Positions 1 to 64,000 of a stretch of DNA of 64,000 nucleotides are shown here, in pieces. The stretch lies in contig NZ_JANUDY010000006.1 in assembly GCF_024809975.1 (NCBI RefSeq), positions 124,001-188,000 of the forward strand, written 5' to 3'. This stretch comes from Comamonas sp. BIGb0152 (lineage in GTDB: Bacteria > Pseudomonadota > Gammaproteobacteria > Burkholderiales > Burkholderiaceae_C). Position 1 is the first letter of the stretch; each line of letters begins with the position of its first letter. The notes below the pieces were generated by a model. That model was given only the letters and a program-made list of their open reading frames with translations. It made no database searches and had not been told where the DNA came from. A program made the translations under genes and the position numbers.

Positions 1-709
1 AGGGCAGCACCGGAAGCAGCCACAGCAGGTATTTCTGGCGGGCATGCAAGGCATCCATCCAGGCGGGGCGGTGCACGGCTACGGCGGCCAGCGCGCTGCC
101 CAGCAGCATGCCAGTGGCACGGGTGTCAAAGCGGAAGAAGATCTCATAGAACTGCTGGCCCTGGGCCACCCAGTAGGCGCGCCAGACAAACATCAGCGCC
201 ACCAGCAGCATGATGGGCCGCCACAGTTGCTTGCGGGCGGTGTGCGCCAGCAGCAGCACCAACAGCGGCGGCCAGACCAGGTAGAAGTGCTCTTCCACCG
301 AAAGCGACCACATATGCAACAAGGTGTCTGGGCTGTCGAAGAAGGCAATACCGTAATCGGCCAGGTAGAGCGCGGAGACCAGCACATCCTGGTTCACATC
401 CTCGATGCCCGGCCAGATCAGCGGGGCAAACAGCCAGTAGGCAGCCAGGAAGAGCAGCAAGGCCGGTGCCAGGCGCAAAAAGCGGCGCTGGTAAAAGCGC
501 CAAAAGTCGAGGCGACCCGATTGCTGGTGCTCCTTGAGCAGCAGCGAGGTGATCAAAAAGCCGCTGAGCACGAAGAACAGGTCCACCCCAAAGAAGGCGC
601 CGTCAAACATAGGCGCATGGGCGTGCGACAAGAACACCAGGACAATCGCCACTGCGCGCATGCCATCCAGCGCAGGGTTGTATTTCAAACGGAATCCAGA
701 CAAAACCAA
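1..709 (-). CDS. acyltransferase 3 family membrane protein (OafA/YrhL type), C-terminus beyond window
   Basis: Integral-membrane acyltransferase of the acyltransferase-3 family, which O-acylates sugars of lipopolysaccharide, peptidoglycan or other surface glycans at the cytoplasmic membrane. About 236 codons are visible and the frame runs open through base 1, so the C-terminal half is missing. The N-terminus carries the family signature PALDGMRAVAIVLV followed by a His in LSHAHAP. The first membrane segment then follows, and a SVEEHFYLVWPPLL motif lies near residue 110. Hydrophobic helices alternate with Arg-rich loops. The first in-frame ATG (661) lies inside the conserved LDGMRA motif, so the start must be upstream. 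TTG at 709, with GGGAG at 714-718, is the best candidate. Family assignment is firm; the acceptor molecule cannot be told. Confidence 0.85.
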   Translation of the reverse strand, partial: MVLSGFRLKYNPALDGMRAVAIVLVFLSHAHAPMFDGAFFGVDLFFVLSGFLITSLLLKEHQQSGRLDFWRFYQRRFLRLAPALLLFLAAYWLFAPLIWPGIEDVNQDVLVSALYLADYGIAFFDSPDTLLHMWSLSVEEHFYLVWPPLLVLLLAHTARKQLWRPIMLLVALMFVWRAYWVAQGQQFYEIFFRFDTRATGMLLGSALAAVAVHRPAWMDALHARQKYLLWLLPVLP

Positions 710-1447
710 TGATCTCCCATCAACCGCAGCGGGCCATCGCCTTTGCTGCACTCCCAGACTTCATGCCATCTATGCGCTGCCGAGGCCATGGCCCGGAGGC
801 CTTGCCAAGACAGCGCGTGCTGGGGAAATAAACATCTGTGCTTAACGCGCCAAGCGGCGCTCAAGCTGACCGGACGGGCCTGGTCAGGCCCTGTTTGTCC
901 CTGGCTGGCAGGACGCAGCGGAGAAAAAAATCTGTGCGGCCAAGCGCGACGGATAAGAAGTGCAGCCTATCGATTTAGTTCCGGGATGGATGCTTTATTT
1001 TGTGACCAATCCCCACATATCGCTGCAGCACGCTTGCCTGTGCTTGGCGCTGGCTGACCCGGACTCTACCTGCCCTGCCGCTGCCTCGCTCCTCTATCTC
1101 CATCTCCAGCCCCTCGCCATGCCTGGGCTACCTGCAGGCCCTTCACAAGTGCAGCGCCTGCGAACCGATGATCGCCCGCAGGGCGGCACGCGCGCTGTAG
1201 GAAAAGCCCCAGCACAGCCGTCAGTACCCGGGCGGGAATTGTGCCAGCAACCCGCAGGGTGCCAACGCAAACAGCGCGGAGATGCTGACAAAAAATAACA
1301 TTGCAGCGGCCAGAACTGCAGGCCAGGGCTCGGCGGCTGCGCGGCTGCGCGGCTGCGCGGCTGCTGCCAGGGTGACAGCTTGCGTGCTAACCCCCGTGCA
1401 AGCTCACGCCGCTTTGCGTACGCTCGGCACACGCATTCTCATCTGCC
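710..1447. other. 738-bp gap without a convincing gene
   Basis: No frame in this stretch has family-like protein sequence, good codon structure or a ribosome-binding site. It presumably holds the promoters of the flanking divergent genes. The only structured element I see is an 8-bp tandem repeat near 1333-1364. A short minus-strand frame ending near 1225 reads like one hydrophobic helix, but it has no usable start upstream of the helix. Confidence 0.5.
1333..1364. repeat. 8-bp tandem repeat, 4 perfect copies
   Basis: Four exact head-to-tail copies of GCGGCTGC, followed by a partial copy (CTGC). It lies in non-coding DNA about 85 bp upstream of the acetoacetyl-CoA synthetase start. The unit length is not a multiple of three and copy number could change by slippage, but no gene reads through it. 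Confidence 0.9.
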
Positions 1448-3472
1448 ATGAACACCCCAGCCCTCCACCCCAAACCCCAACTTCAGCACTACCAGCAGTG
1501 GCTCAGCCAGCAACACGGCCTGCCATTTGACAGCTATGAGGCCATGCATGCCTGGTCGGTCGAGCACCTGGCTGCATTCTGGCGCAGCATCTGGGATTAC
1601 TACCAGCTCGAATCACCCACCGCCATCACCGAGGTGCTGAGCGACGACCCCATGCCCCATGCGCGTTGGTTCAGCGGCGCCCAGGTCAGCCTGCCGCGCC
1701 AGCTGCTGCGCCATACGGCGGCGGCGCAACGGGCCGGCGTGCCGGCCATCATCAGCGACAACGAGCTGGGCCAGGTGCGTGAGCTGGACTGGCCCGAGCT
1801 GCAGCGCCAGGTGGCCTCCGTCGCGCTGGCGCTGCGCGGCCTGGGCATCGGCCGGGGCGACCGCGTGGCCGCCTACCTGCCCAACATCCCCGAGACGGTG
1901 GTCGCCATGCTGGCCTGTGTCAGCCTGGGTGCCATCTGGAGCGTCTGCGCACCCGACATGGGCGTGGCCGCCGTGGTCGATCGCTTCAAGCAGATCGAGC
2001 CCAAGGCCTTGATCGCCGTCGATGGCGTGTACTACGGCGGCAAACCGCTGGACCGCAGTGCCGTGGTGCAGGCGCTGCTGGCCGAGCTGCCCACGGTGCA
2101 GCACTGCATTACCGTGCGCAGCCCCTATGCCGCCGCCCAGGTCGGCAGCCACAGCTGGGACTGGGCCACCAGCGGCCAGGATGCGCAGGCCGTGGCCGCC
2201 TTCGAGCCCGAATGGCTGCCGTTTGACCACCCGATCTGGATCGTCTACTCCAGCGGCACCACGGGGCTGCCCAAGCCCATCGTGCATGGCACCGGCGGTA
2301 TTTTGCTGGCCTTGCACGTGGCGGGGCTGCACAACGACCTGGGCGCCAGCTACAGCGACAGCCACGCGGGCGAGCGCTTTCTCTGGTACAGCTCCACCGG
2401 CTGGGTGATGTGGAACATCCAGGTCAGCGGCCTGCTGTTTGGCACCACCATCACCATTTTTGACGGCCACCCGGCTGGCAGCAGCAGCCAGCCCGATTGG
2501 GGCGTGCTGTGGCGCTTTGCGGCGCGGCACCACACCACCATCTTTGGCGCGGGTGCCGCTTATTTCAGCAACTGCATGAAGGCCGGGCTGGAGGTGGGCA
2601 CCATCCCCGGCCTGCAGCAGGTACGCACCCTGGGCAGCACCGGCTCGCCCCTCGCCCCCGAGGTGCAGCGCTGGGGCAGCGCCCAGCTGCAGGCGGCCGG
2701 TGCGGGTGAGGTCTTCTGGTGCAATATCTCCGGCGGCACCGATTTTTGCGGCGCCTTTATCGGCGGCAACCGCCGCCTGCCCCAGGCCCCTGGCCGCATG
2801 CAGTGCCGCTGGCTGGGCCATGCGGTCGAAGCCTGGAACGAACAAGGCCAGCCCGTGCGCGACGAAGTCGGCGAGCTGGTCTGCACGCGGCCCATACCGT
2901 CGATGCCGCTGTACTTCTGGAACGACCCGGGCCAGCAGCGCTACCTGGACAGCTATTTCGACCACTGGCCCGGCATCTGGCGGCATGGCGACTGGATTCA
3001 GATCAACGGCGACGGCAGCTGCGTGATTTATGGCCGCAGCGATGCCACCATCAACCGCCAGGGCCTGCGCATGGGCACCAGCGAGATCTACAACGCCATC
3101 GAGGCCCTGCCCGAGGTGCAGGATTCGATGGTGATCGACCTGGAGTACCTGGGCCGCGACAGCTATATGCCGCTGTTTGTGGTGCTGCAAGACGGCTTGG
3201 TGCTGGATGCCGCGATCCAGGGCCGCATCGAGCAGGCGATACGCACCGCGCTGTCGCCCCGCTTTATCCCCGACACCATCGTGCAGGTGGCCGAGGTACC
3301 GCGCACCCTGACCGGCAAGAAGCTGGAGCTGCCGATCAAAAAACTGCTGCTGGGCCAGCCCGCGCAGCAGGTGCTGAACCCGCAGACCATGGCCAACCCC
3401 GGCTGCCTGCCCTGGTACGAGGCCTTTGCAACACAGCACCTGGCGCGGCACGGCCAGCCAACTGCTGGCTGA
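1448..3472 (+). CDS. acetoacetyl-CoA synthetase (acetoacetate-CoA ligase)
   Basis: ATP-dependent ligase of the ANL (acyl/acetyl-CoA synthetase) superfamily that activates acetoacetate to acetoacetyl-CoA in the cytosol, feeding ketone bodies or polyhydroxybutyrate breakdown products into thiolase. The 674-residue length matches the AACS subfamily. The N-terminal cap contains FWRSIWDYY, typical of Acs/AACS proteins. The phosphate-binding motif YSSGTTGLPKPIVHG starts near residue 267. The C-terminal RTLTGKKLELP places the adenylation lysine near residue 624, the usual site of regulatory acetylation. The ATG at 1448 has no clear Shine-Dalgarno sequence but gives the expected N-terminus. The gene is monocistronic here. 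Acetyl- or propionyl-CoA synthetase is less likely because of the AACS-type N-terminus and C-terminus. Confidence 0.92.
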   Translation: MNTPALHPKPQLQHYQQWLSQQHGLPFDSYEAMHAWSVEHLAAFWRSIWDYYQLESPTAITEVLSDDPMPHARWFSGAQVSLPRQLLRHTAAAQRAGVPAIISDNELGQVRELDWPELQRQVASVALALRGLGIGRGDRVAAYLPNIPETVVAMLACVSLGAIWSVCAPDMGVAAVVDRFKQIEPKALIAVDGVYYGGKPLDRSAVVQALLAELPTVQHCITVRSPYAAAQVGSHSWDWATSGQDAQAVAAFEPEWLPFDHPIWIVYSSGTTGLPKPIVHGTGGILLALHVAGLHNDLGASYSDSHAGERFLWYSSTGWVMWNIQVSGLLFGTTITIFDGHPAGSSSQPDWGVLWRFAARHHTTIFGAGAAYFSNCMKAGLEVGTIPGLQQVRTLGSTGSPLAPEVQRWGSAQLQAAGAGEVFWCNISGGTDFCGAFIGGNRRLPQAPGRMQCRWLGHAVEAWNEQGQPVRDEVGELVCTRPIPSMPLYFWNDPGQQRYLDSYFDHWPGIWRHGDWIQINGDGSCVIYGRSDATINRQGLRMGTSEIYNAIEALPEVQDSMVIDLEYLGRDSYMPLFVVLQDGLVLDAAIQGRIEQAIRTALSPRFIPDTIVQVAEVPRTLTGKKLELPIKKLLLGQPAQQVLNPQTMANPGCLPWYEAFATQHLARHGQPTAG

Positions 3473-3650
3473 AAGCCCTGCGCTGCAGCGTTGGAAGGAG
3501 GGTGGGATAATGGAAATCTATCGAGATGCACCGGCTGTGACCGACAGCCTCGGCGCCTGAGCCCCCAGGGCCCGCGCCACAGCGCCTTCTCCCCCATCGA
3601 CCCTCTTCATGAAGACACGCCGGCCACCCGCCTGCGTGTCTGCAACGTGT

Positions 3651-4847
3651 ATGCCTTCATCCATTTCCCTGCGCCTGGTGTTCATCCTGGGCTTGTTATC
3701 CGCTATTGGCCCTTTTGCCATCGACATGTACCTGCCGGCCTTGCCGCAGATTGGCGCCAGCCTGCAAGCGCCCGTCGGGGCGGTGCAAGCCAGCCTGACG
3801 GCCTTCTTCCTGGCGCTGGGCGTGGGCCAGCCGCTGTTTGGCACCCTGGCCGACATGTGGGGCCGCAAGAAACCGCTGTACCTGGGTCTGGCCATTTTTG
3901 TGCTGGCCAGCGTCGGTTGCGCGTTGGCGCAAGACATCCACACCCTGGTGGTGCTGCGCTTTATCCAGGGCCTGGGCGCGGCAGCTGGCATGGCCATTCC
4001 GCGCGCCGTGGTGCGTGACCTGCACACCGGCCATGAGGCCGCCCGCATGATGTCGCTGCTGATGCTGGTGTTCAGCGTCTCGCCCATCCTCGCGCCCTTG
4101 GCCGGCAGCGGGGTGATTGCGCTGGGCGGCTGGCGCATGGTGTTCTGGGTGGTGGCGGTGGCCGCCCTCATCGGCATGGTGGCCATGGCCCGTGGCCTGC
4201 CCGAGACCCGCGCCACCAGCAGCGGCGTGGACAGCAGCCTGGGCGGCGTGCTCAAAGCTTATGGCCTGCTGCTGCGCGACTGGCATTACCTGGGCCTGGT
4301 GTTTATCGGCGCCTGCGCGATGGCCGGCTTTTTTGTCTACCTGGCCGGCTCGCCCTTTGTGCTGATCAACCACTATGGCCTGAGCACCACGCAGTACAGC
4401 CTGGCCTTTGCGTTCAATGCGATTGCCTTTATTGGGGCTGCGCAGTTCACCGGCATGCTGGGCAAGCGCTATGGCCTGGTGCCCGTCGTCAAGCTGGCCG
4501 CCACTGCCAGCGGCGTGGTGATGTGCTGCCTGCTGGCCTACTACCTGATGGGCGGCGACCAGCTCGCGGTGTTGATTGGCCTGTACTTTGTGGCCAGCGG
4601 CTTGATGGGCCTGGTGATCCCCACCACCTCGGTGCTGGCGCTGGAAGCCCATGGTCAGATTGCCGGCACCGCTTCGGCCTTGCTGGGTACCTTGCAGATG
4701 CTGACCGGTGCGGTGGCCATGCAAATCGTGGGCGTGTTCTCCAGCGGCAAGCCCTTGCCGATGGTAGTGGGCATGGCCACCGGCGCGCTGTGCGGCGTGC
4801 TGCTGACCTGGATCACCTTGGGCGGCAAACGCGGCGCCAAGGTGTGA
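3651..4847 (+). CDS. Bcr/CflA family multidrug efflux MFS transporter
   Basis: Proton-driven 12-helix major facilitator exporter of the drug:H+ antiporter-1 Bcr/CflA branch (bicyclomycin, chloramphenicol, sulfonamide type) in the inner membrane. The subfamily marker DMYLPALPQI follows the first helix. The motif-A loop LADMWGRKKPLYLG comes after helix 2. Total length with this start is 398 residues, close to the family norm. An upstream in-frame ATG at 3609 would add 14 residues; neither start has a good ribosome-binding site. ATG 3651 is preferred because it leaves a normal short N-terminal tail before helix 1. A small ORF with a strong Shine-Dalgarno sequence lies about 90-140 bp upstream. 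A strong terminator follows. The substrate is unknown. Confidence 0.88.
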   Translation: MPSSISLRLVFILGLLSAIGPFAIDMYLPALPQIGASLQAPVGAVQASLTAFFLALGVGQPLFGTLADMWGRKKPLYLGLAIFVLASVGCALAQDIHTLVVLRFIQGLGAAAGMAIPRAVVRDLHTGHEAARMMSLLMLVFSVSPILAPLAGSGVIALGGWRMVFWVVAVAALIGMVAMARGLPETRATSSGVDSSLGGVLKAYGLLLRDWHYLGLVFIGACAMAGFFVYLAGSPFVLINHYGLSTTQYSLAFAFNAIAFIGAAQFTGMLGKRYGLVPVVKLAATASGVVMCCLLAYYLMGGDQLAVLIGLYFVASGLMGLVIPTTSVLALEAHGQIAGTASALLGTLQMLTGAVAMQIVGVFSSGKPLPMVVGMATGALCGVLLTWITLGGKRGAKV

Positions 4848-4861
4848 CACTGGCCATGACA

Positions 4862-4888
4862 ACGCCCCGCAAGTAGCGGGGCGTTTTT
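4862..4888 (+). terminator. rho-independent terminator
   Basis: Perfect 9-bp stem ACGCCCCGC / GCGGGGCGT (4862-4870 with 4876-4884) with a 5-nt loop and a five-T run. It ends the Bcr/CflA transcript just before the convergent VOC gene. Confidence 0.93.
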
Positions 4889-4899
4889 ACTTTGGGTTC

Positions 4900-5283
4900 T
4901 TAGGGCTTGGGCTGGCGGTAGGCCAGGCAGAGCTTGTTGCCATCGGGGTCGCGCAGGTAGGCCAGGTACAGGGCTGCGGGGCCTTCGCCGCGCCAGCCCG
5001 GTGGGTCTTCACAGGTCACGCCGCCGTGGGCCAGGCCCGCAGCATGGGCTGCATTGGCTTGCTCGGGGCTGCTGGCGGCAAAGCCGGTGGTGCTGCCATT
5101 GCCCAGGCAGGCAGGCTCGCCATTGATGGGGGTGCTGACACTGAAGGTGCCACCATTGCCGCGCCAGAAATAGCGGTTCTTGTTGGCGGCGCCGGCGGGC
5201 ACGCCCAGCTCGGCGAGGAAGGCGTCATAGAACTGGCGTGATTTCTCCAGATCGCTGGTGCCGAGCATGATGTGGCTGAACAT
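4900..5283 (-). CDS. VOC family protein (glyoxalase/bleomycin-resistance fold)
   Basis: Small 127-residue protein of the vicinal oxygen chelate superfamily. It opens with MFSHIMLGTSDLEKSRQFYD, the characteristic first beta-alpha-beta unit. It closes with YLRDPDGNKLCLAYR, the C-terminal strand that usually supplies a metal-ligand position. Such proteins act as dioxygenases, glyoxalase-like lyases or drug-binding proteins, and the sequence does not say which. The start is supported by AAGGAG (5290-5295) six bases upstream. An in-frame extension to 5583 exists but has no family resemblance. It converges on the Bcr/CflA gene across a terminator and is probably monocistronic. Confidence 0.85.
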   Translation of the reverse strand: MFSHIMLGTSDLEKSRQFYDAFLAELGVPAGAANKNRYFWRGNGGTFSVSTPINGEPACLGNGSTTGFAASSPEQANAAHAAGLAHGGVTCEDPPGWRGEGPAALYLAYLRDPDGNKLCLAYRQPKP

Positions 5284-5577
5284 GGGAGTCTCCTTGCAGG
5301 GGTGGGAAAAACGGTAGTGAAAGGTCGGGCAGCTGCCACTATAGCGGCGCTTGCGGGCGGCTGAGAACGCGCGCTTGTCGCGCAGTATCCACCATCGCCC
5401 AGGCCGGTTTGCAGCCAACACGCAACAGCCACCGCCCGGACGGCGGCCGCTGCTTAGCCCCTGGCCTTGGTCACCTGTCCCCGGCCTGCCAACCACAAAG
5501 CCCACACAGTGGCTATAGTCGCCCCCGAGCCTGTGAGAGCAGGCTACATGCGCCTCGCTCGGGTGCGCCATCCAAAC

Positions 5578-6531
5578 ATGCATCTACAAAATATTCTCGG
5601 CCCGCAGGCCTCGTCACACCTGCGCTTGATGGGCATGGCTTTGCTCTGGGGCGCCTCCTGGCCCAGCGGGCGCATGGTCGCCCAGCACATGCCGCCGCTG
5701 GCTGCATCGGGCCTGCGCTTTGTGCTGGCGGCGCTGGTGCTGCTGGTATGGCTGTATGCCGTTGGCGGCATGGCCGGCCTCAAGCACTGGTCGCCCAAGC
5801 GCTGGCTGGGCATGGTGGCCGCCGCCACCACCGGGGTGTTTGGCTACGCGGCCTGTTTTTTGAGCGGCCTGCAGTACCTGCCCGCCAGCAAGGCGGCCCT
5901 GGTCATCACGCTCAACCCGGTGCTCACCTTGCTGCTGGCGGTATGGATTTTTCAGGAACGCATCAACCGCAGCATTGCTTTGGGCATGGTGCTGGCCGCT
6001 CTCGGAGCTGTGCTGGTCATCTCGCATGGCGATCCGGTCCAGCTGTTGGCCGGTGGCCTGGGCCATGGCGAGCTGCTGATCCTGGGCTGCGTGGCTTGCT
6101 GGGTCAGCTACACCTTGATAGGCCGGGCCATTCTCGCCGGGGTCGATGCACTGTCCACCACGGCCGTCACTGCCAGCATCGGCGCCGTCATGCTGATGGT
6201 CGCCAGCCTGGTGGTGGAAGGGCCGCAGGGCATGGCCAAGGCCGTGGATGCCGGCCTGCCCGCTTGGGGCGCCTTGCTGTTCCTGGCCTGGGGCTCCACC
6301 GCCTTGGCATACGCCTGGTATTTTGACGGCGTCAAGGCGCTGGGCGCCGGGGCCGCATCGGGCTATATCACCCTGGTGCCGGTGATTGGCGTGGCCTGCT
6401 CGGCCCTGTGGCTGGGGGAGCAGGTCGATGCATCGATGCTGGCCGGTGGCGCGATGGCGATCGTCGGCACCGCCGTGATGAACTGGGGCCGTCGCCCACC
6501 GCGCAAGCCTGCTGCAGCAGCAGCGCGCTAA
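5578..6531 (+). CDS. EamA/DMT family transporter
   Basis: Inner-membrane drug/metabolite transporter with about ten helices arranged as two EamA repeats (roughly residues 15-145 and 165-300). Typical motifs are LLWGASWPSGRMVAQ in helix 1, LKALVITLNPVLTLLLAV-like sequence ending repeat 1, and GYITLVPVIGVACSALWLGEQ in repeat 2. Relatives export amino acids or other metabolites; the substrate here is unknown. No strong ribosome-binding site marks the start. ATG 5578 gives a 317-residue protein; in-frame upstream starts at 5467 and 5548 add residues unlike the family. Neighbours do not suggest a pathway. Confidence 0.83.
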   Translation: MHLQNILGPQASSHLRLMGMALLWGASWPSGRMVAQHMPPLAASGLRFVLAALVLLVWLYAVGGMAGLKHWSPKRWLGMVAAATTGVFGYAACFLSGLQYLPASKAALVITLNPVLTLLLAVWIFQERINRSIALGMVLAALGAVLVISHGDPVQLLAGGLGHGELLILGCVACWVSYTLIGRAILAGVDALSTTAVTASIGAVMLMVASLVVEGPQGMAKAVDAGLPAWGALLFLAWGSTALAYAWYFDGVKALGAGAASGYITLVPVIGVACSALWLGEQVDASMLAGGAMAIVGTAVMNWGRRPPRKPAAAAAR

Positions 6532-6544
6532 GCTTGCCCTCGCC

Positions 6545-7492
6545 TCAATCTGCCAGCGGATTCTGGGCCAGGTACTCCGACAGCTCCGCCCAAGGCTCGT
6601 TCATGAACTGCTGGGCGGCATAGTCCATAAAGGCCTGCACGCGCGCGGGCCGGCTGCGGCCCGGCGGGGTGACGATGTTCAGCGACAGCACATCGGCCTC
6701 CCAGCCCGGCATGGCCGTCTGCAGGCTGCCATCGCGCAGCTCCTGCCACACCAAAAATGAGGGCTGCAGCGCCAGGCCCATGCCCGCCAGCAGCGCCGGC
6801 TGCAAGGCCTCGGCATTGTTGACCTGCATCTGTATCGGCATCACCTGCGTGTACTCGCCATGCCGCGCATGGCGAAAGCGCCAGCTGCTGCCATAGCGCG
6901 CCAGGCTGTACTGCAGTCCCTTGTGCTGCGCCAGGTCACGCGGGTGCGTGGGGTGGCCATGGCGCTCAAAGTAGGCCGGTGACCCCACCAGCAAGATGCG
7001 CACCTTGCACAGGGTGCGCGCAATCAGGCTGGAATCGCTGAGGTTGGCAATGCGCAGCGCTAGGTCAAAGCGGTCGCGGATCAGGTCCACCTGCTCGTCG
7101 GCAAAGTGCAGGTTCAGCTCCACATCCGGGTGCATCTGCATGAACTTGGGCAGGATGGGCGACAGCCGCGCAATGCCAAACGACATAGGCGCGGCAATGC
7201 GGATCTGGCCGCGCAGGCTGGTGGAGCGGTCTGTGATGTCGGCCTCCACCGCCTCGCCCTCTTGCAGGATGCGCGTGGCCCGCTCCAGCGCGCTGCTGCC
7301 AGCATCGGTCAGCGCCATGCGGCGGGATGTGCGGTGGAACAGGCTGGTCTTCATGCGGCCCTCCAGCCGTGTGATGGCCTTGGACACCGTCGCCTGCGAC
7401 AGCGCCAGCTCGGCGGCGGTGCGGGCGAACGATCCCGTCTCGGCCACCTTGGCAAAAATGGCCCAGGCCTCTAGGTCAGGCAGCTTGCTCAT
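6545..7492 (-). CDS. LysR family transcriptional regulator
   Basis: A 315-residue LysR-type regulator. The N-terminal winged helix-turn-helix (about residues 5-65) contains VAETGSFARTAAELALSQATVSKAITRLE. A type-2 periplasmic-binding-like effector domain follows from about residue 95 (GQIRIAAPMSFG). Its placement, divergent from the pirin operon across 121 bp of AT-richer DNA, makes it the likely regulator of pirin-hydrolase-amidohydrolase-MFS. The effector is unknown. The closest style is the AaeR/DmlR group, whose members often control divergent exporters or oxidative catabolic genes. Family assignment is certain; the target is inferred from position. Confidence 0.9.
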   Translation of the reverse strand: MSKLPDLEAWAIFAKVAETGSFARTAAELALSQATVSKAITRLEGRMKTSLFHRTSRRMALTDAGSSALERATRILQEGEAVEADITDRSTSLRGQIRIAAPMSFGIARLSPILPKFMQMHPDVELNLHFADEQVDLIRDRFDLALRIANLSDSSLIARTLCKVRILLVGSPAYFERHGHPTHPRDLAQHKGLQYSLARYGSSWRFRHARHGEYTQVMPIQMQVNNAEALQPALLAGMGLALQPSFLVWQELRDGSLQTAMPGWEADVLSLNIVTPPGRSRPARVQAFMDYAAQQFMNEPWAELSEYLAQNPLAD

Positions 7493-7613
7493 GCTTTATC
7501 GCTTTCTTTATCACATCAAATATGGAATGAATGCTTTTCTATATTTTCTATTTTAATCATAGTCAAGGCGACCTACACTTTCTTCATCGACGACAAAACA
7601 CCTGGAGAAAGAC

Positions 7614-8324
7614 ATGATTGAACGACGCAGCTTTGACAGCCTGGGCGGTGCCAACCACGGTTGGCTCGATGCCAAGCACCACTTCTCTTTTGCAGAGTAC
7701 CGCGATGCCCAGCGCGTGAACTGGGGCGCGCTGCGGGTCTGGAACGATGACACCATCGCGCCGCAAACCGGCTTCCCGCCCCACGCCCATGCCGACATGG
7801 AAATCATCACCTATGTCCGTGAAGGTGCCATCACCCACGAAGACAGCCTGGGCAACCGGGGCCGCACCGAAGCCGGAGATGTGCAGGTGATGAGCGCCGG
7901 CAGCGGCGTGCGCCACTCGGAATACAACCTGGAGTCCACGACGACCCGCATCTTCCAGATCTGGATCCTCCCCGACCGCCAAGGCGACAAGCCCAGCTGG
8001 GGCGCCAAGCCCTTCCCCAAGGGCGACCGCAGCGGCAAGTTCGTCACCCTGGCCAGCGGCATGGACGGCGACGGCGACGCCCTGCCCATCCGTGCCAATG
8101 CCCGGGTGCTGGGCGCCACGATCAAGGCCGGCGAAAGCCTGGACTACGGTTTTGACCATGCCGACCGCTACGGCTACCTGGTCCTTGCCAAGGGCAGTGC
8201 CTCGGTCAACGGTGTGGCCCTGTCCAGCCGCGATGGTGCCGCCATCCATGGCGAGACCACGATCCGTATCACCGCCACGGAAGACACCGAGATCGTGCTG
8301 GTGGATGCACCGGCCCTGAACTGA
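7614..8324 (+). CDS. pirin family protein (YhhW-like cupin, possible quercetinase)
   Basis: Bicupin protein of 236 residues related to E. coli YhhW. The N-terminal cupin shows the expected metal ligands His57, His59, His101 and Glu103 (in PPHAHADME and RHSEYN). YhhW and human pirin have quercetin 2,3-dioxygenase activity in vitro, but the natural substrate is uncertain. The start has GGAG at 7604-7607, six bases before ATG. It is the first gene of an operon with the isochorismatase-fold hydrolase, the amidohydrolase and the MFS exporter, and lies opposite a LysR gene. A pirin beside a hydrolase is a common stress or xenobiotic-detoxification pairing in betaproteobacteria. Confidence 0.88.
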   Translation: MIERRSFDSLGGANHGWLDAKHHFSFAEYRDAQRVNWGALRVWNDDTIAPQTGFPPHAHADMEIITYVREGAITHEDSLGNRGRTEAGDVQVMSAGSGVRHSEYNLESTTTRIFQIWILPDRQGDKPSWGAKPFPKGDRSGKFVTLASGMDGDGDALPIRANARVLGATIKAGESLDYGFDHADRYGYLVLAKGSASVNGVALSSRDGAAIHGETTIRITATEDTEIVLVDAPALN

Positions 8325-8386
8325 GCACCTGTAGATCCTTTGTAGAAACCGTCCTTCCCGTTTTAAACCGTTCAAGAGCACGCACC

Positions 8387-9082
8387 ATGACCAACAAATC
8401 TTTCCTCGAAGTCCTGACCCCCGCCAACAGCCAGATGATCTTTATCGACCAGCAGCCGCAGATGGCCTTTGGCGTGCAGTCCATCGACCGCCAGACCCTG
8501 AAGAACAATGTGGTGGGCCTGGCCAAGGCGGCCAAGGTGTTTGGCGTGCCGACCACCATCACGACGGTGGAGACCCACAGCTTCTCCGGCCACACCTACC
8601 CCGAGCTGCTGAATGTCTTCCCCGGCAACCCCATCCTGGAGCGGACCTCAATGAACTCCTGGGACGACCAGAATGTGCGTGATGCGCTGGCCACCAACGT
8701 TGCCAAAGGCCACAAGAAAATCATCGTCTCGGGCCTGTGGACCGAAGTCTGCAACACCACCTTTGCCTTGAGCGCCATGCACGACGCCGGTTACGAGATC
8801 TATATGGTGTCCGATGCCTCGGGCGGCACCTCGCTCGAAGCGCACAACCAGGCCATGCAGCGCATGGTGCAGGCTGGTGTGGTGCCTGTCACCTGGCAGC
8901 AGGTGCTGCTGGAATGGCAGCGCGACTGGGCCAAGCGCGAGACCTATGACGCCGTGATGGACATCGTGCGTGAACACTCCGGCGCCTATGGCATGGGCGT
9001 GGACTATGCCTACACGATGGTGCACAAGGCGCCAGAGCGTGCACAGCACGGCAACACCATCGGCCCCAAGCCCGCTGTTTAA
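8387..9082 (+). CDS. isochorismatase-fold cysteine hydrolase (YcaC-like)
   Basis: Cytosolic hydrolase of the isochorismatase-like superfamily, 231 residues. Asp21 (in MIFIDQQPQM) and Cys122 (in GLWTEVCNTT) sit where the catalytic Asp and nucleophilic Cys lie in YcaC-type amidases, and RTSMNSWDD provides the central conserved block. Family members cleave amides, carbamates or isochorismate; the Cys nucleophile argues for an amidase-like reaction rather than true isochorismatase. The C-terminal 40 residues extend beyond the core fold. A weak AAGAG precedes the ATG. It lies between pirin and amidohydrolase genes, so the trio may degrade one compound. Confidence 0.86.
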   Translation: MTNKSFLEVLTPANSQMIFIDQQPQMAFGVQSIDRQTLKNNVVGLAKAAKVFGVPTTITTVETHSFSGHTYPELLNVFPGNPILERTSMNSWDDQNVRDALATNVAKGHKKIIVSGLWTEVCNTTFALSAMHDAGYEIYMVSDASGGTSLEAHNQAMQRMVQAGVVPVTWQQVLLEWQRDWAKRETYDAVMDIVREHSGAYGMGVDYAYTMVHKAPERAQHGNTIGPKPAV

Positions 9083-9157
9083 TCGCTTTTAGGTGGGGGC
9101 AGCACCCCCCAACCGCCGCCCGCCATCCCGCACCACCCGCCACCTCCCGCCACTGCC

Positions 9158-11056
9158 ATGACCCCCTCCAGCCCCGACACCATTTTTCACAACGGCCGCT
9201 TCACCACCTTGAACAAGGCCCAGCCCACGGCCAGCGCCGTGGCCATCCGCGATGGCAAGTTTGTGGCGGTGGGCAGTGATGCCGAGGTGCTGGCGCTGGC
9301 CAGCAGCGGCACCCGCAAGATTGACTTGCAAGGCCGCAGTGCGCTGCCCGGGCTGTTTGACAACCACACCCATGTGATCCGGGGCGGTCTGAACTTCAAC
9401 ATGGAACTGCGCTGGGACGGGGTGCGGTCGCTGGCCGATGCGCTGGAGATGCTGCGCCAGCAGGTGGCGATCACGCCGGCGCCGCAGTGGGTGCGCGTGG
9501 TGGGCGGTTTTACCGAGCACCAGTTTGTCGAAAAGCGCCTGCCGACCCTGGCCGAGATCAATGCGATTGCGCCGGACACGCCCGTCTTCTTGCTGCACCT
9601 GTATGACCGCGCCTTGCTCAATGCCGCTGCGCTGCGCGCCGTGGGCTACCACCGCGACACGCCCCAGCCACCGGGCGGCGAGATCGTGCGCGACAGCCAG
9701 GGCAACCCGCAAGGCCTGCTGCTGGCCAAGCCCAATGCCACCATCCTCTATTCCACCTTGGCCAAGGGCCCCAAGCTGCCCTTTGAGTACCAGGTCAACT
9801 CCACGCGCCACTTCATGCGCGAGCTCAACCGCCTGGGCGTCACCGGTGTCATCGACGCCGGTGGTGGCTCGCAGAACTACCCCGATGACTACCAAGTCAT
9901 CGAAGAACTGAACCAGCAAGGCCAGATCACCGTGCGCCTGGCCTACAACCTGTTCACGCAAAAGCCCAAGCAAGAGAAGGACGACTTTCTGCAATGGACC
10001 CAGTCGGTGAAATACAAGCAGGGCAACGACTACTTCCGCCACAATGGCGCCGGCGAGATGCTGGTGTACTCAGCCGCTGACTTTGAGGACTTTCGCCAGC
10101 CCCGCCCCGACATGCCCCCGCAGATGGAGACCGAGCTGGAAGATGTGGTGCGCGTGCTGGTGCAAAACCAATGGCCCTGGCGCCTGCATGCCACCTATGA
10201 CGAAACCATCAGCCGCGCGCTCGATGTCTTCGAGAAGGTGCACCAGGAGACCCCCATCGACGGCCTGAACTGGTTCTTTGACCATGCCGAAACCATCTCT
10301 GACCGCTCGATCGACCGCATCGCCGCACTGGGTGGCGGCATTGCCGTGCAGCACCGCATGGCCTACCAGGGCGAGTACTTTGCCGAGCGCTATGGCCATA
10401 AGGCGATGGAAGCCACACCGCCGGTCAAGAAGATTCTGGAAAAAGGCGTCAAGGTCTCCGCAGGCACCGATGCCACCCGCGTGGCCTCGTACAACCCCTG
10501 GGTGTCGCTGTCCTGGATGGTCACCGGCAAAACCGTGGGCGGCATGCAGATGTACCCCGAGCGCAACCTGCTCGACCGCGAAACCGCCCTGCGCATGTGG
10601 ACTGAAAACGTGGCCTGGTTCTCCAACGAGGAAGGTGCGCGTGGCCGCATCCAGGTGGGCCAGTTCGCCGACCTGATCGTGCCCAGCAAGGACTACTTCC
10701 AGGTGGCCGAGGACGAAATCTCCTTCCTCACCTCGGACCTGACCGTTGTCGGTGGCCGGGTGGTGTACGGCGCAGGCAGCTTTGTTCGCCATGACGACAA
10801 CCCCCTGCCCCCTGCGATGCCCGACTGGTCGCCCGTGCGCCGCTTTGGTGGCTATGGCGCCTGGGGCGAGCCCGAAGGTGCCGGCAAACACTCGCTGAAC
10901 CCCGCCCGCTACCGCAGCCTGGCTGCTGCCTGCGGCTGCGGCAGCCAATGCGGCATGCATGGCCATCAGCATGCCAATGCCTGGGCCTCCCAGGTGCCGG
11001 CCTCCGACATGCAAGGCTTTTTTGGCGCGCTGGGCTGCTCCTGCTGGATGTCCTGA
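9158..11056 (+). CDS. YtcJ-type metal-dependent amidohydrolase with Cys/His-rich tail
   Basis: Amidohydrolase-superfamily enzyme of 632 residues, YtcJ/DUF62-like branch. It has a small composite beta-sandwich formed by N- and C-terminal segments and a central TIM barrel. The first metal motif HxH is His70-Thr-His72 (LPGLFDNHTHV). The later HAT-x-D (LHATYDET), FDHAE and AGTDATR blocks carry the remaining ligands. These enzymes hydrolyse amides or cyclic imides; the substrate is not predictable. After the barrel the protein ends in an unusual 40-residue tail rich in Cys and His (CGCGSQCGMHGHQH, then a terminal CSCW), which could bind metal or be a linker. It is third in the pirin operon, followed 45 bp on by an MFS exporter. 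Confidence 0.87.
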   Translation: MTPSSPDTIFHNGRFTTLNKAQPTASAVAIRDGKFVAVGSDAEVLALASSGTRKIDLQGRSALPGLFDNHTHVIRGGLNFNMELRWDGVRSLADALEMLRQQVAITPAPQWVRVVGGFTEHQFVEKRLPTLAEINAIAPDTPVFLLHLYDRALLNAAALRAVGYHRDTPQPPGGEIVRDSQGNPQGLLLAKPNATILYSTLAKGPKLPFEYQVNSTRHFMRELNRLGVTGVIDAGGGSQNYPDDYQVIEELNQQGQITVRLAYNLFTQKPKQEKDDFLQWTQSVKYKQGNDYFRHNGAGEMLVYSAADFEDFRQPRPDMPPQMETELEDVVRVLVQNQWPWRLHATYDETISRALDVFEKVHQETPIDGLNWFFDHAETISDRSIDRIAALGGGIAVQHRMAYQGEYFAERYGHKAMEATPPVKKILEKGVKVSAGTDATRVASYNPWVSLSWMVTGKTVGGMQMYPERNLLDRETALRMWTENVAWFSNEEGARGRIQVGQFADLIVPSKDYFQVAEDEISFLTSDLTVVGGRVVYGAGSFVRHDDNPLPPAMPDWSPVRRFGGYGAWGEPEGAGKHSLNPARYRSLAAACGCGSQCGMHGHQHANAWASQVPASDMQGFFGALGCSCWMS

Positions 11057-11101
11057 GCGATCTCACACCCCTTTTCAAATTCTGCTGACCCGAGACCCGC
11101 C

Positions 11102-12745
11102 ATGAACCACCCCCATCCCGACCATCCCCCGGCGCCGCCACCGGCCCCGGCCAGCACCGCAAGTGGCAGCTTTGCCCCGCTGCAGCAAAAGCTGTTTGCC
11201 GTGCTGTGGATCGCCACCGTCGTCGGCAACACCGGCAGCTTTGTGCGCGATGTGGCCAGCGCCTGGCTGATGACCGACCTCTCGCCCTCGCCCACGGCAG
11301 TCGCCCTGGTGCAGGCAGCGGCCTCGGCCCCGGCCTTTTTGCTGGCGATACCCGCAGGGGTGCTGTCCGACATCCTGGACCGCCGCAAATTCCTGATCGC
11401 CATCCAGGTGCTGCTGGCCTGCGTCAGCATCAGCTTGATGACCCTGTCGGCGATGGGCATGCAGACGGTGGGCTCGCTGGTGGCACTGACCTTTCTGGGC
11501 GGCATTGGCGCCGCGCTGATGGGCCCGACCTGGCAGGCCATCGTGCCCGAGCTGGTGGCCAAGCGTGATCTCAAATCGGCCGTGGCGCTCAACTCGCTGG
11601 GCATCAATATTGCCCGCGCCATTGGCCCGGCTTTGGGTGGTATTGTGCTGGCCGGCCTCGGGGCCTCCGTCACCTACGGGGTGGATGTCATCAGCTACGC
11701 CTTTGTGATTGCCGCGCTGCTGTGGTGGCCCCGCCCCAAGGCCGAGCAAGACGACCTGAGCGAGCGCTTTGCCGGGGCCTTCCGTGCCGGCCTGCGCTAT
11801 GCCCGCTCCAGCCGCGAGCTGCATGTGGTGCTGCTGCGTGCCTTTCTGTTCTTTGCACTGGCCAGCTCGGTCTGGGCGCTACTGCCCCTAGTGGCCCGCC
11901 AGCTGCTGGGCGGTGGGGCCGGCTTCTACGGCGTGCTGCTGGGTGCCGTCGGTGTCGGCGCCATTGGCGGTGCCTTCTTGCTGCCCAAGCTGCGCAGCCG
12001 CCTGTCGTCCGATGGCCTGCTGCTGATGTCTGCCCTGGTCTCTGCGGCCGTCATGGCTTTTCTGGCCACCTCGCCGCCCCAGTGGGCTGCCGTGCTGGCA
12101 CTGCTGCTGCTGGGCCAATCCTGGATCACCGCGCTCACCACCCTCAATGGCGTGGCCCAGGCCATCTTGCCCAACTGGGTGCGGGGCCGCGCACTGGCCG
12201 TCTACCTGACCGTCTTCAACGGCGCGATGACCTTCGGCAGCCTGAGCTGGGGCTTTACCGCCAAGGCCATGGGCGTCCCCAGCACCTTGCTGATCGGCGC
12301 CGTGGGCCTCGTCGTCATGGGCCTGATCGCCCACCGCATCAAGCTGCCCGAAGGCGAAGCCGACCTGGTGCCCTCCAACCACTGGCCCGAGCCGCTGACC
12401 GCCAACCCAGTCGACAAGGACCGGGGCCCGGTGATGATCCAGATCCACTACCAGGTCGCCAAGGACCAGCAGCCCGCCTTCCTCAAAGCCTTGGCCCGCC
12501 TGTCTGCCGCCCGCCGCCGCGATGGCGCCTACACCTGGGGCATCGTGCAGGACACCGCAGCCGAGGACCACTTCATGGAGTGGTTCCAGGTCGAATCCTG
12601 GGCCGAGCACCTGCGCCAGCACAAGCGGGTGACCCATAGCGATGCCGATGTGCAAAGCGAAGTGGCGCAGTACCACCAAGGCAGCGAGCCGCCTGTGGTC
12701 AAGCATTTCCTGTCGGTGAACCACCCCGCGCAGGGCCGCGTCTGA
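11102..12745 (+). CDS. MFS transporter (MFS_3 / EntS-like) with C-terminal ABM-like domain
   Basis: Inner-membrane major facilitator of 547 residues, longer than a plain 12-helix carrier. Residues about 25-430 form the transporter, with helix 1 reading FAVLWIATVVGNTGSFVRDVASAWLM, as in the enterobactin-exporter-like MFS_3 family. The last ~110 residues (from VMIQIHYQV) look like a ferredoxin-like monooxygenase (ABM) domain that normally caps this family. It has conserved-looking YTWGIVQD and HFMEWFQVESWAEHLRQHKRVT. The tail is probably cytoplasmic and regulatory; catalysis is unproven. It is the fourth gene of the pirin operon and may export the substrate or product of the two hydrolases. It converges with the phosphotransferase gene over a likely terminator. 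Confidence 0.86.
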   Translation: MNHPHPDHPPAPPPAPASTASGSFAPLQQKLFAVLWIATVVGNTGSFVRDVASAWLMTDLSPSPTAVALVQAAASAPAFLLAIPAGVLSDILDRRKFLIAIQVLLACVSISLMTLSAMGMQTVGSLVALTFLGGIGAALMGPTWQAIVPELVAKRDLKSAVALNSLGINIARAIGPALGGIVLAGLGASVTYGVDVISYAFVIAALLWWPRPKAEQDDLSERFAGAFRAGLRYARSSRELHVVLLRAFLFFALASSVWALLPLVARQLLGGGAGFYGVLLGAVGVGAIGGAFLLPKLRSRLSSDGLLLMSALVSAAVMAFLATSPPQWAAVLALLLLGQSWITALTTLNGVAQAILPNWVRGRALAVYLTVFNGAMTFGSLSWGFTAKAMGVPSTLLIGAVGLVVMGLIAHRIKLPEGEADLVPSNHWPEPLTANPVDKDRGPVMIQIHYQVAKDQQPAFLKALARLSAARRRDGAYTWGIVQDTAAEDHFMEWFQVESWAEHLRQHKRVTHSDADVQSEVAQYHQGSEPPVVKHFLSVNHPAQGRV

Positions 12746-12762
12746 TCCTTGCGCACCCCTAG

Positions 12763-12794
12763 CCCGCAGCCAGCGCCTGCTGCCTGCGGGTTTT
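12763..12794 (+). terminator. probable rho-independent terminator
   Basis: CCCGCAG (12763-12769) pairs with CTGCGGG (12784-12790) across a 14-nt loop and is followed by TTTT. It lies between the convergent MFS and phosphotransferase genes. Confidence 0.6.
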
Positions 12795-12795
12795 G

Positions 12796-13833
12796 TCAGC
12801 CGCGCTCAAAAGCCTGCGCGCATTGCCAGCCCAGCACCGCCAGCGGGCCGGCCTTGGCGCCTGTGGCCGCCGCATCGGCTGCCGCAGCCGTGCCATCGGC
12901 GGCGCGCTGCGCAATGCCGTAGAGAATGGCAGCCATGCGGAACAGGTTGAAGGCCAGGTAGTACTCCCACAGGGGGCCCGGGTCGCGGCCCGTGCGCTGG
13001 GCATACAGGGCCAGGTACGCAGGCTCGTCGGGGATACCCAAGGCCGCCAGATCGCAGCCGCCCATGCCGCGCCACAGCGCAGGCGGCACGCGCCAGGCCA
13101 TGCCGTGGTAGGCCAGGTCGGCCAAGGGATCGCCCAAGGTGGACAGCTCCCAGTCCAGCACGCCGATGACCTGGGGCTCGGTACGGTGCCAGACGAGGTT
13201 GTCCAGGCGGTAGTCGCCATGCACCAGGGTGGTCTCTTCCGCCTGGGGCAGATGCTGGGGCAGCCAGTCCATCAGCTGCTGCATCGCGGGCTCAATCGCC
13301 ACGCTGAGTTGTTGGGTTTGCTGGCTCCAGCGCTTGGTTTGCCGTGCCACATAGCCACCCGGGCGGCCATAGCTGCCCAGGCCCAGCGCTGCAGGGTCCA
13401 GCTGGTGCAGCGCGGCAATCACGCGGTTCATCTCGCCATACAGCGCGCCGCGCTCGGCCGGCTGCATGCCGGGCAAGGCCGGGTTCACCAGCACGCGGCC
13501 ATCCAAAAAATCCATCAGGTAAAACGGCGTGCCCAGCAGCTCGGCATCGTCGCAATAGGCCAGCATCTGGGGCACGGGCACCGCCGTGCCGGCCAGCGCC
13601 TGCATCACCCGGTGCTCGCGGTCTATCGCATGCGCGCCGGCCACCAGGCTGCCGGCAGGCTGCTTGCGCAGCACCATCTGCCGCGTGCCGACCTGCAGCC
13701 GGTAGGTGGGGTTGGACTGGCCGCCGGCCAGCACGCTGACGGCAACCGGCTCGCCGCCCGACAGGCCCAGGCTGTCCAGATACGGCTGCAGCAACTGCGC
13801 CAAAGCCTTCGGGCTGTGGGTGGCCGCGCTCAC
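12796..13833 (-). CDS. phosphotransferase family protein (ACAD10/11 kinase-domain type)
   Basis: A 345-residue aminoglycoside-phosphotransferase-like kinase. Conserved blocks are LAGGQSNPTYRLQVG (nucleotide loop), MVLRKQPAG (ATP-binding Lys), LVHGDYRLDN (catalytic loop with His-Gly-Asp and Asn) and IGVLDWELSTLGDPLADLAY (metal-binding DWE). The same domain is fused to an acyl-CoA dehydrogenase in eukaryotic ACAD10/11, where 4-hydroxyacyl-CoAs are phosphorylated before dehydrogenation. Here the two are separate genes coupled by a 4-bp overlap. The start is GTG at 13833, whose GTGA contains the stop of the upstream dehydrogenase gene. A longer in-frame reading to 14067 is antisense-like low-complexity sequence. 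Role in 4-hydroxy acid catabolism is inferred from the pairing. Confidence 0.87.
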   Translation of the reverse strand: MSAATHSPKALAQLLQPYLDSLGLSGGEPVAVSVLAGGQSNPTYRLQVGTRQMVLRKQPAGSLVAGAHAIDREHRVMQALAGTAVPVPQMLAYCDDAELLGTPFYLMDFLDGRVLVNPALPGMQPAERGALYGEMNRVIAALHQLDPAALGLGSYGRPGGYVARQTKRWSQQTQQLSVAIEPAMQQLMDWLPQHLPQAEETTLVHGDYRLDNLVWHRTEPQVIGVLDWELSTLGDPLADLAYHGMAWRVPPALWRGMGGCDLAALGIPDEPAYLALYAQRTGRDPGPLWEYYLAFNLFRMAAILYGIAQRAADGTAAAADAAATGAKAGPLAVLGWQCAQAFERG

Positions 13834-15062
13834 AGCGGGCGCGGCGCTGCGGGCACCGCCTGGATGATGGCCGGCACGCCGCGCTCGGCCTGCGCATCCT
13901 TCTCGGCCGCCTGCACCAGCTTGCGCGCCATGCTGAAGCGGTGCACTTCGCTGGGGCCGTCGTAGATGCGAAAGGCGCGCATGTCCATGAAAATGCGCAT
14001 CACCGGAGTCTCCATGGTCACGCCCTGGCCGCCCAGGATCTGCACGCAGCGGTCCACCACGCGCCATTCGGCTTCGGAGCAGACGACCTTGGCGCGGCTC
14101 GATTCGTAGTTGCCCTGCTCGCCTTGGTCCAGCAGCCAGGCGGTGTGCCAGATATGCAAACGCGCGGTGTGCAGGTCCATGTCGTTGTCGGCCAGCATAA
14201 ATCCCACGCCCTCGTGCGAAGCCAGCGGTTTGCCAAAGGCGGTGCGGCGGCGGGCATAGGCCAGCGCCACATCCTGCGCGCGCCGGGCCTGGCCCAGCCA
14301 GCGCATGCAGTGCGTCAGCCGCGCAGGTGCCAGCCGCACCTGGGCATAGCGAAAGCCCTTGCCGACTTCGCCCAGAATGTCGCTCGCCGGCACGCGCAGT
14401 TGGTCAAAGCGCAGCACGCCGTGGCCGCCGGTAAAGCAGGCATCCATGGCCTCCATGTGGCGCTCCAGCACAATGCCAGGCTGGTTCATGTCGCTCAAAA
14501 ACATGGTGGCGCCGCCGTCTTCGGTGCGGGCCATGATGATGGCGTAGTCCGCCCCTTCGGCACCGGTAATGAACCATTTCTGCCCGCTGATCAGGTAGTC
14601 ATCGCCATCGCGCACCGCTACCGTGGCCAGCGCGGCAGGGTCGGAGCCTGCGCCCGGTGCCGGCTCGGTCATCGCAAAGCAGGAGCGCAGCTGGCCCGCC
14701 ACCTGCGGGCGCAGCCAGCGTTCTTGCTGCGCCGGGGTGGCCACCGCCTCCATCAGGTGGATATTGCCTTCATCGGGCGCATGGATGTTGAGCGCCGTCG
14801 GGCCCAGCCAGGAGTAGGCGGCCTCTTCAAACACCACCGCCTTCTCGACATGGGTGAGCCCCAGCCCGCCCAGTTCGCGCGATGCATGGGGCGTGAGCAG
14901 GCCCGCCGCGCGGGCACGCTCGACCAGCTCGCGGCGCAGCGCCTCGTCGGGGCCATGGCGGCTTTGCCGGGCATCGTTCTCCAGCGGAATCACCTGCTCG
15001 GCGATAAAGGCGCGGGTCTTGTCGCGCAGCGCCTGCAGTTCGGGGGACAGGGAAAAATCCAT
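13830..15062 (-). CDS. acyl-CoA dehydrogenase family protein (ACAD10/11-like)
   Basis: FAD-dependent acyl-CoA dehydrogenase, 410 residues. The three-part fold is visible. An N-terminal helical domain (SLSPELQALRDKTRAFI) leads. The middle beta domain has the substrate/flavin motif CFAMTEPAPGAGSDP and KWFITGAEGADYAI. The C-terminal helical domain has QILGGQGVTMETPV and RIYDGPSEVHR. At the position of the usual catalytic Glu (YEGT) it has Asp (YDGP), which is normal in the ACAD10/11 and FadE36-like subgroup. It is followed with 4-bp overlap by the kinase-like partner, so the pair probably acts on hydroxylated acyl-CoAs. Electrons go to ETF in the cytosol. Confidence 0.9.
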   Translation of the reverse strand: MDFSLSPELQALRDKTRAFIAEQVIPLENDARQSRHGPDEALRRELVERARAAGLLTPHASRELGGLGLTHVEKAVVFEEAAYSWLGPTALNIHAPDEGNIHLMEAVATPAQQERWLRPQVAGQLRSCFAMTEPAPGAGSDPAALATVAVRDGDDYLISGQKWFITGAEGADYAIIMARTEDGGATMFLSDMNQPGIVLERHMEAMDACFTGGHGVLRFDQLRVPASDILGEVGKGFRYAQVRLAPARLTHCMRWLGQARRAQDVALAYARRRTAFGKPLASHEGVGFMLADNDMDLHTARLHIWHTAWLLDQGEQGNYESSRAKVVCSEAEWRVVDRCVQILGGQGVTMETPVMRIFMDMRAFRIYDGPSEVHRFSMARKLVQAAEKDAQAERGVPAIIQAVPAAPRPL

Positions 15063-15233
15063 GGTGCGGTCTTAGGTATCGGTGGCGGCCCGCAGGCCCA
15101 TGGACAAATGTTGCCATGCCCGGCGCAGCGTGCCGTCACGGTTGAGACAGACGGGCATCTACACCCCTACAGCGCTGGCCCAATGACACCCTGGTGTCGT
15201 GCCCCGGACTTGGAGATGGGCTATAAACAGCGG

Positions 15234-16034
15234 ATGCTCATCCAAGTCGAATCCGCTCCCCTCGCCACCCCCCTGACCACCACTGAGGCTTATAGCCGCC
15301 ACCTGCCGCTCGACGGCACCAGCAATTTCCGCGATCTGGGCGGCTACCAGGGCCTGGACGGCCGCACGGTGCGCTGGCGCAAGCTGTTCCGATCCGACCA
15401 CCTGGCCTTGCTCAGCCCCGAGTCCCAACGGCAGCTGCTGCGCGAGCTGGGCGTCGCCCGCTCGGCGGATTTTCGCGGCCAGCGCGAGCAAAGCGTGGAC
15501 CACTATGCGATCGACGGCCTGCAGCACCATTCGCTGGCCATTGAGCCGACCCTGGTGCAGCGCGCCTTCAGCCTGATGCAGCAAGGCGAGCGCCTGACGC
15601 CCGACCACACGGTGCTGCTGATGCAGGACACCTACCGCAGCTTTATCCACGACAACGCCGCCCCGTTTGCGCAGTTCTTTGAGATGCTGCTCGACAGCGA
15701 TGCGCCCATCGTCTTCCACTGCACCGCCGGCAAGGACCGCACCGGCTGGGCCGCCACCTTGCTGCTGACCACCTTGGGCGTGCCCCAGGATGTCGTGCTG
15801 CAGGACTACCTGCTGACCAACGACTACTACCACCGCCCGGCCAAGGCCGTGGCCGCTGCCGCCCAGATCCCCGATGACGTGCTGCAGGTGCTGTGGCGCG
15901 TGCAAGAGCCGTTCTTGACCGCCGCCATCCAGCCCGTGCTGCAGGACTACGGCAGCATCCCCAACTACGTCGAAAAGGTGCTGGGCGTGGATGCAAAGGC
16001 CCAGCAAAAGCTCGCGCAGATGTATCTGGAATAA
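15234..16034 (+). CDS. tyrosine-protein phosphatase (Y_phosphatase3, MptpB-like)
   Basis: Phosphatase of 266 residues with the P-loop HCTAGKDRTG at about 162-171. Cys163 is the nucleophile and the Lys-Asp pair after Gly is diagnostic of the PF13350 family of bacterial triple-specificity phosphatases such as MptpB. Upstream conserved features are LPLDGTSNFRDLGGY and LFRSDHL, typical of the family N-terminus. Members dephosphorylate phosphotyrosine and phosphoinositides; some are secreted, but no signal peptide is visible. ATG 15234 is chosen. ATG 15216 in the same frame abuts a GGAG too closely to use it. The gene stands alone between the ACAD pair and an orphan membrane protein. Confidence 0.87.
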   Translation: MLIQVESAPLATPLTTTEAYSRHLPLDGTSNFRDLGGYQGLDGRTVRWRKLFRSDHLALLSPESQRQLLRELGVARSADFRGQREQSVDHYAIDGLQHHSLAIEPTLVQRAFSLMQQGERLTPDHTVLLMQDTYRSFIHDNAAPFAQFFEMLLDSDAPIVFHCTAGKDRTGWAATLLLTTLGVPQDVVLQDYLLTNDYYHRPAKAVAAAAQIPDDVLQVLWRVQEPFLTAAIQPVLQDYGSIPNYVEKVLGVDAKAQQKLAQMYLE

Positions 16035-16079
16035 TCGGTTGTTCCTTCGACCCACGGCCCCTCTGCGGGCCGCCCGCCG

Positions 16080-17072
16080 ATGAACAATCCTCTCTCCTTC
16101 CGTCCCCCGGGCGCCTTCCGCTGGACGCCCCGCCAGATCGCACTAGCCAGCCTGCTGGTGCTGGCCGTACTGCTGTGCTGGCTACCCGCTTTCCAGTCCG
16201 TCGCTGATCGCTATGTAGACGACGGCCTGCAACGCTCCTTGCTCAGCTTTGCCACGGCCCGCGCGCTACACAGCGTTGTCTCGGTGCTGCAGGGCACCGA
16301 ACTGGCGGTGCAGCCCATGGGCGTGGGCCTCACCCTCACCTTAGGCCAGGTACTGGCCCCCATCAGCGATTTGGTGGCGCAGTTTGCCGACTGGATGCTC
16401 TGGGCCAGCATTGCCTTTGGCCTGCAAAAACTGCTGCTGTCCATGGGCGGCAGCTACGGCGTTACCGGCGTGCTCACGCTCATTGCGCTGGCCTGGCTGC
16501 TGCTGCGCTGGCGCCAGCAAACGGTGCCGACTTGGCTCAGCCTCCTGCTGGTGGTGCTGCTATTCACCCGGCTGGTGATGCCCATCACCATCATCGGCAG
16601 CGAGGCGCTGTTCCAGCACTTTATGGCCGGCACCTACCAAGAAAACCAGATCGCCACCGAAGGCGCCGTCGGCCAGCTGCAGCAGTTTGATGTGCGCGGC
16701 CCGGCCAAGGCAGACCATGCGCCAAACATGCTGAACACGCCGGCAGACACTGCCCCGCCTGCAGCGGCGCAGGCAGCGCCCAACGAGAGCACCAGCCTCT
16801 GGGAGCGCTTCAAACAATGGGGGCAGCAGGCCCAGCAATCGGCCAGCCAGACGGCTTCGGGCGTGCAATCTGTGGTGCGCAACCCGGGCGATGCGCTGCG
16901 CGACAAGTTCAGCGAGCTGCAGCAACAGCTTGACCAGCAGGTCGAACGCCTCGTGACCTTGATGGTGGTGTTTGCGCTGCAGACCCTGGTGATACCGCTG
17001 GCGCTGTTCTGGGCGCTGCTGCAGCTGTGCAAGGGACTGTTGGCAGGCCCGCGCCAGGCCTTGCCGAAGTAG
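16080..17072 (+). CDS. uncharacterised membrane protein
   Basis: I do not recognise a named family. The 330-residue protein has an N-terminal helix (IALASLLVLAVLLCWLPAF), then two or three helices around residues 95-175, including VLTLIALAWLLLRW and WLSLLLVVLLFTRLVMPITII. A long hydrophilic, Gln/Ala-rich segment follows (about 190-285), then a final helix (LMVVFALQTLVIPLALFWALLQL). The segment before the last helix is a likely amphipathic coiled region (KFSELQQQLDQQVERL). This suggests a membrane-anchored protein with a large periplasmic or cytoplasmic loop. It follows the phosphatase gene by 45 bp and may be co-transcribed. Function unknown. Confidence 0.7.
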   Translation: MNNPLSFRPPGAFRWTPRQIALASLLVLAVLLCWLPAFQSVADRYVDDGLQRSLLSFATARALHSVVSVLQGTELAVQPMGVGLTLTLGQVLAPISDLVAQFADWMLWASIAFGLQKLLLSMGGSYGVTGVLTLIALAWLLLRWRQQTVPTWLSLLLVVLLFTRLVMPITIIGSEALFQHFMAGTYQENQIATEGAVGQLQQFDVRGPAKADHAPNMLNTPADTAPPAAAQAAPNESTSLWERFKQWGQQAQQSASQTASGVQSVVRNPGDALRDKFSELQQQLDQQVERLVTLMVVFALQTLVIPLALFWALLQLCKGLLAGPRQALPK

Positions 17073-17081
17073 TCCAGGTAG

Positions 17082-17990
17082 TTACAGGGCCGCGTGCCAT
17101 TGCGCAATGGCGGCGCCCACCTTGGCCAGCACCTCATCGCTTTGCGCCGTCGTGCGCTCGCCGCCGGTCAGGAAGGCGGTGATGATCAGGCCTTCCGACG
17201 CGGCATTGGGCCAGGCGATCAGGCAATCGTTGGCGGTGCTGTTGGCACCGGCACCGGTCTTGCCACCCACGCGCCATTCACCGGGCAGGCCCGCACGCAC
17301 CCGCTTGTCGCCGGTGCGGCTGTCGCTCAGCCACTGCTGCAGCATCGCGCGGCCATAGCCCTTCAACACATCGCCTTGCAGCAGCGCTTGCAGGCTGGCC
17401 TGCATCGCACGTGGCGTGGTGGTGTCGCGGGCATCGCCCGGCTCGGCGGTGTTCAGCAAGGGCTCGATGCGGTCCAGCCGCGTGGCCTTGTCGCCCAAAG
17501 TGCGCAGCCAGGCCGTCAAGGCTTCGGGCCCGCCGCTGGCGCGCAGCAGCAGATTGGCGGCGACGTTGTCGCTCAGAACCACAATCGCCTCGCTCAGTTC
17601 CAGCAGGCTAATGCCGCCGGGCTGGTCCTTGTACTTTTCGGTCACCGGCGCATAGGGCACCATGTCGGCCGAGGTCACCAGCAGCTGCTGGCCCAGGTCC
17701 AGCGCCCCCGTCTGCCCCAGGTACAGCACATGCGCGGCCAGCAAAGTCTTGAAGGTGCTGCACATCGGAAAGCGCTCATCGCTGCGGTAGCCCGCTTCGC
17801 CGCCGGTCTCGCCATCCAAGGCGTACACGCCCAGGCGGCCACCGCTTTGGGCTTCAATCAAGGCCAGCGCCTTGTGCAAGGCGCGGTCGGCGCGGGGGTG
17901 GGCAGACTGGCGGGATGCGCATCCGGCCAGGCCAAAAACGGAGCCGCTGCCCATGACCAGGGTGGCGGCTACAAAGTGGCGTCGTTGCAT
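17082..17990 (-). CDS. class A serine beta-lactamase, predicted Tat lipoprotein
   Basis: Periplasmic enzyme hydrolysing beta-lactams through an acyl-serine. All class A motifs are present in this 302-residue reading. Ser78-Thr-Phe-Lys81 is the S-x-x-K motif and Ser140-Asp-Asn142 is the SDN loop. Glu176-Pro-Leu-Leu-Asn180 is the omega-loop ExxLN, and Lys244-Thr-Gly246 is KTG. The residue after KTG is Ala rather than the usual Ser/Thr. The N-terminus MQRRHFVAATL with LAGC (Cys24) combines a twin-arginine-like signal with a lipobox, so the mature enzyme may be an exported lipoprotein. An upstream GTG adds nine residues and would bury the signal. No AmpR-type LysR neighbour is present. The gene looks chromosomal and resident, since its base composition matches its surroundings. 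Confidence 0.92.
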   Translation of the reverse strand: MQRRHFVAATLVMGSGSVFGLAGCASRQSAHPRADRALHKALALIEAQSGGRLGVYALDGETGGEAGYRSDERFPMCSTFKTLLAAHVLYLGQTGALDLGQQLLVTSADMVPYAPVTEKYKDQPGGISLLELSEAIVVLSDNVAANLLLRASGGPEALTAWLRTLGDKATRLDRIEPLLNTAEPGDARDTTTPRAMQASLQALLQGDVLKGYGRAMLQQWLSDSRTGDKRVRAGLPGEWRVGGKTGAGANSTANDCLIAWPNAASEGLIITAFLTGGERTTAQSDEVLAKVGAAIAQWHAAL

Positions 17991-18111
17991 AGTGTTGCTC
18001 GCTGAAAAGGGTTCCACGGACGTGGCGATCCACCGAGCATACCTTGGCCCAAAGCTTGCGCCAGGATAGGACGCAAGCTTTGCTGCGGCAGGGCAACAGA
18101 CCAGAACGTGC

Positions 18112-18759
18112 TCAGGCCTTTTCGATCTTCAAGGCGACTTCATCGAGCAGCGCGGCAATCTTGTCGATCTGCTCGGCCGACAGCGCCGTCTCGCCGTCGC
18201 CCGCCATCTTCAGGCGCAGGGCCATCTTGAAGTTCTCGATCGCGCGCACCAGCTGCGGCGGGCGCTGGCGGGCCTCGCGGTCCTTGCCACGGGCCAGGCG
18301 GGTCAGCAGCAGCTGCAACGCATCGGCCTGCTCGGCGAGGGCCTGCTCGCCTTCAGCGGTGATGGTGTAGCGCTTGCGCCCGCCTTCGGATTCGCTGGCC
18401 GTCGCATGGCCCATGTCCACCAGGTAGCTCAAAGTCGGGTAAATGGTGCCGGGGCTGGGCTGGTAGTCGCCGCCCACCAGCTCGCCCACAGCGCGGATCA
18501 CGTCGTAGCCATGGCTGGGTTGCTGGCCAATCAAATGCAGCGCCAGCAGCTTGAGGCCGCCGGCCTCAAACATGCGCTCGCGCTTGTGCGCCAGGTGGCG
18601 CGCTGCGTCTGGCCCATGGCCGTGCGGGCCGTGGCCATGACCGGGACCATCGCCATGGTGGCGCGGGCCGCGACCGGGGCCGCCCTCGTCGCCCATATGG
18701 CGGCCACGGGGGCTGCAGAGGTGGGGGTGGTGGTGAAAGTGGTGGTGGGGATGTGGCAT
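18112..18759 (-). CDS. PadR family transcriptional regulator with His-rich N-terminus (YqjI-like)
   Basis: Regulator of 215 residues. The first ~50 residues are extremely His- and Gly-rich (MPHPHHHFHHHPHLCS then several HGHG/HGP units), as in E. coli YqjI, a nickel-responsive PadR protein. A PadR winged helix then runs from about residue 60: LKLLALHLIGQQPSHGYDVIRAVGE, the recognition-helix region YQPSPGTIYPTLSYLVDMG, and the wing GGRKRYTITAEG. A C-terminal coiled dimerisation region follows. The start is fixed by AAAGGA six to seven bases upstream; an in-frame ATG eight codons earlier lacks one. Palindromes in the leader suggest autorepression. Metal response is inferred from the His tract. 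No yqjH-like ferric reductase is adjacent. Confidence 0.87.
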   Translation of the reverse strand: MPHPHHHFHHHPHLCSPRGRHMGDEGGPGRGPRHHGDGPGHGHGPHGHGPDAARHLAHKRERMFEAGGLKLLALHLIGQQPSHGYDVIRAVGELVGGDYQPSPGTIYPTLSYLVDMGHATASESEGGRKRYTITAEGEQALAEQADALQLLLTRLARGKDREARQRPPQLVRAIENFKMALRLKMAGDGETALSAEQIDKIAALLDEVALKIEKA

Positions 18760-18775
18760 CTGTGTTCCTTTACTA

Positions 18776-18840
18776 AGATGCATCTAAGATATATCTTCCA
18801 TGAAGAACTTTCAAGCGGGTTTTTTGTAAAGATATATCTT
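18776..18840 (-). promoter_or_regulatory. PadR-type operator cluster: two identical 12-bp palindromes plus a 10-bp palindrome
   Basis: AAGATATATCTT occurs as a perfect palindrome at 18786-18797 and again at 18829-18840, 43 bp apart (about four helical turns). The adjacent palindrome AGATGCATCT lies at 18776-18785. All lie 17-81 bp upstream of the padR start codon. Identity and spacing strongly suggest cooperative binding sites for the regulator itself. Confidence 0.75.
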
Positions 18841-18947
18841 ATTTTCTGAAGCTGCTTTCTCCGCCTGCGGTGCAGCCGCGCTAGCGCTAAGCTATTGGCG
18901 CCTTGGGTTACATTCGTATACAACGAAATGAGGTCGAAGGAGATGGG

Positions 18948-20753
18948 ATGGCCGTGCTGATACCTGCACTGAGCAGTTGCGCTGGAAGGATGACCACAGG
19001 AGAAAAGCGCTTGGCTGAGCGCTTGCAGCAGAAGCTGGATGCGGACTACTTGCTGTGGTGGGATGTGCCCATCGGCCCCAAGCAGACGCGGCCGGACTTT
19101 GTGCTCGTGCATCCCCACCGGGGCGCTCTGATTTTGGAGACCAAGGACTGGCATCTGGGCACCATCCGCAAGGCCACACGGGAGTATTTCGAGATTCTGG
19201 CCAATGACAGCCAGCAGCCCAAGGTGGTTATGAGCCCGTTGCAGCAAGCGAGCCACTGCGCCATCCAGGTGGTCAATGCGCTGGCGCGCGATCCCCAGCT
19301 CATTCACACCGATGGCCCCTACCAAGGAAAACTGGCTTTTCCCTGGGGCCACGGCGTTGTGCTGACACGTATCAGCAGAAGGCAGTTTGACCAGGCCGGG
19401 CTGGATGCAGCCATTCCCAGCCACCTGGTGATCTGCCAGGACGAAATGCAGGAAGACGCTGATCCAGAGGCCTTCCAGCAGCGGCTGTGGGCCATGTTTC
19501 CTTATCGTTTCAAGCAAACGATAAGCCCCTCTCAGCTGGACCGTGTCCGCTGGCAGCTGTTCCCGGAAGTGCGGGTGCCCCAGCAGCAGCATCTGTTTGG
19601 CAGCGATGCCGATGGTGATGCAGAAGACCTGCCGGACATCATGCGCGTGATGGACATCCAGCAGGAGCAGCTGGCGCGCAGCCTGGGCGATGGCCACCGC
19701 GTTATCCACGGCGTAGCGGGCTCGGGCAAGACCATGATCCTCGGCTACCGCGCCGAGCATTTGTCTCAAACCCAAGCCCCGGGCAGCAAACCTATTCTGG
19801 TGCTCTGCTACAACGAACCGCTGGGTGTCAATCTGGCCGCCAGCATCGAGGCCAAAGGCCTGCAAGACCGTGTGCATGTACGCCACTTCCACAAATGGTG
19901 TCGAGAACAACTTGTCGCCCACAACCAACTTCCGGAGGGCAGCAACCAGTGGCCCCCAGGCAAGGCCATGCGGGAGTTCGAGCAGCGTCTCATCCAGGGC
20001 GTGGACAGCAAGCTGATACCTGCCGGCCAGTACCACGCCATCCTGATCGATGAAGGCCACGACTTCGCACCCGAATGGCTCAAGCTGATCACTCAGATGG
20101 TCGACCCGAATACCAACAGCCTGCTGCTGCTCTATGACGATGCACAAAGCATTTACGACCGGGGACAACAGCGCAATTTCAGCCTGAAAAGCGTCGGCAT
20201 CCAAGCCGCTGGCCGCACCACCATCCTCAAGATCAACTACCGCAATACACGGCAGATACTGCAGCTGGCGCACCGGGTGGCGGGCGATCTGCTCACCCCA
20301 GAAGAGGCCAAGGATGACGACGGCATACCGCTGCTAAAGCCCATAAGCTGTGGCCGCGAAGGTACCGAGCCTGTCGTCATCGATCTACCCAACTTGGCGC
20401 AAAGGGCCGCGCGCGTGGCAGAACTGCTGGCGGACCAGCATGCGCAGGGCATGGCCTGGGGAGAGATGGCCGTCCTCTGCCGCCACAAAGACGAGCTACT
20501 GGTCTGCGCCGACGCACTGCGCCGCAAAAATCTGCCTCACCGCGTGCGTGAGCGCTCCGGCCAATTTAAACCAGAAGAAAACGCTATCAAATTGATGACC
20601 ATGCATGTCAGCAAAGGACTGGAATGGCCGGTGGTCGCGGTGGTCATCAGCGACGCGGAGCGCAAGGCCAAGGATGTTCACAAAGACAGAGCGCTGGAAG
20701 CCAGATTGGTCTATGTAGCTTCCACCCGGGCCACGCAGCACCTGATTTGTTAA
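18948..20753 (+). CDS. NERD-domain superfamily I helicase
   Basis: A 601-residue protein fusing an N-terminal NERD nuclease-related domain with a UvrD/Rep-type helicase. In the NERD region, RPDFVLVHPHRGALILETKDW (about residues 47-67) carries the Asp and Glu-x-Lys pattern of PD-(D/E)xK nucleases. The helicase has Walker A GVAGSGKT at 255-262, Walker B LIDEGHDF near 366, the motif III-like LLLLYDDAQSIY, motif IV INYRNTRQI, motif V TMHVSKGLEWPVV and motif VI RLVYVASTRA. It probably processes DNA ends in repair or acts in defence. Start ATG 18948 has AAGGAG five bases upstream. It lies opposite padR and upstream of a ParD-like/aminopeptidase pair, with a 102-bp gap. A UvrD-like protein with NERD is known, but its role is open. 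Confidence 0.87.
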   Translation: MAVLIPALSSCAGRMTTGEKRLAERLQQKLDADYLLWWDVPIGPKQTRPDFVLVHPHRGALILETKDWHLGTIRKATREYFEILANDSQQPKVVMSPLQQASHCAIQVVNALARDPQLIHTDGPYQGKLAFPWGHGVVLTRISRRQFDQAGLDAAIPSHLVICQDEMQEDADPEAFQQRLWAMFPYRFKQTISPSQLDRVRWQLFPEVRVPQQQHLFGSDADGDAEDLPDIMRVMDIQQEQLARSLGDGHRVIHGVAGSGKTMILGYRAEHLSQTQAPGSKPILVLCYNEPLGVNLAASIEAKGLQDRVHVRHFHKWCREQLVAHNQLPEGSNQWPPGKAMREFEQRLIQGVDSKLIPAGQYHAILIDEGHDFAPEWLKLITQMVDPNTNSLLLLYDDAQSIYDRGQQRNFSLKSVGIQAAGRTTILKINYRNTRQILQLAHRVAGDLLTPEEAKDDDGIPLLKPISCGREGTEPVVIDLPNLAQRAARVAELLADQHAQGMAWGEMAVLCRHKDELLVCADALRRKNLPHRVRERSGQFKPEENAIKLMTMHVSKGLEWPVVAVVISDAERKAKDVHKDRALEARLVYVASTRATQHLIC

Positions 20754-20813
20754 GGGTCACCGGTTGCGTCAAGGGCGAAGTCCCGAGCTACGGAACGTCT
20801 CTGCAGAAAATAT

Positions 20814-20833
20814 ACGAAACATATACAATTCGT
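20814..20833 (+). promoter_or_regulatory. inverted repeat in the ParD-like/map promoter
   Basis: ACGAA (20814-20818) and TTCGT (20829-20833) form an interrupted palindrome with TATA at its centre, 23-42 bp before the ParD-like start. Position and symmetry suit an autoregulatory operator, as expected for an antitoxin-like ribbon-helix-helix protein. A similar TTCGT/ACGAA dyad with TATAC between (18913-18927) precedes the helicase gene. Confidence 0.45.
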
Positions 20834-20855
20834 TTATGTTTTACAGAGGATAGCC

Positions 20856-21086
20856 ATGGGCATCGTCAAAATTTCAGACCCCATGCATGAGAACCTGCGC
20901 ATCGCCAGTGCGGCGCTGAGCCGTTCCATCAATGCGCAGGCAGAGCACTGGATGCGGGTCGGCATGCTCGCCGAGATGTACCCCGACCTGGACCACCGGG
21001 CTATCTGCCAGGTGCTGGTGCAGGCGGAGCTGGAGGGGGGCCTGGATATCCATTCGCTGGTCGCCAAGCAGAAGGCGGCGGCATGA
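20856..21086 (+). CDS. ParD-like antitoxin family protein
   Basis: A 76-residue protein matching the ParD-like family (PF11903 type). It opens GIVKISDPMHENLRIASAALSRSINAQAEHWMRVGMLAE, a ribbon-helix-helix-style strand and two helices, and ends LEGGLDIHSLVAKQKAAA. AGAGGA lies nine bases before the ATG. Its ATGA stop/start overlap couples it to the methionine aminopeptidase gene that follows, a pairing seen in many proteobacteria. No ParE/RelE toxin is present. The protein may bind DNA to autoregulate the pair (see the inverted repeat upstream) or act on the aminopeptidase; neither is shown. Confidence 0.8.
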   Translation: MGIVKISDPMHENLRIASAALSRSINAQAEHWMRVGMLAEMYPDLDHRAICQVLVQAELEGGLDIHSLVAKQKAAA

Positions 21087-21877
21087 AGCACAGCACCACC
21101 CCAATCCATACGGCCAGTGAGCTGGCGAGCGCGCGCCAGGCGGCGCAGTTGGCGGCCGAGGTTTTGGAGATGATTGCGCCCCATGTGGTGCCGGGGGTCA
21201 GCACGGCGGCGCTCGATGCCATCTGCCATGACTACATCGTGAATGTGCAAAAGGCGGTGCCGGCCAATCTGGGTTACCAGGACTACCCCAAGACCATCCT
21301 GACCTCGGTGAACCATGTCGTCTGCCACGGCATCCCGTCCGAGGACCGGATTTTGAAAAAGGGCGACATCGTCAACATCGACGTGGCCGTTATCAAGGAT
21401 GGCTGGTTTGGCGATACCAGCCGTATGTTCTTTGTTGGCACGCCCAGCATTCTGGCCAAGCGCCTGGTGGAGACCACCTATGAGGCATTGCGCGCGGGGA
21501 TTGCCCAGGTGCGGCCGGGTGCCAGCTTGGGCGATATTGGCCATGCGATTGAGACGGTGGCCAAGCGCGCGGGCTTTGGTGTGGTGCGTGAGTTTTGCGG
21601 CCATGGCATTGGCCAGATCTACCACGACACCCCCAATGTGCTGCACTACGGCAACCCGGGCGAGGGCCTGGTGCTGGAGGCGGGCATGCTGTTCACAATC
21701 GAGCCGATGCTCAATGCCGGCAAGCGCCAGGTCAAGACCCTTGCCGATGGCTGGACCGTCGTGACCCAGGACCATTCGCTGTCGGCGCAATGGGAGCACA
21801 TGGTGGCGGTGACGCCCGACGGCCATGAGGTGTTGACCACCTGGCCCAATGGCACCGGCAGCTATCCGCCGGTATAA
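21083..21877 (+). CDS. map: type I methionine aminopeptidase
   Basis: Cytosolic metalloprotease removing N-terminal Met from nascent proteins, 264 residues as for type I enzymes. All five metal ligands are recognisable: the two Asp in VNIDVAVIKDGWFGDTSRMFF, the His in FCGHGIGQIYHDTPNV, Glu in MLFTIEPMLN and Glu in SAQWEHMVAV. The start overlaps the stop of the ParD-like gene by four bases, so translation is coupled. The housekeeping copy in such genomes normally sits next to rpsB. This one, tied to an antitoxin-like gene, is likely a second, specialised copy. It converges with the DUF4261 gene with only 3 bp between stops. Confidence 0.92.
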   Translation: MKHSTTPIHTASELASARQAAQLAAEVLEMIAPHVVPGVSTAALDAICHDYIVNVQKAVPANLGYQDYPKTILTSVNHVVCHGIPSEDRILKKGDIVNIDVAVIKDGWFGDTSRMFFVGTPSILAKRLVETTYEALRAGIAQVRPGASLGDIGHAIETVAKRAGFGVVREFCGHGIGQIYHDTPNVLHYGNPGEGLVLEAGMLFTIEPMLNAGKRQVKTLADGWTVVTQDHSLSAQWEHMVAVTPDGHEVLTTWPNGTGSYPPV

Positions 21878-21880
21878 ACC

Positions 21881-22717
21881 TCAGCGGCTCTGGCTGGCTG
21901 CCTCAGCCGGGCGCGGATCAATATCCAGCACCACACGCTCAGGCTCCACGAGCGCATCCAGGTGCTTGCAGGCCCATTTGCTGTGCCCGTCAATGCCGGC
22001 CACTGTATGGCCATCGGCAATCACATCGCCGTGCTCGACCAGGTAGACACCGGTATTGAACACAAAGCGCGAGACCTCGGCGGGGTCCAGCTCAGAGAAC
22101 AGCAGCTGCACATCGGGCACGCCAAAAGCAGAGCCGCCCAGGCTGTCCATCAGCATCTCGCCGGGGCGGTTGCTGATGTTGAAAAAACGCACATTGAGCA
22201 CGCCGTAGTAGACAAAACCGTCTGCATGGGCCTCTAGATAGCGCTGCGGATCGAGCAGGCAGCCCGCATTGGTCTGGCTGATCGCCGTGACTCCGCCGTT
22301 CTCGATCAGCACATGCATGACGGCTTGCAGGATCTCCAGCCGCTCGGGGGTGGATAGGCCCCGGCCCATGAATTCGCTCACCAGCACGCAGTGCTGGCAC
22401 TGGGCCAAGGCGCGCTCTTTCTCGGGCCAGTCCCAGGTTTGCTCAAGCGCGCTGGCGTAGTCGCTGGCATCCAGTGGCTGGTCTGCGCGGATGATCGCGA
22501 TCTCGCTGGGCACGCCCTGTTTGTCGCTGTAATCCACGCAGTAGTCGCCCAGCGCCAGCAAGATGGTGTCGCCGTCTGCCACCAGGTCTACCGCCCCCAG
22601 GCGCTCGGCCAGCGCAGCACGCAGGGTTTCACCATCCAGCAATGGGGGCTGGGCGTACAGGGCTTCAAAGGCCCACATATCGGGGGCCATGCGGGGCTCG
22701 GGATGGGGTTGTTCCAT
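21881..22717 (-). CDS. DUF4261 domain-containing protein
   Basis: A 278-residue cytosolic protein without signal peptide. The C-terminal ~75 residues, from MDSLGGSAFGVPDVQLLFSELDP through NTGVYLVEHGDVIADGHTVAG, match the DUF4261 pattern. The N-terminal part resembles the same large family in which a partly conserved VLVSEFMGRGLSTPERLEIL stretch precedes the domain. No function is known for the family. ATG 22717 is chosen; a TTG 15 codons earlier is possible, and neither has a good ribosome-binding site. It is divergent from the RDD gene and appears monocistronic. Confidence 0.78.
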   Translation of the reverse strand: MEQPHPEPRMAPDMWAFEALYAQPPLLDGETLRAALAERLGAVDLVADGDTILLALGDYCVDYSDKQGVPSEIAIIRADQPLDASDYASALEQTWDWPEKERALAQCQHCVLVSEFMGRGLSTPERLEILQAVMHVLIENGGVTAISQTNAGCLLDPQRYLEAHADGFVYYGVLNVRFFNISNRPGEMLMDSLGGSAFGVPDVQLLFSELDPAEVSRFVFNTGVYLVEHGDVIADGHTVAGIDGHSKWACKHLDALVEPERVVLDIDPRPAEAASQSR

Positions 22718-22830
22718 GGTGAGTTGCGGGCGGAGCTGAAAGGCCGCATCTTGCCATGGCAAGGGGAGGCCTTGTCACCCCGGCTTTACCGGAGAGGCCT
22801 AAGATGGCGCCTCTCAGTGGAGCAAACAAC

Positions 22831-23310
22831 ATGGATAACAGCGATCTGGAATTGGAATATGTCGGCTTTTGGGCGCGCGTGGGTGCGGCCTTGATCGACA
22901 CCGTGGTGTTGCTGGTCATCATCACGCCGGCCTTGGTCGCCATCTATGGCTGGGAGTACTTCATGGCCGAGGGCCTGGTGCAAGGCCCGGCCGATGTGCT
23001 GATCAGCTGGGTGCTGCCCGCTGTTGCCTGCATCTGGCTGTGGCACAAGCTGCGGGCCACACCGGGCAAGATGCTGATTGGTGCGGAGATCGTGGATGCC
23101 GAGACGGGCGAGGCGATGAGCCTGGGCCAATCGGTGGTTCGCTACCTGGGCTATTTTGTCTCTATCCTGCCGCTGTGCCTGGGCCTTATCTGGGTCGCGT
23201 TTGACCCGCGCAAACAGGGCTGGCACGACAAGATAGCCGGCACGGTGGTGGTGCGCCGCAAGGGTGGGCGCACCGCGCCGGTGGCCTTCAAGGGCCAGCG
23301 GCACGGTTAA
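22831..23310 (+). CDS. RDD family membrane protein
   Basis: A 159-residue inner-membrane protein of the RDD family. Helix 1 carries the diagnostic Arg and Asp residues (YVGFWARVGAALIDTVVLLV). Helix 2 follows near residue 65, KATPGKMLIG-like sequence (LRATPGKMLIGAEIVD) forms the conserved loop, and helix 3 (VRYLGYFVSILPLCLGLIWV) precedes FDPRKQGWHDKIAGTVVV at the end. Some RDD proteins act as Na+/H+ exchangers; most are uncharacterised. GGAG lies about eight bases before ATG 22831. It is convergent with the M20 peptidase gene. Confidence 0.86.
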   Translation: MDNSDLELEYVGFWARVGAALIDTVVLLVIITPALVAIYGWEYFMAEGLVQGPADVLISWVLPAVACIWLWHKLRATPGKMLIGAEIVDAETGEAMSLGQSVVRYLGYFVSILPLCLGLIWVAFDPRKQGWHDKIAGTVVVRRKGGRTAPVAFKGQRHG

Positions 23311-23339
23311 GACTGGCACCTGGTGCCAGCCTGCGCGCC

Positions 23340-24485
23340 TTAGTCCAGGTGGCGCAGCAGGTGCAGCCAGAAGCGGGCACGCATCTCCAGGGTAGACACC
23401 AGGATGTGCTCGTAGACCGTGTGCGCGCCGTCGCCATCGGCACCCAGGCCGTCCAGCGATGGCACGCCCATGGCCGAGGTGAAGTTGGCATCGCTGCCAC
23501 CACCGGTGGGGGGCGCTTCTTCCAGTGCAAAGCCGGCTTCGCGGGCCGATTGCTGGGCCTTGGCCAGCAGCGCTTCGGCGCGGGCGTCCTTGACCATCGG
23601 CGGGCGGTTCACTTCGACATCGATATCGAGCGTCAAGCCCTCGCCCACGGGGCGCAGCGCACGCATCTTGCCCACCAGCTCATCGGCGGCCTGCAGATCG
23701 GGCAGGCGGAAATCCACCACGCATTTGCAGAAGGCCGGCACGGTGTTGGTGGTGGTGCCTCCTTCGATGGTGCCCACGCTCACGGTCACGCCCCTCTGGT
23801 AGTCGGTCATCGCTTCCAGCGCCAGAATCTGGTGCGCCATTTCGCGGATCGCGCTGCGGCCCTTGTCATGCGCCACACCGGCATGCGATGCCAGGCCTTT
23901 GACGCCCAGGCGCAGCATGCCCGTGCCCTTTCGGGCGGTGACGCAGCGGCCGCCATTGGCGCGGGCCGGCTCGGCCACCAGGCAGTAGCGGGCATTGCGG
24001 GCAAAGGCCTCGATGTGCTTGCGCGATGCATGGCTGCCGGTTTCTTCGTCGGGCACGACCAGCAGGTCCACCGGCAGCGGCGTGCTGCCGGGCGTAGCCA
24101 CCGCGCTCATCGCTGTCAGCGCCAGGTAGATGCCGGCCTTCATGTCATAGCCGCCCGGGCCGTAGAGGCGGTCGCCTTCGATGCGGATCGGGTTGTCGGC
24201 CAGCATGCCGATGGGGTGCACGGTGTCCGAGTGGCCCAGGATCAGCAGGCCTTCACGGGTGTCACCCTCGGCGCGGTTCGTGATGTGCAGCACCGGCAGC
24301 ACCGGGCCCAGGCCCTGCTTGCCTTCGGCCTGGGTCTCGATCACCGTGGCGCGCAGGCCAGCGGCCGCTGCCTGGGCGCGCATCATCTCGACCATGCGGG
24401 CGATCGATGCGGGGTTGTTCGATGGCGACTCGCAGTGCATCCATGCCGAGATGCCATCCACCAGTTGTTGCGTTGTTGCTTGCAT
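23340..24485 (-). CDS. M20 family metallopeptidase (glutamate carboxypeptidase-like)
   Basis: Di-zinc hydrolase of the M20/M28 carboxypeptidase G2-like group, 381 residues. Catalytic-domain landmarks are LILGHSDTVHP (metal His and general Asp), GPGGYDMKAG (bridging Asp), and VPDEETGSHASR (catalytic Glu plus metal Glu). A dimerisation insertion (SHAGVAHDKGRSAIREMA) and the late ligand in DGLGADGDGAHTVYEH complete the fold. No signal peptide is evident, so it probably acts in the cytosol. It is the last gene of the peptide-type ABC operon, 46 bp after the alpha/beta hydrolase, and likely hydrolyses an imported dipeptide, N-acyl amino acid or folate-like amide. Confidence 0.87.
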   Translation of the reverse strand: MQATTQQLVDGISAWMHCESPSNNPASIARMVEMMRAQAAAAGLRATVIETQAEGKQGLGPVLPVLHITNRAEGDTREGLLILGHSDTVHPIGMLADNPIRIEGDRLYGPGGYDMKAGIYLALTAMSAVATPGSTPLPVDLLVVPDEETGSHASRKHIEAFARNARYCLVAEPARANGGRCVTARKGTGMLRLGVKGLASHAGVAHDKGRSAIREMAHQILALEAMTDYQRGVTVSVGTIEGGTTTNTVPAFCKCVVDFRLPDLQAADELVGKMRALRPVGEGLTLDIDVEVNRPPMVKDARAEALLAKAQQSAREAGFALEEAPPTGGGSDANFTSAMGVPSLDGLGADGDGAHTVYEHILVSTLEMRARFWLHLLRHLD

Positions 24486-24531
24486 CGTTGTTCCTTGGGT
24501 CTTGTCAAAAAGTTATAGCGTCTTGTGCGCG

Positions 24532-25410
24532 TTAAGCCGTCACGCGGCCGGCCCAGGGGGCCAGCCAGTCCGCATCGGGCATGCGGCCCTCAAACCATAA
24601 ATGGGCGCAGACATGGCTCATGGCCTCGCCATCGTGGCCAATGCCCGCTACTTCATGCAGTTGCCAGGCCAGCGGAATGCCCATCCGGGCAGCAGCCTGC
24701 TGGCCTGCGGCGTAGTAGTGGTGGGCACGGGCAAAGCGGTGCGGGCCTTGGCGCAGTGCGGCAGGCTCAGCGGGCAGGTTGGGGTCTTGGGTGTCGGTAT
24801 CGCGGTCGCCCGCCAAGATCACCAGCGGCGTGCGCAGCAGCTGGGCCAGCGCGTCACCCGCCAGGCCAATGCCGGCCAGGCCTTGTGGAAAATCCTGTTG
24901 GCTATCGGGCAAGGTGTACCAACCCGGGTTGCCCGCCGCCACACCGGCAAAGCCGGCTGCGCCCAGGGTGCTGACCAGGCGGTGCACAAACTGCCCGCCG
25001 GCCGAATGGCCAAACAGGTAGAGCGGCTGGCTGCGCACCACCCCGGCATCGCGCAGCTGCAGGGCCAGGTTGATCGCCGCCTGGTAGGCCCAGTAGGCGC
25101 GCGGCTGCAAGCGGCCCTCTTCGCTCCAGACGCTGCCGTTGTTATAGCTCTCCACCCCCGGCCAGTGCGCGTTGCCAAAGGTGGGCGCAATGATCTGCAG
25201 GCCATAGCGCTCGGCCGCCGGCATCCAGAAATCGCGGTAGTCGTCGCCATTGCGCAGCACACCGTGCTGCACCAGCACCAGCGGCGCATCGGCGGCCACC
25301 CCTTCGGGGCGGTAGCAGTTCAAGGTGATGGGCAGGTACAGTGCGCCGTCGCCGGCCTGCCATTCAAGGGCAAAACGGCCATGCTGCTGGGTAAAACGTT
25401 GCCAGTCCAT
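24532..25410 (-). CDS. alpha/beta hydrolase (PHB depolymerase/LpqC-like)
   Basis: Serine hydrolase of 292 residues. The nucleophile elbow is FGHSAGGQFVHRL. Other landmarks are LVLVQHGVLRNGDDYRDFW (oxyanion region) and LVILAGDRDTDTQDPN (acid). The late His is in VAGIGHDGEAM. The fold resembles PHB-depolymerase-like and dienelactone-type esterases with no export signal. GGAGG lies ten bases before ATG 25410; an upstream in-frame TTG contains that GGAGG and is rejected. The gene follows the two ABC ATPases by 31 bp in the same operon, so it presumably hydrolyses an imported ester or amide before the M20 peptidase acts. Confidence 0.84.
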   Translation of the reverse strand: MDWQRFTQQHGRFALEWQAGDGALYLPITLNCYRPEGVAADAPLVLVQHGVLRNGDDYRDFWMPAAERYGLQIIAPTFGNAHWPGVESYNNGSVWSEEGRLQPRAYWAYQAAINLALQLRDAGVVRSQPLYLFGHSAGGQFVHRLVSTLGAAGFAGVAAGNPGWYTLPDSQQDFPQGLAGIGLAGDALAQLLRTPLVILAGDRDTDTQDPNLPAEPAALRQGPHRFARAHHYYAAGQQAAARMGIPLAWQLHEVAGIGHDGEAMSHVCAHLWFEGRMPDADWLAPWAGRVTA

Positions 25411-25441
25411 GTGGTGGTTTCCTCCGTGCGCGTCCAAGCGA

Positions 25442-26442
<1,001 letters not shown>

Positions 26443-26446
<4 letters not shown>

Positions 26447-27420
26447 GCGGCGGGTGCCTCCAGCGGTACAAAGCAGCGGAATGCGCGGCCGGGGATGGTG
26501 GTGACGGGCGGCTGCTCATCGACGCAGCGCGGGGTGGCGCGGCTGCAGCGCGGCGCAAAAGCGCAGCCGGGCACACGGCCCGACAGGCTGGGCGCCATGC
26601 CGTTGATCTGCGACAGGCGCGCGCCCGGCGTAGCCTGGGCGGGCAGCGAATTGAGCAGGCCCTGGGTGTAGGGGTGGCGCGGCGCATCCAGCACCTCGGC
26701 CACGGTGCCGGTCTCGACAATGCGGCCGCCATACATGACGGCCACGCGGTCGGCCAGCTCGGCAATCACGCCCAGGTCGTGGGTGATCCAGATCAGCGCC
26801 GTGCCCTGGGCCTGGCAGATCTGCTGCATGCGGTACAGAATCTGGCCCTGGATGGTGACATCCAGCGCCGTCGTCGGCTCGTCGCAGATGATCAGATCGG
26901 GGTGGTTGAGCATCGCAATCGCAATCGCCACACGCTGGCGCATGCCGCCCGAGAACTCATGCGGGTAGCTGCGCAACCGCTTTTCGGGCGCGGGGATGCC
27001 GACCATCTCCAGCGCCTCCACGCAGCGCTTGATCGCCTGCGACTTGGGCAGCTTTTGGTGGGCGTCGATGGCTTCGAGCATCTGCTCCTCGATGCGCAGC
27101 ACCGGGTTGAGCGTCATCAGCGGATCCTGGAAGATCATCGCGATGCGGTCGCCGCGCAGCTTGCGCATGGACTCGGCCGACAGCTCGCGCAGGTCCTGGC
27201 CTTTGAAGAGCACCCGGCCCTGGGTGACTTCACCAGGCGCATCGATCATGCCAAAAATGGAGAAACCGGTGACCGATTTGCCCGAGCCGGATTCACCGAC
27301 CAGGCCCAGAATCTCGCCCGCCTCCAGGCGGATATCGATGTCGCTGACGGCGGGCCAGGCGCCCTCTTCGGTGTGGAACACCGTCTGCAGATCTTGTACT
27401 TCAAGCAAAGGGATAGTCAT
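26443..27420 (-). CDS. peptide-type ABC transporter ATP-binding protein (DppD/OppD-like)
   Basis: Partner ATPase of 325 residues. Walker [17 protein letters not shown], signature [15 protein letters not shown], Walker [15 protein letters not shown] and [14 protein letters not shown] are complete. The C-terminus carries the family Cys/Pro region ([14 protein letters not shown]). The start codon shares one base with the stop of the permease gene (TAATG), indicating translational coupling. With the DppF-like subunit it powers import of a peptide-sized substrate. Confidence 0.92.
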
Positions 27421-28346
27421 TACTTCCTCGGGTCCAGAGCTTCACGCAGGCGGTCGCCGATCAGGTTGATCGACAGGATCAGGGCCAGCAGCGCCAGGCC
27501 GGGGAACATGCTGATCCAGTAGTCACCCGACATCAGGTACTGAAAGCCATTGGCAATCAGCAGGCCCAGGGAGGGTTCGGTAATCGGCACACCCACGCCC
27601 AGGAAGGACAGGGTGGCTTCGAGCACGATGGCATTGGCGATCTGGATGGTGGCAAACACCATCACCGGGCCCATGCAGTTGGGCAGCAGGTGGCGCGTCA
27701 TGATGCGCCAGCCCGGGAAGCCCAGGTTCTTGGCCGCCTCGATGTATTCCTTCTTGCGCTCTTGCAAGGCGCGGCCACGCATGATGCGCGCGTAATGCGC
27801 CCACTGCACCAGCACGATGGCGATCACCACCTTGTCCACGCCCCGGCCCAAAATGGCCAGCAACACCAGCGCCACCAAGATGGTGGGAAAGCCGAGGATG
27901 AAGTCGACGATGCGCATCAGCACCGTATCGACCCAGCCACCAAAGTAGGCGGCTACCAGGCCCACCAGGCTGCCGATGATGGTGGCCAGCACCACGGCGC
28001 TCAGGCCCACCATCAGGCTGATGCGCAGGCCGTGCAGGATGGCCGAGAGCATGTCGCGGCCCTGGTCGTCGGTGCCCAGCCAGTAGGTCATGCCCGAAGC
28101 CGCTTCGGACAGGGGCTTGAGGCGCCCATCCATCAGGTCGAGCGCGCCCAGGTCATAAGGGTTTTGCGGCGACAGAAAGGGCGAGAGCAGCACCACGGCC
28201 AGCAGCACGATGAGTGCAATCACCGCGCCTTTGACCGAAGGCTTGCTGCGCAGCTTTTTGAGGATGGCACGCCGCTGGGGCGTGTCTTGCAGGGGCTGGG
28301 CCCGCTTGCTGGGGTCGATGGTCATCAGGGATTTGTCGGGCTGCAT
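27420..28346 (-). CDS. peptide-type ABC transporter permease (DppC-like)
   Basis: Inner-membrane permease, 308 residues, with an N-terminal cytoplasmic stretch, helix 1 (AVIALIVLLAVVLLSPFL), a periplasmic segment with LGTDDQGRDMLSAILHGLRISL, and five further helices. The cytoplasmic coupling loop reads MRGRALQERKKEYIEAAKNLGFPGWRIMTRHLLPN, matching the binding-protein-dependent permease consensus (EAA-Gly). Its start is coupled to the dppB-like stop by TAATG. It pairs with the DppB-like subunit. Confidence 0.92.
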   Translation of the reverse strand: MQPDKSLMTIDPSKRAQPLQDTPQRRAILKKLRSKPSVKGAVIALIVLLAVVLLSPFLSPQNPYDLGALDLMDGRLKPLSEAASGMTYWLGTDDQGRDMLSAILHGLRISLMVGLSAVVLATIIGSLVGLVAAYFGGWVDTVLMRIVDFILGFPTILVALVLLAILGRGVDKVVIAIVLVQWAHYARIMRGRALQERKKEYIEAAKNLGFPGWRIMTRHLLPNCMGPVMVFATIQIANAIVLEATLSFLGVGVPITEPSLGLLIANGFQYLMSGDYWISMFPGLALLALILSINLIGDRLREALDPRK

Positions 28347-29320
28347 TATTGGGCCTCCTGCAGCTGTACGCGCGGATCGAGCACGGCATAGGCCAGATCC
28401 ACCAAGAGGTTGATCATCACAAAGATGAAGGTGACCAGCATCACATAGGCCACGACCACCGGGCGGTCGAGCTTGTAGATGCTGTCAATCAAAAGCTTGC
28501 CCATGCCGGGCCAGGCAAACACGGTCTCGGTGATGGTCGAGTAGGCAATCAGGGTGCCGAACTCCATGCCGATCACGGTGACCACGGGGATGAGGATGTT
28601 GCGCAGAATGTGGCGGGTCAGGATGCGGCGCTCGCTGATGCCCTTGGCGCGCGCGAACTTCACATACTCCTGGGTCTTGGCCTCCATCACGCCGGTGGCG
28701 GTGAGCCGCAGCACCAGCGCGATATTGCCCAGCGCCAGGTTGATGGCCGGCAGCATCACATGGCTCCAGCCATCGGCCGTCAGCAGCGACAGCGGCACGC
28801 CCAGCACATTGACCGTGTCACCCCGGCCCGACGACGGCAGCCACTGCAGCCAGACGGCGAACATCAGGATCAGCATCATGCCCTGCCAGAAGTTGGGCAG
28901 CGAAAAGCCCAGCACCGAGCCCCCCATCAGGCTGCGGCCCAGCGGCTTGTCGTTGAACAGGCCAGCAATCAGGCCCAGCGGAATGCCGAGCAGGCAGGTC
29001 AGGCCAATGGCGACCACCACCAGCTCAAAGGTGGCCGGAAAGCGCTGCACGATCAGCTCGATCGCGGGGATGCCGTGCACAAAGGAGGTGCCCAGATCGC
29101 CCTGGAAGGCGCGGGTCAGAAAGCTCCAGTACTGCAGCCAGACCGGCAGGTCCAGCCCCAGGCGCTTGATCATGACCTGGCGGTCGGCATCGCTGGCCTC
29201 GGCGCTCACCAGCAGCTCAATGGGGTCTCCCACCGCGTATACCGCCATGAACACCACCAGCGAGACCGCCAGCAGCACCAGAAAACTTTGCACCATGCGG
29301 CGCAGGATATAGACGATCAC
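28346..29320 (-). CDS. peptide-type ABC transporter permease (DppB-like)
   Basis: Six-helix permease of 324 residues. It starts YILRRMVQSFLVLLAVSLVVF, the classic DppB N-terminal helix. The EAA loop reads MEAKTQEYVKFARAKGISERRILTRHILRN. GAGGA lies six bases before the GTG start at 29320. It follows the second binding-protein gene after a 178-bp spacer that contains a strong stem-loop, a common layout that lets the binding protein be made in excess of the membrane parts. Confidence 0.92.
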   Translation of the reverse strand: MIVYILRRMVQSFLVLLAVSLVVFMAVYAVGDPIELLVSAEASDADRQVMIKRLGLDLPVWLQYWSFLTRAFQGDLGTSFVHGIPAIELIVQRFPATFELVVVAIGLTCLLGIPLGLIAGLFNDKPLGRSLMGGSVLGFSLPNFWQGMMLILMFAVWLQWLPSSGRGDTVNVLGVPLSLLTADGWSHVMLPAINLALGNIALVLRLTATGVMEAKTQEYVKFARAKGISERRILTRHILRNILIPVVTVIGMEFGTLIAYSTITETVFAWPGMGKLLIDSIYKLDRPVVVAYVMLVTFIFVMINLLVDLAYAVLDPRVQLQEAQ

Positions 29321-29461
29321 ATTACGTCCTCAAAATTAGAATGCCATGCGCTGTCACCTGCATGGTTGCCGCCCTCTGTGGAGTCTGTTCATCGTGGGGC
29401 GTACAAAATCACAAAGCCCGCATGGCCCCACCACTGGAGCTGGATGCGGGCCATGCCAGGG

Positions 29462-29484
29462 ACCGGGCCTGTGTTGCGCCCGGT
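29462..29484 (-). other. intercistronic stem-loop after binding-protein gene 2
   Basis: ACCGGGC (29462-29468) pairs with GCCCGGT (29478-29484) around a 9-nt loop, 15 bp past the stop of the second binding-protein gene. There is no T run, so it more likely stabilises or attenuates the mRNA than terminates it. Confidence 0.6.
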
Positions 29485-29498
29485 GTGGCATCAGCTTT

Positions 29499-31130
29499 CT
29501 ACTTCGGCTTGACCGACATGGCCAGCGTGTACTGGTCGCGTCGGCCTTCGTAGCTCAACCCTTTCTTGAATGCCCAGATGCTGCTCTCAAAGTGCAGCGG
29601 AATCAGCGGTACGTTGGCCAGCGCAATCTGCGTGGCCTGCTGGTAGGCGGCCTTGCGCGCGTTCGCGTCCATCTGCCCCATGGCGGGCACAAACACCTGG
29701 TCAAACGCCGGCAGGCTAAAAGCCCCGTAATTGCTGGTGCCCAGGCCCTTGTCCTTGTCGGTGGTGGCCACCCAGTACTGGAACAGGCCCGAGGCCTCGC
29801 CGTTCTCCGATGGCCAGCCGCCCATCGCAAAGCTGAACTCGCGCTTGGCGCGCTTGGGGAAATAGATGGCAGCCGCCTGCGCATCCACCGTGGTCTTGAT
29901 CCCTATGCGCGTCAGGTACTGGGCCACCGCCTGCGCGATCTGGCCGTCGTTGATGTAGCGGTCATTGGTGGTGGTCAAGGTCAGCTCAAAGCCCTGGGCA
30001 TAACCGGCCTCGGCCAGCAGCTTCTTGGCGCCTTCGGGGTCAAACTTGATCTCGGTGGGCTTGTCGAGGCTGCCGAACATGCCCGTGGGCATGTACTGGT
30101 TGGCCACAGTCGCCATGCCATCCATCAGCCGCTGCACGATGGCCTTGCGGTCAATCGCCATGTTGATGGCCTGGCGTACGCGCAGGTCCTGCAGCGGGTT
30201 CTTGCCATCGGCGGCCTTGGCAAACGGGCTTTGCGCGCGGCCGGCATCCGGTTGGAAGAAGATCAGGCGGGTGGACGGCGTCGCCACAAAGTCGAGCTTG
30301 TTGTTCTCCTTGATGCGCGGCAGGTCGCGCGCAGCCGGGCTTTCGATGACGTCGTAGTCGCCCGACATCAGCCCGGTCAGGCGCGGGCCGGCATTGGGCA
30401 CGGGCACCATCTTGACGGTCTTCCAGTGCGGCTTGGTACCCCAGTAGGCTTCGTTGCGCTCCATCTCGATGCCGGTGCCCTTGACATAGGACTTGAGCTT
30501 GTAAGGGCCCGTGCCAATCGACAGCTTGCCGGTGTTGAAATCAGCGACCGTGGGCCAGGGCGAGGTGACACCGCAGCCCTCTTTGGGTGCAAAGCGCAGC
30601 TTGTCGAACTTGGCGATGCCGCTCCAGATGATGGGCAGCGAACGCGCCAGCTCGTTGGGCATCGTGGGGATGGGCCGTTCGCTCTTGATGATGACGGTGT
30701 AGTCATCGGGCGTTTGCACATCGCTGAAGCTCTGGGCCGGCTCCATGTAGGAGCGCGAGACATTGGTCTCGTTGTTCAGCACCCGGCACAGGGTGAACAG
30801 CACATCCTTGGAGGTGAAGGGCTCGCCATTGGAGAACTTCACGCCCTGGCGCAGTTTCAGCTCCCAGGTGTTGTCATCGACGGCACGCCAGGACTGGGCC
30901 AGGCCCGGTACCAGCTCCATCTGCGCATTGCGGTTGATCAGCGACTCAAAGACATGGGCCGAGAACGCGTCGTTGGTGGTGACCTTGTGGTAATGCGGGT
31001 CAGCGGCGGTGGGCTCGGAGGCCAGGCCAATGGTCAGCGATTGCGCAGCAGCCATGCCCGCAGGCAGTGCCAGCGCAGCAAAGCTGGCCAGCGACAAAGG
31101 TGTGCGGCGCGAGATCTTCTTGGTAGACAC
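29499..31130 (-). CDS. ABC transporter substrate-binding protein, family 5 (second paralogue)
   Basis: Periplasmic solute-binding protein of the peptide/opine/nickel family 5, 543 residues. A Sec signal peptide with an Arg-rich start (KKISRRTPLSLASFAALALPAGMAAAQ) precedes the mature protein. Family marks include ASEPTAADPHYHKVTTND and DVLFTLCRVLNNETN in lobe 1 and VRQAINMAIDRKAIVQRLMDGMA in lobe 2. The start is GTG at 31130 with AAGGAGG eight bases upstream. It is closely similar along its full length to the protein encoded just upstream, so the pair is a tandem duplication. Both presumably feed the DppBCDF-like transporter. Confidence 0.92.
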   Translation of the reverse strand: MSTKKISRRTPLSLASFAALALPAGMAAAQSLTIGLASEPTAADPHYHKVTTNDAFSAHVFESLINRNAQMELVPGLAQSWRAVDDNTWELKLRQGVKFSNGEPFTSKDVLFTLCRVLNNETNVSRSYMEPAQSFSDVQTPDDYTVIIKSERPIPTMPNELARSLPIIWSGIAKFDKLRFAPKEGCGVTSPWPTVADFNTGKLSIGTGPYKLKSYVKGTGIEMERNEAYWGTKPHWKTVKMVPVPNAGPRLTGLMSGDYDVIESPAARDLPRIKENNKLDFVATPSTRLIFFQPDAGRAQSPFAKAADGKNPLQDLRVRQAINMAIDRKAIVQRLMDGMATVANQYMPTGMFGSLDKPTEIKFDPEGAKKLLAEAGYAQGFELTLTTTNDRYINDGQIAQAVAQYLTRIGIKTTVDAQAAAIYFPKRAKREFSFAMGGWPSENGEASGLFQYWVATTDKDKGLGTSNYGAFSLPAFDQVFVPAMGQMDANARKAAYQQATQIALANVPLIPLHFESSIWAFKKGLSYEGRRDQYTLAMSVKPK

Positions 31131-31209
31131 AGGTCGTTCCTCCTTGGTTAAAAGCCTCTGCTGTCAGGCAATGCAAATGCCGTGCCACAGCAACCCATCC
31201 CATCCGCAG

Positions 31210-31229
31210 GCCGGGGACAGCGCCCCGGC
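31210..31229 (-). other. intercistronic stem-loop after binding-protein gene 1
   Basis: GCCGGGG (31210-31216) pairs perfectly with CCCCGGC (31223-31229) around a 6-nt loop, within the 116-bp spacer between the two binding-protein genes. It mirrors the hairpin after the second gene and lacks a T run. Confidence 0.65.
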
Positions 31230-31246
31230 TGCTTCAAGCGCCGCGC

Positions 31247-32863
31247 TTACTTGGCGGGCTTGACCGACGTGGCCAGCGTGTACTGGTCGCGGCGGCCTTC
31301 GTAGCGCAGCTCTTTCTTGAAAGCCCAGATGCTGCTTTCAAAGTGCAGCGGGATCAGCGGCACGTTGTCCAGCGCGATCTGCGTGGCCTGCTCCAGCATG
31401 GCCTTGCGCTTGACCGGGTCCACTGTCTTGGCCGCAGGGATGTAGACCTTGTCGAAATCGGTATTGCTGAAAGCGCCGTAGTTGCTGGTGCCCAGGCCCT
31501 TGGGCGAGTCGGTGGTGGCCACCCACAGCTGGAACAGGCCCGAGGCTTCGCCGTTCTCCGAAGGCCAGCCGCCGATGGGAAAGCTGAACTCACGCTTGGC
31601 GCGCTTGGGAAAGTAGATCGACGCGGTCAGCGCATCGACCTTGGTCTTGATGCCGATACGGGTCAGGTACTGCGCAACCGCTTGCGAGATCTGCGTGTCG
31701 TTCATGTAGCGGTCGTTGGTCGAAGACAAGGTCATCTCGAAACCATTCGGGTATCCGGCTTCGGCCAGCAGCTTCTTGGCGCCTTCGGGGTCGAACTTGA
31801 TCTCGGGGGCCTTGGCCAGGCCGCCAAACATGCCATCGGGCATGTACTGGTAGGCGGGGGTGGCCATGCCGTCCATCAGGCGCTGCACGATGGCCTTGCG
31901 GTCGATGGCCATGTTGATGGCCTTGCGCACGCGCAGGTCCTGCAGCGGGTTCTTGCCATCGGGGGCGGTCACAAAGGGCGACTTGTCGCGGCCGATATCC
32001 GGCTGGAAGAACACCAGGCGGGTCGAAGGCGTGGCCACAAAGGCCAGCTTCTTGTCTTCCTTGATGCGGGCCAGGTCGCGGGCGGCCGGGTTCTCGATCA
32101 GGTCGTAGTCACCCGACATCAGGCCCGTCAGGCGCGGGCCGGCATTGGGCACGGCCACCATCTTGACGGTCTGCCAGGCCGGCTTGGGGCCCCAGTAGCT
32201 GTCATTGCGCTCCAAGGTGATGGCATTGCCCTTCACATAGGACTTGAGCTTGAACGGGCCGGTGCCAATCGCCATCTTGCCGCTGTTGAAATCCGCCACC
32301 GTGGGCCAGGGGCCCTTGTAGCCGCAGCCTTCCTTGGGCGCAAACTTGAGCGCGCCGTGCTGGATGATGCTGCTGGAGATGATGGGCAGATTGCGCGCAA
32401 ACTCGGCCGGGATCAGCGGCACCGGCTCGGCGGTCTTGACGATGACGGTCAAGGCATCGGGGGTCTGCACATCGGTGATCAGCTTGGTCGTATCCATGTA
32501 CGACTGCGAGACATTGGTCTCGTTGTTCAAGGTGCGGCAGATGGTGAACAGCACATCTTGCGAGGTGAACGGCGCGCCGTTGGAGAACTTCACATCCTTG
32601 CGCAGCTTGAACTCCCAGGTCAGGTCGTCCAGGTTCTTCCACGAGGTGGCCAGCGCGGGCACCAGCTCCATGCTGGCGGTACGGCCCACCAGCGAGTCAT
32701 AGACATGCGCCGAGAACGAGTCGTTCGTCGTCATCTTGTGGTAGTGGGGATCGGCCGCTGTTGGCTCGGAGGCCAGGGCAATGGTCAGGTGTTGGGCGTG
32801 GGCCGTGCCGATGAGCGAGGCGCCCACCAGCGCCAGGGCGCGCTTGTTCAATGCGAAAGTCAT
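31247..32863 (-). CDS. ABC transporter substrate-binding protein, family 5 (first paralogue)
   Basis: First gene of the operon; periplasmic binding protein of 538 residues. Signal peptide MTFALNKRALALVGASLIGTAHAQ is followed by HLTIALASEPTAADPHYHKMTTND. The C-terminal GRRDQYTLATSVKPAK nearly repeats its paralogue (GRRDQYTLAMSVKPK). Differences are spread over the protein rather than confined to one lobe, so the two may bind related but distinct ligands. Start ATG 32863 has AGGA five to six bases upstream; an in-frame reading to 32950 adds no plausible leader. The operon order is SBP1-SBP2-B-C-D-F-hydrolase-M20. Confidence 0.92.
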   Translation of the reverse strand: MTFALNKRALALVGASLIGTAHAQHLTIALASEPTAADPHYHKMTTNDSFSAHVYDSLVGRTASMELVPALATSWKNLDDLTWEFKLRKDVKFSNGAPFTSQDVLFTICRTLNNETNVSQSYMDTTKLITDVQTPDALTVIVKTAEPVPLIPAEFARNLPIISSSIIQHGALKFAPKEGCGYKGPWPTVADFNSGKMAIGTGPFKLKSYVKGNAITLERNDSYWGPKPAWQTVKMVAVPNAGPRLTGLMSGDYDLIENPAARDLARIKEDKKLAFVATPSTRLVFFQPDIGRDKSPFVTAPDGKNPLQDLRVRKAINMAIDRKAIVQRLMDGMATPAYQYMPDGMFGGLAKAPEIKFDPEGAKKLLAEAGYPNGFEMTLSSTNDRYMNDTQISQAVAQYLTRIGIKTKVDALTASIYFPKRAKREFSFPIGGWPSENGEASGLFQLWVATTDSPKGLGTSNYGAFSNTDFDKVYIPAAKTVDPVKRKAMLEQATQIALDNVPLIPLHFESSIWAFKKELRYEGRRDQYTLATSVKPAK

Positions 32864-33212
32864 GTCTGTCCTAGGGATCTGGGCAGGCGTTGCCGGGAAG
32901 CAGCGCCTTCGAGCCGGGAGGCAGAACGGTGGTGCACCAGCGTGCGCCATCGTCCGCAGCCGGAAAGCCTGCGAATTCTCACACGAAAATTACATCGACT
33001 AACGCCCGCCCCGTCTGCGAAAAGTGGGCATTTACCCCAATAAAACAAGGAGATGGGCCATCTTTACCTGACATTGTTCGTGCAGCACACAATGTTATGC
33101 AAGCTGCGCAACAATGCGATCCCTGTGGGTGGGAAAATCCAGCGCTTATCTTGACCTTGAATGGGTACGATGCGCATCCACCCGCCATCTGCTCTTACGC
33201 CTTCCATTCCCT
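32864..33212. other. 349-bp divergent intergenic region
   Basis: Contains the promoters of the peptide-type ABC operon (leftward) and of the DUF1439 lipoprotein gene (rightward). It is more AT-rich than the flanks between about 32990 and 33100. A 7-bp inverted repeat (33071-33095) is the only clear structured element; no gene is visible. Confidence 0.6.
33071..33095. promoter_or_regulatory. candidate operator dyad
   Basis: Perfect inverted repeat ACATTGT (33071-33077) / ACAATGT (33089-33095) with an 11-bp spacer, arms centred 18 bp apart, in the divergent promoter region of the ABC operon. It has the shape of a regulator site, but no regulator gene is adjacent. Confidence 0.4.
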
Positions 33213-33773
33213 ATGCGCCGCCGCCTTTTATTGGCCTCCAGCCTGTTCGCCGCCAGCATGCTGGCCGCCTGTTCCTTGCTAGCCCCTCCGAGCTACACCC
33301 TGTCTGCCGCCGATCTGCAGGCCATCGTGGCCAAGTCCTTCCCCCGCTCCTATCCCTTGCTGGGCCTCTTGCAGCTCGATGTGCAGGCGCCCAGCCTGCA
33401 GCTGCTGCCCGAGACCAACCGCATCCAGGCGACGATGCGCGCCGACCTGTCCGGCAAGGTGCTGCCCCACCGGCTGGACGGCACCATGGTGCTGGACTTT
33501 GCGCTGCGCTACTCCCCCAGCGACCACAGCCTGCGCGCCACCCAGGTGCAGGTGCGCTCGCTGCAGATGAACGGCCTGCCCGAGTCCATGGCGGTGATGC
33601 TGCAGGCCTATGCGCCCCGCGCAGCCGAGCATGCGATGGAGGATGTGGTCGTACACACCCTGCGCCAGGAAGACCTGGACCGACTGGACAAGGCCGCCGA
33701 GCTGCCTGCCACCTTCCAGGTGACGGCCGAGGGCCTGCGCATCGAATTTGTGAAGCCCCAGGACGCGAAGTAG
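33213..33773 (+). CDS. DUF1439 domain lipoprotein (YceB-like)
   Basis: Small lipoprotein of 186 residues. The signal peptide MRRRLLLASSLFAASMLAAC ends in a clear lipobox with Cys20, so the mature protein is lipid-anchored. The rest matches the DUF1439/YceB pattern: YTLSAADLQAIVAKSFPRSYPLLGLLQLDVQAPSLQLLPETNRIQ, then repeating beta strands and a C-terminal VTAEGLRIEF strand. The fold is a tubular lipid-binding-like barrel in related proteins. Function unknown. An upstream in-frame reading from 33114 is not protein-like. The glutathione transferase gene follows 86 bp later. Confidence 0.85.
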   Translation: MRRRLLLASSLFAASMLAACSLLAPPSYTLSAADLQAIVAKSFPRSYPLLGLLQLDVQAPSLQLLPETNRIQATMRADLSGKVLPHRLDGTMVLDFALRYSPSDHSLRATQVQVRSLQMNGLPESMAVMLQAYAPRAAEHAMEDVVVHTLRQEDLDRLDKAAELPATFQVTAEGLRIEFVKPQDAK

Positions 33774-33859
33774 GCCGACAGGCCCGCGCACAATCTGCTT
33801 TATGCTGCTGGCAGGGCGCACACCTGCAAGCCGCCTGCATATCGTCTGGAGATCCCCTA

Positions 33860-34555
33860 ATGAGCACCCTCGCCGATTTCAGTATCACCCGCAAATGGCC
33901 GGCCACCCGGCCCGATCTGCTGCAGCTGTACTCGCTGCCCACGCCCAATGGCGTCAAGGTCTCCATCCTGCTCGAAGAGCTGGGCATGCCCTATGAAGTG
34001 CACAAGATCAGCTTCGAGAGCAATGACCAGACCTCGCCCGAGTTTGTTGGCACCTTCCCGAACAACAAGATCCCGGCCATCATCGACCCCAATGGCCCGG
34101 GCGGCCAGGCGATTGCACTGTTCGAGTCCGGCGCCATCATGGTCTACCTGGCCGAGAAAACCGGCATGTTCCTGCCGCAGGACCCTGCGCTGCGCTACGA
34201 AACCCTGCAGTGGCTGATGTTCCAGATGGGCGGCATCGGCCCGATGTTTGGCCAGGTGGGTTTCTTCAATATCTTTGCCGGCAAGGATTTTGAGGACAAG
34301 CGCCCCTTGACCCGCTATGTGGACGAATCCAAGCGCCTGCTGACCGTCCTGAACAAGCACCTGGCCGGCAAGGAATGGGTGGCCGGCGATACCTACACGA
34401 TTGCCGATATCGCCATCTTCCCCTGGATCCGCAACATGATCGTGCGCTACAACGCCGAAGCGCTGATCGGCTGGGGCCAGTACCCGGAAGTCAGCCGTGT
34501 GCTCAGCCACTGGCTGCAGCGCCCAGCGGTGCAGCGCGGTTTGTTGATCCCCTGA
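33860..34555 (+). CDS. glutathione S-transferase (nu-class, YfcG/YghU-like)
   Basis: Cytosolic 231-residue transferase. The thioredoxin-like N-terminal domain opens LLQLYSLPTPNGVKVSILLEELG with the TPNG(V/I)K loop of nu-class enzymes, which use a Thr/Asn rather than a Tyr to activate glutathione. NNKIPAIIDP supplies the cis-Pro and LFESGAIMVYLAEKT binds the gamma-glutamyl part. The helical C-terminal domain includes MFQMGGIGPMFGQVGFF, typical of YfcG relatives that have disulfide reductase activity. GGAG lies nine to ten bases before ATG 33860. A bidirectional terminator follows. Confidence 0.9.
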   Translation: MSTLADFSITRKWPATRPDLLQLYSLPTPNGVKVSILLEELGMPYEVHKISFESNDQTSPEFVGTFPNNKIPAIIDPNGPGGQAIALFESGAIMVYLAEKTGMFLPQDPALRYETLQWLMFQMGGIGPMFGQVGFFNIFAGKDFEDKRPLTRYVDESKRLLTVLNKHLAGKEWVAGDTYTIADIAIFPWIRNMIVRYNAEALIGWGQYPEVSRVLSHWLQRPAVQRGLLIP

Positions 34556-34576
34556 TCGGCTTCGTTTTTAAGCGAG

Positions 34577-34603
34577 AAATGCCAGCCCGAGGGCTGGCAT
34601 TTT
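34577..34603. terminator. bidirectional rho-independent terminator
   Basis: Stem AAATGCCAGCCC (34577-34588) / GGGCTGGCATTT (34591-34602) followed by T on the plus strand and the mirror T run on the minus strand. It separates the convergent glutathione transferase and RidA genes. Confidence 0.9.
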
Positions 34604-34620
34604 GCTATGCGGGCAGATGC

Positions 34621-34977
34621 TTAGACAGCTGCGCTGACAATGATTTCGACCAGCAGTTCGGGGCGCGCCAGCTTGGCTTCGCAGGTTGCGCGGGTCGGCA
34701 TATGGGCCTTGTCTGCCCATTCGCCCCAAACCTGGTTCATGCCGGCGAAGTCCTTGTCGATGTCCTTGAGCCAGATCTGCACCGTCAGCAGGCGCGACTT
34801 GCTGGTGCCGGCTGTTTTCAAGTAGCCGTCGATCTTGGCCAGCACGTCGCGGGTCTGGGCTCCAATGTCGCCCGAGATATCACCAGCGGTCACGCCAGCC
34901 ACATAGACCACGCCGCCATGCACGACGATGCGGCTGAGGCGTTCATTGCTGTCGATACGTTGGATGTCGTTGCTCAT
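34621..34977 (-). CDS. RidA family protein
   Basis: A 118-residue member of the RidA/YjgF/Rid family, which hydrolyses reactive enamines and imines released by amino-acid-oxidising or PLP enzymes. Typical sequence includes LSRIVVHGGVVYVAGVTAG, KSRLLTVQIWLKDIDKDFAGMNQVWGEW and TRATCEAKLARPELLVEIIV; the Arg near residue 97 is the substrate-carboxylate-binding residue of active Rid proteins. GGAG sits six bases from the second of two adjacent ATGs (34977) and only three from the first. It is the last gene of the oxidase/ABC cluster, exactly where an imine-quenching enzyme would be needed. Confidence 0.9.
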   Translation of the reverse strand: MSNDIQRIDSNERLSRIVVHGGVVYVAGVTAGDISGDIGAQTRDVLAKIDGYLKTAGTSKSRLLTVQIWLKDIDKDFAGMNQVWGEWADKAHMPTRATCEAKLARPELLVEIIVSAAV

Positions 34978-35013
34978 CATTTACTCCCTGAGATAAAAAT
35001 ACGACCGCTGCAG

Positions 35014-36153
35014 CTAAGCATTAGCAAAGCGGTCCACACGAAACGCCGAAATCGGCAAGCTGCTGGTGCCCTGGGTCACCAGCTCGGCCACAATGCAGCC
35101 GGTAATCGGACTGAGCTCAAAGCCATGGGCTGAGAAGCCAAAGGCATGCACGAGGTTATCAGCACTGGCACTCATACTGATGACCGGAATCTCATCGGGC
35201 ATAAAGCCCTCGATACCGGTCCAGGCCCTTGCAATGCTCACATCGCGCAGATGCGGAAACAGGTCGATCACCGTCTGCGCGCTCTTGGGCATGCGGTTGA
35301 GATCGACCATCGCATGGCGCTGGCTGGCATCGGCCTCGCAGCGCAGGCCGCCACCAATCACCACCGTGCCGTTGTCGAACTGCTTGAACGACAGCGGCCG
35401 GCCCATGGCACCCAGCACCGGTTTGACAAAGGGCGCCACGCGCTGGGTCACCATCAGCATCAGGCCACCGGCCACCATCGGCACCGGGTCGCCCACCTGC
35501 GCGGCAAAATCTGCCGCCCAGGCGCCTGCGGTGTTGACCAGCCAGGGCGCATGGAACCTGCCCTGCGCGGTGCTCGCCTGCCACATGCCGGCCTGGTGGT
35601 CCACCCGCAGCACCGGTGCCTGCTCGGTGATCTGCACGCCCAGCCTTTCTGCTGCTAGCCGGTAGGCCGTGGCCACCTTGTAGGGCAGCGCATAGCCATC
35701 GCGGTCGGCCCAGAGGCCGCCCACCACATGAGGTGAGATGCTGGGCACCAGTTCGCGCACCTGCTGCTGGTCCACCCATTGCTCATGGAAAAAACCCAGG
35801 CCGTTGAGCAGGGCCACACGCGCCTTGGCCTTGGTCTCGTCGGCCTCGTTCTCTGCTACCTGCAATTGGCCCGAGGGCACAAAGCCACCATCGCTGCCGA
35901 TGATGTCGGCCAGGCCATGCCAGAGCTGCTCACGCGCGGCCAAGGCCAGCGGAATCTCGGCCACATGGCGGCCCAAGGTGCGCACGCCGCCGGCATTAAC
36001 GCCGGAGGCATGGCGGCCGCAGTACTCGGCCTCCAGCAGGCGTACGCGCAGGCCTGCCTTGGCGAGCTGGAAGGCGCTGGAGAGGCCTTGCAGGCCGCCC
36101 CCGATCACCAGCACATCGCTGCTGCCGGATGCCCGGCTGGCTATGCCGGCCAT
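35014..36153 (-). CDS. FAD-dependent oxidoreductase, D-amino-acid-oxidase fold (HcnC/OoxB-like)
   Basis: Flavoprotein of 379 residues in the DAO family. The dinucleotide fold VLVIGGGLQGLSSAFQLAKAG is at the N-terminus, followed by SGVNAGGVRTLGR. The C-terminal AFGFSAHGFELSPITGCIVAEL closes the FAD site. Such subunits form heteromeric dehydrogenases with a small [2Fe-2S] subunit and a larger FAD/NAD-type subunit, as in hydrogen cyanide synthase (HcnABC), octopine/nopaline oxidases and D-hydroxyproline dehydrogenase. It starts one base after the stop of the large-subunit gene. A second DAO-type gene lies upstream in the same operon. It probably oxidises the C-N bond of a secondary amine or D-amino acid, passing electrons to the respiratory chain. 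Confidence 0.86.
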   Translation of the reverse strand: MAGIASRASGSSDVLVIGGGLQGLSSAFQLAKAGLRVRLLEAEYCGRHASGVNAGGVRTLGRHVAEIPLALAAREQLWHGLADIIGSDGGFVPSGQLQVAENEADETKAKARVALLNGLGFFHEQWVDQQQVRELVPSISPHVVGGLWADRDGYALPYKVATAYRLAAERLGVQITEQAPVLRVDHQAGMWQASTAQGRFHAPWLVNTAGAWAADFAAQVGDPVPMVAGGLMLMVTQRVAPFVKPVLGAMGRPLSFKQFDNGTVVIGGGLRCEADASQRHAMVDLNRMPKSAQTVIDLFPHLRDVSIARAWTGIEGFMPDEIPVISMSASADNLVHAFGFSAHGFELSPITGCIVAELVTQGTSSLPISAFRVDRFANA

Positions 36154-36154
36154 G

Positions 36155-37552
36155 TCACACGCCTGCGGCCAGCTGGGCCAAGGACAGCGATTTGAGCGGC
36201 GGCCGGATGCGGTAGTAACCGACCTCCTGCGGCGGCAGCTTGGCCTCCTTGGCGATGATCTCGGTCACCGTCAAACCGCATTGGCGGCCCTGGCAGGGGC
36301 CCATGCCACAGCGGCTGAAGGACTTGGTCTGGTTGGGGCCCACGCAGCCCAGCTGCACCTGCTCGCGGATCGCGCCAGCCGTCACCTCTTCGCAGCGGCA
36401 GACCACCACCTCGTCGGCCGGAATGCGGAACTCGTCCTTGGGCCGGTACTGCTGGTTCAGAAAGGGGCGGATACGCAGATGCTGGGCGATATGGGCGCGC
36501 TGCTGCGCACCGTCTTCGCTCGTGCCAAAGCCCAGGCTGTTGGCCACGGCTATGCCGGTCAAAGCACCCTGCATCTCGGCCACCAGCGCACCGCCAATGC
36601 CCGCGCCGTCCCCGGCGATATAGATGCCCGGCAGGCTGGTCTGGCCCCAATCGTCGAGCACGGGCAGCCAGCACAGCTGCTCGTCGTCCCACTGGTGCGC
36701 AGCCCGCAAGGACCAGGACACCTGGGTGTTGGGCACCACGCCCTGGTGCAGCATCACCAGCTCACAGTCGATCTGCTGGGCCCGGCCCGCGCTGCTAAAG
36801 CGCACTTGCCGCACGGCATCTTCGCCCTCGATGCGCAAGCCGCCCACGTCCTTGAAGAAGGGAATGCCAGCCGACTTGATCTCGCGCAGCAGGCCCAGGC
36901 CTTTGCGCACATAGCCCCAGCCGGCCAGCAGCGACGAGGCATGGCGGATCGCCAGGCGCCAGTCGGTGCCCGCAGACGTATCGAGCACCGCGCGGATCTC
37001 CACCCCGGCGCGCAGGTACTGCGCCGCCAGCAGGTAGAGCAAGGGGCCGCAGCCGGCCAGCACCACCGGCACCTGGGGCACCACGGCGGCGTTCTTCAGC
37101 AAAATCTGGCCGGCGCCGGCGGTCATCACACCGGGGAGGGTCCAGCCCGGCACGGGAAAGGGCCGCTCCATCGCGCCGGTGGCAATCACCAGCGACTTGG
37201 TCTCGATGCGGCTGGTGCGGTCATTGCGCAGCACATGCACGGTCTTGTCCGGGTCGATCTGCCAGACGGCGGCGCCCGCCCAGTGGGTCAGGCCACTGGC
37301 GCGGATCTGCTCGGCCAGCGATTTGCCGTAGACATAGTCCGCGCCCAAAATGCGCTCGCGCTGGGCATCGGTCTGGGTAACGCTGCGGTAGATCTGGCCG
37401 CCGACTTGGGGTTGCTCGTCGAGTAGCAGCACATCCAGGCCGCGCCGCTGGGCCGCCAGGGCCGCTGCCATGCCGGCCGGGCCGGCGCCAATCACCACCA
37501 GGTCGCGCAGCTGGTGGGGCGCATCGTTCAAAGGAATGCTGGGCTTAGACAT
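36155..37552 (-). CDS. FAD/NAD(P)-dependent oxidoreductase, large subunit (HcnB/OoxA-like)
   Basis: A 465-residue pyridine-nucleotide-disulfide-like flavoprotein. The FAD motif VVIGAGPAGMAAALAAQRRG is at the N-terminus and a second nucleotide motif VVLAGCGPLLYLLAAQYLRAG in the middle. The C-terminus carries a BFD-like [2Fe-2S] region with Cys residues CRCEEVTAGAIREQV and CGMGPCQGRQCG. This is the layout of OoxA/NoxA/HcnB. The ATG at 37552 has AGGAGG six bases upstream and overlaps the end of the ferredoxin-like gene by eight bases. It mediates electron transfer between the DAO-type subunit and the iron-sulfur subunit at the membrane face. Confidence 0.87.
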   Translation of the reverse strand: MSKPSIPLNDAPHQLRDLVVIGAGPAGMAAALAAQRRGLDVLLLDEQPQVGGQIYRSVTQTDAQRERILGADYVYGKSLAEQIRASGLTHWAGAAVWQIDPDKTVHVLRNDRTSRIETKSLVIATGAMERPFPVPGWTLPGVMTAGAGQILLKNAAVVPQVPVVLAGCGPLLYLLAAQYLRAGVEIRAVLDTSAGTDWRLAIRHASSLLAGWGYVRKGLGLLREIKSAGIPFFKDVGGLRIEGEDAVRQVRFSSAGRAQQIDCELVMLHQGVVPNTQVSWSLRAAHQWDDEQLCWLPVLDDWGQTSLPGIYIAGDGAGIGGALVAEMQGALTGIAVANSLGFGTSEDGAQQRAHIAQHLRIRPFLNQQYRPKDEFRIPADEVVVCRCEEVTAGAIREQVQLGCVGPNQTKSFSRCGMGPCQGRQCGLTVTEIIAKEAKLPPQEVGYYRIRPPLKSLSLAQLAAGV

Positions 37553-37886
37553 GCTTGGCCTCCTGCTGGGGCAGTGCACAGGGCGCCGCTTGCATGGTGG
37601 TCACTTCCATGCCGTCTTGCGGGGTGATCAGGCAGGCCTGCTGGTTGGGCCGGCCATTGATGTCGACCAGGCACTCAAAGCACACGCCCATCATGCAGTA
37701 AGGCGCGCGGGCGCCCTGGCCCACCGGGGAGACGCGCACGGCGGTAATGCCGGCGGCCAACAGGCCGGCAGCCAGGCTGGCGGCGGGCGACATGCGCACC
37801 ACCGCGCCATTGACCAGCACCGACACGGAGGCCGAGGCCCCGGCCTGGTGGCCGGGGAGGTATTTGAAAAGGGCTTTAGATGCCAT
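37545..37886 (-). CDS. (2Fe-2S)-binding small subunit (HcnA/OoxX-like)
   Basis: A 113-residue ferredoxin-fold protein. Cluster Cys are visible in APYCMMGVCFECLVDINGRPNQQAC, spaced C-x4-C-x2-C-x11-C as in HcnA-type small subunits. The N-terminus (SVSVLVNGAVVRMSPAASLAAGLLAAG) is the usual beta-grasp start. It overlaps the upstream DAO-type gene by 11 bp and the downstream large-subunit gene by 8 bp, so the three are translationally linked. It is the electron-transfer subunit of the heteromeric oxidase. Confidence 0.86.
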   Translation of the reverse strand: MASKALFKYLPGHQAGASASVSVLVNGAVVRMSPAASLAAGLLAAGITAVRVSPVGQGARAPYCMMGVCFECLVDINGRPNQQACLITPQDGMEVTTMQAAPCALPQQEAKHV

Positions 37887-39018
37887 AAGGTTTCACTTCC
37901 GTTTCTGGCGTAAATCGGGTCGCCGGGAATGCCTCGATAGCGGCCGGGCGCAGGCCGGTGGCCACCCAGGGGGCGATGCAATAGACGTGCTGGGCCGCCA
38001 GGGTGACGCCGCTGTGGCAGGTCACCGCAAAGGCGCCGGGATGGCTCTCGGATTCCTGGTACATCGGAAAGCCATCGGGCGACATCACCCGCAGCGCCGC
38101 CCAGGTTCGCACCACCCTTGCATTGGCCAGCAGCGGGAAGCACTGGACCGCACGCGCCGCGATCTTGGCGTTCTCCGGCACGCGCACCATGTCGTCAAAG
38201 CCCAGCTCCTGCATCGAGTCGCCGATCTGCACCGTGCCCTCATCGGTCTGGCGCACATAGTTGGTGGGATGGGGCAAAAAGGGCTGTACCCGCTCGGTGA
38301 TGAAGACCTGGCCCTTGTTGGGCCGCACCGGCACAAACATGCCCACCATGGCCGACAGCTGCTGCGTGGCATGGCCGGCGGCAATCACGATACGCGGGGC
38401 CTGCCAGGCCTGCGCGCCCGCGCGGACGTGGAAGATGCCGCCCTCTTTGCGGATCGCATCGACCTGCATGCGGTTGTGGATGCGCGCGCCCTTGGCGATA
38501 TTGGCGCTGTAGAGCGCGCGCAGCAGCTTCAAGGGGTTGCAGTGGCCGTCCATCGCCGAGTAGGTGGCACCCACCACCTCGGGGCCCAGGCCCGGCAGGT
38601 GCTGGGCGGCCTCGTCGCGGCTCAGCACGGTGCTGTGGTAGGCCGGGTCGCCCACCTCGGACTCCAGCCAGCGCAGCTTGTCCACGCGCTGGGCCAGCTC
38701 GTCTTCGCTCAGGCAGATGTGCAGGCCGCCGGGCTGCATCAGCTCGACGTCGATGCCGGTCTGCGCCTGCAGCTCATCGCGCAGCGCAGGCCACTGGCGG
38801 GCCGAGCCAAAGCTCCAGCGGGCGTAGTCCGCCATGCCGTAGCCCTTGCCCTGCACCCAGACCAGGCCAAAGTTGCCGCGTGAGGGGCGCAGCGTGTCGT
38901 CCGCGCCATCGATGATGGTGACCGACAGGCCCTGGCGCAGCAGCCCGTAAGCCACGGAACTGCCCACCAAGCCGCCCCCGATCACGATGACATCGCTGGA
39001 ATATGTGTTGTTGTTCAT
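37876..39018 (-). CDS. second FAD-dependent oxidoreductase of the DAO family
   Basis: A 380-residue DAO-fold flavoprotein with VIVIGGGLVGSSVAYGLLRQG at the N-terminus, then RPSRGNFGLVWVQGKGYG and a C-terminal TCHSGVTLAAQHVYCIAPWV. It is related to, but clearly different from, the DAO gene at the far end of the set. It may replace that subunit for another substrate or carry out a second step. The start is ATG 39018 behind a GAGAG-rich leader; an in-frame TTG five codons earlier is less likely. It directly follows the ABC permease gene and leads the oxidase genes. Confidence 0.85.
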   Translation of the reverse strand: MNNNTYSSDVIVIGGGLVGSSVAYGLLRQGLSVTIIDGADDTLRPSRGNFGLVWVQGKGYGMADYARWSFGSARQWPALRDELQAQTGIDVELMQPGGLHICLSEDELAQRVDKLRWLESEVGDPAYHSTVLSRDEAAQHLPGLGPEVVGATYSAMDGHCNPLKLLRALYSANIAKGARIHNRMQVDAIRKEGGIFHVRAGAQAWQAPRIVIAAGHATQQLSAMVGMFVPVRPNKGQVFITERVQPFLPHPTNYVRQTDEGTVQIGDSMQELGFDDMVRVPENAKIAARAVQCFPLLANARVVRTWAALRVMSPDGFPMYQESESHPGAFAVTCHSGVTLAAQHVYCIAPWVATGLRPAAIEAFPATRFTPETEVKPYGI

Positions 39019-39029
39019 TTTTCTCTCTC

Positions 39030-39824
39030 TCAACCTTTGCCAATCAGTACCTTCTCCAGCCCGACCAGCTTGTCCAGGATGACCATCAGCACCAGGGTGC
39101 CGACGATCAGCACGGTGGAAACCGAGGTCACCAGCGGGTCAATGGTCTGGGCAATGTGGTTGTACATGGCGACCGGCAGGGTCATGGTGCCGGGGGTGGC
39201 CACAAACACCGTCATCGTCAGCTCGTCAAAGCTCTGGATAAAGGACAGCATCCAGCCGCCTGCGATGCCGGCCATCAGCATGGGCACGGTGATGCGCAGA
39301 AAGACGGTGCCGCGCGATGCGCCCAGCGACAGGCCGGCATGCTCGATCTCGCGGTTCATGCCGGTGGCAGCCGACAGCACCATGCGCAAGGCATAGGGCA
39401 TGATGCAGATCACGTGGGTGAACATCAGCCAGAAGAACGAGCCCGAGAGCCCCGCGATGTTGAAAAAGCGCAGAAACGCAGCGCCCAGCACCACATGCGG
39501 AATCATCAAGGGCGACATGAAAAAGGCCATCAGCACCTCGCGACCGGCAAAGCGGTGGCGGGTAATGGCCAGCGCCGCGGGCACCGCCAGCACAATGGCG
39601 ATCGAGGCGGCAGCCAGGCCCAGCTTGGCCGAGAACCAGAAGGCCGACTTGATCTCGGTCGCATCGAGGATGGCGCGGAACCAGCGCAAGGACAGGCCAT
39701 CGGTGGGGAAGGAGATAAAGCCCTTGTCGGTAAAGGCCACCGCCACCACCACGGCCAGCGGCGCCAGGATGAAGGTAATGAACAGCGCGTGGTAGACCAG
39801 CGCCAGAGGACTGTTTTTTTGCAT
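39030..39824 (-). CDS. spermidine/putrescine-type ABC permease (PotC-like)
   Basis: Inner-membrane permease of 264 residues with six predicted helices, the first in LVYHALFITFILAPLAVVVAVAFTDK. The EAA-type loop reads IEHAGLSLGASRGTVFLRITVPMLMAG. FPTDGLSLRWFRAILD in the first periplasmic loop is typical of PotC relatives. It pairs with the PotB-like subunit encoded three bases upstream. The Pot family imports polyamines, but relatives carry opines, iron or phosphonates, so the substrate should be read from the neighbouring oxidase. Confidence 0.9.
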   Translation of the reverse strand: MQKNSPLALVYHALFITFILAPLAVVVAVAFTDKGFISFPTDGLSLRWFRAILDATEIKSAFWFSAKLGLAAASIAIVLAVPAALAITRHRFAGREVLMAFFMSPLMIPHVVLGAAFLRFFNIAGLSGSFFWLMFTHVICIMPYALRMVLSAATGMNREIEHAGLSLGASRGTVFLRITVPMLMAGIAGGWMLSFIQSFDELTMTVFVATPGTMTLPVAMYNHIAQTIDPLVTSVSTVLIVGTLVLMVILDKLVGLEKVLIGKG

Positions 39825-39827
39825 GGC

Positions 39828-40691
39828 TCAACCCTCGAAAACGGATTTGAAGCGGCGCTCTATCCAGCGATTGCAGCCCACGATGATGATGATGTTGGCC
39901 ACCAGCAGCACCACGGCAATGGCAGCGCCCAGCGGCCAGTTCAGGGTGTTGAGGAACTCGTCATAGGCGGCGGTAGCGACGACCTTGAGGCGGCGTCCCC
40001 CCAGCAGCGCCGGCGTGGCAAAGGCCGATGCCGACAGCGCAAACACGATGATGCTGCCCGAGAGGATGCCCGGTAGCAGCTGGGGCAGCACCACGCGGCG
40101 GAAGACGGTGCGCTGGCTGGCACCCAGCGACAGGCCGGCGTTCTCGACCTGGGGATCGAGCTTTTGCAGCGAGGCCCAGACGGAGATCACCATGAAGGGC
40201 ACCATCACATGCACCATGGCAATGGTCACGCCGGTCATCGTGAAGGCCAGGCGCAGTGGCTCATCGATGATGTGGAACAGCATCAGGCCCTTGTTGATCA
40301 GGCCGTTGTTGCCCATCAGGATGGACCAGCCCAGGGTACGCACCACCACCGAGATCAGCAGCGGCGCCAGAATGATCAGCAAGAACACACCGCGCCAGCG
40401 GCCCCGCATGCGGGAGATGATGAGGGTCTCGGGCACCCCCAGCACCACGCAGAGCACGGTGACGATGGCCGACATCAGCGCGGTGCGGCCAAAAATTTCC
40501 AGGTAGTAGCTGTCGCTGAAGATCTCCAGGTAGTTCTTCAGCGAATAGACGTTCTGGATGCCTTCCATGCCATTGAAAACATTCAGCGACAGGATGGCGG
40601 TCAGGGCCAAAGGCGCCAGCAGCATGGTCACAAAGACCAGCAGGCCGGGGCCCGACATGAGCCAGGGTTTCCAGCGGTTCTTGCTATCCAC
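39828..40691 (-). CDS. spermidine/putrescine-type ABC permease (PotB-like)
   Basis: Six-helix permease of 287 residues. Helix 1 reads GPGLLVFVTMLLAPLALTAILSL. The coupling loop reads VENAGLSLGASQRTVFRRVVLPQLLPG, matching the consensus for interaction with the ATPase. It overlaps the end of the potA-like gene by 8 bp and is followed almost directly by the PotC-like gene. Confidence 0.9.
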   Translation of the reverse strand: MDSKNRWKPWLMSGPGLLVFVTMLLAPLALTAILSLNVFNGMEGIQNVYSLKNYLEIFSDSYYLEIFGRTALMSAIVTVLCVVLGVPETLIISRMRGRWRGVFLLIILAPLLISVVVRTLGWSILMGNNGLINKGLMLFHIIDEPLRLAFTMTGVTIAMVHVMVPFMVISVWASLQKLDPQVENAGLSLGASQRTVFRRVVLPQLLPGILSGSIIVFALSASAFATPALLGGRRLKVVATAAYDEFLNTLNWPLGAAIAVVLLVANIIIIVGCNRWIERRFKSVFEG

Positions 40692-41736
40692 GGCTGGCCT
40701 CCTGCTGGGTCAGCACGCGCACATCCTCGGGCGCCCAGTTCAGGCTCACTTCTGCGCCCTCATGCAGCGCAGCGCGGCGCGCATTGGGCAGGCTGATGTG
40801 GATGTCGCCCAGCGCGGTGCTCACATTCACCACCCACTGGCTGCCCAGGAACAGCAAGGTCTTGATGGTGCCGGGCAGGCCGCCATCGCCCGCCGCACCC
40901 ACTGCAATGCGCTCGGGCCGCAGGTAGACCACCACCGGGCCGCTGTCCACCGGGCTGGGTGCCCCCAGCAGCATGTCGCCAATCTTGACGGCCTCGCGGC
41001 TGTGGGCCTGGCCTTCAAAGCGGTTGGTCTTGCCCAGGAACACCGAGGCAAAGTCGCAGCTGGGCTTGTCGTAAATCTGCTGGGGCGTATCGACCTGGGC
41101 GATCTGGCCGTTGTGCATCACCGCAATGCGGTCGCTCATGGTCATCGCCTCAACCTGGTCGTGCGTCACCAAGATGGTGGTGATGCCCAGCTGGCGCTGG
41201 ATGGCACGCATCTCGACGTGCATTTCCTGGCGCAGCTTGGCGTCCAGGTTGGACATGGGTTCGTCCAGCAGCAGCACCTCCGGCTGGATTGCCAGTGCCC
41301 GGGCAATGGCTACGCGCTGGCGCTGGCCGCCGGAGAGTTCACGCGGGTAGCGGGCACCGAGACCATGGAGGCGGACGAGGGCAATCGCATCCTGGATGCG
41401 CTTTTGCACCAGCTCGCGGCTGAGCTTGCGCATCTCCAGGCCAAAGGCGATGTTCTGCTCCACCGTCATGTGGGGGAACAGCGCATAGCTCTGGAACACC
41501 ACCCCCATGCCGCGCTGCTCGGGGCGCAGCTGGGTGATGTCTTTGCCGTCCAGCACAATGCGGCCCTGGCTGGGGTCCAGAAAGCCGGCAATCATCTGCA
41601 AGGTGGTTGTCTTGCCGCAGCCCGAAGGGCCGAGCAGCGACACAAACTCACCGCGCTCTACCTCCAGGTGGAAGTCCTTGACGGCAACAAAATCCCCGAA
41701 CCTCTTGGCGAGGCCCTCGATACGTAGAAAACTCAT
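40684..41736 (-). CDS. spermidine/putrescine-type ABC ATP-binding protein (PotA-like)
   Basis: Cytosolic ATPase, 350 residues. Walker A is GPSGCGKTT, the Q-loop region is MGVVFQSYALFPHMTV, the signature is LSGGQRQRVAIARALA, and Walker B is VLLLDEPMSNLDA. A C-terminal TOBE domain (VVVYLRPERIAVG) follows, as in PotA and FbpC. Start ATG 41736 has GGAG six bases upstream; an in-frame extension to 41811 is not protein-like. It follows the binding-protein gene by 104 bp. Confidence 0.92.
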   Translation of the reverse strand: MSFLRIEGLAKRFGDFVAVKDFHLEVERGEFVSLLGPSGCGKTTTLQMIAGFLDPSQGRIVLDGKDITQLRPEQRGMGVVFQSYALFPHMTVEQNIAFGLEMRKLSRELVQKRIQDAIALVRLHGLGARYPRELSGGQRQRVAIARALAIQPEVLLLDEPMSNLDAKLRQEMHVEMRAIQRQLGITTILVTHDQVEAMTMSDRIAVMHNGQIAQVDTPQQIYDKPSCDFASVFLGKTNRFEGQAHSREAVKIGDMLLGAPSPVDSGPVVVYLRPERIAVGAAGDGGLPGTIKTLLFLGSQWVVNVSTALGDIHISLPNARRAALHEGAEVSLNWAPEDVRVLTQQEASRG

Positions 41737-41840
41737 ATGAAACTCCGGGGCCTGCGGCCCGCGTGGGGCGGCGCGGCAAGCCTGTGTGGTAGTGCTGGCG
41801 GCGCTTAGCACCTATCCCAGGGATAGATGTCGAGGCGCTC

Positions 41841-42875
41841 TTAGCGCTCGACCGTGCGGTTCCAGCGGTTGGTCCATTCGGAGCGCTTGACGTTGACGAT
41901 CTTGTAGTCCACGGTCTTCAACTGGGCGATCTGCTCGGGGCCATAAGGCACTTGCTTGGCGACCTTCTCGTCGAGCTTGACCTTGCTGTTCATGGGCCCC
42001 CAGGCCTGGGTCTCGGCCAGCGCGGTTTGCGACTCAGGCGTGTAGAGGAACTGCACAAACTTTTGCGCACCGGCCTTGGGCTGCTTTTTGGCGACCGGGC
42101 AGACGGAGGTGAACAGCGCAAACGCACCTTCCTTGGGGTAGACGAACTTCACCGGAAAGCCGGTATCGGCCAGCGCCTTGACGCGGCCGCTGCCCCAGAC
42201 ACCGATGACCGCATCGCCGTTTTGGAACAGCTCGGTCATCTTGCCGGGCGAGGGCTCCCAGGCCAGCACGTTGGGGCCGACTTCCTTGATCAGCGCCTGG
42301 AAACCGGGGTCGATATTGTTGGCGCCGCCGCCGTTGATTTCGGCAAACATCAGCAGGGTCTGCAGACCGTAGCCGTTGTTGATCGGCGGGATCACGGCCT
42401 TGCTCTTGAACTTCTTGTCCTTGAGGTCGTTCCACGAGGTGGGAGCGGCCCAGCCGGCCTTTTTGAAGGCTTCTTCGTTGTAGAACAGCCCGGTGGCGAT
42501 GACGCCCAGGTTCAGCGACTTGTTGCCCGCCGTCTTGGCCATGGGGTAGAGGTCGTTGTAGACCGGTGCGGCTTCGATATCGCCGCAAAAGCCGAACTGC
42601 ACCGCCTGCTCCATGGGGCCGTCGTCCATCAGCGCCACGTCGTACTGCGGGTTGTTCTTTTCGGCCTGGAGCTTGGCCAAGGTGTCGGTGGAGTTGCCCG
42701 GCACATAGATCACCTTGTTGCCCGTCAGCTTCTCATAGGCCGGAATGATCTTTTGCTTGAAAGCGGTCTCGGTAGAGCCGCCATAGCCACCGACATAAAT
42801 GTCTTCAGCATGGGCGATGCCGGTGGTGGCAGCAAAGGCTGCGGCCAGAGAAAGAGCCAGACGGGATGCGGTCAT
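41841..42875 (-). CDS. extracellular solute-binding protein (PotD-like)
   Basis: Periplasmic binding protein of 344 residues with a Sec signal peptide MTASRLALSLAAAFAATTGIAHA. The mature part begins EDIYVGGYGGSTETAFKQKIIPAYEKLTG and contains YDVALMDDGPMEQAVQFG and VIGVWGSGRVKALAD, fitting the PotD/spermidine-putrescine cluster. The Asp/Glu residues that hold polyamine amines cannot be confirmed without alignment. GGAGG lies nine bases before ATG 42875. It is the first gene of the operon and lies opposite the OccR/NocR-like LysR gene. Confidence 0.89.
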   Translation of the reverse strand: MTASRLALSLAAAFAATTGIAHAEDIYVGGYGGSTETAFKQKIIPAYEKLTGNKVIYVPGNSTDTLAKLQAEKNNPQYDVALMDDGPMEQAVQFGFCGDIEAAPVYNDLYPMAKTAGNKSLNLGVIATGLFYNEEAFKKAGWAAPTSWNDLKDKKFKSKAVIPPINNGYGLQTLLMFAEINGGGANNIDPGFQALIKEVGPNVLAWEPSPGKMTELFQNGDAVIGVWGSGRVKALADTGFPVKFVYPKEGAFALFTSVCPVAKKQPKAGAQKFVQFLYTPESQTALAETQAWGPMNSKVKLDEKVAKQVPYGPEQIAQLKTVDYKIVNVKRSEWTNRWNRTVER

Positions 42876-42977
42876 CGAAATTACCTCCAAAAAGTACGTG
42901 GGGCTAAAGTGAAATTGAATCTGTCTGGTTCCCAATGATAGGCATCTGGAGCCAAAATTGAATTGGTGAATGCCTGC

Positions 42978-43025
42978 TTCAATGCCTTTATGGGATGGAA
43001 AATCGACTATCGATAAGGCATTGAA
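42978..43025. promoter_or_regulatory. 11-bp inverted repeat, probable LysR operator
   Basis: TTCAATGCCTT (42978-42988) and AAGGCATTGAA (43015-43025) form a perfect 11-bp inverted repeat with a 26-bp spacer. A further half-like AATGCCT lies at 42969-42975. It sits midway between the divergent potD-like and lysR starts. Length and position suit the recognition and activation half-sites of the adjacent regulator. Confidence 0.65.
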
Positions 43026-43094
43026 ATTTATGAATAAATATTAATTCAGTACACTATTGGATTGCATTAGGCCATCAACTCATGTCTTTACAAC

Positions 43095-44015
43095 ATGGAT
43101 AAGAAGATCACACTGCGGCACCTGGAAGCGTTTCGGGCGCTGATGCTGCGCCGCTCGGTCACGGCGGCCGCCCAGTCGCTGGAGGTGACCCAGCCGGTGG
43201 TCACGCGGCTGATCGCCGAATTCGAAGCGCGCATCGGTGTGCCGCTGTTCGAGCGGGTCAAAAGCCGGCTGCAGCCGACGTCGGCAGCGACCTTGTTGCT
43301 GGAAGACGTGCACCAGGCGCTGATGGGCATAGAGCGCATCCGGAACATCTCCGAGAACGTGCGTTTTCGGCGCCTGCAGCGGCTGGAGGTGACGGCTGCG
43401 CCGGCCATGGCGACCTCGTTTCTGCCCAGCGCCATTGCCAAGTTCAGCGCCCAGTTCCCTGAGACCCTGGTCACCTTGCACATGCAGGCCTCGCCGGCCG
43501 CCCTGGACATGGTGCAGGCCGAACGCTGCGATATCGGCTTTGTGATGCTCTCACCCGACCACACGCGCTTCAAGGGGCTGGAGACCTTGGTGATTGGCAA
43601 GTTGGTGGTCGCGGTGCCGGCCGGCCACAAGCTGGCGCGCAAGACCAGCCTGTCACCCATCGATTTTGTCGACGAGCCGCTGGTGTCGCTGCCCACGATG
43701 ATGGAGACCCGCACCAAGCTCGACAGCCTGTTCCTCGTCAACCGCGTGCAGCGCCGTGTGAACATCGAGACCCAGATCTCGTATGCCGCCATCAAGCTGG
43801 TCGAGGCCGGCGCCGGCCTGGCGATCATCGACCCGCTCACGGCCTGCAGCTACCACGGCCCGGATGTGAAGTTTGTGCTGTTCGAGCCCGCCGTCCCCTG
43901 CGAGTACTCGATGGTGGTCTCCAACCGCCATGCCTCCACCTTGGTGCTCAAGCCGTTTATTGACCTGGCCAAGGCGGAGATCAAGCGCATGCTGCCCAAG
44001 CGCTGGATTCTCTAA
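43095..44015 (+). CDS. LysR family regulator (OccR/NocR-like)
   Basis: A 306-residue LysR-type protein. The helix-turn-helix is in LRHLEAFRALMLRRSVTAAAQSLEVTQPVVTRLIAEFEARIGVPLFE. The linker (DVHQALMGIERIRNIS) and overall N-terminus resemble the opine-catabolism regulators OccR and NocR more than generic LysR proteins. The effector domain begins near residue 92 and includes LVEAGAGLAIIDPLTA. Divergent position and the shared inverted repeat make it the likely regulator of the transporter/oxidase operon. The effector is probably the imported substrate, by analogy with octopine and nopaline. Confidence 0.88.
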   Translation: MDKKITLRHLEAFRALMLRRSVTAAAQSLEVTQPVVTRLIAEFEARIGVPLFERVKSRLQPTSAATLLLEDVHQALMGIERIRNISENVRFRRLQRLEVTAAPAMATSFLPSAIAKFSAQFPETLVTLHMQASPAALDMVQAERCDIGFVMLSPDHTRFKGLETLVIGKLVVAVPAGHKLARKTSLSPIDFVDEPLVSLPTMMETRTKLDSLFLVNRVQRRVNIETQISYAAIKLVEAGAGLAIIDPLTACSYHGPDVKFVLFEPAVPCEYSMVVSNRHASTLVLKPFIDLAKAEIKRMLPKRWIL

Positions 44016-44051
44016 CCAGTATTTGGGCAGTGCATGCGGATGGGAGCCGGT

Positions 44052-45023
44052 TTATTCCGGCGTAATACCCGCCGCCTTGATCACCTGCCCCCACTTGGTG
44101 GTCTCGGCCGCCTGGAACTGCGCCAGCTCGGCCTGGCTCGTCGTCCAGGGCTCGGAGCCGGACATCTCGAAGAAGGACTTGGCCGCCGCGCTGCCGACGG
44201 CCTGGCCCAGCAGCTGGTGCAGTTTGGCACTGACGGCAGGGGGCACATGGGCAGGGGCATAGGCGGCAAACCAGTAGCCCATGTCGTAGCCCTTCACACC
44301 GGCCTCGGCAATGGTCGGCACATCGGGCAGCTGGGCGCTGCGCTTTTGGGTGGAATAGCCCAAAGCGCGCAGCTTGCCCGCCTTGATCTGCGGCACGCCG
44401 GTGGAGACGTCGGTGATCATCAGGTTGATCTGGCCACCCAGCAGGTCGGTGATGGCCAAGGGGTTGCTCTTGTAGGGGACATGCAGGATGTCCACATGGG
44501 CCAGCTGCTTGAGCATCTCGCCCGCGACGCGGCTGGACGAGCTGCCGCTGCCAAAGCTGAGCTTGCCCGGGTTGGCCTTGGCGTAGGCCAGCAGATCGCC
44601 CACCGACTGGTACGGCGCATTGGCCGGCACCACCAGCACCTGACCACCCTTGCCCAGGCCGGTGATGGGCGTGAAGTCCTTCACCGGGTCATAGGACAGC
44701 TTGCGGTAGAGGTGGATATTGGCCGCATGCGTGGTGTTGGTGGTGATCAGCACCGTGTAGCCATCGGCCGGGGCCTTGGCCACCGCCTGCGCGGCAATCA
44801 TGCCGCTGGCACCGGCCTTGTTCTCCACGATCACCGGCTGGCGGGTCTGCTCGGTCACCGCCTGGCCCAGCGCGCGCGCCAGCTGGTCGGTGGCGCTGCC
44901 TGCGGCAAAGGGCACAACAAAGGTGATGGGCTTGGACGGGTAGTCGCTCTGGGCAAAGGCCAGCGGGCTGAGGGCCAGGGTGGCGGCACAGGCCAGCAGG
45001 TGGCGGCGGGTGGAAAATGTCAT
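44052..45023 (-). CDS. tripartite tricarboxylate transporter substrate-binding protein (TctC/Bug family)
   Basis: Periplasmic Bug-family receptor of 323 residues. Signal peptide MTFSTRRHLLACAATLALSPLAFA has a twin-Arg pair. The mature start YPSKPITFVVPFAAGSATDQLARALGQAV and the ENKAGASGMIAAQAVAKAPADGYTVLI stretch are characteristic. No TctA/TctB membrane genes are adjacent, which is usual for these heavily expanded receptors in Burkholderiales. It is third in the AtuA-type operon, suggesting a carboxylated substrate linked to that pathway. Confidence 0.92.
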   Translation of the reverse strand: MTFSTRRHLLACAATLALSPLAFAQSDYPSKPITFVVPFAAGSATDQLARALGQAVTEQTRQPVIVENKAGASGMIAAQAVAKAPADGYTVLITTNTTHAANIHLYRKLSYDPVKDFTPITGLGKGGQVLVVPANAPYQSVGDLLAYAKANPGKLSFGSGSSSSRVAGEMLKQLAHVDILHVPYKSNPLAITDLLGGQINLMITDVSTGVPQIKAGKLRALGYSTQKRSAQLPDVPTIAEAGVKGYDMGYWFAAYAPAHVPPAVSAKLHQLLGQAVGSAAAKSFFEMSGSEPWTTSQAELAQFQAAETTKWGQVIKAAGITPE

Positions 45024-45057
45024 CTCTTGTCTCCGGTTGGTTTTTTATTCGTCCATC

Positions 45058-45420
45058 TCAAGGCGCAGGGCCTATCAGATGGATTTGCAAATGCGCCGGC
45101 AGCGCAATCGGCATCTGCAGCACGCGAAAGCACAAGGTCTTGCCATGGCTGTCGAGGTTCAGCGCGTCGTTGACGCCGCCGTCCAGCACCTCGTCCAGCA
45201 CCAGGTTCATCGCCTGCAGCTGGGGCAGCAGGTAGCGCTGCACCTGGCTAGGCTGGCGGTCGGCAAACAGCGCGGCCACCGCCGCTTCGGTGACCTGGTC
45301 ACAGATAACCTCCCACAGCGCGGGATGCCAGGCGATGACGCTGATGTTGGAGCGGTTGCCCTTGTCGCCCGTGCGCCCATGGGCCAGGCGGTACAGCGGG
45401 GTGGTGATCGTGTCGTTCAT
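45058..45420 (-). CDS. AtuA-related small subunit protein
   Basis: A 120-residue cytosolic protein matching the AtuA C-terminal-like family, which occurs fused to or beside AtuA/DUF1446 proteins. It begins MNDTITTPLYRLAHGRTGDKGNRSNIS, and the HGRTGDKG loop is diagnostic. It overlaps the large-subunit gene by four bases (ATGA), so the two are co-translated and probably form one complex. Function follows the large subunit. Confidence 0.86.
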   Translation of the reverse strand: MNDTITTPLYRLAHGRTGDKGNRSNISVIAWHPALWEVICDQVTEAAVAALFADRQPSQVQRYLLPQLQAMNLVLDEVLDGGVNDALNLDSHGKTLCFRVLQMPIALPAHLQIHLIGPAP

Positions 45421-46802
45421 GGGGTATCGGCTCCGTCTTGTGCCCATTCAAAGCCGGTGGCAATCAGCTGCTGGGGCACCAGGCAAGACACCATGCCCAG
45501 GCGCTGGCGCATATGGCTGCGCACGCCTCCGCCCCCTGCCGGCCCGCAGCAGTACAGCGCATTCACCTCGCGCGGCAGGCGGGCGGCGGTGGCCTTGTCG
45601 CCATGCTGCCAGGCCATGCGCAGGCGCACATCGGGCGATGCGGCAGTCAGATCAGCACCGGCCAGCCAGTCGCTGGCATCGTTGCCCCAGACGCTGGTCA
45701 CGCCAATCAAGTCGCTGCGTATGGGCGCGATGCCCTGCAGGCGCTGGGCAACGGTCTGCGCCGCCAGCCGGGCGCGCTCGGCCGCGCGGGGGCCGGCGTA
45801 GGAGATTTCGGCCTCGGCAAACCAGCCTGAGGCATAGCAGGTGTTGACCTTGAGGGTTGCAGGACGCGGGTGGCCGATGACGCCCTCCAGCCGCACCCGG
45901 TTCTCGCCCTCAGCCCGCACCCGGGCCTGGCTGATATCGGCCACCACATCGGGGGTCAGGTAGCAGCGCGGGTCATGGATCTCGTAGAGCAGCTGCTCCT
46001 TGACCGTGGCGGTCGTGATGCAGCCGCCGGTGCCTTCGGGCTTGAAGATGCTGCAGTTGCCGCTGTCGTCGATCTCGGCAATCGGGTAGCCCAGCTGGTC
46101 CATGCCCGGCACGTCCTTGTAGCCGGGATCGGCAAAGTAGCCGCCGCTCACCTGGGTGCCGCATTCCAGCAAGTGGCCGGCCATGGTCGCGCGGGCCAGG
46201 CGGTCCCAGTCGTCCCAGGCCCAGCCAAAGTGCGCCATCGCCGGGCCCAGCACCAATGATGGATCAGCCACCCGGCCGCAGACCACGATATCGGCGCCCG
46301 CCTGCAAGGCCTCGGCGATTGGCCGCGCGCCGATATAGGCATTGGCGCTGACAAGGGGCTGGTCGGGCATGGCCGCACCCAGCGCCTGGGCCAGCATGGG
46401 CCGGTGGGCCGGGCCACTCAGGTCATCGCCGTGCACCACGGCGATACGGGGTGCGCGCAGGCCCAGGCTGCGGGCCAGCGCGGCTATGGCGCGGGCAGCG
46501 CCTTGCGGATTGGCCGCACCAAAATTGCTGACGATGCGGATGCGGTGGGCCAGGCATGCGGCCAGCACCGGGCGCAAAAACTCCAGCAGCAAGGGCTCAT
46601 AGCCGGCTTCGGGGTCGTCGCGCCGGGCCAGCTGGGCCAGCGCCAAGGTGCGCTCGGCCAGGGTTTCAAAAATCAAAAACGCCGGCTGCTGCAAGGCCAC
46701 CAGCGCCTGCACCACCGGCCCTGCCGCATCCACTCGGTCACCCGAGAATCCTGCCGCGCAGCCAATCAGCATGGGCGCGGCTGCTTTGTTGTCTGTCTCC
46801 AT
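45417..46802 (-). CDS. acyclic terpene utilisation AtuA family protein (DUF1446)
   Basis: Cytosolic protein of 461 residues in the AtuA/DUF1446 family, needed for citronellol/geraniol catabolism in Pseudomonas but with undefined chemistry. Typical stretches are LIGCAAGFSGDRVDAAGPVV at the N-terminus, RIVSNFGAANPQGAARAI, ADIVVCGRVADPSLVLGP and GHLLECGTQVSGGYFADPG. None of the other atu/liu genes (carboxylase, dehydrogenases) are nearby, so this operon likely serves another organic acid. It is transcribed with its small partner and a Bug receptor, opposite a LysR gene. Confidence 0.88.
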   Translation of the reverse strand: METDNKAAAPMLIGCAAGFSGDRVDAAGPVVQALVALQQPAFLIFETLAERTLALAQLARRDDPEAGYEPLLLEFLRPVLAACLAHRIRIVSNFGAANPQGAARAIAALARSLGLRAPRIAVVHGDDLSGPAHRPMLAQALGAAMPDQPLVSANAYIGARPIAEALQAGADIVVCGRVADPSLVLGPAMAHFGWAWDDWDRLARATMAGHLLECGTQVSGGYFADPGYKDVPGMDQLGYPIAEIDDSGNCSIFKPEGTGGCITTATVKEQLLYEIHDPRCYLTPDVVADISQARVRAEGENRVRLEGVIGHPRPATLKVNTCYASGWFAEAEISYAGPRAAERARLAAQTVAQRLQGIAPIRSDLIGVTSVWGNDASDWLAGADLTAASPDVRLRMAWQHGDKATAARLPREVNALYCCGPAGGGGVRSHMRQRLGMVSCLVPQQLIATGFEWAQDGADTP

Positions 46803-46822
46803 AGCATCTCCTGCAGGCCACT

Positions 46823-46840
46823 ATAGAAAATAGGTTCTAT
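46823..46840. promoter_or_regulatory. LysR-type box between atuA-like operon and lysR
   Basis: ATAGAA (46823-46828) and TTCTAT (46835-46840) form a 6-bp inverted repeat with 6-bp spacer, fitting the ATAG-N10-CTAT form of a LysR T-N11-A site. It lies 21-38 bp before the atuA-like start in an 80-bp divergent region. Two ATCGAT elements (46849-46854, 46862-46867) lie beside it. Confidence 0.6.
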
Positions 46841-46882
46841 GTTGTGAAATCGATAATTGAGATCGATTAATCTGTATTACAA

Positions 46883-47782
46883 ATGAATCTATCCCAACGC
46901 GACATCCAGGCCTTTCTGGCGCTGGCCAGCCAGAAGAACTTCACCCGCGCAGCCAGCCTCTGCCACCTGTCCCAGCCGGCCTTTAGCGCCCTGATCCGCA
47001 GCCTGGAAACCACGGTGGGCCTGCGCCTGTTTGAGCGCAGCACCCGCCATGTGCTGCTGACGCCCGAGGGCGAGCAGTTTTTGCTGTCGGCCCAGCGCAT
47101 AGCCGCCGAATTTGCCGCCTGCGAAAAAGCCATGCGCGATACCGCCCAACTGGCCCACGGCCGGGTGGCGGTGGCCTTGCTGCCATCGCTGGCTGCGGGC
47201 TGGCTGCCGCCGGTGCTGCGCAGTTTTGCCGGCCAGCACCCGGGCGTGCAGCTGCAGGTCTTCGATGTGCTGTCCGAGCCCTGTATTGCGGCGGTGGCCA
47301 ATGGCGATGCGGACTTTGCGCTGGCCGCCATCCGCGCCGATACGCCTGACCTGCGGGCCGAACCCTTTTGCAGCGACCGCTTTCACCTGGTCTGCCCGGT
47401 AGGCCACCCCCTGGCCGCACTGGACGAGGTGCAGCTGGCCGACCTCAGCCCCTGGCCCTTTATCCACCTGGCCCGGCACAGCAGCGTGCGCCAGTACCTG
47501 GATGCCGCCTTTTTTCCGCAGGCCATGCAGACCTTGGTGGAGGTGGAGCAGCTGGCCACCGTGATGGGCCTGGTCAAGGCGGGCCTGGGTATCAGCGTGG
47601 TGCCGGCCCTCAGCTTGTTTCACTTTGCGCAGCCTGGTCTGGTCACCCGCCCCATGCACCTGCCGGGCATGGACCGCCAGATCTACATGGTGCGCAGGCG
47701 TGAGCCCAGCCTGTCTTTGGTGGCCCAGGCGCTGTACCAATTAATGCAACAAAAACGCCCAGATTTCTCCCATATTGCTTGA
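46883..47782 (+). CDS. LysR family transcriptional regulator
   Basis: A 299-residue LysR regulator. The helix-turn-helix is in DIQAFLALASQKNFTRAASLCHLSQPAFSALIRSLETTVGLRLFER. The effector-binding domain starts near residue 90 (GRVAVALLPSLAAGWLP) with VVPALSLF near the end. It resembles the CynR/GltC-type group. Divergence from the AtuA-type operon over 80 bp with an obvious LysR box makes it that operon's regulator. The next gene begins within 25 bp downstream. Confidence 0.9.
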   Translation: MNLSQRDIQAFLALASQKNFTRAASLCHLSQPAFSALIRSLETTVGLRLFERSTRHVLLTPEGEQFLLSAQRIAAEFAACEKAMRDTAQLAHGRVAVALLPSLAAGWLPPVLRSFAGQHPGVQLQVFDVLSEPCIAAVANGDADFALAAIRADTPDLRAEPFCSDRFHLVCPVGHPLAALDEVQLADLSPWPFIHLARHSSVRQYLDAAFFPQAMQTLVEVEQLATVMGLVKAGLGISVVPALSLFHFAQPGLVTRPMHLPGMDRQIYMVRRREPSLSLVAQALYQLMQQKRPDFSHIA

Positions 47783-47804
47783 GGCCCTCTACACTGCAGC
47801 GCAG

Positions 47805-49160
47805 ATGCCCTTGCCCGCCCCGCCCCTGTCACCACCTGCTGCCCCCCCCACGCCGCTGCCGTATCTGGCACTGCGCACGCGGGTGCTGTCCCTGCTGGCC
47901 TGGGCGGCGCTGTTTGCGCTGCTTGCGTGTGTGATGCGCGTGCTGCTGGATTACCCGCTGTGCGTCAACGACGAGAAAAATTGGATCGGCATTGCCCAGC
48001 AGCTCGACCGAGGCGTCGCCTGGCCGGTCTCGGGGCCCGCCTTTGTGAACACCTTGCGCCAGGCCGCCTGGTATACCGATTCCAGCCATGCCGAGGTGAT
48101 GCCCTGGATGGGGGTCTGCGGGGTGTTTATCGTGGTGGGCGGCTTGAGCTGGGGCTACTACCGCCTGGGGCTCAAGACCTTGGTCCCCGTGTTTGCCACC
48201 CTGGCGCTGTCCAGCTATTTCTGGGCGCCCTTGCTGGAGGCGCGCCCGCAGCAGTGGGGGCAGCTGGCGGTGTTTCTGGGCACCATCTCGGCCTGGCGCT
48301 GGCTGCAGCACCGGGGCGGCCTGGCCTTTTTTGTCGCCCTGCCCTGCGTGGCCTTTACCCATATCCTCAGCCACGCGGTGCTGGTGTTTCTCTGCACCGT
48401 GCTGGTGGTGGCCCACGGCATCGCCCAGCGCCGCTGGACTTTGCGCCACCTGGTGGTCAGCTTGCTGGCCATCGCCAGTTTTGCGGTCTATGCCTGGCCG
48501 GGCGGCCCCTACACCGATATGCTGCGCGACCTGCGCCAGGCCCACTTTAGGCACTGGCCGCTGAGCCTGCCGATGTCGCTGGCTGCGTTGGCCCTGGCTG
48601 CGGCACTGGTCTGGGCCAGTCGCCACTTCTGGCAGCAGCAAGCCCACTGGCCGGCCGTGGTTGCCGCGCGCCTGCTGCGCCACCAGCGTGCAGTCGGCTG
48701 GGCACTGTGCACCGCTGCGCTGGTGGTGCTTACGATGCAAGCCTATTTGCTGCCACCCGCTGCATGGGCGCCGTATGGCGGATCCTGGATTCGGTTTGTG
48801 CTATTCCAGTCCGGCAACCTGCTGTTTGCCGGGTTTTTGCTGGTGGGCGCCGGGCGCTGGCTGGGGGGCTTTCACCACCACCGGATCGATCCCGGCATGG
48901 CCCGTTTTCTGGTCTGCGTGCTGGTGGGCATTGCGCTGCTAGGCCTGCTGTCGGTAGCCGCCTCCTGGTGGCTGCTGGACACCAACTGGTTATTGCGCGT
49001 GCTCAACTACGGCATCTTTTTTGCCGCCGTGCCGGCTGCGCTGGGCATGGAGCATGTCAGCCGCCACTGGCCGCACTGGCGCCGGGGCTTGCTGCTGGGC
49101 ACGGGCATGGCGGCCAGCATACTGGCCGTGGTGCGCCCGCCCCTGCTGCTGGGCTGCTGA
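47805..49160 (+). CDS. polytopic membrane protein, possibly surface-glycan related
   Basis: About twelve hydrophobic helices in 451 residues, with an N-terminal Pro-rich cytoplasmic tail. The first helix (LLAWAALFALLACVMRVLLDYPL) is followed by a periplasmic loop with NDEKNWIGIAQQLDRGVAWPVSG. The arrangement resembles GT-C glycosyltransferases or polysaccharide polymerases in outline, but I do not recognise a family and see no clear catalytic Asp pair. ATG 47805 is chosen; a TTG ten codons earlier overlaps the lysR stop. It converges with a GT4 glycosyltransferase gene, which supports but does not prove a glycan role. Confidence 0.65.
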   Translation: MPLPAPPLSPPAAPPTPLPYLALRTRVLSLLAWAALFALLACVMRVLLDYPLCVNDEKNWIGIAQQLDRGVAWPVSGPAFVNTLRQAAWYTDSSHAEVMPWMGVCGVFIVVGGLSWGYYRLGLKTLVPVFATLALSSYFWAPLLEARPQQWGQLAVFLGTISAWRWLQHRGGLAFFVALPCVAFTHILSHAVLVFLCTVLVVAHGIAQRRWTLRHLVVSLLAIASFAVYAWPGGPYTDMLRDLRQAHFRHWPLSLPMSLAALALAAALVWASRHFWQQQAHWPAVVAARLLRHQRAVGWALCTAALVVLTMQAYLLPPAAWAPYGGSWIRFVLFQSGNLLFAGFLLVGAGRWLGGFHHHRIDPGMARFLVCVLVGIALLGLLSVAASWWLLDTNWLLRVLNYGIFFAAVPAALGMEHVSRHWPHWRRGLLLGTGMAASILAVVRPPLLLGC

Positions 49161-49165
49161 GCCAG

Positions 49166-49187
49166 TGGCCCTGCACGCACAGGGCCA
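49166..49187. terminator. stem-loop between convergent genes
   Basis: Perfect 8-bp stem TGGCCCTG (49166-49173) / CAGGGCCA (49180-49187) with a 6-nt loop. It lies in the 39-bp gap between convergent stops. No strong T run follows on either strand, so termination may be inefficient or rho-assisted. Confidence 0.5.
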
Positions 49188-49199
49188 GCGATAAAACGC

Positions 49200-50912
49200 C
49201 TAGGCCTGCGATGCAGCGCCGGTACGCATGAACAAATGCTTGCCCAGCGTTGCATGGCGCGCGCCGACCCAGGCGGCCAGCTCTGCGCCGCGCAGCACCA
49301 GCGCGCCCTGCCCCAGCTGCAGATGGCGAACGCCCCGCCGTGCCAGCCAGCGCTGCCACAAGCCGGGTTCAGGTTGCGGGGCTGCAGTGCCGCCGGTCTG
49401 GCCCCACAGATCCGCCGCCGCGCAGATAGACAGATCGCTCAGCCCCTGCTCTTCCGCCAGCCGCTGGATGAGCTCGATCACCTCCGGCCAACGCAGGTCG
49501 GCCAATGACACTGTTGCCAGCCCGTCTGGGGCGGGGCGGGCAGCGGCCAGCGACTGCCCGCTGGCATCCACACACAGCAGCAGGCGCTCAGGGTGGGCCG
49601 CCTGCCATTGCGCCAGCGCCGGCCACTGGCCCGCTTGCTGCACCACGGCCACCTGCAATGGCCGGGCAGGCGCCGCCACAGGGGGCAAGACAGGCGCGGG
49701 CTCGGCTGCAGGCCGCAGGCTGTCATAGACCTCGGCAATGCGCCGCTCGCACTGGCCAATGCTGAAATAGGCATCGGCCGCCTGCTGCGCTACCAGGCCC
49801 CGCTCAGCCAGCTGCGCCTTGGCGGCCAGGGCCTGGCGTATGGCCTCTTTCCAGGCCTGCACCTGGTCGGGGGCATAGCACTGGCCGCTGCCCGACTGCC
49901 CCACCACCCAGGACATGCCCGAGCCATCGAGGTCAGACGCCATACAGGGCTTGCCATGCTGCATGGCTTCGATCAAGACCAGGCCAAAGGCCTCGGTGCG
50001 CTCGCGCGACGCCAGCGCAAAGATATCGCAGCTGTTGAACAGCGCATGCTTTTGCGCTTCGCTGACCTGGCCGAGCAGTTGGACGTTGGCGCAACCCTGC
50101 TGGGCGCGCTCACGCGCAATCAGCGCTTCGAGCTCCTTGCGCTGCTCGCCTTCGCCGGCAATCAGCAGCTGCACATCGGCAAAGCCGGCAACGGCCGAGA
50201 CCAAGGTGTCAAAGCCCTTGTAATAGGTCAGCCGCCCGACCGACAGCACGCGCAGGCGCACATCGCCCCACAACGCGGCCGGCGGCGTCTGGGCCTGTTC
50301 CAGCGCGGCGGGGCCCAGCGGCTTCAAGCCCAGCGGAATGGCCAAGGTCTTGAACAACCAGCGCTGGAGCGGAATGCTGGCGGCCATGTAAGGCGGCGAT
50401 GTGGCCAGAATGGCATCGCTTTGCCGCAGCAGCTTGGTCTCGAAGGGTTTGTAGACCTGGTAGCACAGCTGCAGCAGGCTGTCCCATTTGGAGATCAGCA
50501 CATCGGAGTGCCAGTGCGTCACCCAGGCCACCCGGCGCGCGGCTGGCATCAACAAGGCCCAGAACGCGGCATTGTTGGGCATGTGCAAATGCAGTACATC
50601 GGGCTTGAAGGCAGCGATGGCGCGGTGCAGCGCCAGCGGAAAACCCAGCGCAATCGGCGCAAACACCAAGGTGATCTGCACCGGCACGCGGATCAGCCAA
50701 GGCGGGTCATCGGGCAATGGATCGCCGTGCACCACCGCATAGGCGTCGATACCGCTGGCGCGCTGCTGCTCGATCAGATCGGCCAGAAACGATTCCATGC
50801 CGCCCCGGTACGGCGGGTAGAACTTGCCCACATGCAGCACGCGCAATGGCGCAGCAGCCGCCCGCGCATGCAAGGGCGGCGCCTTGGGCCGGCCCAGCCA
50901 ATGGCGCAGCAT
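49200..50912 (-). CDS. family 4 glycosyltransferase with C-terminal extension
   Basis: A 570-residue protein. Residues about 20-400 are a GT4/GT-B transferase: LRVLHVGKFYPPYRGGMESFLADLIEQQ at the N-terminal nucleotide-fold start and VLSVGRLTYYKGFDTLV starting the donor domain. GEGEQRKELEALI follows, then ALASRERTEAFGLVLIEAMQHGKP with the E-x7-E motif that binds the donor sugar. The last ~160 residues are a separate alpha/beta region (VAVVQQAGQWPALAQWQAAHPERLLLCVDASG), not a normal part of GT4 proteins and of unknown role. Start ATG 50912 lies one base after the stop of the TPR gene. An in-frame extension to 51110 is antisense-like. It probably adds sugars to a surface polysaccharide or protein at the inner face of the membrane. 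Confidence 0.83.
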   Translation of the reverse strand: MLRHWLGRPKAPPLHARAAAAPLRVLHVGKFYPPYRGGMESFLADLIEQQRASGIDAYAVVHGDPLPDDPPWLIRVPVQITLVFAPIALGFPLALHRAIAAFKPDVLHLHMPNNAAFWALLMPAARRVAWVTHWHSDVLISKWDSLLQLCYQVYKPFETKLLRQSDAILATSPPYMAASIPLQRWLFKTLAIPLGLKPLGPAALEQAQTPPAALWGDVRLRVLSVGRLTYYKGFDTLVSAVAGFADVQLLIAGEGEQRKELEALIARERAQQGCANVQLLGQVSEAQKHALFNSCDIFALASRERTEAFGLVLIEAMQHGKPCMASDLDGSGMSWVVGQSGSGQCYAPDQVQAWKEAIRQALAAKAQLAERGLVAQQAADAYFSIGQCERRIAEVYDSLRPAAEPAPVLPPVAAPARPLQVAVVQQAGQWPALAQWQAAHPERLLLCVDASGQSLAAARPAPDGLATVSLADLRWPEVIELIQRLAEEQGLSDLSICAAADLWGQTGGTAAPQPEPGLWQRWLARRGVRHLQLGQGALVLRGAELAAWVGARHATLGKHLFMRTGAASQA

Positions 50913-50913
50913 G

Positions 50914-52887
50914 CTATTGCCCGCCCTGCAGTTGCTGCAGCAAGCGCTGGTAGACCGGGTTGCCCGGGTCCATCGCGCTGGCGCGCTGCATGTTGTGGAT
51001 GGCCTGGGCCCGGTCGCCCTGGGCGCGGTAGACCAGGGCCTTGCCGTAATAAGCGGGGGGATTGGGCTGGCGCGCCAGCGAGGCATCAAAGATCTGCAAG
51101 GCCTGCGCAAAATCCTGCTTGCCGATCAGCGCAATGCCCAGGCCCACTTCCAGGCGGGTGTTGCCCGGCGATATCTGCAGCAAGCGCTGGTAGTTGGCAA
51201 TCGCCACATCGTAGTGACCAGACGGGATAGCCACCTCGGCCTGCTCCAGCAGGATCTTGGGCACCAGCAGCGCTTCGGGCTGCTGGGTCAGCGCCTTGGC
51301 GTAGGCCTGGAAAGCGGGCTCCATCTGCTGCGTCATCTTGTAGGCGGTGGCTTGGTGGTAGGCCAGGGCCGCGTTGTCAAAGCCCTGCTTTTGCGCACCC
51401 TCAAACGCCACCAAGGCCTCGGGATAGCGCTTGAGCAGCTCCAGCGCCATGCCCCGGTTGAACTGGGCCGAGCCCAGCGGCTCCTGCAGCGCCACGGCTT
51501 TTTCAAAATCCTGCAGCGCCTGTTCGTAGATCAGGTTCTCCATCAGGTCGGCGCCTCGGTTGATAAAGGGGCGCCAGCGGCCAAAGGCGTTAAAGGGGGC
51601 TTGCGCATCGACCTTCTGGGCCGCATCGCTCCAGGCGGTGTAAGGCGTCTTCAGGCTCAGGCTGCGCTCTGCGGCCAAGGCCGTCAGCACCAGCGCGGCG
51701 GCGCAGGCCACCGCCAGCATCGCCTTGCGCGGGAAGAGCAGCAGCACCAGCGCCAGCAAGGCGGGCAGCAGCATCGCCCAGACATAGCTGCGGTAGAGCA
51801 CAAAGGGGTCTTGCAACCAGGCGGTGACAAACTCGGTGCTGAACAGCAGTGCCGTGCACAGCAGCACCAGGCCCACGAGGCCCCAGGCATCGCGCCGGCG
51901 CAGCAGCAAGACCGCGCTGCCGATGACCACGGCCACATAGCCCAGGCCACCCAGCAAATGGGGCAGGCTGCCAAAGCTCAGAGGAAAGACCGGGCGCAGG
52001 TCCAGCGCCATCCACTGCACATTGGGCAGCAGCCACAGCAAGCCGTACTCGAAAAACAGCTTGCCCTGGTTGAGCAGGCTCAGCGCATAGATCGACGAGG
52101 TGATACCGGGCTGCTGCTGCTCCAGCTGGCGCACATAGGCCCAGGAGGTGTCATCGGTGGCCACGGCGCCAACAAAGGCGCCCAGCTGCGTCCACAGCAG
52201 CGCGGCAAACACGCCGATGAGCAGCACAATCGCCACGGCGATGGCCAGCAGCTTCTTCCACGAGGGCCGTTTGACAAATACATACAGCGGCAAGGCCAGT
52301 GCCGGCAGCACCACCGCATGCTCCTTGCTCATCAACGCGCAGAGCAGGAAAACCACCGCCAGCGCCGCCCATTGCAGGCCGGCACCGGACAAGGCCCGGA
52401 TATAGGCCCAGCAGGCCAGCGCGGCAAACAGGGTCATCATCACCATGCTGCGCTGGACCAAATAACCCACGGCATATACGCCCACCGGGTGCACGGCAAA
52501 CAGCGCGACGGCGGCAAAAATGGCGATGCGGGTATTCGTCTCGAAACCCGGCTGCGACCGGGCTTCGTCGGAAAACTCAGTGTGTTTGAACAGCGCCGTC
52601 ACCAGCAGCCAAATGGCATAGCAAGTGGCCAGGTGCAGCAAGATATTAAAGGCGCGCTGCACGGCCATACTCTCGCCAAACAGCGACTGCAGCCAGACAA
52701 AGCTGCCATAGGACAGCATGCGGACCTTGGGTTCGATCAGGCTGCCATAACGGCCAAAAATGGTGCCATCGGTCAGGCGGCCATCGTCAAATACCAGGCT
52801 GTTGTGCAGGCCCAAGCCATAAATCGTGAGGACGGCGGCCAAGAGCGCCAGCACGCCCAAAGACCAGAAAATTTTTGATTTTTGCAT
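50914..52887 (-). CDS. TPR-containing polytopic membrane protein (TMTC-like)
   Basis: A 657-residue protein. Residues about 1-440 hold ten or more membrane helices. Near residue 30 is LVFDDGRLTDGTIF, and SMVMMTLFAALACWAYIRAL and LMSKEHAVVLPALALPL follow. This resembles the membrane half of TMTC-type or ArnT-like O-glycosyltransferases, where an acidic pair in the first loop is catalytic. From about 470 onward there are five to six tetratricopeptide-like repeats (YEQALQDFEKAVALQ, YPEALVAFEGAQKQG, YDVAIANYQRLLQIS, FAQALQIFDASLARQ, RAQAIHNMQRASAMD). The TPR part likely faces the periplasm and binds protein. It is co-transcribed with the GT4 gene, suggesting protein or polysaccharide glycosylation. 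Confidence 0.78.
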   Translation of the reverse strand: MQKSKIFWSLGVLALLAAVLTIYGLGLHNSLVFDDGRLTDGTIFGRYGSLIEPKVRMLSYGSFVWLQSLFGESMAVQRAFNILLHLATCYAIWLLVTALFKHTEFSDEARSQPGFETNTRIAIFAAVALFAVHPVGVYAVGYLVQRSMVMMTLFAALACWAYIRALSGAGLQWAALAVVFLLCALMSKEHAVVLPALALPLYVFVKRPSWKKLLAIAVAIVLLIGVFAALLWTQLGAFVGAVATDDTSWAYVRQLEQQQPGITSSIYALSLLNQGKLFFEYGLLWLLPNVQWMALDLRPVFPLSFGSLPHLLGGLGYVAVVIGSAVLLLRRRDAWGLVGLVLLCTALLFSTEFVTAWLQDPFVLYRSYVWAMLLPALLALVLLLFPRKAMLAVACAAALVLTALAAERSLSLKTPYTAWSDAAQKVDAQAPFNAFGRWRPFINRGADLMENLIYEQALQDFEKAVALQEPLGSAQFNRGMALELLKRYPEALVAFEGAQKQGFDNAALAYHQATAYKMTQQMEPAFQAYAKALTQQPEALLVPKILLEQAEVAIPSGHYDVAIANYQRLLQISPGNTRLEVGLGIALIGKQDFAQALQIFDASLARQPNPPAYYGKALVYRAQGDRAQAIHNMQRASAMDPGNPVYQRLLQQLQGGQ

Positions 52888-53053
52888 CGGCTATATGGCT
52901 GAATAGTGCCCTCGCCATACGTTTGCAGGGCCTGGGCAACACCTGCGGCAGGTGCGCGAGCCATTCTAGAGGACTATTTAGCCTCTGTATAAACCGCGCT
53001 GAGCGCTGAGCCAACCGCTCGGCCAGCGCAGCCCCGGATAATCCCGGCAGGAT

Positions 53054-53455
53054 TTATTGCAAATCTTTGTGCCCATAGGCACAAAACCCCGGCTTGGGGC
53101 CTTTTTTAGGATGCAGCCGGCAGGTTTCTGGCCGCTTGTCATACACGGTGCAGCGCCTGGCGACCGGGTCGAGAAACTGGCAGTCGCCACTGGCGCGGCG
53201 CGCCATTGTGAAGATATTGTGCTTGGGGTTGTAATGGTCGATCAGCCGGGCCTTGAGCAGACGCTTGGCGATGAGCTTGTGCGCGATGTTATCGACCTCG
53301 AAGGCATCGACCAGGCCCAGGCGCACGAGATCGGGCAGCTGCACCTCCAGCGGCATGGTGCAGCAGTTGGCCGCGCAGCTGTCGCACAGACCGGCCTTGT
53401 ACTTGGTCCAGGTCTCCAGGCGGTCAACGTCAACGATTCGGATGGGGGATTTCAT
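53054..53455 (-). CDS. YkgJ family cysteine cluster protein
   Basis: A 133-residue protein with the CxxCxxxCC-type cluster (CDSCAANCCTMPLEV) and later Cys in GDCQFLDPVARRCTVYDKRPETCRLHP and FCAYG. This pattern is the PF03692 zinc- or iron-chelating YkgJ family. A role as a metal-binding accessory or peptide modification protein is known for relatives only in outline. ATG 53455 is preferred since the upstream 17 codons in frame are not family-like. The gene follows the TPR/GT operon's divergent promoter region and is probably separate. Confidence 0.84.
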   Translation of the reverse strand: MKSPIRIVDVDRLETWTKYKAGLCDSCAANCCTMPLEVQLPDLVRLGLVDAFEVDNIAHKLIAKRLLKARLIDHYNPKHNIFTMARRASGDCQFLDPVARRCTVYDKRPETCRLHPKKGPKPGFCAYGHKDLQ

Positions 53456-53578
53456 GGCGGGGGGCGCAGCGCAAGCGGCCTGGCAGAAGTGGCCGCTTAT
53501 TTTCAAGGGCGCCAGTATCGCGCCAAAGGGATTTCTTGGCAGCGTGCTTGGGCATGGCAGCCCAGGCCGATACCGCCA

Positions 53579-53941
53579 CTAGCCCTTTGTCAGCCAAATC
53601 GCCCCATCGCGCTCCTCGACGGCCACCGCATCCAAACTAGAGCCCCGGCAGGGGCCGCCGACGCATTTACCGGTATCGGGCTGGTAGATGGCGCCGTGGT
53701 AGGGGCAGAGGATGAACTGCCGGCCGCTTTCCAGAATATCGCCGTCAAAATCCATCGCCACGCTGGTGTGCTGGCATTCGTTGATCCAGCCATGCAACTG
53801 GCCCTGCCAGCGGATCACAAAGGCTTTCTGGCCGTTGGGCAGCTGAAATAAAAAGGGCTTGCCGTTGTCCTGCAGATCGGCGCTGGCGCCCAGGGGTTCG
53901 GTGCCGTCAAACAAGATGGTGGGGGCGTTGGGCTCGGTCAT
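53579..53941 (-). CDS. Rieske (2Fe-2S) protein
   Basis: A 120-residue soluble Rieske ferredoxin-like protein. Ligands are Cys56-x-His58 (NECQHTS) and Cys79-x2-His82 (LCPYHGA), the C-x-H...C-x2-H pattern. The context resembles the ferredoxin components of oxygenases and NirD-like proteins. No oxygenase or reductase is adjacent, so it may be a general electron carrier. ATG 53941 is used; the 39 in-frame codons upstream overlap the next gene and are Pro/Arg-rich noise. It follows the M20 dipeptidase gene by 88 bp. Confidence 0.86.
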   Translation of the reverse strand: MTEPNAPTILFDGTEPLGASADLQDNGKPFLFQLPNGQKAFVIRWQGQLHGWINECQHTSVAMDFDGDILESGRQFILCPYHGAIYQPDTGKCVGGPCRGSSLDAVAVEERDGAIWLTKG

Positions 53942-54029
53942 GGCGGGCGCGTTGTTGTTGTCGTCAAAAAGAAAAGGCAGCAACCCCGTGCATCGCTGCA
54001 CGCGGCGGCTGCCTGGGGGCCAAGGCGGC

Positions 54030-55502
54030 TTAGGCGGCTGTGGTCGGCATGCTGGCAATCACCTGGGCCACGGCGGCGGTCAGCTTCTTGGCATACGGCA
54101 CATGCAGGAACTCATTGGGTCCGTGCGCATTGCTCTTGGGGCCGAGCACGCCGCAGACCATCATCTGCGCCTTGGGGAAGCCGGCGCTGAGCATGCCCAT
54201 CAGCGGGATCGAGCCGCCCTGGCCGATAAAGCCGCAGTCTGCACCAAAATGCGCCCGGCTGGATTGGTTGAGCGCGTTCAGGAACCAGTCGCTGGTGCTG
54301 GGCGCATTCCAGCCGTTGGCGCCATTGGCGCCTTCCCAGGTCACCTTGGCCTGGTAAGGCGCATTGTCTTCGAGCAAGGTCTTGAGCTCTTGCATGCACT
54401 GCGTGGCATCGACCAGCGGGGGCAGACGCAGGCTGAGCTTGAACGCGGTGTAGGGGCGCAGCACATTGCCGGCATCCTGCAGCGCGGGCAGGCCTTCGGC
54501 GCCGGTGACCGACAAGGTGGGCTCCCAGGTGCGTTTGAGCAGCGCTTGCGTGGGGTCGGTGGTGGTGGGCAGCGCAAACAGGCTGGAGCCATTGCAGTCA
54601 AAGTGCGCCCAGGGGAAGCGCTTGTACAGCTCCTCGCCCAGAATGCCGGCTGTGGCCTGCGCCTGGGCCAGGCGTTCAGCGGGCACGGCGCAGTGAAAAC
54701 TCTCGGGCAAGAGGCGGCCGCTCTTGCTGTCTTCCAGCCGGTCCAGCACCTGGCGCATGATGCGGAAGGACGAGGGCACGACGCCCGAGGCATCGCCCGA
54801 GTGCACGCCTTCGGTGAGGATCTCCACCTTCAAGGTGCCCGCCACCATGCCGCGCAGGCTGGTGGTCAGCCACAGCTGGTCGTAGTTGCCGGCGCCGCTG
54901 TCCAGGCAGATGACCAGGCCGACATCGCCCAGGCGGGGCTTGAGCATGTCGATGTAAACCGGCAGGTCGCCCGAGCCGCTTTCTTCGCAGGTCTCGATCA
55001 GGCCGACGATGCGCGGGTGCGGCACATTCTGGCGCTTGAGCTCTTGGATGGCCGCCACGCTGGCGTAGGTGGCATAGCCGTCATCGGCGCCGCCCCGGCC
55101 GTAGAGCTTGCCGTCTTCGTATTTGGGGGTCCAGGGGCCCAGGTCATTGCGCCAGCCGGAGAACTCGGGCTGCTTGTCCAGGTGGCCATACATCAGCACG
55201 GTCTGGGTGCTCTGCGCCTGGGTGGCGGGCACCTCGAAGAACAGCACCGGCGTGCGGCCCGGCACGCGCACCACTTCCAGGGTCAGCCCCTCCACCTTCT
55301 GCGCCTCGATCCAGGTCGCGGCATTGCGCACCACCGTGTCGATAAAGCCATGCTGCTCCCAGTTGCCATCAAAGCCCGGCGACTTGGCGGGGATGGCGAT
55401 GTAATCGGTCAGCTGGCGAAGAATATCGCGGTCCCACTGCGCGCTGATGTGGCTGAGGGCAGCATCGGCTTGCAGCTGGGTGGCGTCTAGGCGGGCGTTC
55501 AT
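54030..55502 (-). CDS. M20 family dipeptidase (CNDP/DUG1-like)
   Basis: Cytosolic di-zinc metallopeptidase of 490 residues. Metal and catalytic blocks are VLMYGHLDKQPEFSGW (His and Asp), YGRGGADDGYATYASVAAI (bridging Asp), GLIETCEESGSGDLP (Glu pair), and the later SNAHGPNEFLHV (His). A long inserted dimerisation domain lies at about 225-390 (SLRGMVAGTLKVEILTEGVHSGDASG). The size and motifs match carnosine dipeptidase-type hydrolases that cleave dipeptides. AGGAG sits eight bases before ATG 55502. It may be transcribed with the Rieske gene downstream. Confidence 0.88.
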   Translation of the reverse strand: MNARLDATQLQADAALSHISAQWDRDILRQLTDYIAIPAKSPGFDGNWEQHGFIDTVVRNAATWIEAQKVEGLTLEVVRVPGRTPVLFFEVPATQAQSTQTVLMYGHLDKQPEFSGWRNDLGPWTPKYEDGKLYGRGGADDGYATYASVAAIQELKRQNVPHPRIVGLIETCEESGSGDLPVYIDMLKPRLGDVGLVICLDSGAGNYDQLWLTTSLRGMVAGTLKVEILTEGVHSGDASGVVPSSFRIMRQVLDRLEDSKSGRLLPESFHCAVPAERLAQAQATAGILGEELYKRFPWAHFDCNGSSLFALPTTTDPTQALLKRTWEPTLSVTGAEGLPALQDAGNVLRPYTAFKLSLRLPPLVDATQCMQELKTLLEDNAPYQAKVTWEGANGANGWNAPSTSDWFLNALNQSSRAHFGADCGFIGQGGSIPLMGMLSAGFPKAQMMVCGVLGPKSNAHGPNEFLHVPYAKKLTAAVAQVIASMPTTAA

Positions 55503-55649
55503 GGGTGAATCTCCTGGAGGTGCTGCCACGACAAGGGCAGCCGCAGGCATAAGCGTACCAGCGCCAGCGCCACTCGGCTATCGCCTCGGGCAAAGCCCTG
55601 CTGCCGTCATCCAGCGCAGGGCCCGGCCGGGCAGCGCCCGCAGTGGGGA

Positions 55650-56237
55650 TCAGGCGTGCTCGAAGTGGAACACCGCCGTGCCCGCGCGGGCATTGGGCAG
55701 CCAGCGCCGCACCTCGCCGCCCTGCAGGCCAAAGCTGTCCAAAATCCGCAGCTTGTTCTTAAGCGCCAGCACCTCAAAATCCTTGAAGGTGCCGACGCGG
55801 ATATTGGGCGTGTCGTACCACTGGTAGGGCAGGCGCTTGGTCACTGGCATGCGGCCTTGCAGGATAGACAGGCGGTTGGGCCAGTGCGCAAAGTTGGGGA
55901 AGGCCACCACGCCCTGCTTGCCCACGCGTGCCGTCTCGCGCAGCATCACCTCGGCATTGCGCAGATGCTGCAAGGTGTCGATCTGCAGGACCATGTCAAA
56001 GCTGTTGTCCTCGAAGATGGCCAGGCCGTCTTCCAGGTTCAGCTGCAGCACGTTCACGCCCCGGCGCACGCAGGCCAGCACATTGGCGTCGTCAAACTCG
56101 ATGCCATAGCCGCTGCACTGGCGCTCGCGCTGCAGATAGGCCAGCAAGCTGCCATCGCCGCAGCCCAGATCCAGCACGCGGGCGCCCACGGGCACCAGGC
56201 TGGCAATGGCCTGAAAGGTGGAAGAAGACTCGGTCAT
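55650..56237 (-). CDS. metW: methionine biosynthesis protein MetW
   Basis: SAM-dependent methyltransferase-fold protein of 195 residues. Motif I is [17 protein letters not shown], then [65 protein letters not shown] is the strongly conserved MetW stretch. MetW occurs with MetX and forms a complex needed for homoserine acylation in several proteobacteria. Its start overlaps the metX stop by four bases (ATGA), so both are made under the same SAM-II control. Confidence 0.95.
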
Positions 56238-57400
56238 GCGGCCTCCTGGACGCTGGCTTGGCGGGGATCGACGGCCGTCAATTCGCGGGCCATGTTTTCA
56301 AAATAAGAACGCATCACGCCCATGTAGCGCGCATCGTCGAGCAAGAAGGCGTCGTGCCCATGGGGTGCATCAATCTCGGCGTAGCTGACGGTGCGGCGGT
56401 TGTCGAGCAGCGCCTTGACGATCTCGCGGCTGCGCGCCGGCGAAAAGCGCCAGTCGGTGCTGAAGCTCACCAGCATAAAGCGGGCCTTGGCACCGGCCAG
56501 CGCCTGCGTCAAATCACCGCCAAAGGGCTTGGCCGGGTCAAAATAATCCAGCGCCCGGGTGATCAGCAAATAGGTATTGGCATCGAAGTAGTCGCTGAAC
56601 TTGTCGCCCTGGTAGCGCAGGTAGCTCTCGATCTGGAACTCCACGTCCTGGGTGCTGTATTTCAGGTCCATGCCTTCGCGCAGCTGGCGGCCAAACTTCT
56701 GGTTCATCACATCGTCACTCAGGTAGGTGATGTGGCCGATCATGCGGGCGATGCGCAGGCCGCGCTTGGGGATCACGCCCTCGCGGTAGAAGTGCCCGCC
56801 ATGGAAATCCGGATCCGTCACGATGGCGCGGCGTGCCACCTCGTTGAAGGCAATGTTCTCAGCCGACAAACAGGGCGCGCTGGCCACCACCACCGCATGG
56901 CGCATGCGGTCGGGGTACTGCAAGGTCCAGGACAGCGCCTGCATGCCGCCCAGGCTGCCGCCCAGTACGGCGGCCAGTTGGGTGATGCCGAGGCGATCCA
57001 GCAGCAGCGCCTGGGCATCGACCCAGTCTTCCACCGTCACCACCGGGAAATCAGCGCCATAGACATGGCCGCCGTCCGGGTTCAGGTGCATGGGGCCGGT
57101 CGAGCCAAAGCAGGAGCCCAGGTTGTTGACACCGATGACAAAGAACTGGTTGGTATCGACCGGCTTGCCCGGGCCGATCATGTTGTCCCACCAGCCCTCG
57201 CTCTTGGCCTGGCCTTCGTAGTAGCCGGCCACATGGTGCGAGGCATTGAGCGCATGGCAGACCAGGATGGCGTTGGAGCGGTCGGCATTGAGCTGGCCGT
57301 AGGTCTCGTAGGCCAGGTGGTAGTCGCGGATGGAGGCGCCGCTTTGCAAAGGGAGCGCCTCCGGGAAATGCATTGATTGGGGTGTCGCAACGAATGACAT
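56234..57400 (-). CDS. metX: homoserine O-acyltransferase MetX
   Basis: First committed enzyme of methionine synthesis, 388 residues, alpha/beta-hydrolase fold. Ser149 in [13 protein letters not shown] is the acyl-enzyme nucleophile; Asp is in [10 protein letters not shown] and His in [28 protein letters not shown] and [12 protein letters not shown] form the active-site tunnel. Betaproteobacterial MetX proteins of this type are often succinyltransferases (MetXS) rather than acetyltransferases, and sequence by eye does not settle the donor. The ATG follows a terminator's T run directly, and a SAM-II riboswitch lies 56 bp upstream. metW is coupled downstream. Confidence 0.95.
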
Positions 57401-57434
57401 AAAAAACCCGGCAACGCTAAAAACGAGGCCGGGT
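57401..57434 (-). terminator. SAM-II expression platform: terminator abutting metX ATG
   Basis: On the minus strand ACCCGGC pairs with GCCGGGT (57428-57434 with 57406-57412), then a run of T (57401-57406) ends exactly at the metX start codon. It implies transcriptional attenuation controlled by the riboswitch upstream; the hairpin would also mask the ribosome-binding region, because no Shine-Dalgarno sequence is visible elsewhere. Confidence 0.88.
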
Positions 57435-57455
57435 CGATGGAGTGCAGTCGCCTAC

Positions 57456-57513
57456 CGAGTCTTTAGCTGGATTTATAAAGCGCCCGCAAGCTGAAGCAAA
57501 TCGGCGCCGTGAA
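57456..57513 (-). promoter_or_regulatory. SAM-II riboswitch (metX leader)
   Basis: On the minus strand the sequence matches the SAM-II aptamer. P1 is GGCGCC paired with GGCGCU. The loop begins GAUUUG, and the invariant tail is UAUAAAUCCAGCUAAAG, compared with the known GAUAAAUGUAGCUAAAA. S-adenosylmethionine binding closes a pseudoknot. A terminator 22 bases downstream is the output, so high SAM should switch metX-metW off. Confidence 0.9.
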
Positions 57514-57551
57514 AGATCAGTGTACTGCAAATCAGCGCAGAACGCCGGGCC

Positions 57552-58043
57552 TCAACTGCCGCCCAGGTACAGCCGGTTGGAGCTTTTGACCTCTTCCATC
57601 ACCGCATAGGTGCGGGTCTCGCGCACGCCGGGCAGCTGCCACAACACCTCACCGGCAAAGTGGCGGTAGTGGTTCATGTCGGCCACGCGGATCTTGACCA
57701 AATAGTCAAAGCCACCGGCCACCATATGGCACTCCATGATCTCGGGCCGCACCTGCACGGCCGCCTTGAACTCGTCAAACACATTGGGCGTGGTGCGGTC
57801 GAGCAGCACCTCGATAAAGACCAGCATCGCCGCACCCAGCTTTTGCGGGTTCAAGCGCGCCTCGTAGCCGGTGATGTAGCCCTCTTTGGTGAGGCGCTGC
57901 ACGCGGGCCAGCACGGCCGTGGCCGACAGCGACACCGCCTCGGCCAGCTTGAGGTTGGAGATGCGGCCGTCGCGCTGCAGCACGGCCAGAATGCGCAGAT
58001 CGATGCGGTCCAGGTCTTCCGGCGGGGCAATGATGGCGGTCAT
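57552..58043 (-). CDS. Lrp/AsnC family regulator (likely of putA)
   Basis: A 163-residue feast/famine regulator. The N-terminal helix-turn-helix is in LDRIDLRILAVLQRDGRISNLKLAEAVSLSATAVLARVQRLTKEGYI. The C-terminal RAM effector domain runs from about residue 70 (GAAMLVFIEVLLDR to VMEEVKSSNRL). The 104-bp region between it and putA contains GAATTT (58049-58054) and AAATTC (58085-58090) as a loose dyad. Position and family match PutR/BkdR-type activators that sense proline or another amino acid. It follows the metX leader in the same orientation but is not part of that operon. Confidence 0.88.
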   Translation of the reverse strand: MTAIIAPPEDLDRIDLRILAVLQRDGRISNLKLAEAVSLSATAVLARVQRLTKEGYITGYEARLNPQKLGAAMLVFIEVLLDRTTPNVFDEFKAAVQVRPEIMECHMVAGGFDYLVKIRVADMNHYRHFAGEVLWQLPGVRETRTYAVMEEVKSSNRLYLGGS

Positions 58044-58147
58044 GGGCAGAATTTTCCACTACGGATGGCCCACATTATGGAGAGAAATTCAAACCACAAA
58101 CGATCACACTGGCGCCATTCACTAGCTTCTTGCATACCGAGCCCGCC

Positions 58148-61100
58148 ATGACTGCCAACTCCGTCGTTGACAACCTGTCCTCCAGCACTGTCCCATTCCC
58201 AGCCGCAGACATCAGCCCGACTGGCTTAAGTGCTCCTGTTTTTAATGAACTGGCGCCCGCACTGCAGCCGGCCACGGCCTTGCGTGCCGCCATCACCGCC
58301 GCTTACCGCAAGCCAGAGACCGAAGCCGTAACCGCACTGCTGCCCCAGGCCACGCCGCCGGCCGCCATCAGCCAGGCCGGCGATGCCTTGGCACTGCAGC
58401 TGGCCCGCGCACTGCGCGAACGCAAGGCCGACAGCGGCCGCGCCGGCCTGGTGCAAGGCCTGCTGCAGGAGTTTGCGCTGTCGTCGCAAGAAGGCATTGC
58501 GCTGATGTGCCTGGCCGAAGCGCTGCTGCGCATCCCCGACAGCGCCACGCGCGATGCCCTGATCCGCGACAAGATCGCCCACGGCCAGTGGAAGGCCCAT
58601 GTGGGCAAGAGCCCCTCGATGTTCGTCAACGCCGCCGCCTGGGGCCTGGTGCTGACCGGCAAGCTGGTAGCGACGCACAGCGAAGGCTCGCTGGGCCAGT
58701 CGCTCACCCGCCTGATCGGGCGCGGTGGCGAGCCGCTGATCCGCAAGGGCGTGGACATGGCCATGCGCATGATGGGCGAGCAGTTCGTCACCGGCGAGAC
58801 GATTGGCGAGGCGCTGCACAACGCCGAGCGCCTGGAGGCCAAGGGCTTCCGCTACTCCTACGACATGCTGGGCGAAGCGGCAATGACCAGCGACGACGCC
58901 AAGCGCTACCTGCGTGATTACGAAAACGCCATCCATGCGATCGGCAAGGCCAGCAATGGCCGGGGCGTGTATGAAGGCCCAGGCATCTCGATCAAGCTCT
59001 CGGCCCTGCACCCGCGCTACAGCCGTGCGCAGTACGAGCGCGTGATGGCCGAGCTGTACACGGTGGTGCTGCAGCTGGCGGTGCTGGCCAAGGGCTACAA
59101 CATCGGCCTCAATATCGATGCCGAAGAAGCCGACCGCCTGGAGCTGTCGCTGGACCTGCTGGAAAAGCTCTGCTTTGCGCCCGAGCTGGCAGGCTTTGCC
59201 GGCATCGGCTTTGTGGTGCAGGCCTACCAAAAGCGCTGTCCCTATGTGCTGGCCTTCATCATCGATCTGGCCCGCCGCAGCCAGCACCGCTTGATGGTGC
59301 GCCTGGTCAAGGGCGCCTACTGGGACAGCGAGATCAAGCGCGCCCAGGTCGAGGGCCTGGAAGACTACCCGGTCTACACCCGCAAGGCCTACACCGATGT
59401 GTCCTATGTGGCCTGCGCCCGCCAGCTGCTGGCCGCGCCCGATGCGGTCTACCCCCAATTCGCCACCCACAACGCCCACACCTTGGCCACCATCTACCAC
59501 CTGGCCGACCCGGCGACTTACCAGCCCGGCCAGTATGAGTTCCAGTGCCTGCACGGCATGGGCGAGCCGCTGTATGAGCAAGTGGTGGGTCGCAACGCCA
59601 GCGAAAAGCTGGGCCGCCCCTGCCGCATCTATGCGCCCGTGGGCACGCATGAAACCCTGCTGGCCTACCTGGTGCGCCGCCTGCTGGAGAACGGCGCCAA
59701 CACCAGCTTTGTGAACCGCATCGCCGACCAGGACATCCCCCTGGCCAAGCTGGTGGAGAACCCCGTCACCACCGTCCAGCAATGGGCGCAAAGCGAAGGC
59801 CAGCTGGGCCTGCCCAACCCGCATATTGCCCAGCCGCGCACGCTGTATGGCACCAGCCGCAGCAACTCGGCCGGACTGGATCTGTCCAACGACGACCGCC
59901 TGCGCGCGCTGCAGCAAGACCTACAGGCCAGCGCACAGATGGCCTGGCATGCCCAGCCGATGCTGGCCGATGGCGCCCCCGCCTCCACCCAGGCCAGCGA
60001 GCCCGTGCTGAACCCGGCCGACCACCGCGACCAGGTGGGCACCGTCACGCAGGCATCGACCGAGCAGGTGGAATTTGCGCTGGCCGCCGCCCAGGCCGCC
60101 GCTGCCCGCTGGCAGGCCACCCCGCCCGCCCAGCGCGCCGATTGCCTGGCCAAGGCCGGTGATCTGCTCGAATCGCATATGCCCACCCTGATGGGCGTGC
60201 TGGTGCGCGAAGCGGGCAAGACCTGCTCCAACGCGATTGCCGAAGTGCGCGAGGCGGTGGACTTTCTGCGCTTTTACGCCGCCCAGGCGCGCAGCTGGGG
60301 CCAGGCGGATTACCAGGCCCTGGGCCCCGTGGTCTGCATCAGCCCCTGGAACTTCCCGCTGGCCATCTTCAGCGGCCAGATTGCCGCTGCGCTGGCCGCT
60401 GGCAACACCGTGCTGGCCAAGCCGGCCGAGCAAACCCCGCTGATCGCCGCTGCCGCCGTGCAGGCGCTGTGGCAGGCCGGTGTGCCGCACGATGTGCTGC
60501 AGCTGCTGCCCGGCACCGGCGAGACCGTCGGCGCCCGCCTGGTGGCCGACAGCCGTGTGCAGGCTGTGATGTTCACCGGCTCCACCGAAGTGGCCCGCAT
60601 TCTGCAAAAAACCCTGGCCCAGCGCCTGGATGCCCAAGGCCAGCCCGTCACCCTGGTGGCCGAGACCGGCGGCCAGAACGCGATGATCGTGGACTCCTCG
60701 GCACTGGCCGAGCAGGTGGTGGTGGATGTGCTGTCCTCCGCCTTTGACTCGGCCGGCCAGCGCTGCTCGGCGCTGCGCGTGCTCTGCGTGCAGGAAGAAG
60801 CCGCTGACCGCCTGCTTCACATGCTGCGCGGCGCGATGCAAGAGCTCAACGTCGGCAACCCCTGCCAGCTCAAGACCGATGTTGGCCCCGTCATCGACGC
60901 CGAGGCCAAGGGCGTCATCGACCAGCACATTGCCCGCATGCAGGCCGCTGGCCACCAGGTCTGGCAAAACGGCAGCGCCAGCGCGCCAGGCACCTTTGTG
61001 CCGCCCACGGTGATCGCCATCCGCCAGTTGTCCGAGCTCAAGCGCGAGGTGTTTGGCCCGGTGCTGCATGTGCTGCGCTACCGCCGCGAGAACCTGCCCC

Positions 61101-62011
61101 AGCTGCTAGCCGACATCAATGCCACCGGCTATGCCCTCACCCTGGGCCTGCACACCCGCATCGATGAAACCATCAACCAGGTGGTCAACGCCGCGCATGC
61201 CGGCAATATCTATGTGAACCGCAACATCGTTGGCGCCGTCGTCGGCGTGCAGCCCTTTGGTGGCGAAGGCCTGTCCGGCACGGGCCCCAAGGCCGGCGGC
61301 CCGCTGTACATGCTGCGCCTGCTCAGCCGCATGCCCGCCACGGCCACGGTCGATGCGCTGGCCCACCTACCGCGCATGGCGGGTAGCGAGGCACCCGCCC
61401 CCACCACCGGCCAGCGCGGCAATGCCCATGGTCTGGAACAGGCTGATGCCGCACCCGCCCCTGCGCTGGAGGCCTTGCACAACTGGGCTACGCAGCAAGG
61501 CCAGGGCGACCTGGCAGCCCGGTGCCAGCGCTACGCTGCCCACACCGGCCACGGCTTTGCCGCCGAGCTGCCCGGCCCCACCGGTGAGCGCAATCTGTAT
61601 GTGCTGAGCGGCCGCGAGCGCGTGGCCTGCGTGGCCAGCAACCACACGCTGCTGCTGGCGCAGCTGGCTGCCGTGCTGGCGGTGGGTGCCACCGCCGTGT
61701 GGCCCGCCAACAGCACCCATGCCAGCCTGCTCGCCCCGTTGCCCGCCTCGGTGCGCGCTGCGGTGCAGCTGTCTGCCCACAGTAACCAGGCTTTCTTGCA
61801 GACCGAAGCCTTTGATGCGCTGGTTATCGATGCGGCCAGCGGCTGGCAAGCTGCCGGCAACAGCCTCGTCGGCCGCACCGGCGCCATCGTGCCAATGACG
61901 GCCCAGGCGCAAGACGGCAGCCTGCCGCTGTTCCGCCTGCTGGCCGAGCATGCCATCAGTATCAATACGGCTGCGGCTGGCGGTAATGCGAGCTTGATGA
62001 CTTTGGATTAA
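58148..62011 (+). CDS. putA: bifunctional proline dehydrogenase / P5C dehydrogenase PutA
   Basis: Membrane-associated enzyme of 1287 residues oxidising proline to glutamate in two channelled steps. It lacks the N-terminal ribbon-helix-helix of trifunctional PutA, so it should not repress its own gene. The FAD-dependent proline dehydrogenase barrel lies at about residues 200-480, with GPGISIKLSALHPRY, MVRLVKGAYWDSEIKRAQ and FATHNAHTLATI. The aldehyde dehydrogenase spans about 560-1010, with the catalytic Cys873 in SAGQRCSALR and Glu in LVAETGGQNAMIV. A C-terminal ~200-residue domain is the flap region of type B PutA. ATG 58148 is chosen; a TTG six codons earlier is possible. A divergent Lrp gene probably controls it. 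Confidence 0.95.
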   Translation: MTANSVVDNLSSSTVPFPAADISPTGLSAPVFNELAPALQPATALRAAITAAYRKPETEAVTALLPQATPPAAISQAGDALALQLARALRERKADSGRAGLVQGLLQEFALSSQEGIALMCLAEALLRIPDSATRDALIRDKIAHGQWKAHVGKSPSMFVNAAAWGLVLTGKLVATHSEGSLGQSLTRLIGRGGEPLIRKGVDMAMRMMGEQFVTGETIGEALHNAERLEAKGFRYSYDMLGEAAMTSDDAKRYLRDYENAIHAIGKASNGRGVYEGPGISIKLSALHPRYSRAQYERVMAELYTVVLQLAVLAKGYNIGLNIDAEEADRLELSLDLLEKLCFAPELAGFAGIGFVVQAYQKRCPYVLAFIIDLARRSQHRLMVRLVKGAYWDSEIKRAQVEGLEDYPVYTRKAYTDVSYVACARQLLAAPDAVYPQFATHNAHTLATIYHLADPATYQPGQYEFQCLHGMGEPLYEQVVGRNASEKLGRPCRIYAPVGTHETLLAYLVRRLLENGANTSFVNRIADQDIPLAKLVENPVTTVQQWAQSEGQLGLPNPHIAQPRTLYGTSRSNSAGLDLSNDDRLRALQQDLQASAQMAWHAQPMLADGAPASTQASEPVLNPADHRDQVGTVTQASTEQVEFALAAAQAAAARWQATPPAQRADCLAKAGDLLESHMPTLMGVLVREAGKTCSNAIAEVREAVDFLRFYAAQARSWGQADYQALGPVVCISPWNFPLAIFSGQIAAALAAGNTVLAKPAEQTPLIAAAAVQALWQAGVPHDVLQLLPGTGETVGARLVADSRVQAVMFTGSTEVARILQKTLAQRLDAQGQPVTLVAETGGQNAMIVDSSALAEQVVVDVLSSAFDSAGQRCSALRVLCVQEEAADRLLHMLRGAMQELNVGNPCQLKTDVGPVIDAEAKGVIDQHIARMQAAGHQVWQNGSASAPGTFVPPTVIAIRQLSELKREVFGPVLHVLRYRRENLPQLLADINATGYALTLGLHTRIDETINQVVNAAHAGNIYVNRNIVGAVVGVQPFGGEGLSGTGPKAGGPLYMLRLLSRMPATATVDALAHLPRMAGSEAPAPTTGQRGNAHGLEQADAAPAPALEALHNWATQQGQGDLAARCQRYAAHTGHGFAAELPGPTGERNLYVLSGRERVACVASNHTLLLAQLAAVLAVGATAVWPANSTHASLLAPLPASVRAAVQLSAHSNQAFLQTEAFDALVIDAASGWQAAGNSLVGRTGAIVPMTAQAQDGSLPLFRLLAEHAISINTAAAGGNASLMTLD

Positions 62012-62039
62012 GGCCATGCCTTGGGGCGCTGCTCCATAG

Positions 62040-62076
62040 AAAAAGGGCTGGGATCTCAGGATCTCCAGCCCTTTTT
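62040..62076. terminator. rho-independent terminator after putA
   Basis: AAAAAGGGCTGG pairs with CCAGCCCTTTTT (GGGCTGG at 62045-62051 with CCAGCCC at 62065-62071) followed by a five-T run. The mirrored A run makes it usable from both sides, serving putA and the truncated GDT1 gene. Confidence 0.9.
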
Positions 62077-62108
62077 GCATTTGCTTTTGAACAGCAGCGC
62101 TATTGGTA

Positions 62109-62255
62109 TCAATCCATCGTCGTGACCAGTGCCGCAATCCCCAGCACCAAAAAGATCACCGCGCAGACCCGGTGGATCCAGCGGATCGGCAGCTTCTTGG
62201 TGATCTTGTCGCCAAACCTGACCACCGGCGCATTGGCCAGCATCATGCCCGCAAC
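62109..62255 (-). pseudogene. 3' remnant of a GDT1/TMEM165 (UPF0016) family gene
   Basis: About 48 codons in frame on the minus strand encode the last part of a GDT1-family cation (Ca2+/Mn2+) transporter. AGMMLANAPVVRFGDKITKKLPIRW is the conserved C-terminal block with the final ANxPV/G-D pair, followed by the last helix and stop at 62109-62111. Homology stops upstream of AGMM at about 62252-62256, where the AT-rich insert begins. No start or upstream half is present in the window. In the same frame the insert's last gene ends in TAG at 62259-62261, immediately before the remnant. The gene was therefore cut by the insertion or recombination event. Confidence 0.8.
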
Positions 62256-62258
62256 TAT

Positions 62259-62750
62259 CTACTCGCCCTCTTTCTTATCTTCAAGAATCCAGAGAATTGC
62301 GTATCCACTGAGTGCACCCACTACACCAAATACCCCAACAAAGCTCGTAGTACTTAGCCAACTCCACCATTCCGACGCGCTGAGCCCACTATCAGCAAAG
62401 GTTTCTACGGCCATCCCATTGATAGATTGAGATGAATGGGTACTGATATATGTATACCAATAAGGCCATGTGTAGATACCGATAGGAATAATGGCTGCCA
62501 CATAGCCTGCAATCGCAAATATCCACCAACGCAGCCATTTTTTTCGTATTAGAAATATACCTATTGGCATACCTAAGATTAGCGCATTACCAAAAGAGCC
62601 AACAAAAGCTCCCCACAGAAATTTAAGATAATTCTCATCAGTGAGAGAATTGTTGCCTGACAGGCCTGGTCCAAGCACCCATAAAAACACAATACCCCAA
62701 GGGACTGCTCCGGCGACAAACGCAGCGCATAGTATTTTCAATTTACTCAT
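62259..62750 (-). CDS. small polytopic membrane protein in AT-rich insert
   Basis: Not recognised. A 163-residue protein with about four predicted membrane segments: ILCAAFVAGAVPWGIVFLWVLG, LKFLWGAFVGSFGNALILGMPIGIFLI, WWIFAIAGYVAAIIPIGIYTW and SFVGVFGVVGALSGYAILWIL. The C-terminus is charged (EDKKEGE). Its low-GC codon use contrasts strongly with putA next door. ATG 62750 fits the first membrane segment; the ribosome-binding site is weak, and an in-frame extension to 62789 exists. Small membrane proteins like this are often immunity or cargo genes in mobile regions, which is an inference from context only. Confidence 0.65.
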   Translation of the reverse strand: MSKLKILCAAFVAGAVPWGIVFLWVLGPGLSGNNSLTDENYLKFLWGAFVGSFGNALILGMPIGIFLIRKKWLRWWIFAIAGYVAAIIPIGIYTWPYWYTYISTHSSQSINGMAVETFADSGLSASEWWSWLSTTSFVGVFGVVGALSGYAILWILEDKKEGE

Positions 62751-62832
62751 TTTTCTATTTCTTGAAGCCGTTGCAAAAGCAAAAGCCACTTTAATAAATC
62801 AAATTTCCGCTTATGCCATATAACTTCTACAT

Positions 62833-63233
62833 CTAAATGGGCTTCATAAATTTATACTTGTCGCTCACCGCGTACGTCAACAACAAGGCTGCCACGGCAA
62901 ATTTAAAAGGTATCCCCACGATCGGCAGCAGCAATGATAAAAGATTACTGCCATTTACCTCAGGCAATAAAAATATTGCTGCCATCAATCCGCGCACGGA
63001 CATTACTGCGGAATTCAAATAGTAAAAAACCCCAGAAAATGACGTTTGATCTCAATGTTTCTTGAATACCTGTAGATACCGATTATACAGCCTGCATCAT
63101 TAAGCAAAACTATCACTTGTACGATATCAAAATCAGCTTTTAAAACCACCTATCCCATAGACTCAAAGCTAATACAACAGAGTACAACCAAAAAAAATAA
63201 AAACCATACCTTTTGCCATTTTGAATGTTTCAT
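62833..63233 (-). pseudogene. broken membrane-protein gene (amber codon plus homopolymer frameshift)
   Basis: Three ORF pieces on the minus strand read as one ~135-codon gene. The ATG at 63233 begins MKHSKWQKVWFLFFLVVLCCISFESMG and meets TAG at 63150-63152. The same frame continues VVLKADFDIVQVIVLLNDAGCIIGIYRYSRNIEIKRHFLGFF. At a run of six T (63024-63029) a one-base insertion would join it smoothly to YYLNSAVMSVRGLMAAIFLLPEV and the final helix up to KFMKPI at 62833. Four membrane segments result. The continuity of charge and hydrophobicity across both breaks argues for a recently decayed gene, though recoding or sequence error is possible. Family unknown. Confidence 0.55.
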
Positions 63234-63308
63234 CGCAAAATGACCTCTTTGAAACTATAAATCGACTTAATGTAGATTTTCTCAGCGCAACGAATATTTA
63301 AATATACA

Positions 63309-63800
63309 TTAAGATCTTACCAAACCGCTGCCGGATTTATATATAGTCGAAAAAGAACTTTTTTCTTTGCCTATGGTAATTTCAGAGATCAGAACGTCAT
63401 CAAAATCACATTTTTTAAAATCTGCAACGATAAAAGAATCAATCATTTTTACATTTTTAAATGAACATTCCTCAAACAGAATATCATTTGAAATACTTAA
63501 ATCATAAGACTCAATGTCAATGAATTGGCATTTGTAAAAATATACACCGAGTATATTGATTTTATTTAAATTCAAATTACTAAATTTACTGCCAAAGATA
63601 TCACATCCAAGTATTTCACCAAGCCAAATGTCACGCCCATAAAAACTACAGTTATTGATTTTTGAACCTTCAAATGTTACTGGAGGAAAATCCTTACCAG
63701 ACAGGCTTACATCACAAATTTCCACCCCACTGTATGTACAACCGCACGTTTTCATCCATCTTTTCTCATCCATAAACTCGGTCTGATTCACGACACGCAT
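63309..63800 (-). CDS. pentapeptide-repeat-like protein in AT-rich insert
   Basis: A 163-residue protein. From about residue 35 it shows five-residue periodicity with Phe/Leu/Ile at the central position (CSFYG RDIWL GEILG CDIFG SKFSN LNLNK INILG VYFYK CQFID, later CSFKN and CDFDD). This is typical of a right-handed pentapeptide beta-helix of a divergent sort. The N-terminus is RVVNQTEFMDEKRWMKTCGCTYSG. AGGAG seven to eight bases before ATG 63800 fixes the start; the frame stays open upstream but there it is antisense to a transposase fragment. Codon use is AT-rich. Pentapeptide proteins can protect gyrase or bind partners; the role here is unknown. Spacing suggests an operon with the two membrane genes downstream. 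Confidence 0.7.
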   Translation of the reverse strand: MRVVNQTEFMDEKRWMKTCGCTYSGVEICDVSLSGKDFPPVTFEGSKINNCSFYGRDIWLGEILGCDIFGSKFSNLNLNKINILGVYFYKCQFIDIESYDLSISNDILFEECSFKNVKMIDSFIVADFKKCDFDDVLISEITIGKEKSSFSTIYKSGSGLVRS

Positions 63801-63825
63801 TACTGCACTCCTAAAGATTATTACG

Positions 63826-64000
63826 CGCCACGACTTGTTCTTGGCTGTCGACAGTGCCACGCGATTGGTATTTGTACATTTAAAGACGGCCAACTCGGCG
63901 GCGGGCGACAAGGCATTCTTGAGGATCTTGCACAACGCCTGCCCGATCAAGATAACCAGGCTGCTAATAGATAGCAGTAAACAGTTTGCTGATCGCTTGT
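63826..64000 (+). mobile_element. IS481-family transposase fragment (5'-truncated, degenerate)
   Basis: A plus-strand frame open to the window edge encodes RHDLFLAVDSATRLVFVHLKT, then AGDKAFLRILHNACPIKITRLLIDSSKQFADRL. This aligns by eye with the DDE core of IS481-type transposases (xxLFVAIDRATRWVFV, AFLxxLxxACPIRIxxxLTDNGKEFTDRL). The first catalytic Asp (AVD) and the second (LID) are kept, but the normally invariant DNGKEF is eroded to DSSKQF. The N-terminal helix-turn-helix part and the left inverted repeat are absent, so this is a remnant. GC content is higher than in the insert it borders. Confidence 0.78.

Follow-up and report, generated by a model that had tools for sequence, protein, structure and literature searches.

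The three minus-strand reading-frame pieces at 62833-63233 of the window (the whole stretch of 64,000 nucleotides of Comamonas sp. BIGb0152 that was analysed) most likely represent the remains of a single gene of about 133 codons for a four-helix membrane protein, which is now a pseudogene. We put the probability of this reading at roughly 0.78. A small membrane-protein gene would have come with an acquired type VI VgrG/effector island, as cargo of its AT-rich tail, and would then have been lost by a nonsense change, seen as a TAG codon, and a small indel. Both changes would be mutations, the gene would no longer be functional, and the locus is probably an ordinary pseudogene. Decay fitted best because the tail is AT-rich and acquired, a second broken gene and a transposase remnant lie in it, and no preserved reading across the breaks was found.

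The reading frames were examined by inspecting the sequence and its open reading frames. As the earlier note had proposed, the three pieces joined if one TAG was passed and one frame change was made; the resulting frame has 133 codons. Piece A (63150-63233, minus strand) begins with an ATG at 63233, comprises 27 codons with a hydrophobic segment and ends at the in-frame TAG at 63150-63152, which was found where it had been reported. Piece B (63015-63149, minus strand) continues the frame of piece A past this TAG for 44 codons, up to a TGA at 63015-63017. Piece C (62833-63051, minus strand) lies in another frame, carries two hydrophobic segments and covers 72 codons from stop to stop, ending at a TAG at 62833-62835. 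Its frame was open back to 63051, with a TGA before it, which corrects the earlier description. The hydropathy analysis of the joined frame revealed four hydrophobic segments, each with a mean of 1.5 or more over 19 residues. A Shine-Dalgarno-like AGAGGT was located at 63243-63248 on the minus strand, 9 bases upstream of the ATG at 63233, and matched GGAGGT at 5 of 6 positions. A pattern scan of 62200-63900, which is weak evidence either way, detected no terminator and, on the minus strand, no match resembling a sigma-70 promoter. The run of six T (minus strand) to which the frame change had been assigned was present at 63024-63029, and it is the likeliest site of the change. The frames of pieces B and C overlap over 63018-63051 (minus strand), where the frame change must fall, so the shift need not lie in the T run that this overlap contains, and the indel is confined only to 63018-63051.

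The surroundings of the broken gene were then characterized. It was observed that the gene sits in the AT-rich tail of a type VI island of about 10.6 kb, carrying VgrG and PAAR genes, between putA and gdt1; the GC content was 0.379 over 62833-63233 and 0.679 in putA. Upstream on the same strand lie genes for VgrG, a DUF2169 protein and a Tox-PAAR-like protein, and a 403-codon open reading frame. The latter matched no Pfam or NCBIfam family and was taken as a candidate effector from its position alone. Beyond VgrG in the island, an AP2-domain-like protein was noted at L002:10659-11726 (E 2.6e-6, under Pfam's cut-off). A VipB sheath gene was found elsewhere in the genome. We compared 19 relatives' loci of 2.4-3.1 kb, and the island was absent between putA and gdt1 in all three relatives showing both genes (L026, L027 and L042); putA was not found in the short stretch of the other 16. 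At the left island border, a displaced copy of the gdt1 3' end (62109-62250) forms, with L002:12822-12963, a 142-bp direct repeat of 94% identity that flanks the island, as if the island had brought its own gdt1 end. In 19 of 19 relatives, BLAST identity to gdt1, with aligned lengths varying slightly, was higher for this left copy than for the one that the gene now carries. Pfam recognised no site-specific integrase among the island proteins submitted to it.

Further signs of decay were observed in the island tail, which contains three pentapeptide-repeat copies. Copy 3 (63309-63800, minus strand) is intact (Pentapeptide_4, E 2.7e-6, under Pfam's cut-off) and 48% identical to copy 1. Copy 2, located just right of the window (L002:4403-4868), is split over three frames and contains two frameshifts; its two matched pieces showed 48% and 47% identity. 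One of its frame switches falls at a run of six A/T and the other lies away from any run of six. Copy 3 is adjoined by the remnant of a truncated transposase (rve) on the plus strand, which starts at 63835, reaches 64000 and continues past the window (L002:3836-4339; Pfam rve_3, E 1.8e-8). On the other side of the broken gene, an intact gene for a 163-aa membrane protein of an unnamed family was found at 62259-62750 (minus strand), with scattered distant relatives. None of the other 52 genus genomes yielded a relative of this neighbour; among the 398 other family genomes, 3 gave distant matches, with E values of 2.3e-8, 7.3e-8 and 4.5e-4 (the last one short). At two of these three loci, neither the broken protein nor any of seven other island proteins had a match within about 10 kb on each side.

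To search for homologues, the read-through translation of the joined pieces, with X at both joints, was used as the protein query. This protein had no match in Pfam, NCBIfam, PHROGs, PADLOC, plasmids or phages, and the PDB yielded only weak matches (E 0.11-0.84). Peptide patterns matched 53 stretches in 84,980 species and two stretches in viral contigs, with no confirmed relative in either collection. In the samples of 53 genus, 399 family, 399 order, 369 class and 214 phylum genomes, which overlap and each include the genome itself, only its own copy was convincing. With the own genome counted, matches were found in 6/53 genus genomes (E up to 10), 11/399 family genomes (0.05), 3/399 order genomes (0.01), 34/369 class genomes (cut-off 0.2) and 1/214 phylum genomes (cut-off 0.01). 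The family and order samples gave 12 outside matches (E 0.0036-0.0486, 14.9-18.7 bits), 11 of which lie inside stop-free open reading frames of 253-759 codons, while one crosses five stops. All of these except L019 and L021 were aligned, and five of the ten aligned matches were analysed with Pfam. L015, L016 and L018 aligned alike to piece C but were M48 peptidases, L013 carried a glycosyl transferase family domain, and L049 had no Pfam family. Among the 33 outside class genomes with a match, from which three loci were taken into the alignment, many matches cross stops, and the best one (E 1.5e-4), which was rejected, passes through one TAG and four TAA codons. The genus match that was inspected (G033; G010, G017, G018 and G031 were left out) is a 48-codon open frame spanning the junction of two larger open reading frames and was likewise rejected. 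In summary, the collections searched yielded no relative of the broken gene, either intact or in pieces.

We considered whether the gene might be intact in the organism, with the stop and the shift being sequencing or assembly errors. A T6 run is a usual error site and a possible place of the frame change here, and one frameshift of pentapeptide copy 2 in the same tail likewise falls at a run of six A/T. Against this, 28 A/T runs of 6-7 bases were counted within 61 open reading frames of at least 150 codons (68,865 bases) of the same 79-kb stretch, a control that is partly circular because these frames were chosen as open. In addition, the assembly scores as 100% complete and 0.03% contaminated, the stop lies in non-homopolymer sequence and does not resemble the usual indel error, and the second frameshift of copy 2 is away from any run of six. 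Error is an improbable explanation, though the likeliest of the alternatives.

Alternatively, the pieces might be frames left open by chance in non-coding DNA rich in T, with no gene ever present there. To evaluate this, we determined the longest ATG-started path with one stop and one frame change in the 555-base gap between the flanking genes, using dinucleotide shuffles of the gap as the null. Since the place had been picked before the tests were made, the following frequencies are to be read as after-the-fact figures: a path of at least 133 codons was obtained in 88/3000 and 162/5000 shuffles (about 3%) and, in a run of 500 shuffles, in 17 on the gene strand compared with 29 on the opposite strand. 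Length alone is therefore weak evidence, and it is consistent with chance, as are the hydrophobic residues that T-rich DNA encodes anyway and the lack of a homologue in the searches. In pieces A and C, the proposed frame did not stand out by codon-usage scores, which were too noisy to decide. However, at least 133 codons together with at least four hydrophobic segments occurred in only 3/3000 and 2/5000 shuffles, and this length combined with a Shine-Dalgarno site matching at 5/6 positions or more was seen in 3/5000. When 56 overlapping windows were taken from the antisense strand of this AT-rich region, 5 were found to reach 133 codons, and none of these had four hydrophobic segments. The joined frame thus exceeds chance on length with four segments and on length with a ribosome-binding site. 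The latter is correctly placed before piece A. Against this, the start of the intact neighbour at 62259-62750 matches at only 3 of 6 positions, so a good ribosome-binding site is not a general feature here. Among the pieces, positional composition reached significance only in the last 63 codons of C (G 19.3, nominal p 0.004), and not in A or B; over the whole path it did so weakly (p 0.03). One former gene is likelier than chance, to which we assign a low probability, slightly below that of error. The idea of one interrupted membrane-protein gene drew support from the shuffle controls, from the start site and from the decay seen in the surroundings; the homologues that might have confirmed it were not found.

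Still less probable was the possibility that the pieces are independent small membrane proteins. Every piece is open, and pieces B and C carry GTG and TTG starts. Nevertheless, Pfam contained no family for piece A, B or C on its own, PHROGs none for B or C and NCBIfam none for C; the ribosome-binding-site match was 3/6 for piece B and at best 4/6 before any start codon of piece C, compared with 5/6 for piece A.

Programmed recoding, in which TAG read-through and -1 frameshifting would yield the joined protein, is scarcely credible: the breaks are few in number and the T run may be where the frame changes, but two separate events would be required, no homologue was available to show conservation, and the RNA 3' of the breaks formed no more stable folds than shuffled sequence did (z -0.54 and -0.06, pseudoknots being outside the scope of the folding). 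A standard slippery heptamer has the form X XXY YYZ, and the codons at the T6 run, read by eye as GGG TTT TTT ACT, contain none. There was no sign of purposeful reading across the breaks, and it is equally far-fetched that read-through, with slippage at the T run, gives a little joined protein. Among the three causes that the earlier note listed, decay is favoured, sequencing error is possible and recoding is without support.

If the locus is a pseudogene, the former gene could tentatively be regarded as an orphan immunity gene, which is a guess from position. It lies 3' of the VgrG/PAAR effector module on the same strand, as an orphan immunity gene would, and Pfam, NCBIfam, PHROGs and PADLOC revealed no homology to a known immunity protein. 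It is rather doubtful that the gene in its intact form encoded a four-helix membrane protein, hitherto undescribed, with an immunity or cargo role in type VI islands, and that the only trace found of it is the one described here.

In Vibrio cholerae, arrays of orphan immunity genes have been described 3' of T6SS clusters (PMC5361080). In both cases, a series of small genes gathered through module insertion follows 3' of a VgrG/effector module; they differ in that the orphan genes of V. cholerae were assigned by similarity to known immunity genes (PMC5361080), whereas no relative was found for the broken gene. In the esaG array of tandem immunity paralogues of a T7SS, one member was annotated as a pseudogene and is split into two smaller open reading frames (PMC9484751), which makes it comparable to pentapeptide copy 2. 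That array belongs to another kind of secretion system, and no paralogy between the four-helix piece and its neighbours was seen here.

Taken alone, the locus carries little weight: it is a further gene that has probably decayed, located in the tail of a type VI effector island that was acquired. The case suggests that small genes are collected and shed in tails of this kind, and that a stop with a possible homopolymer shift in them should be read first as decay and not as recoding. Ordinary bacterial pseudogenes in acquired islands may combine a stop and a frameshift with low GC content and a transposase remnant nearby. The broken gene shares all of these traits, although no intact relative was found as proof of the original. 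Collectively, the comparison places it in a kind that is already known, of which it is an ordinary instance.
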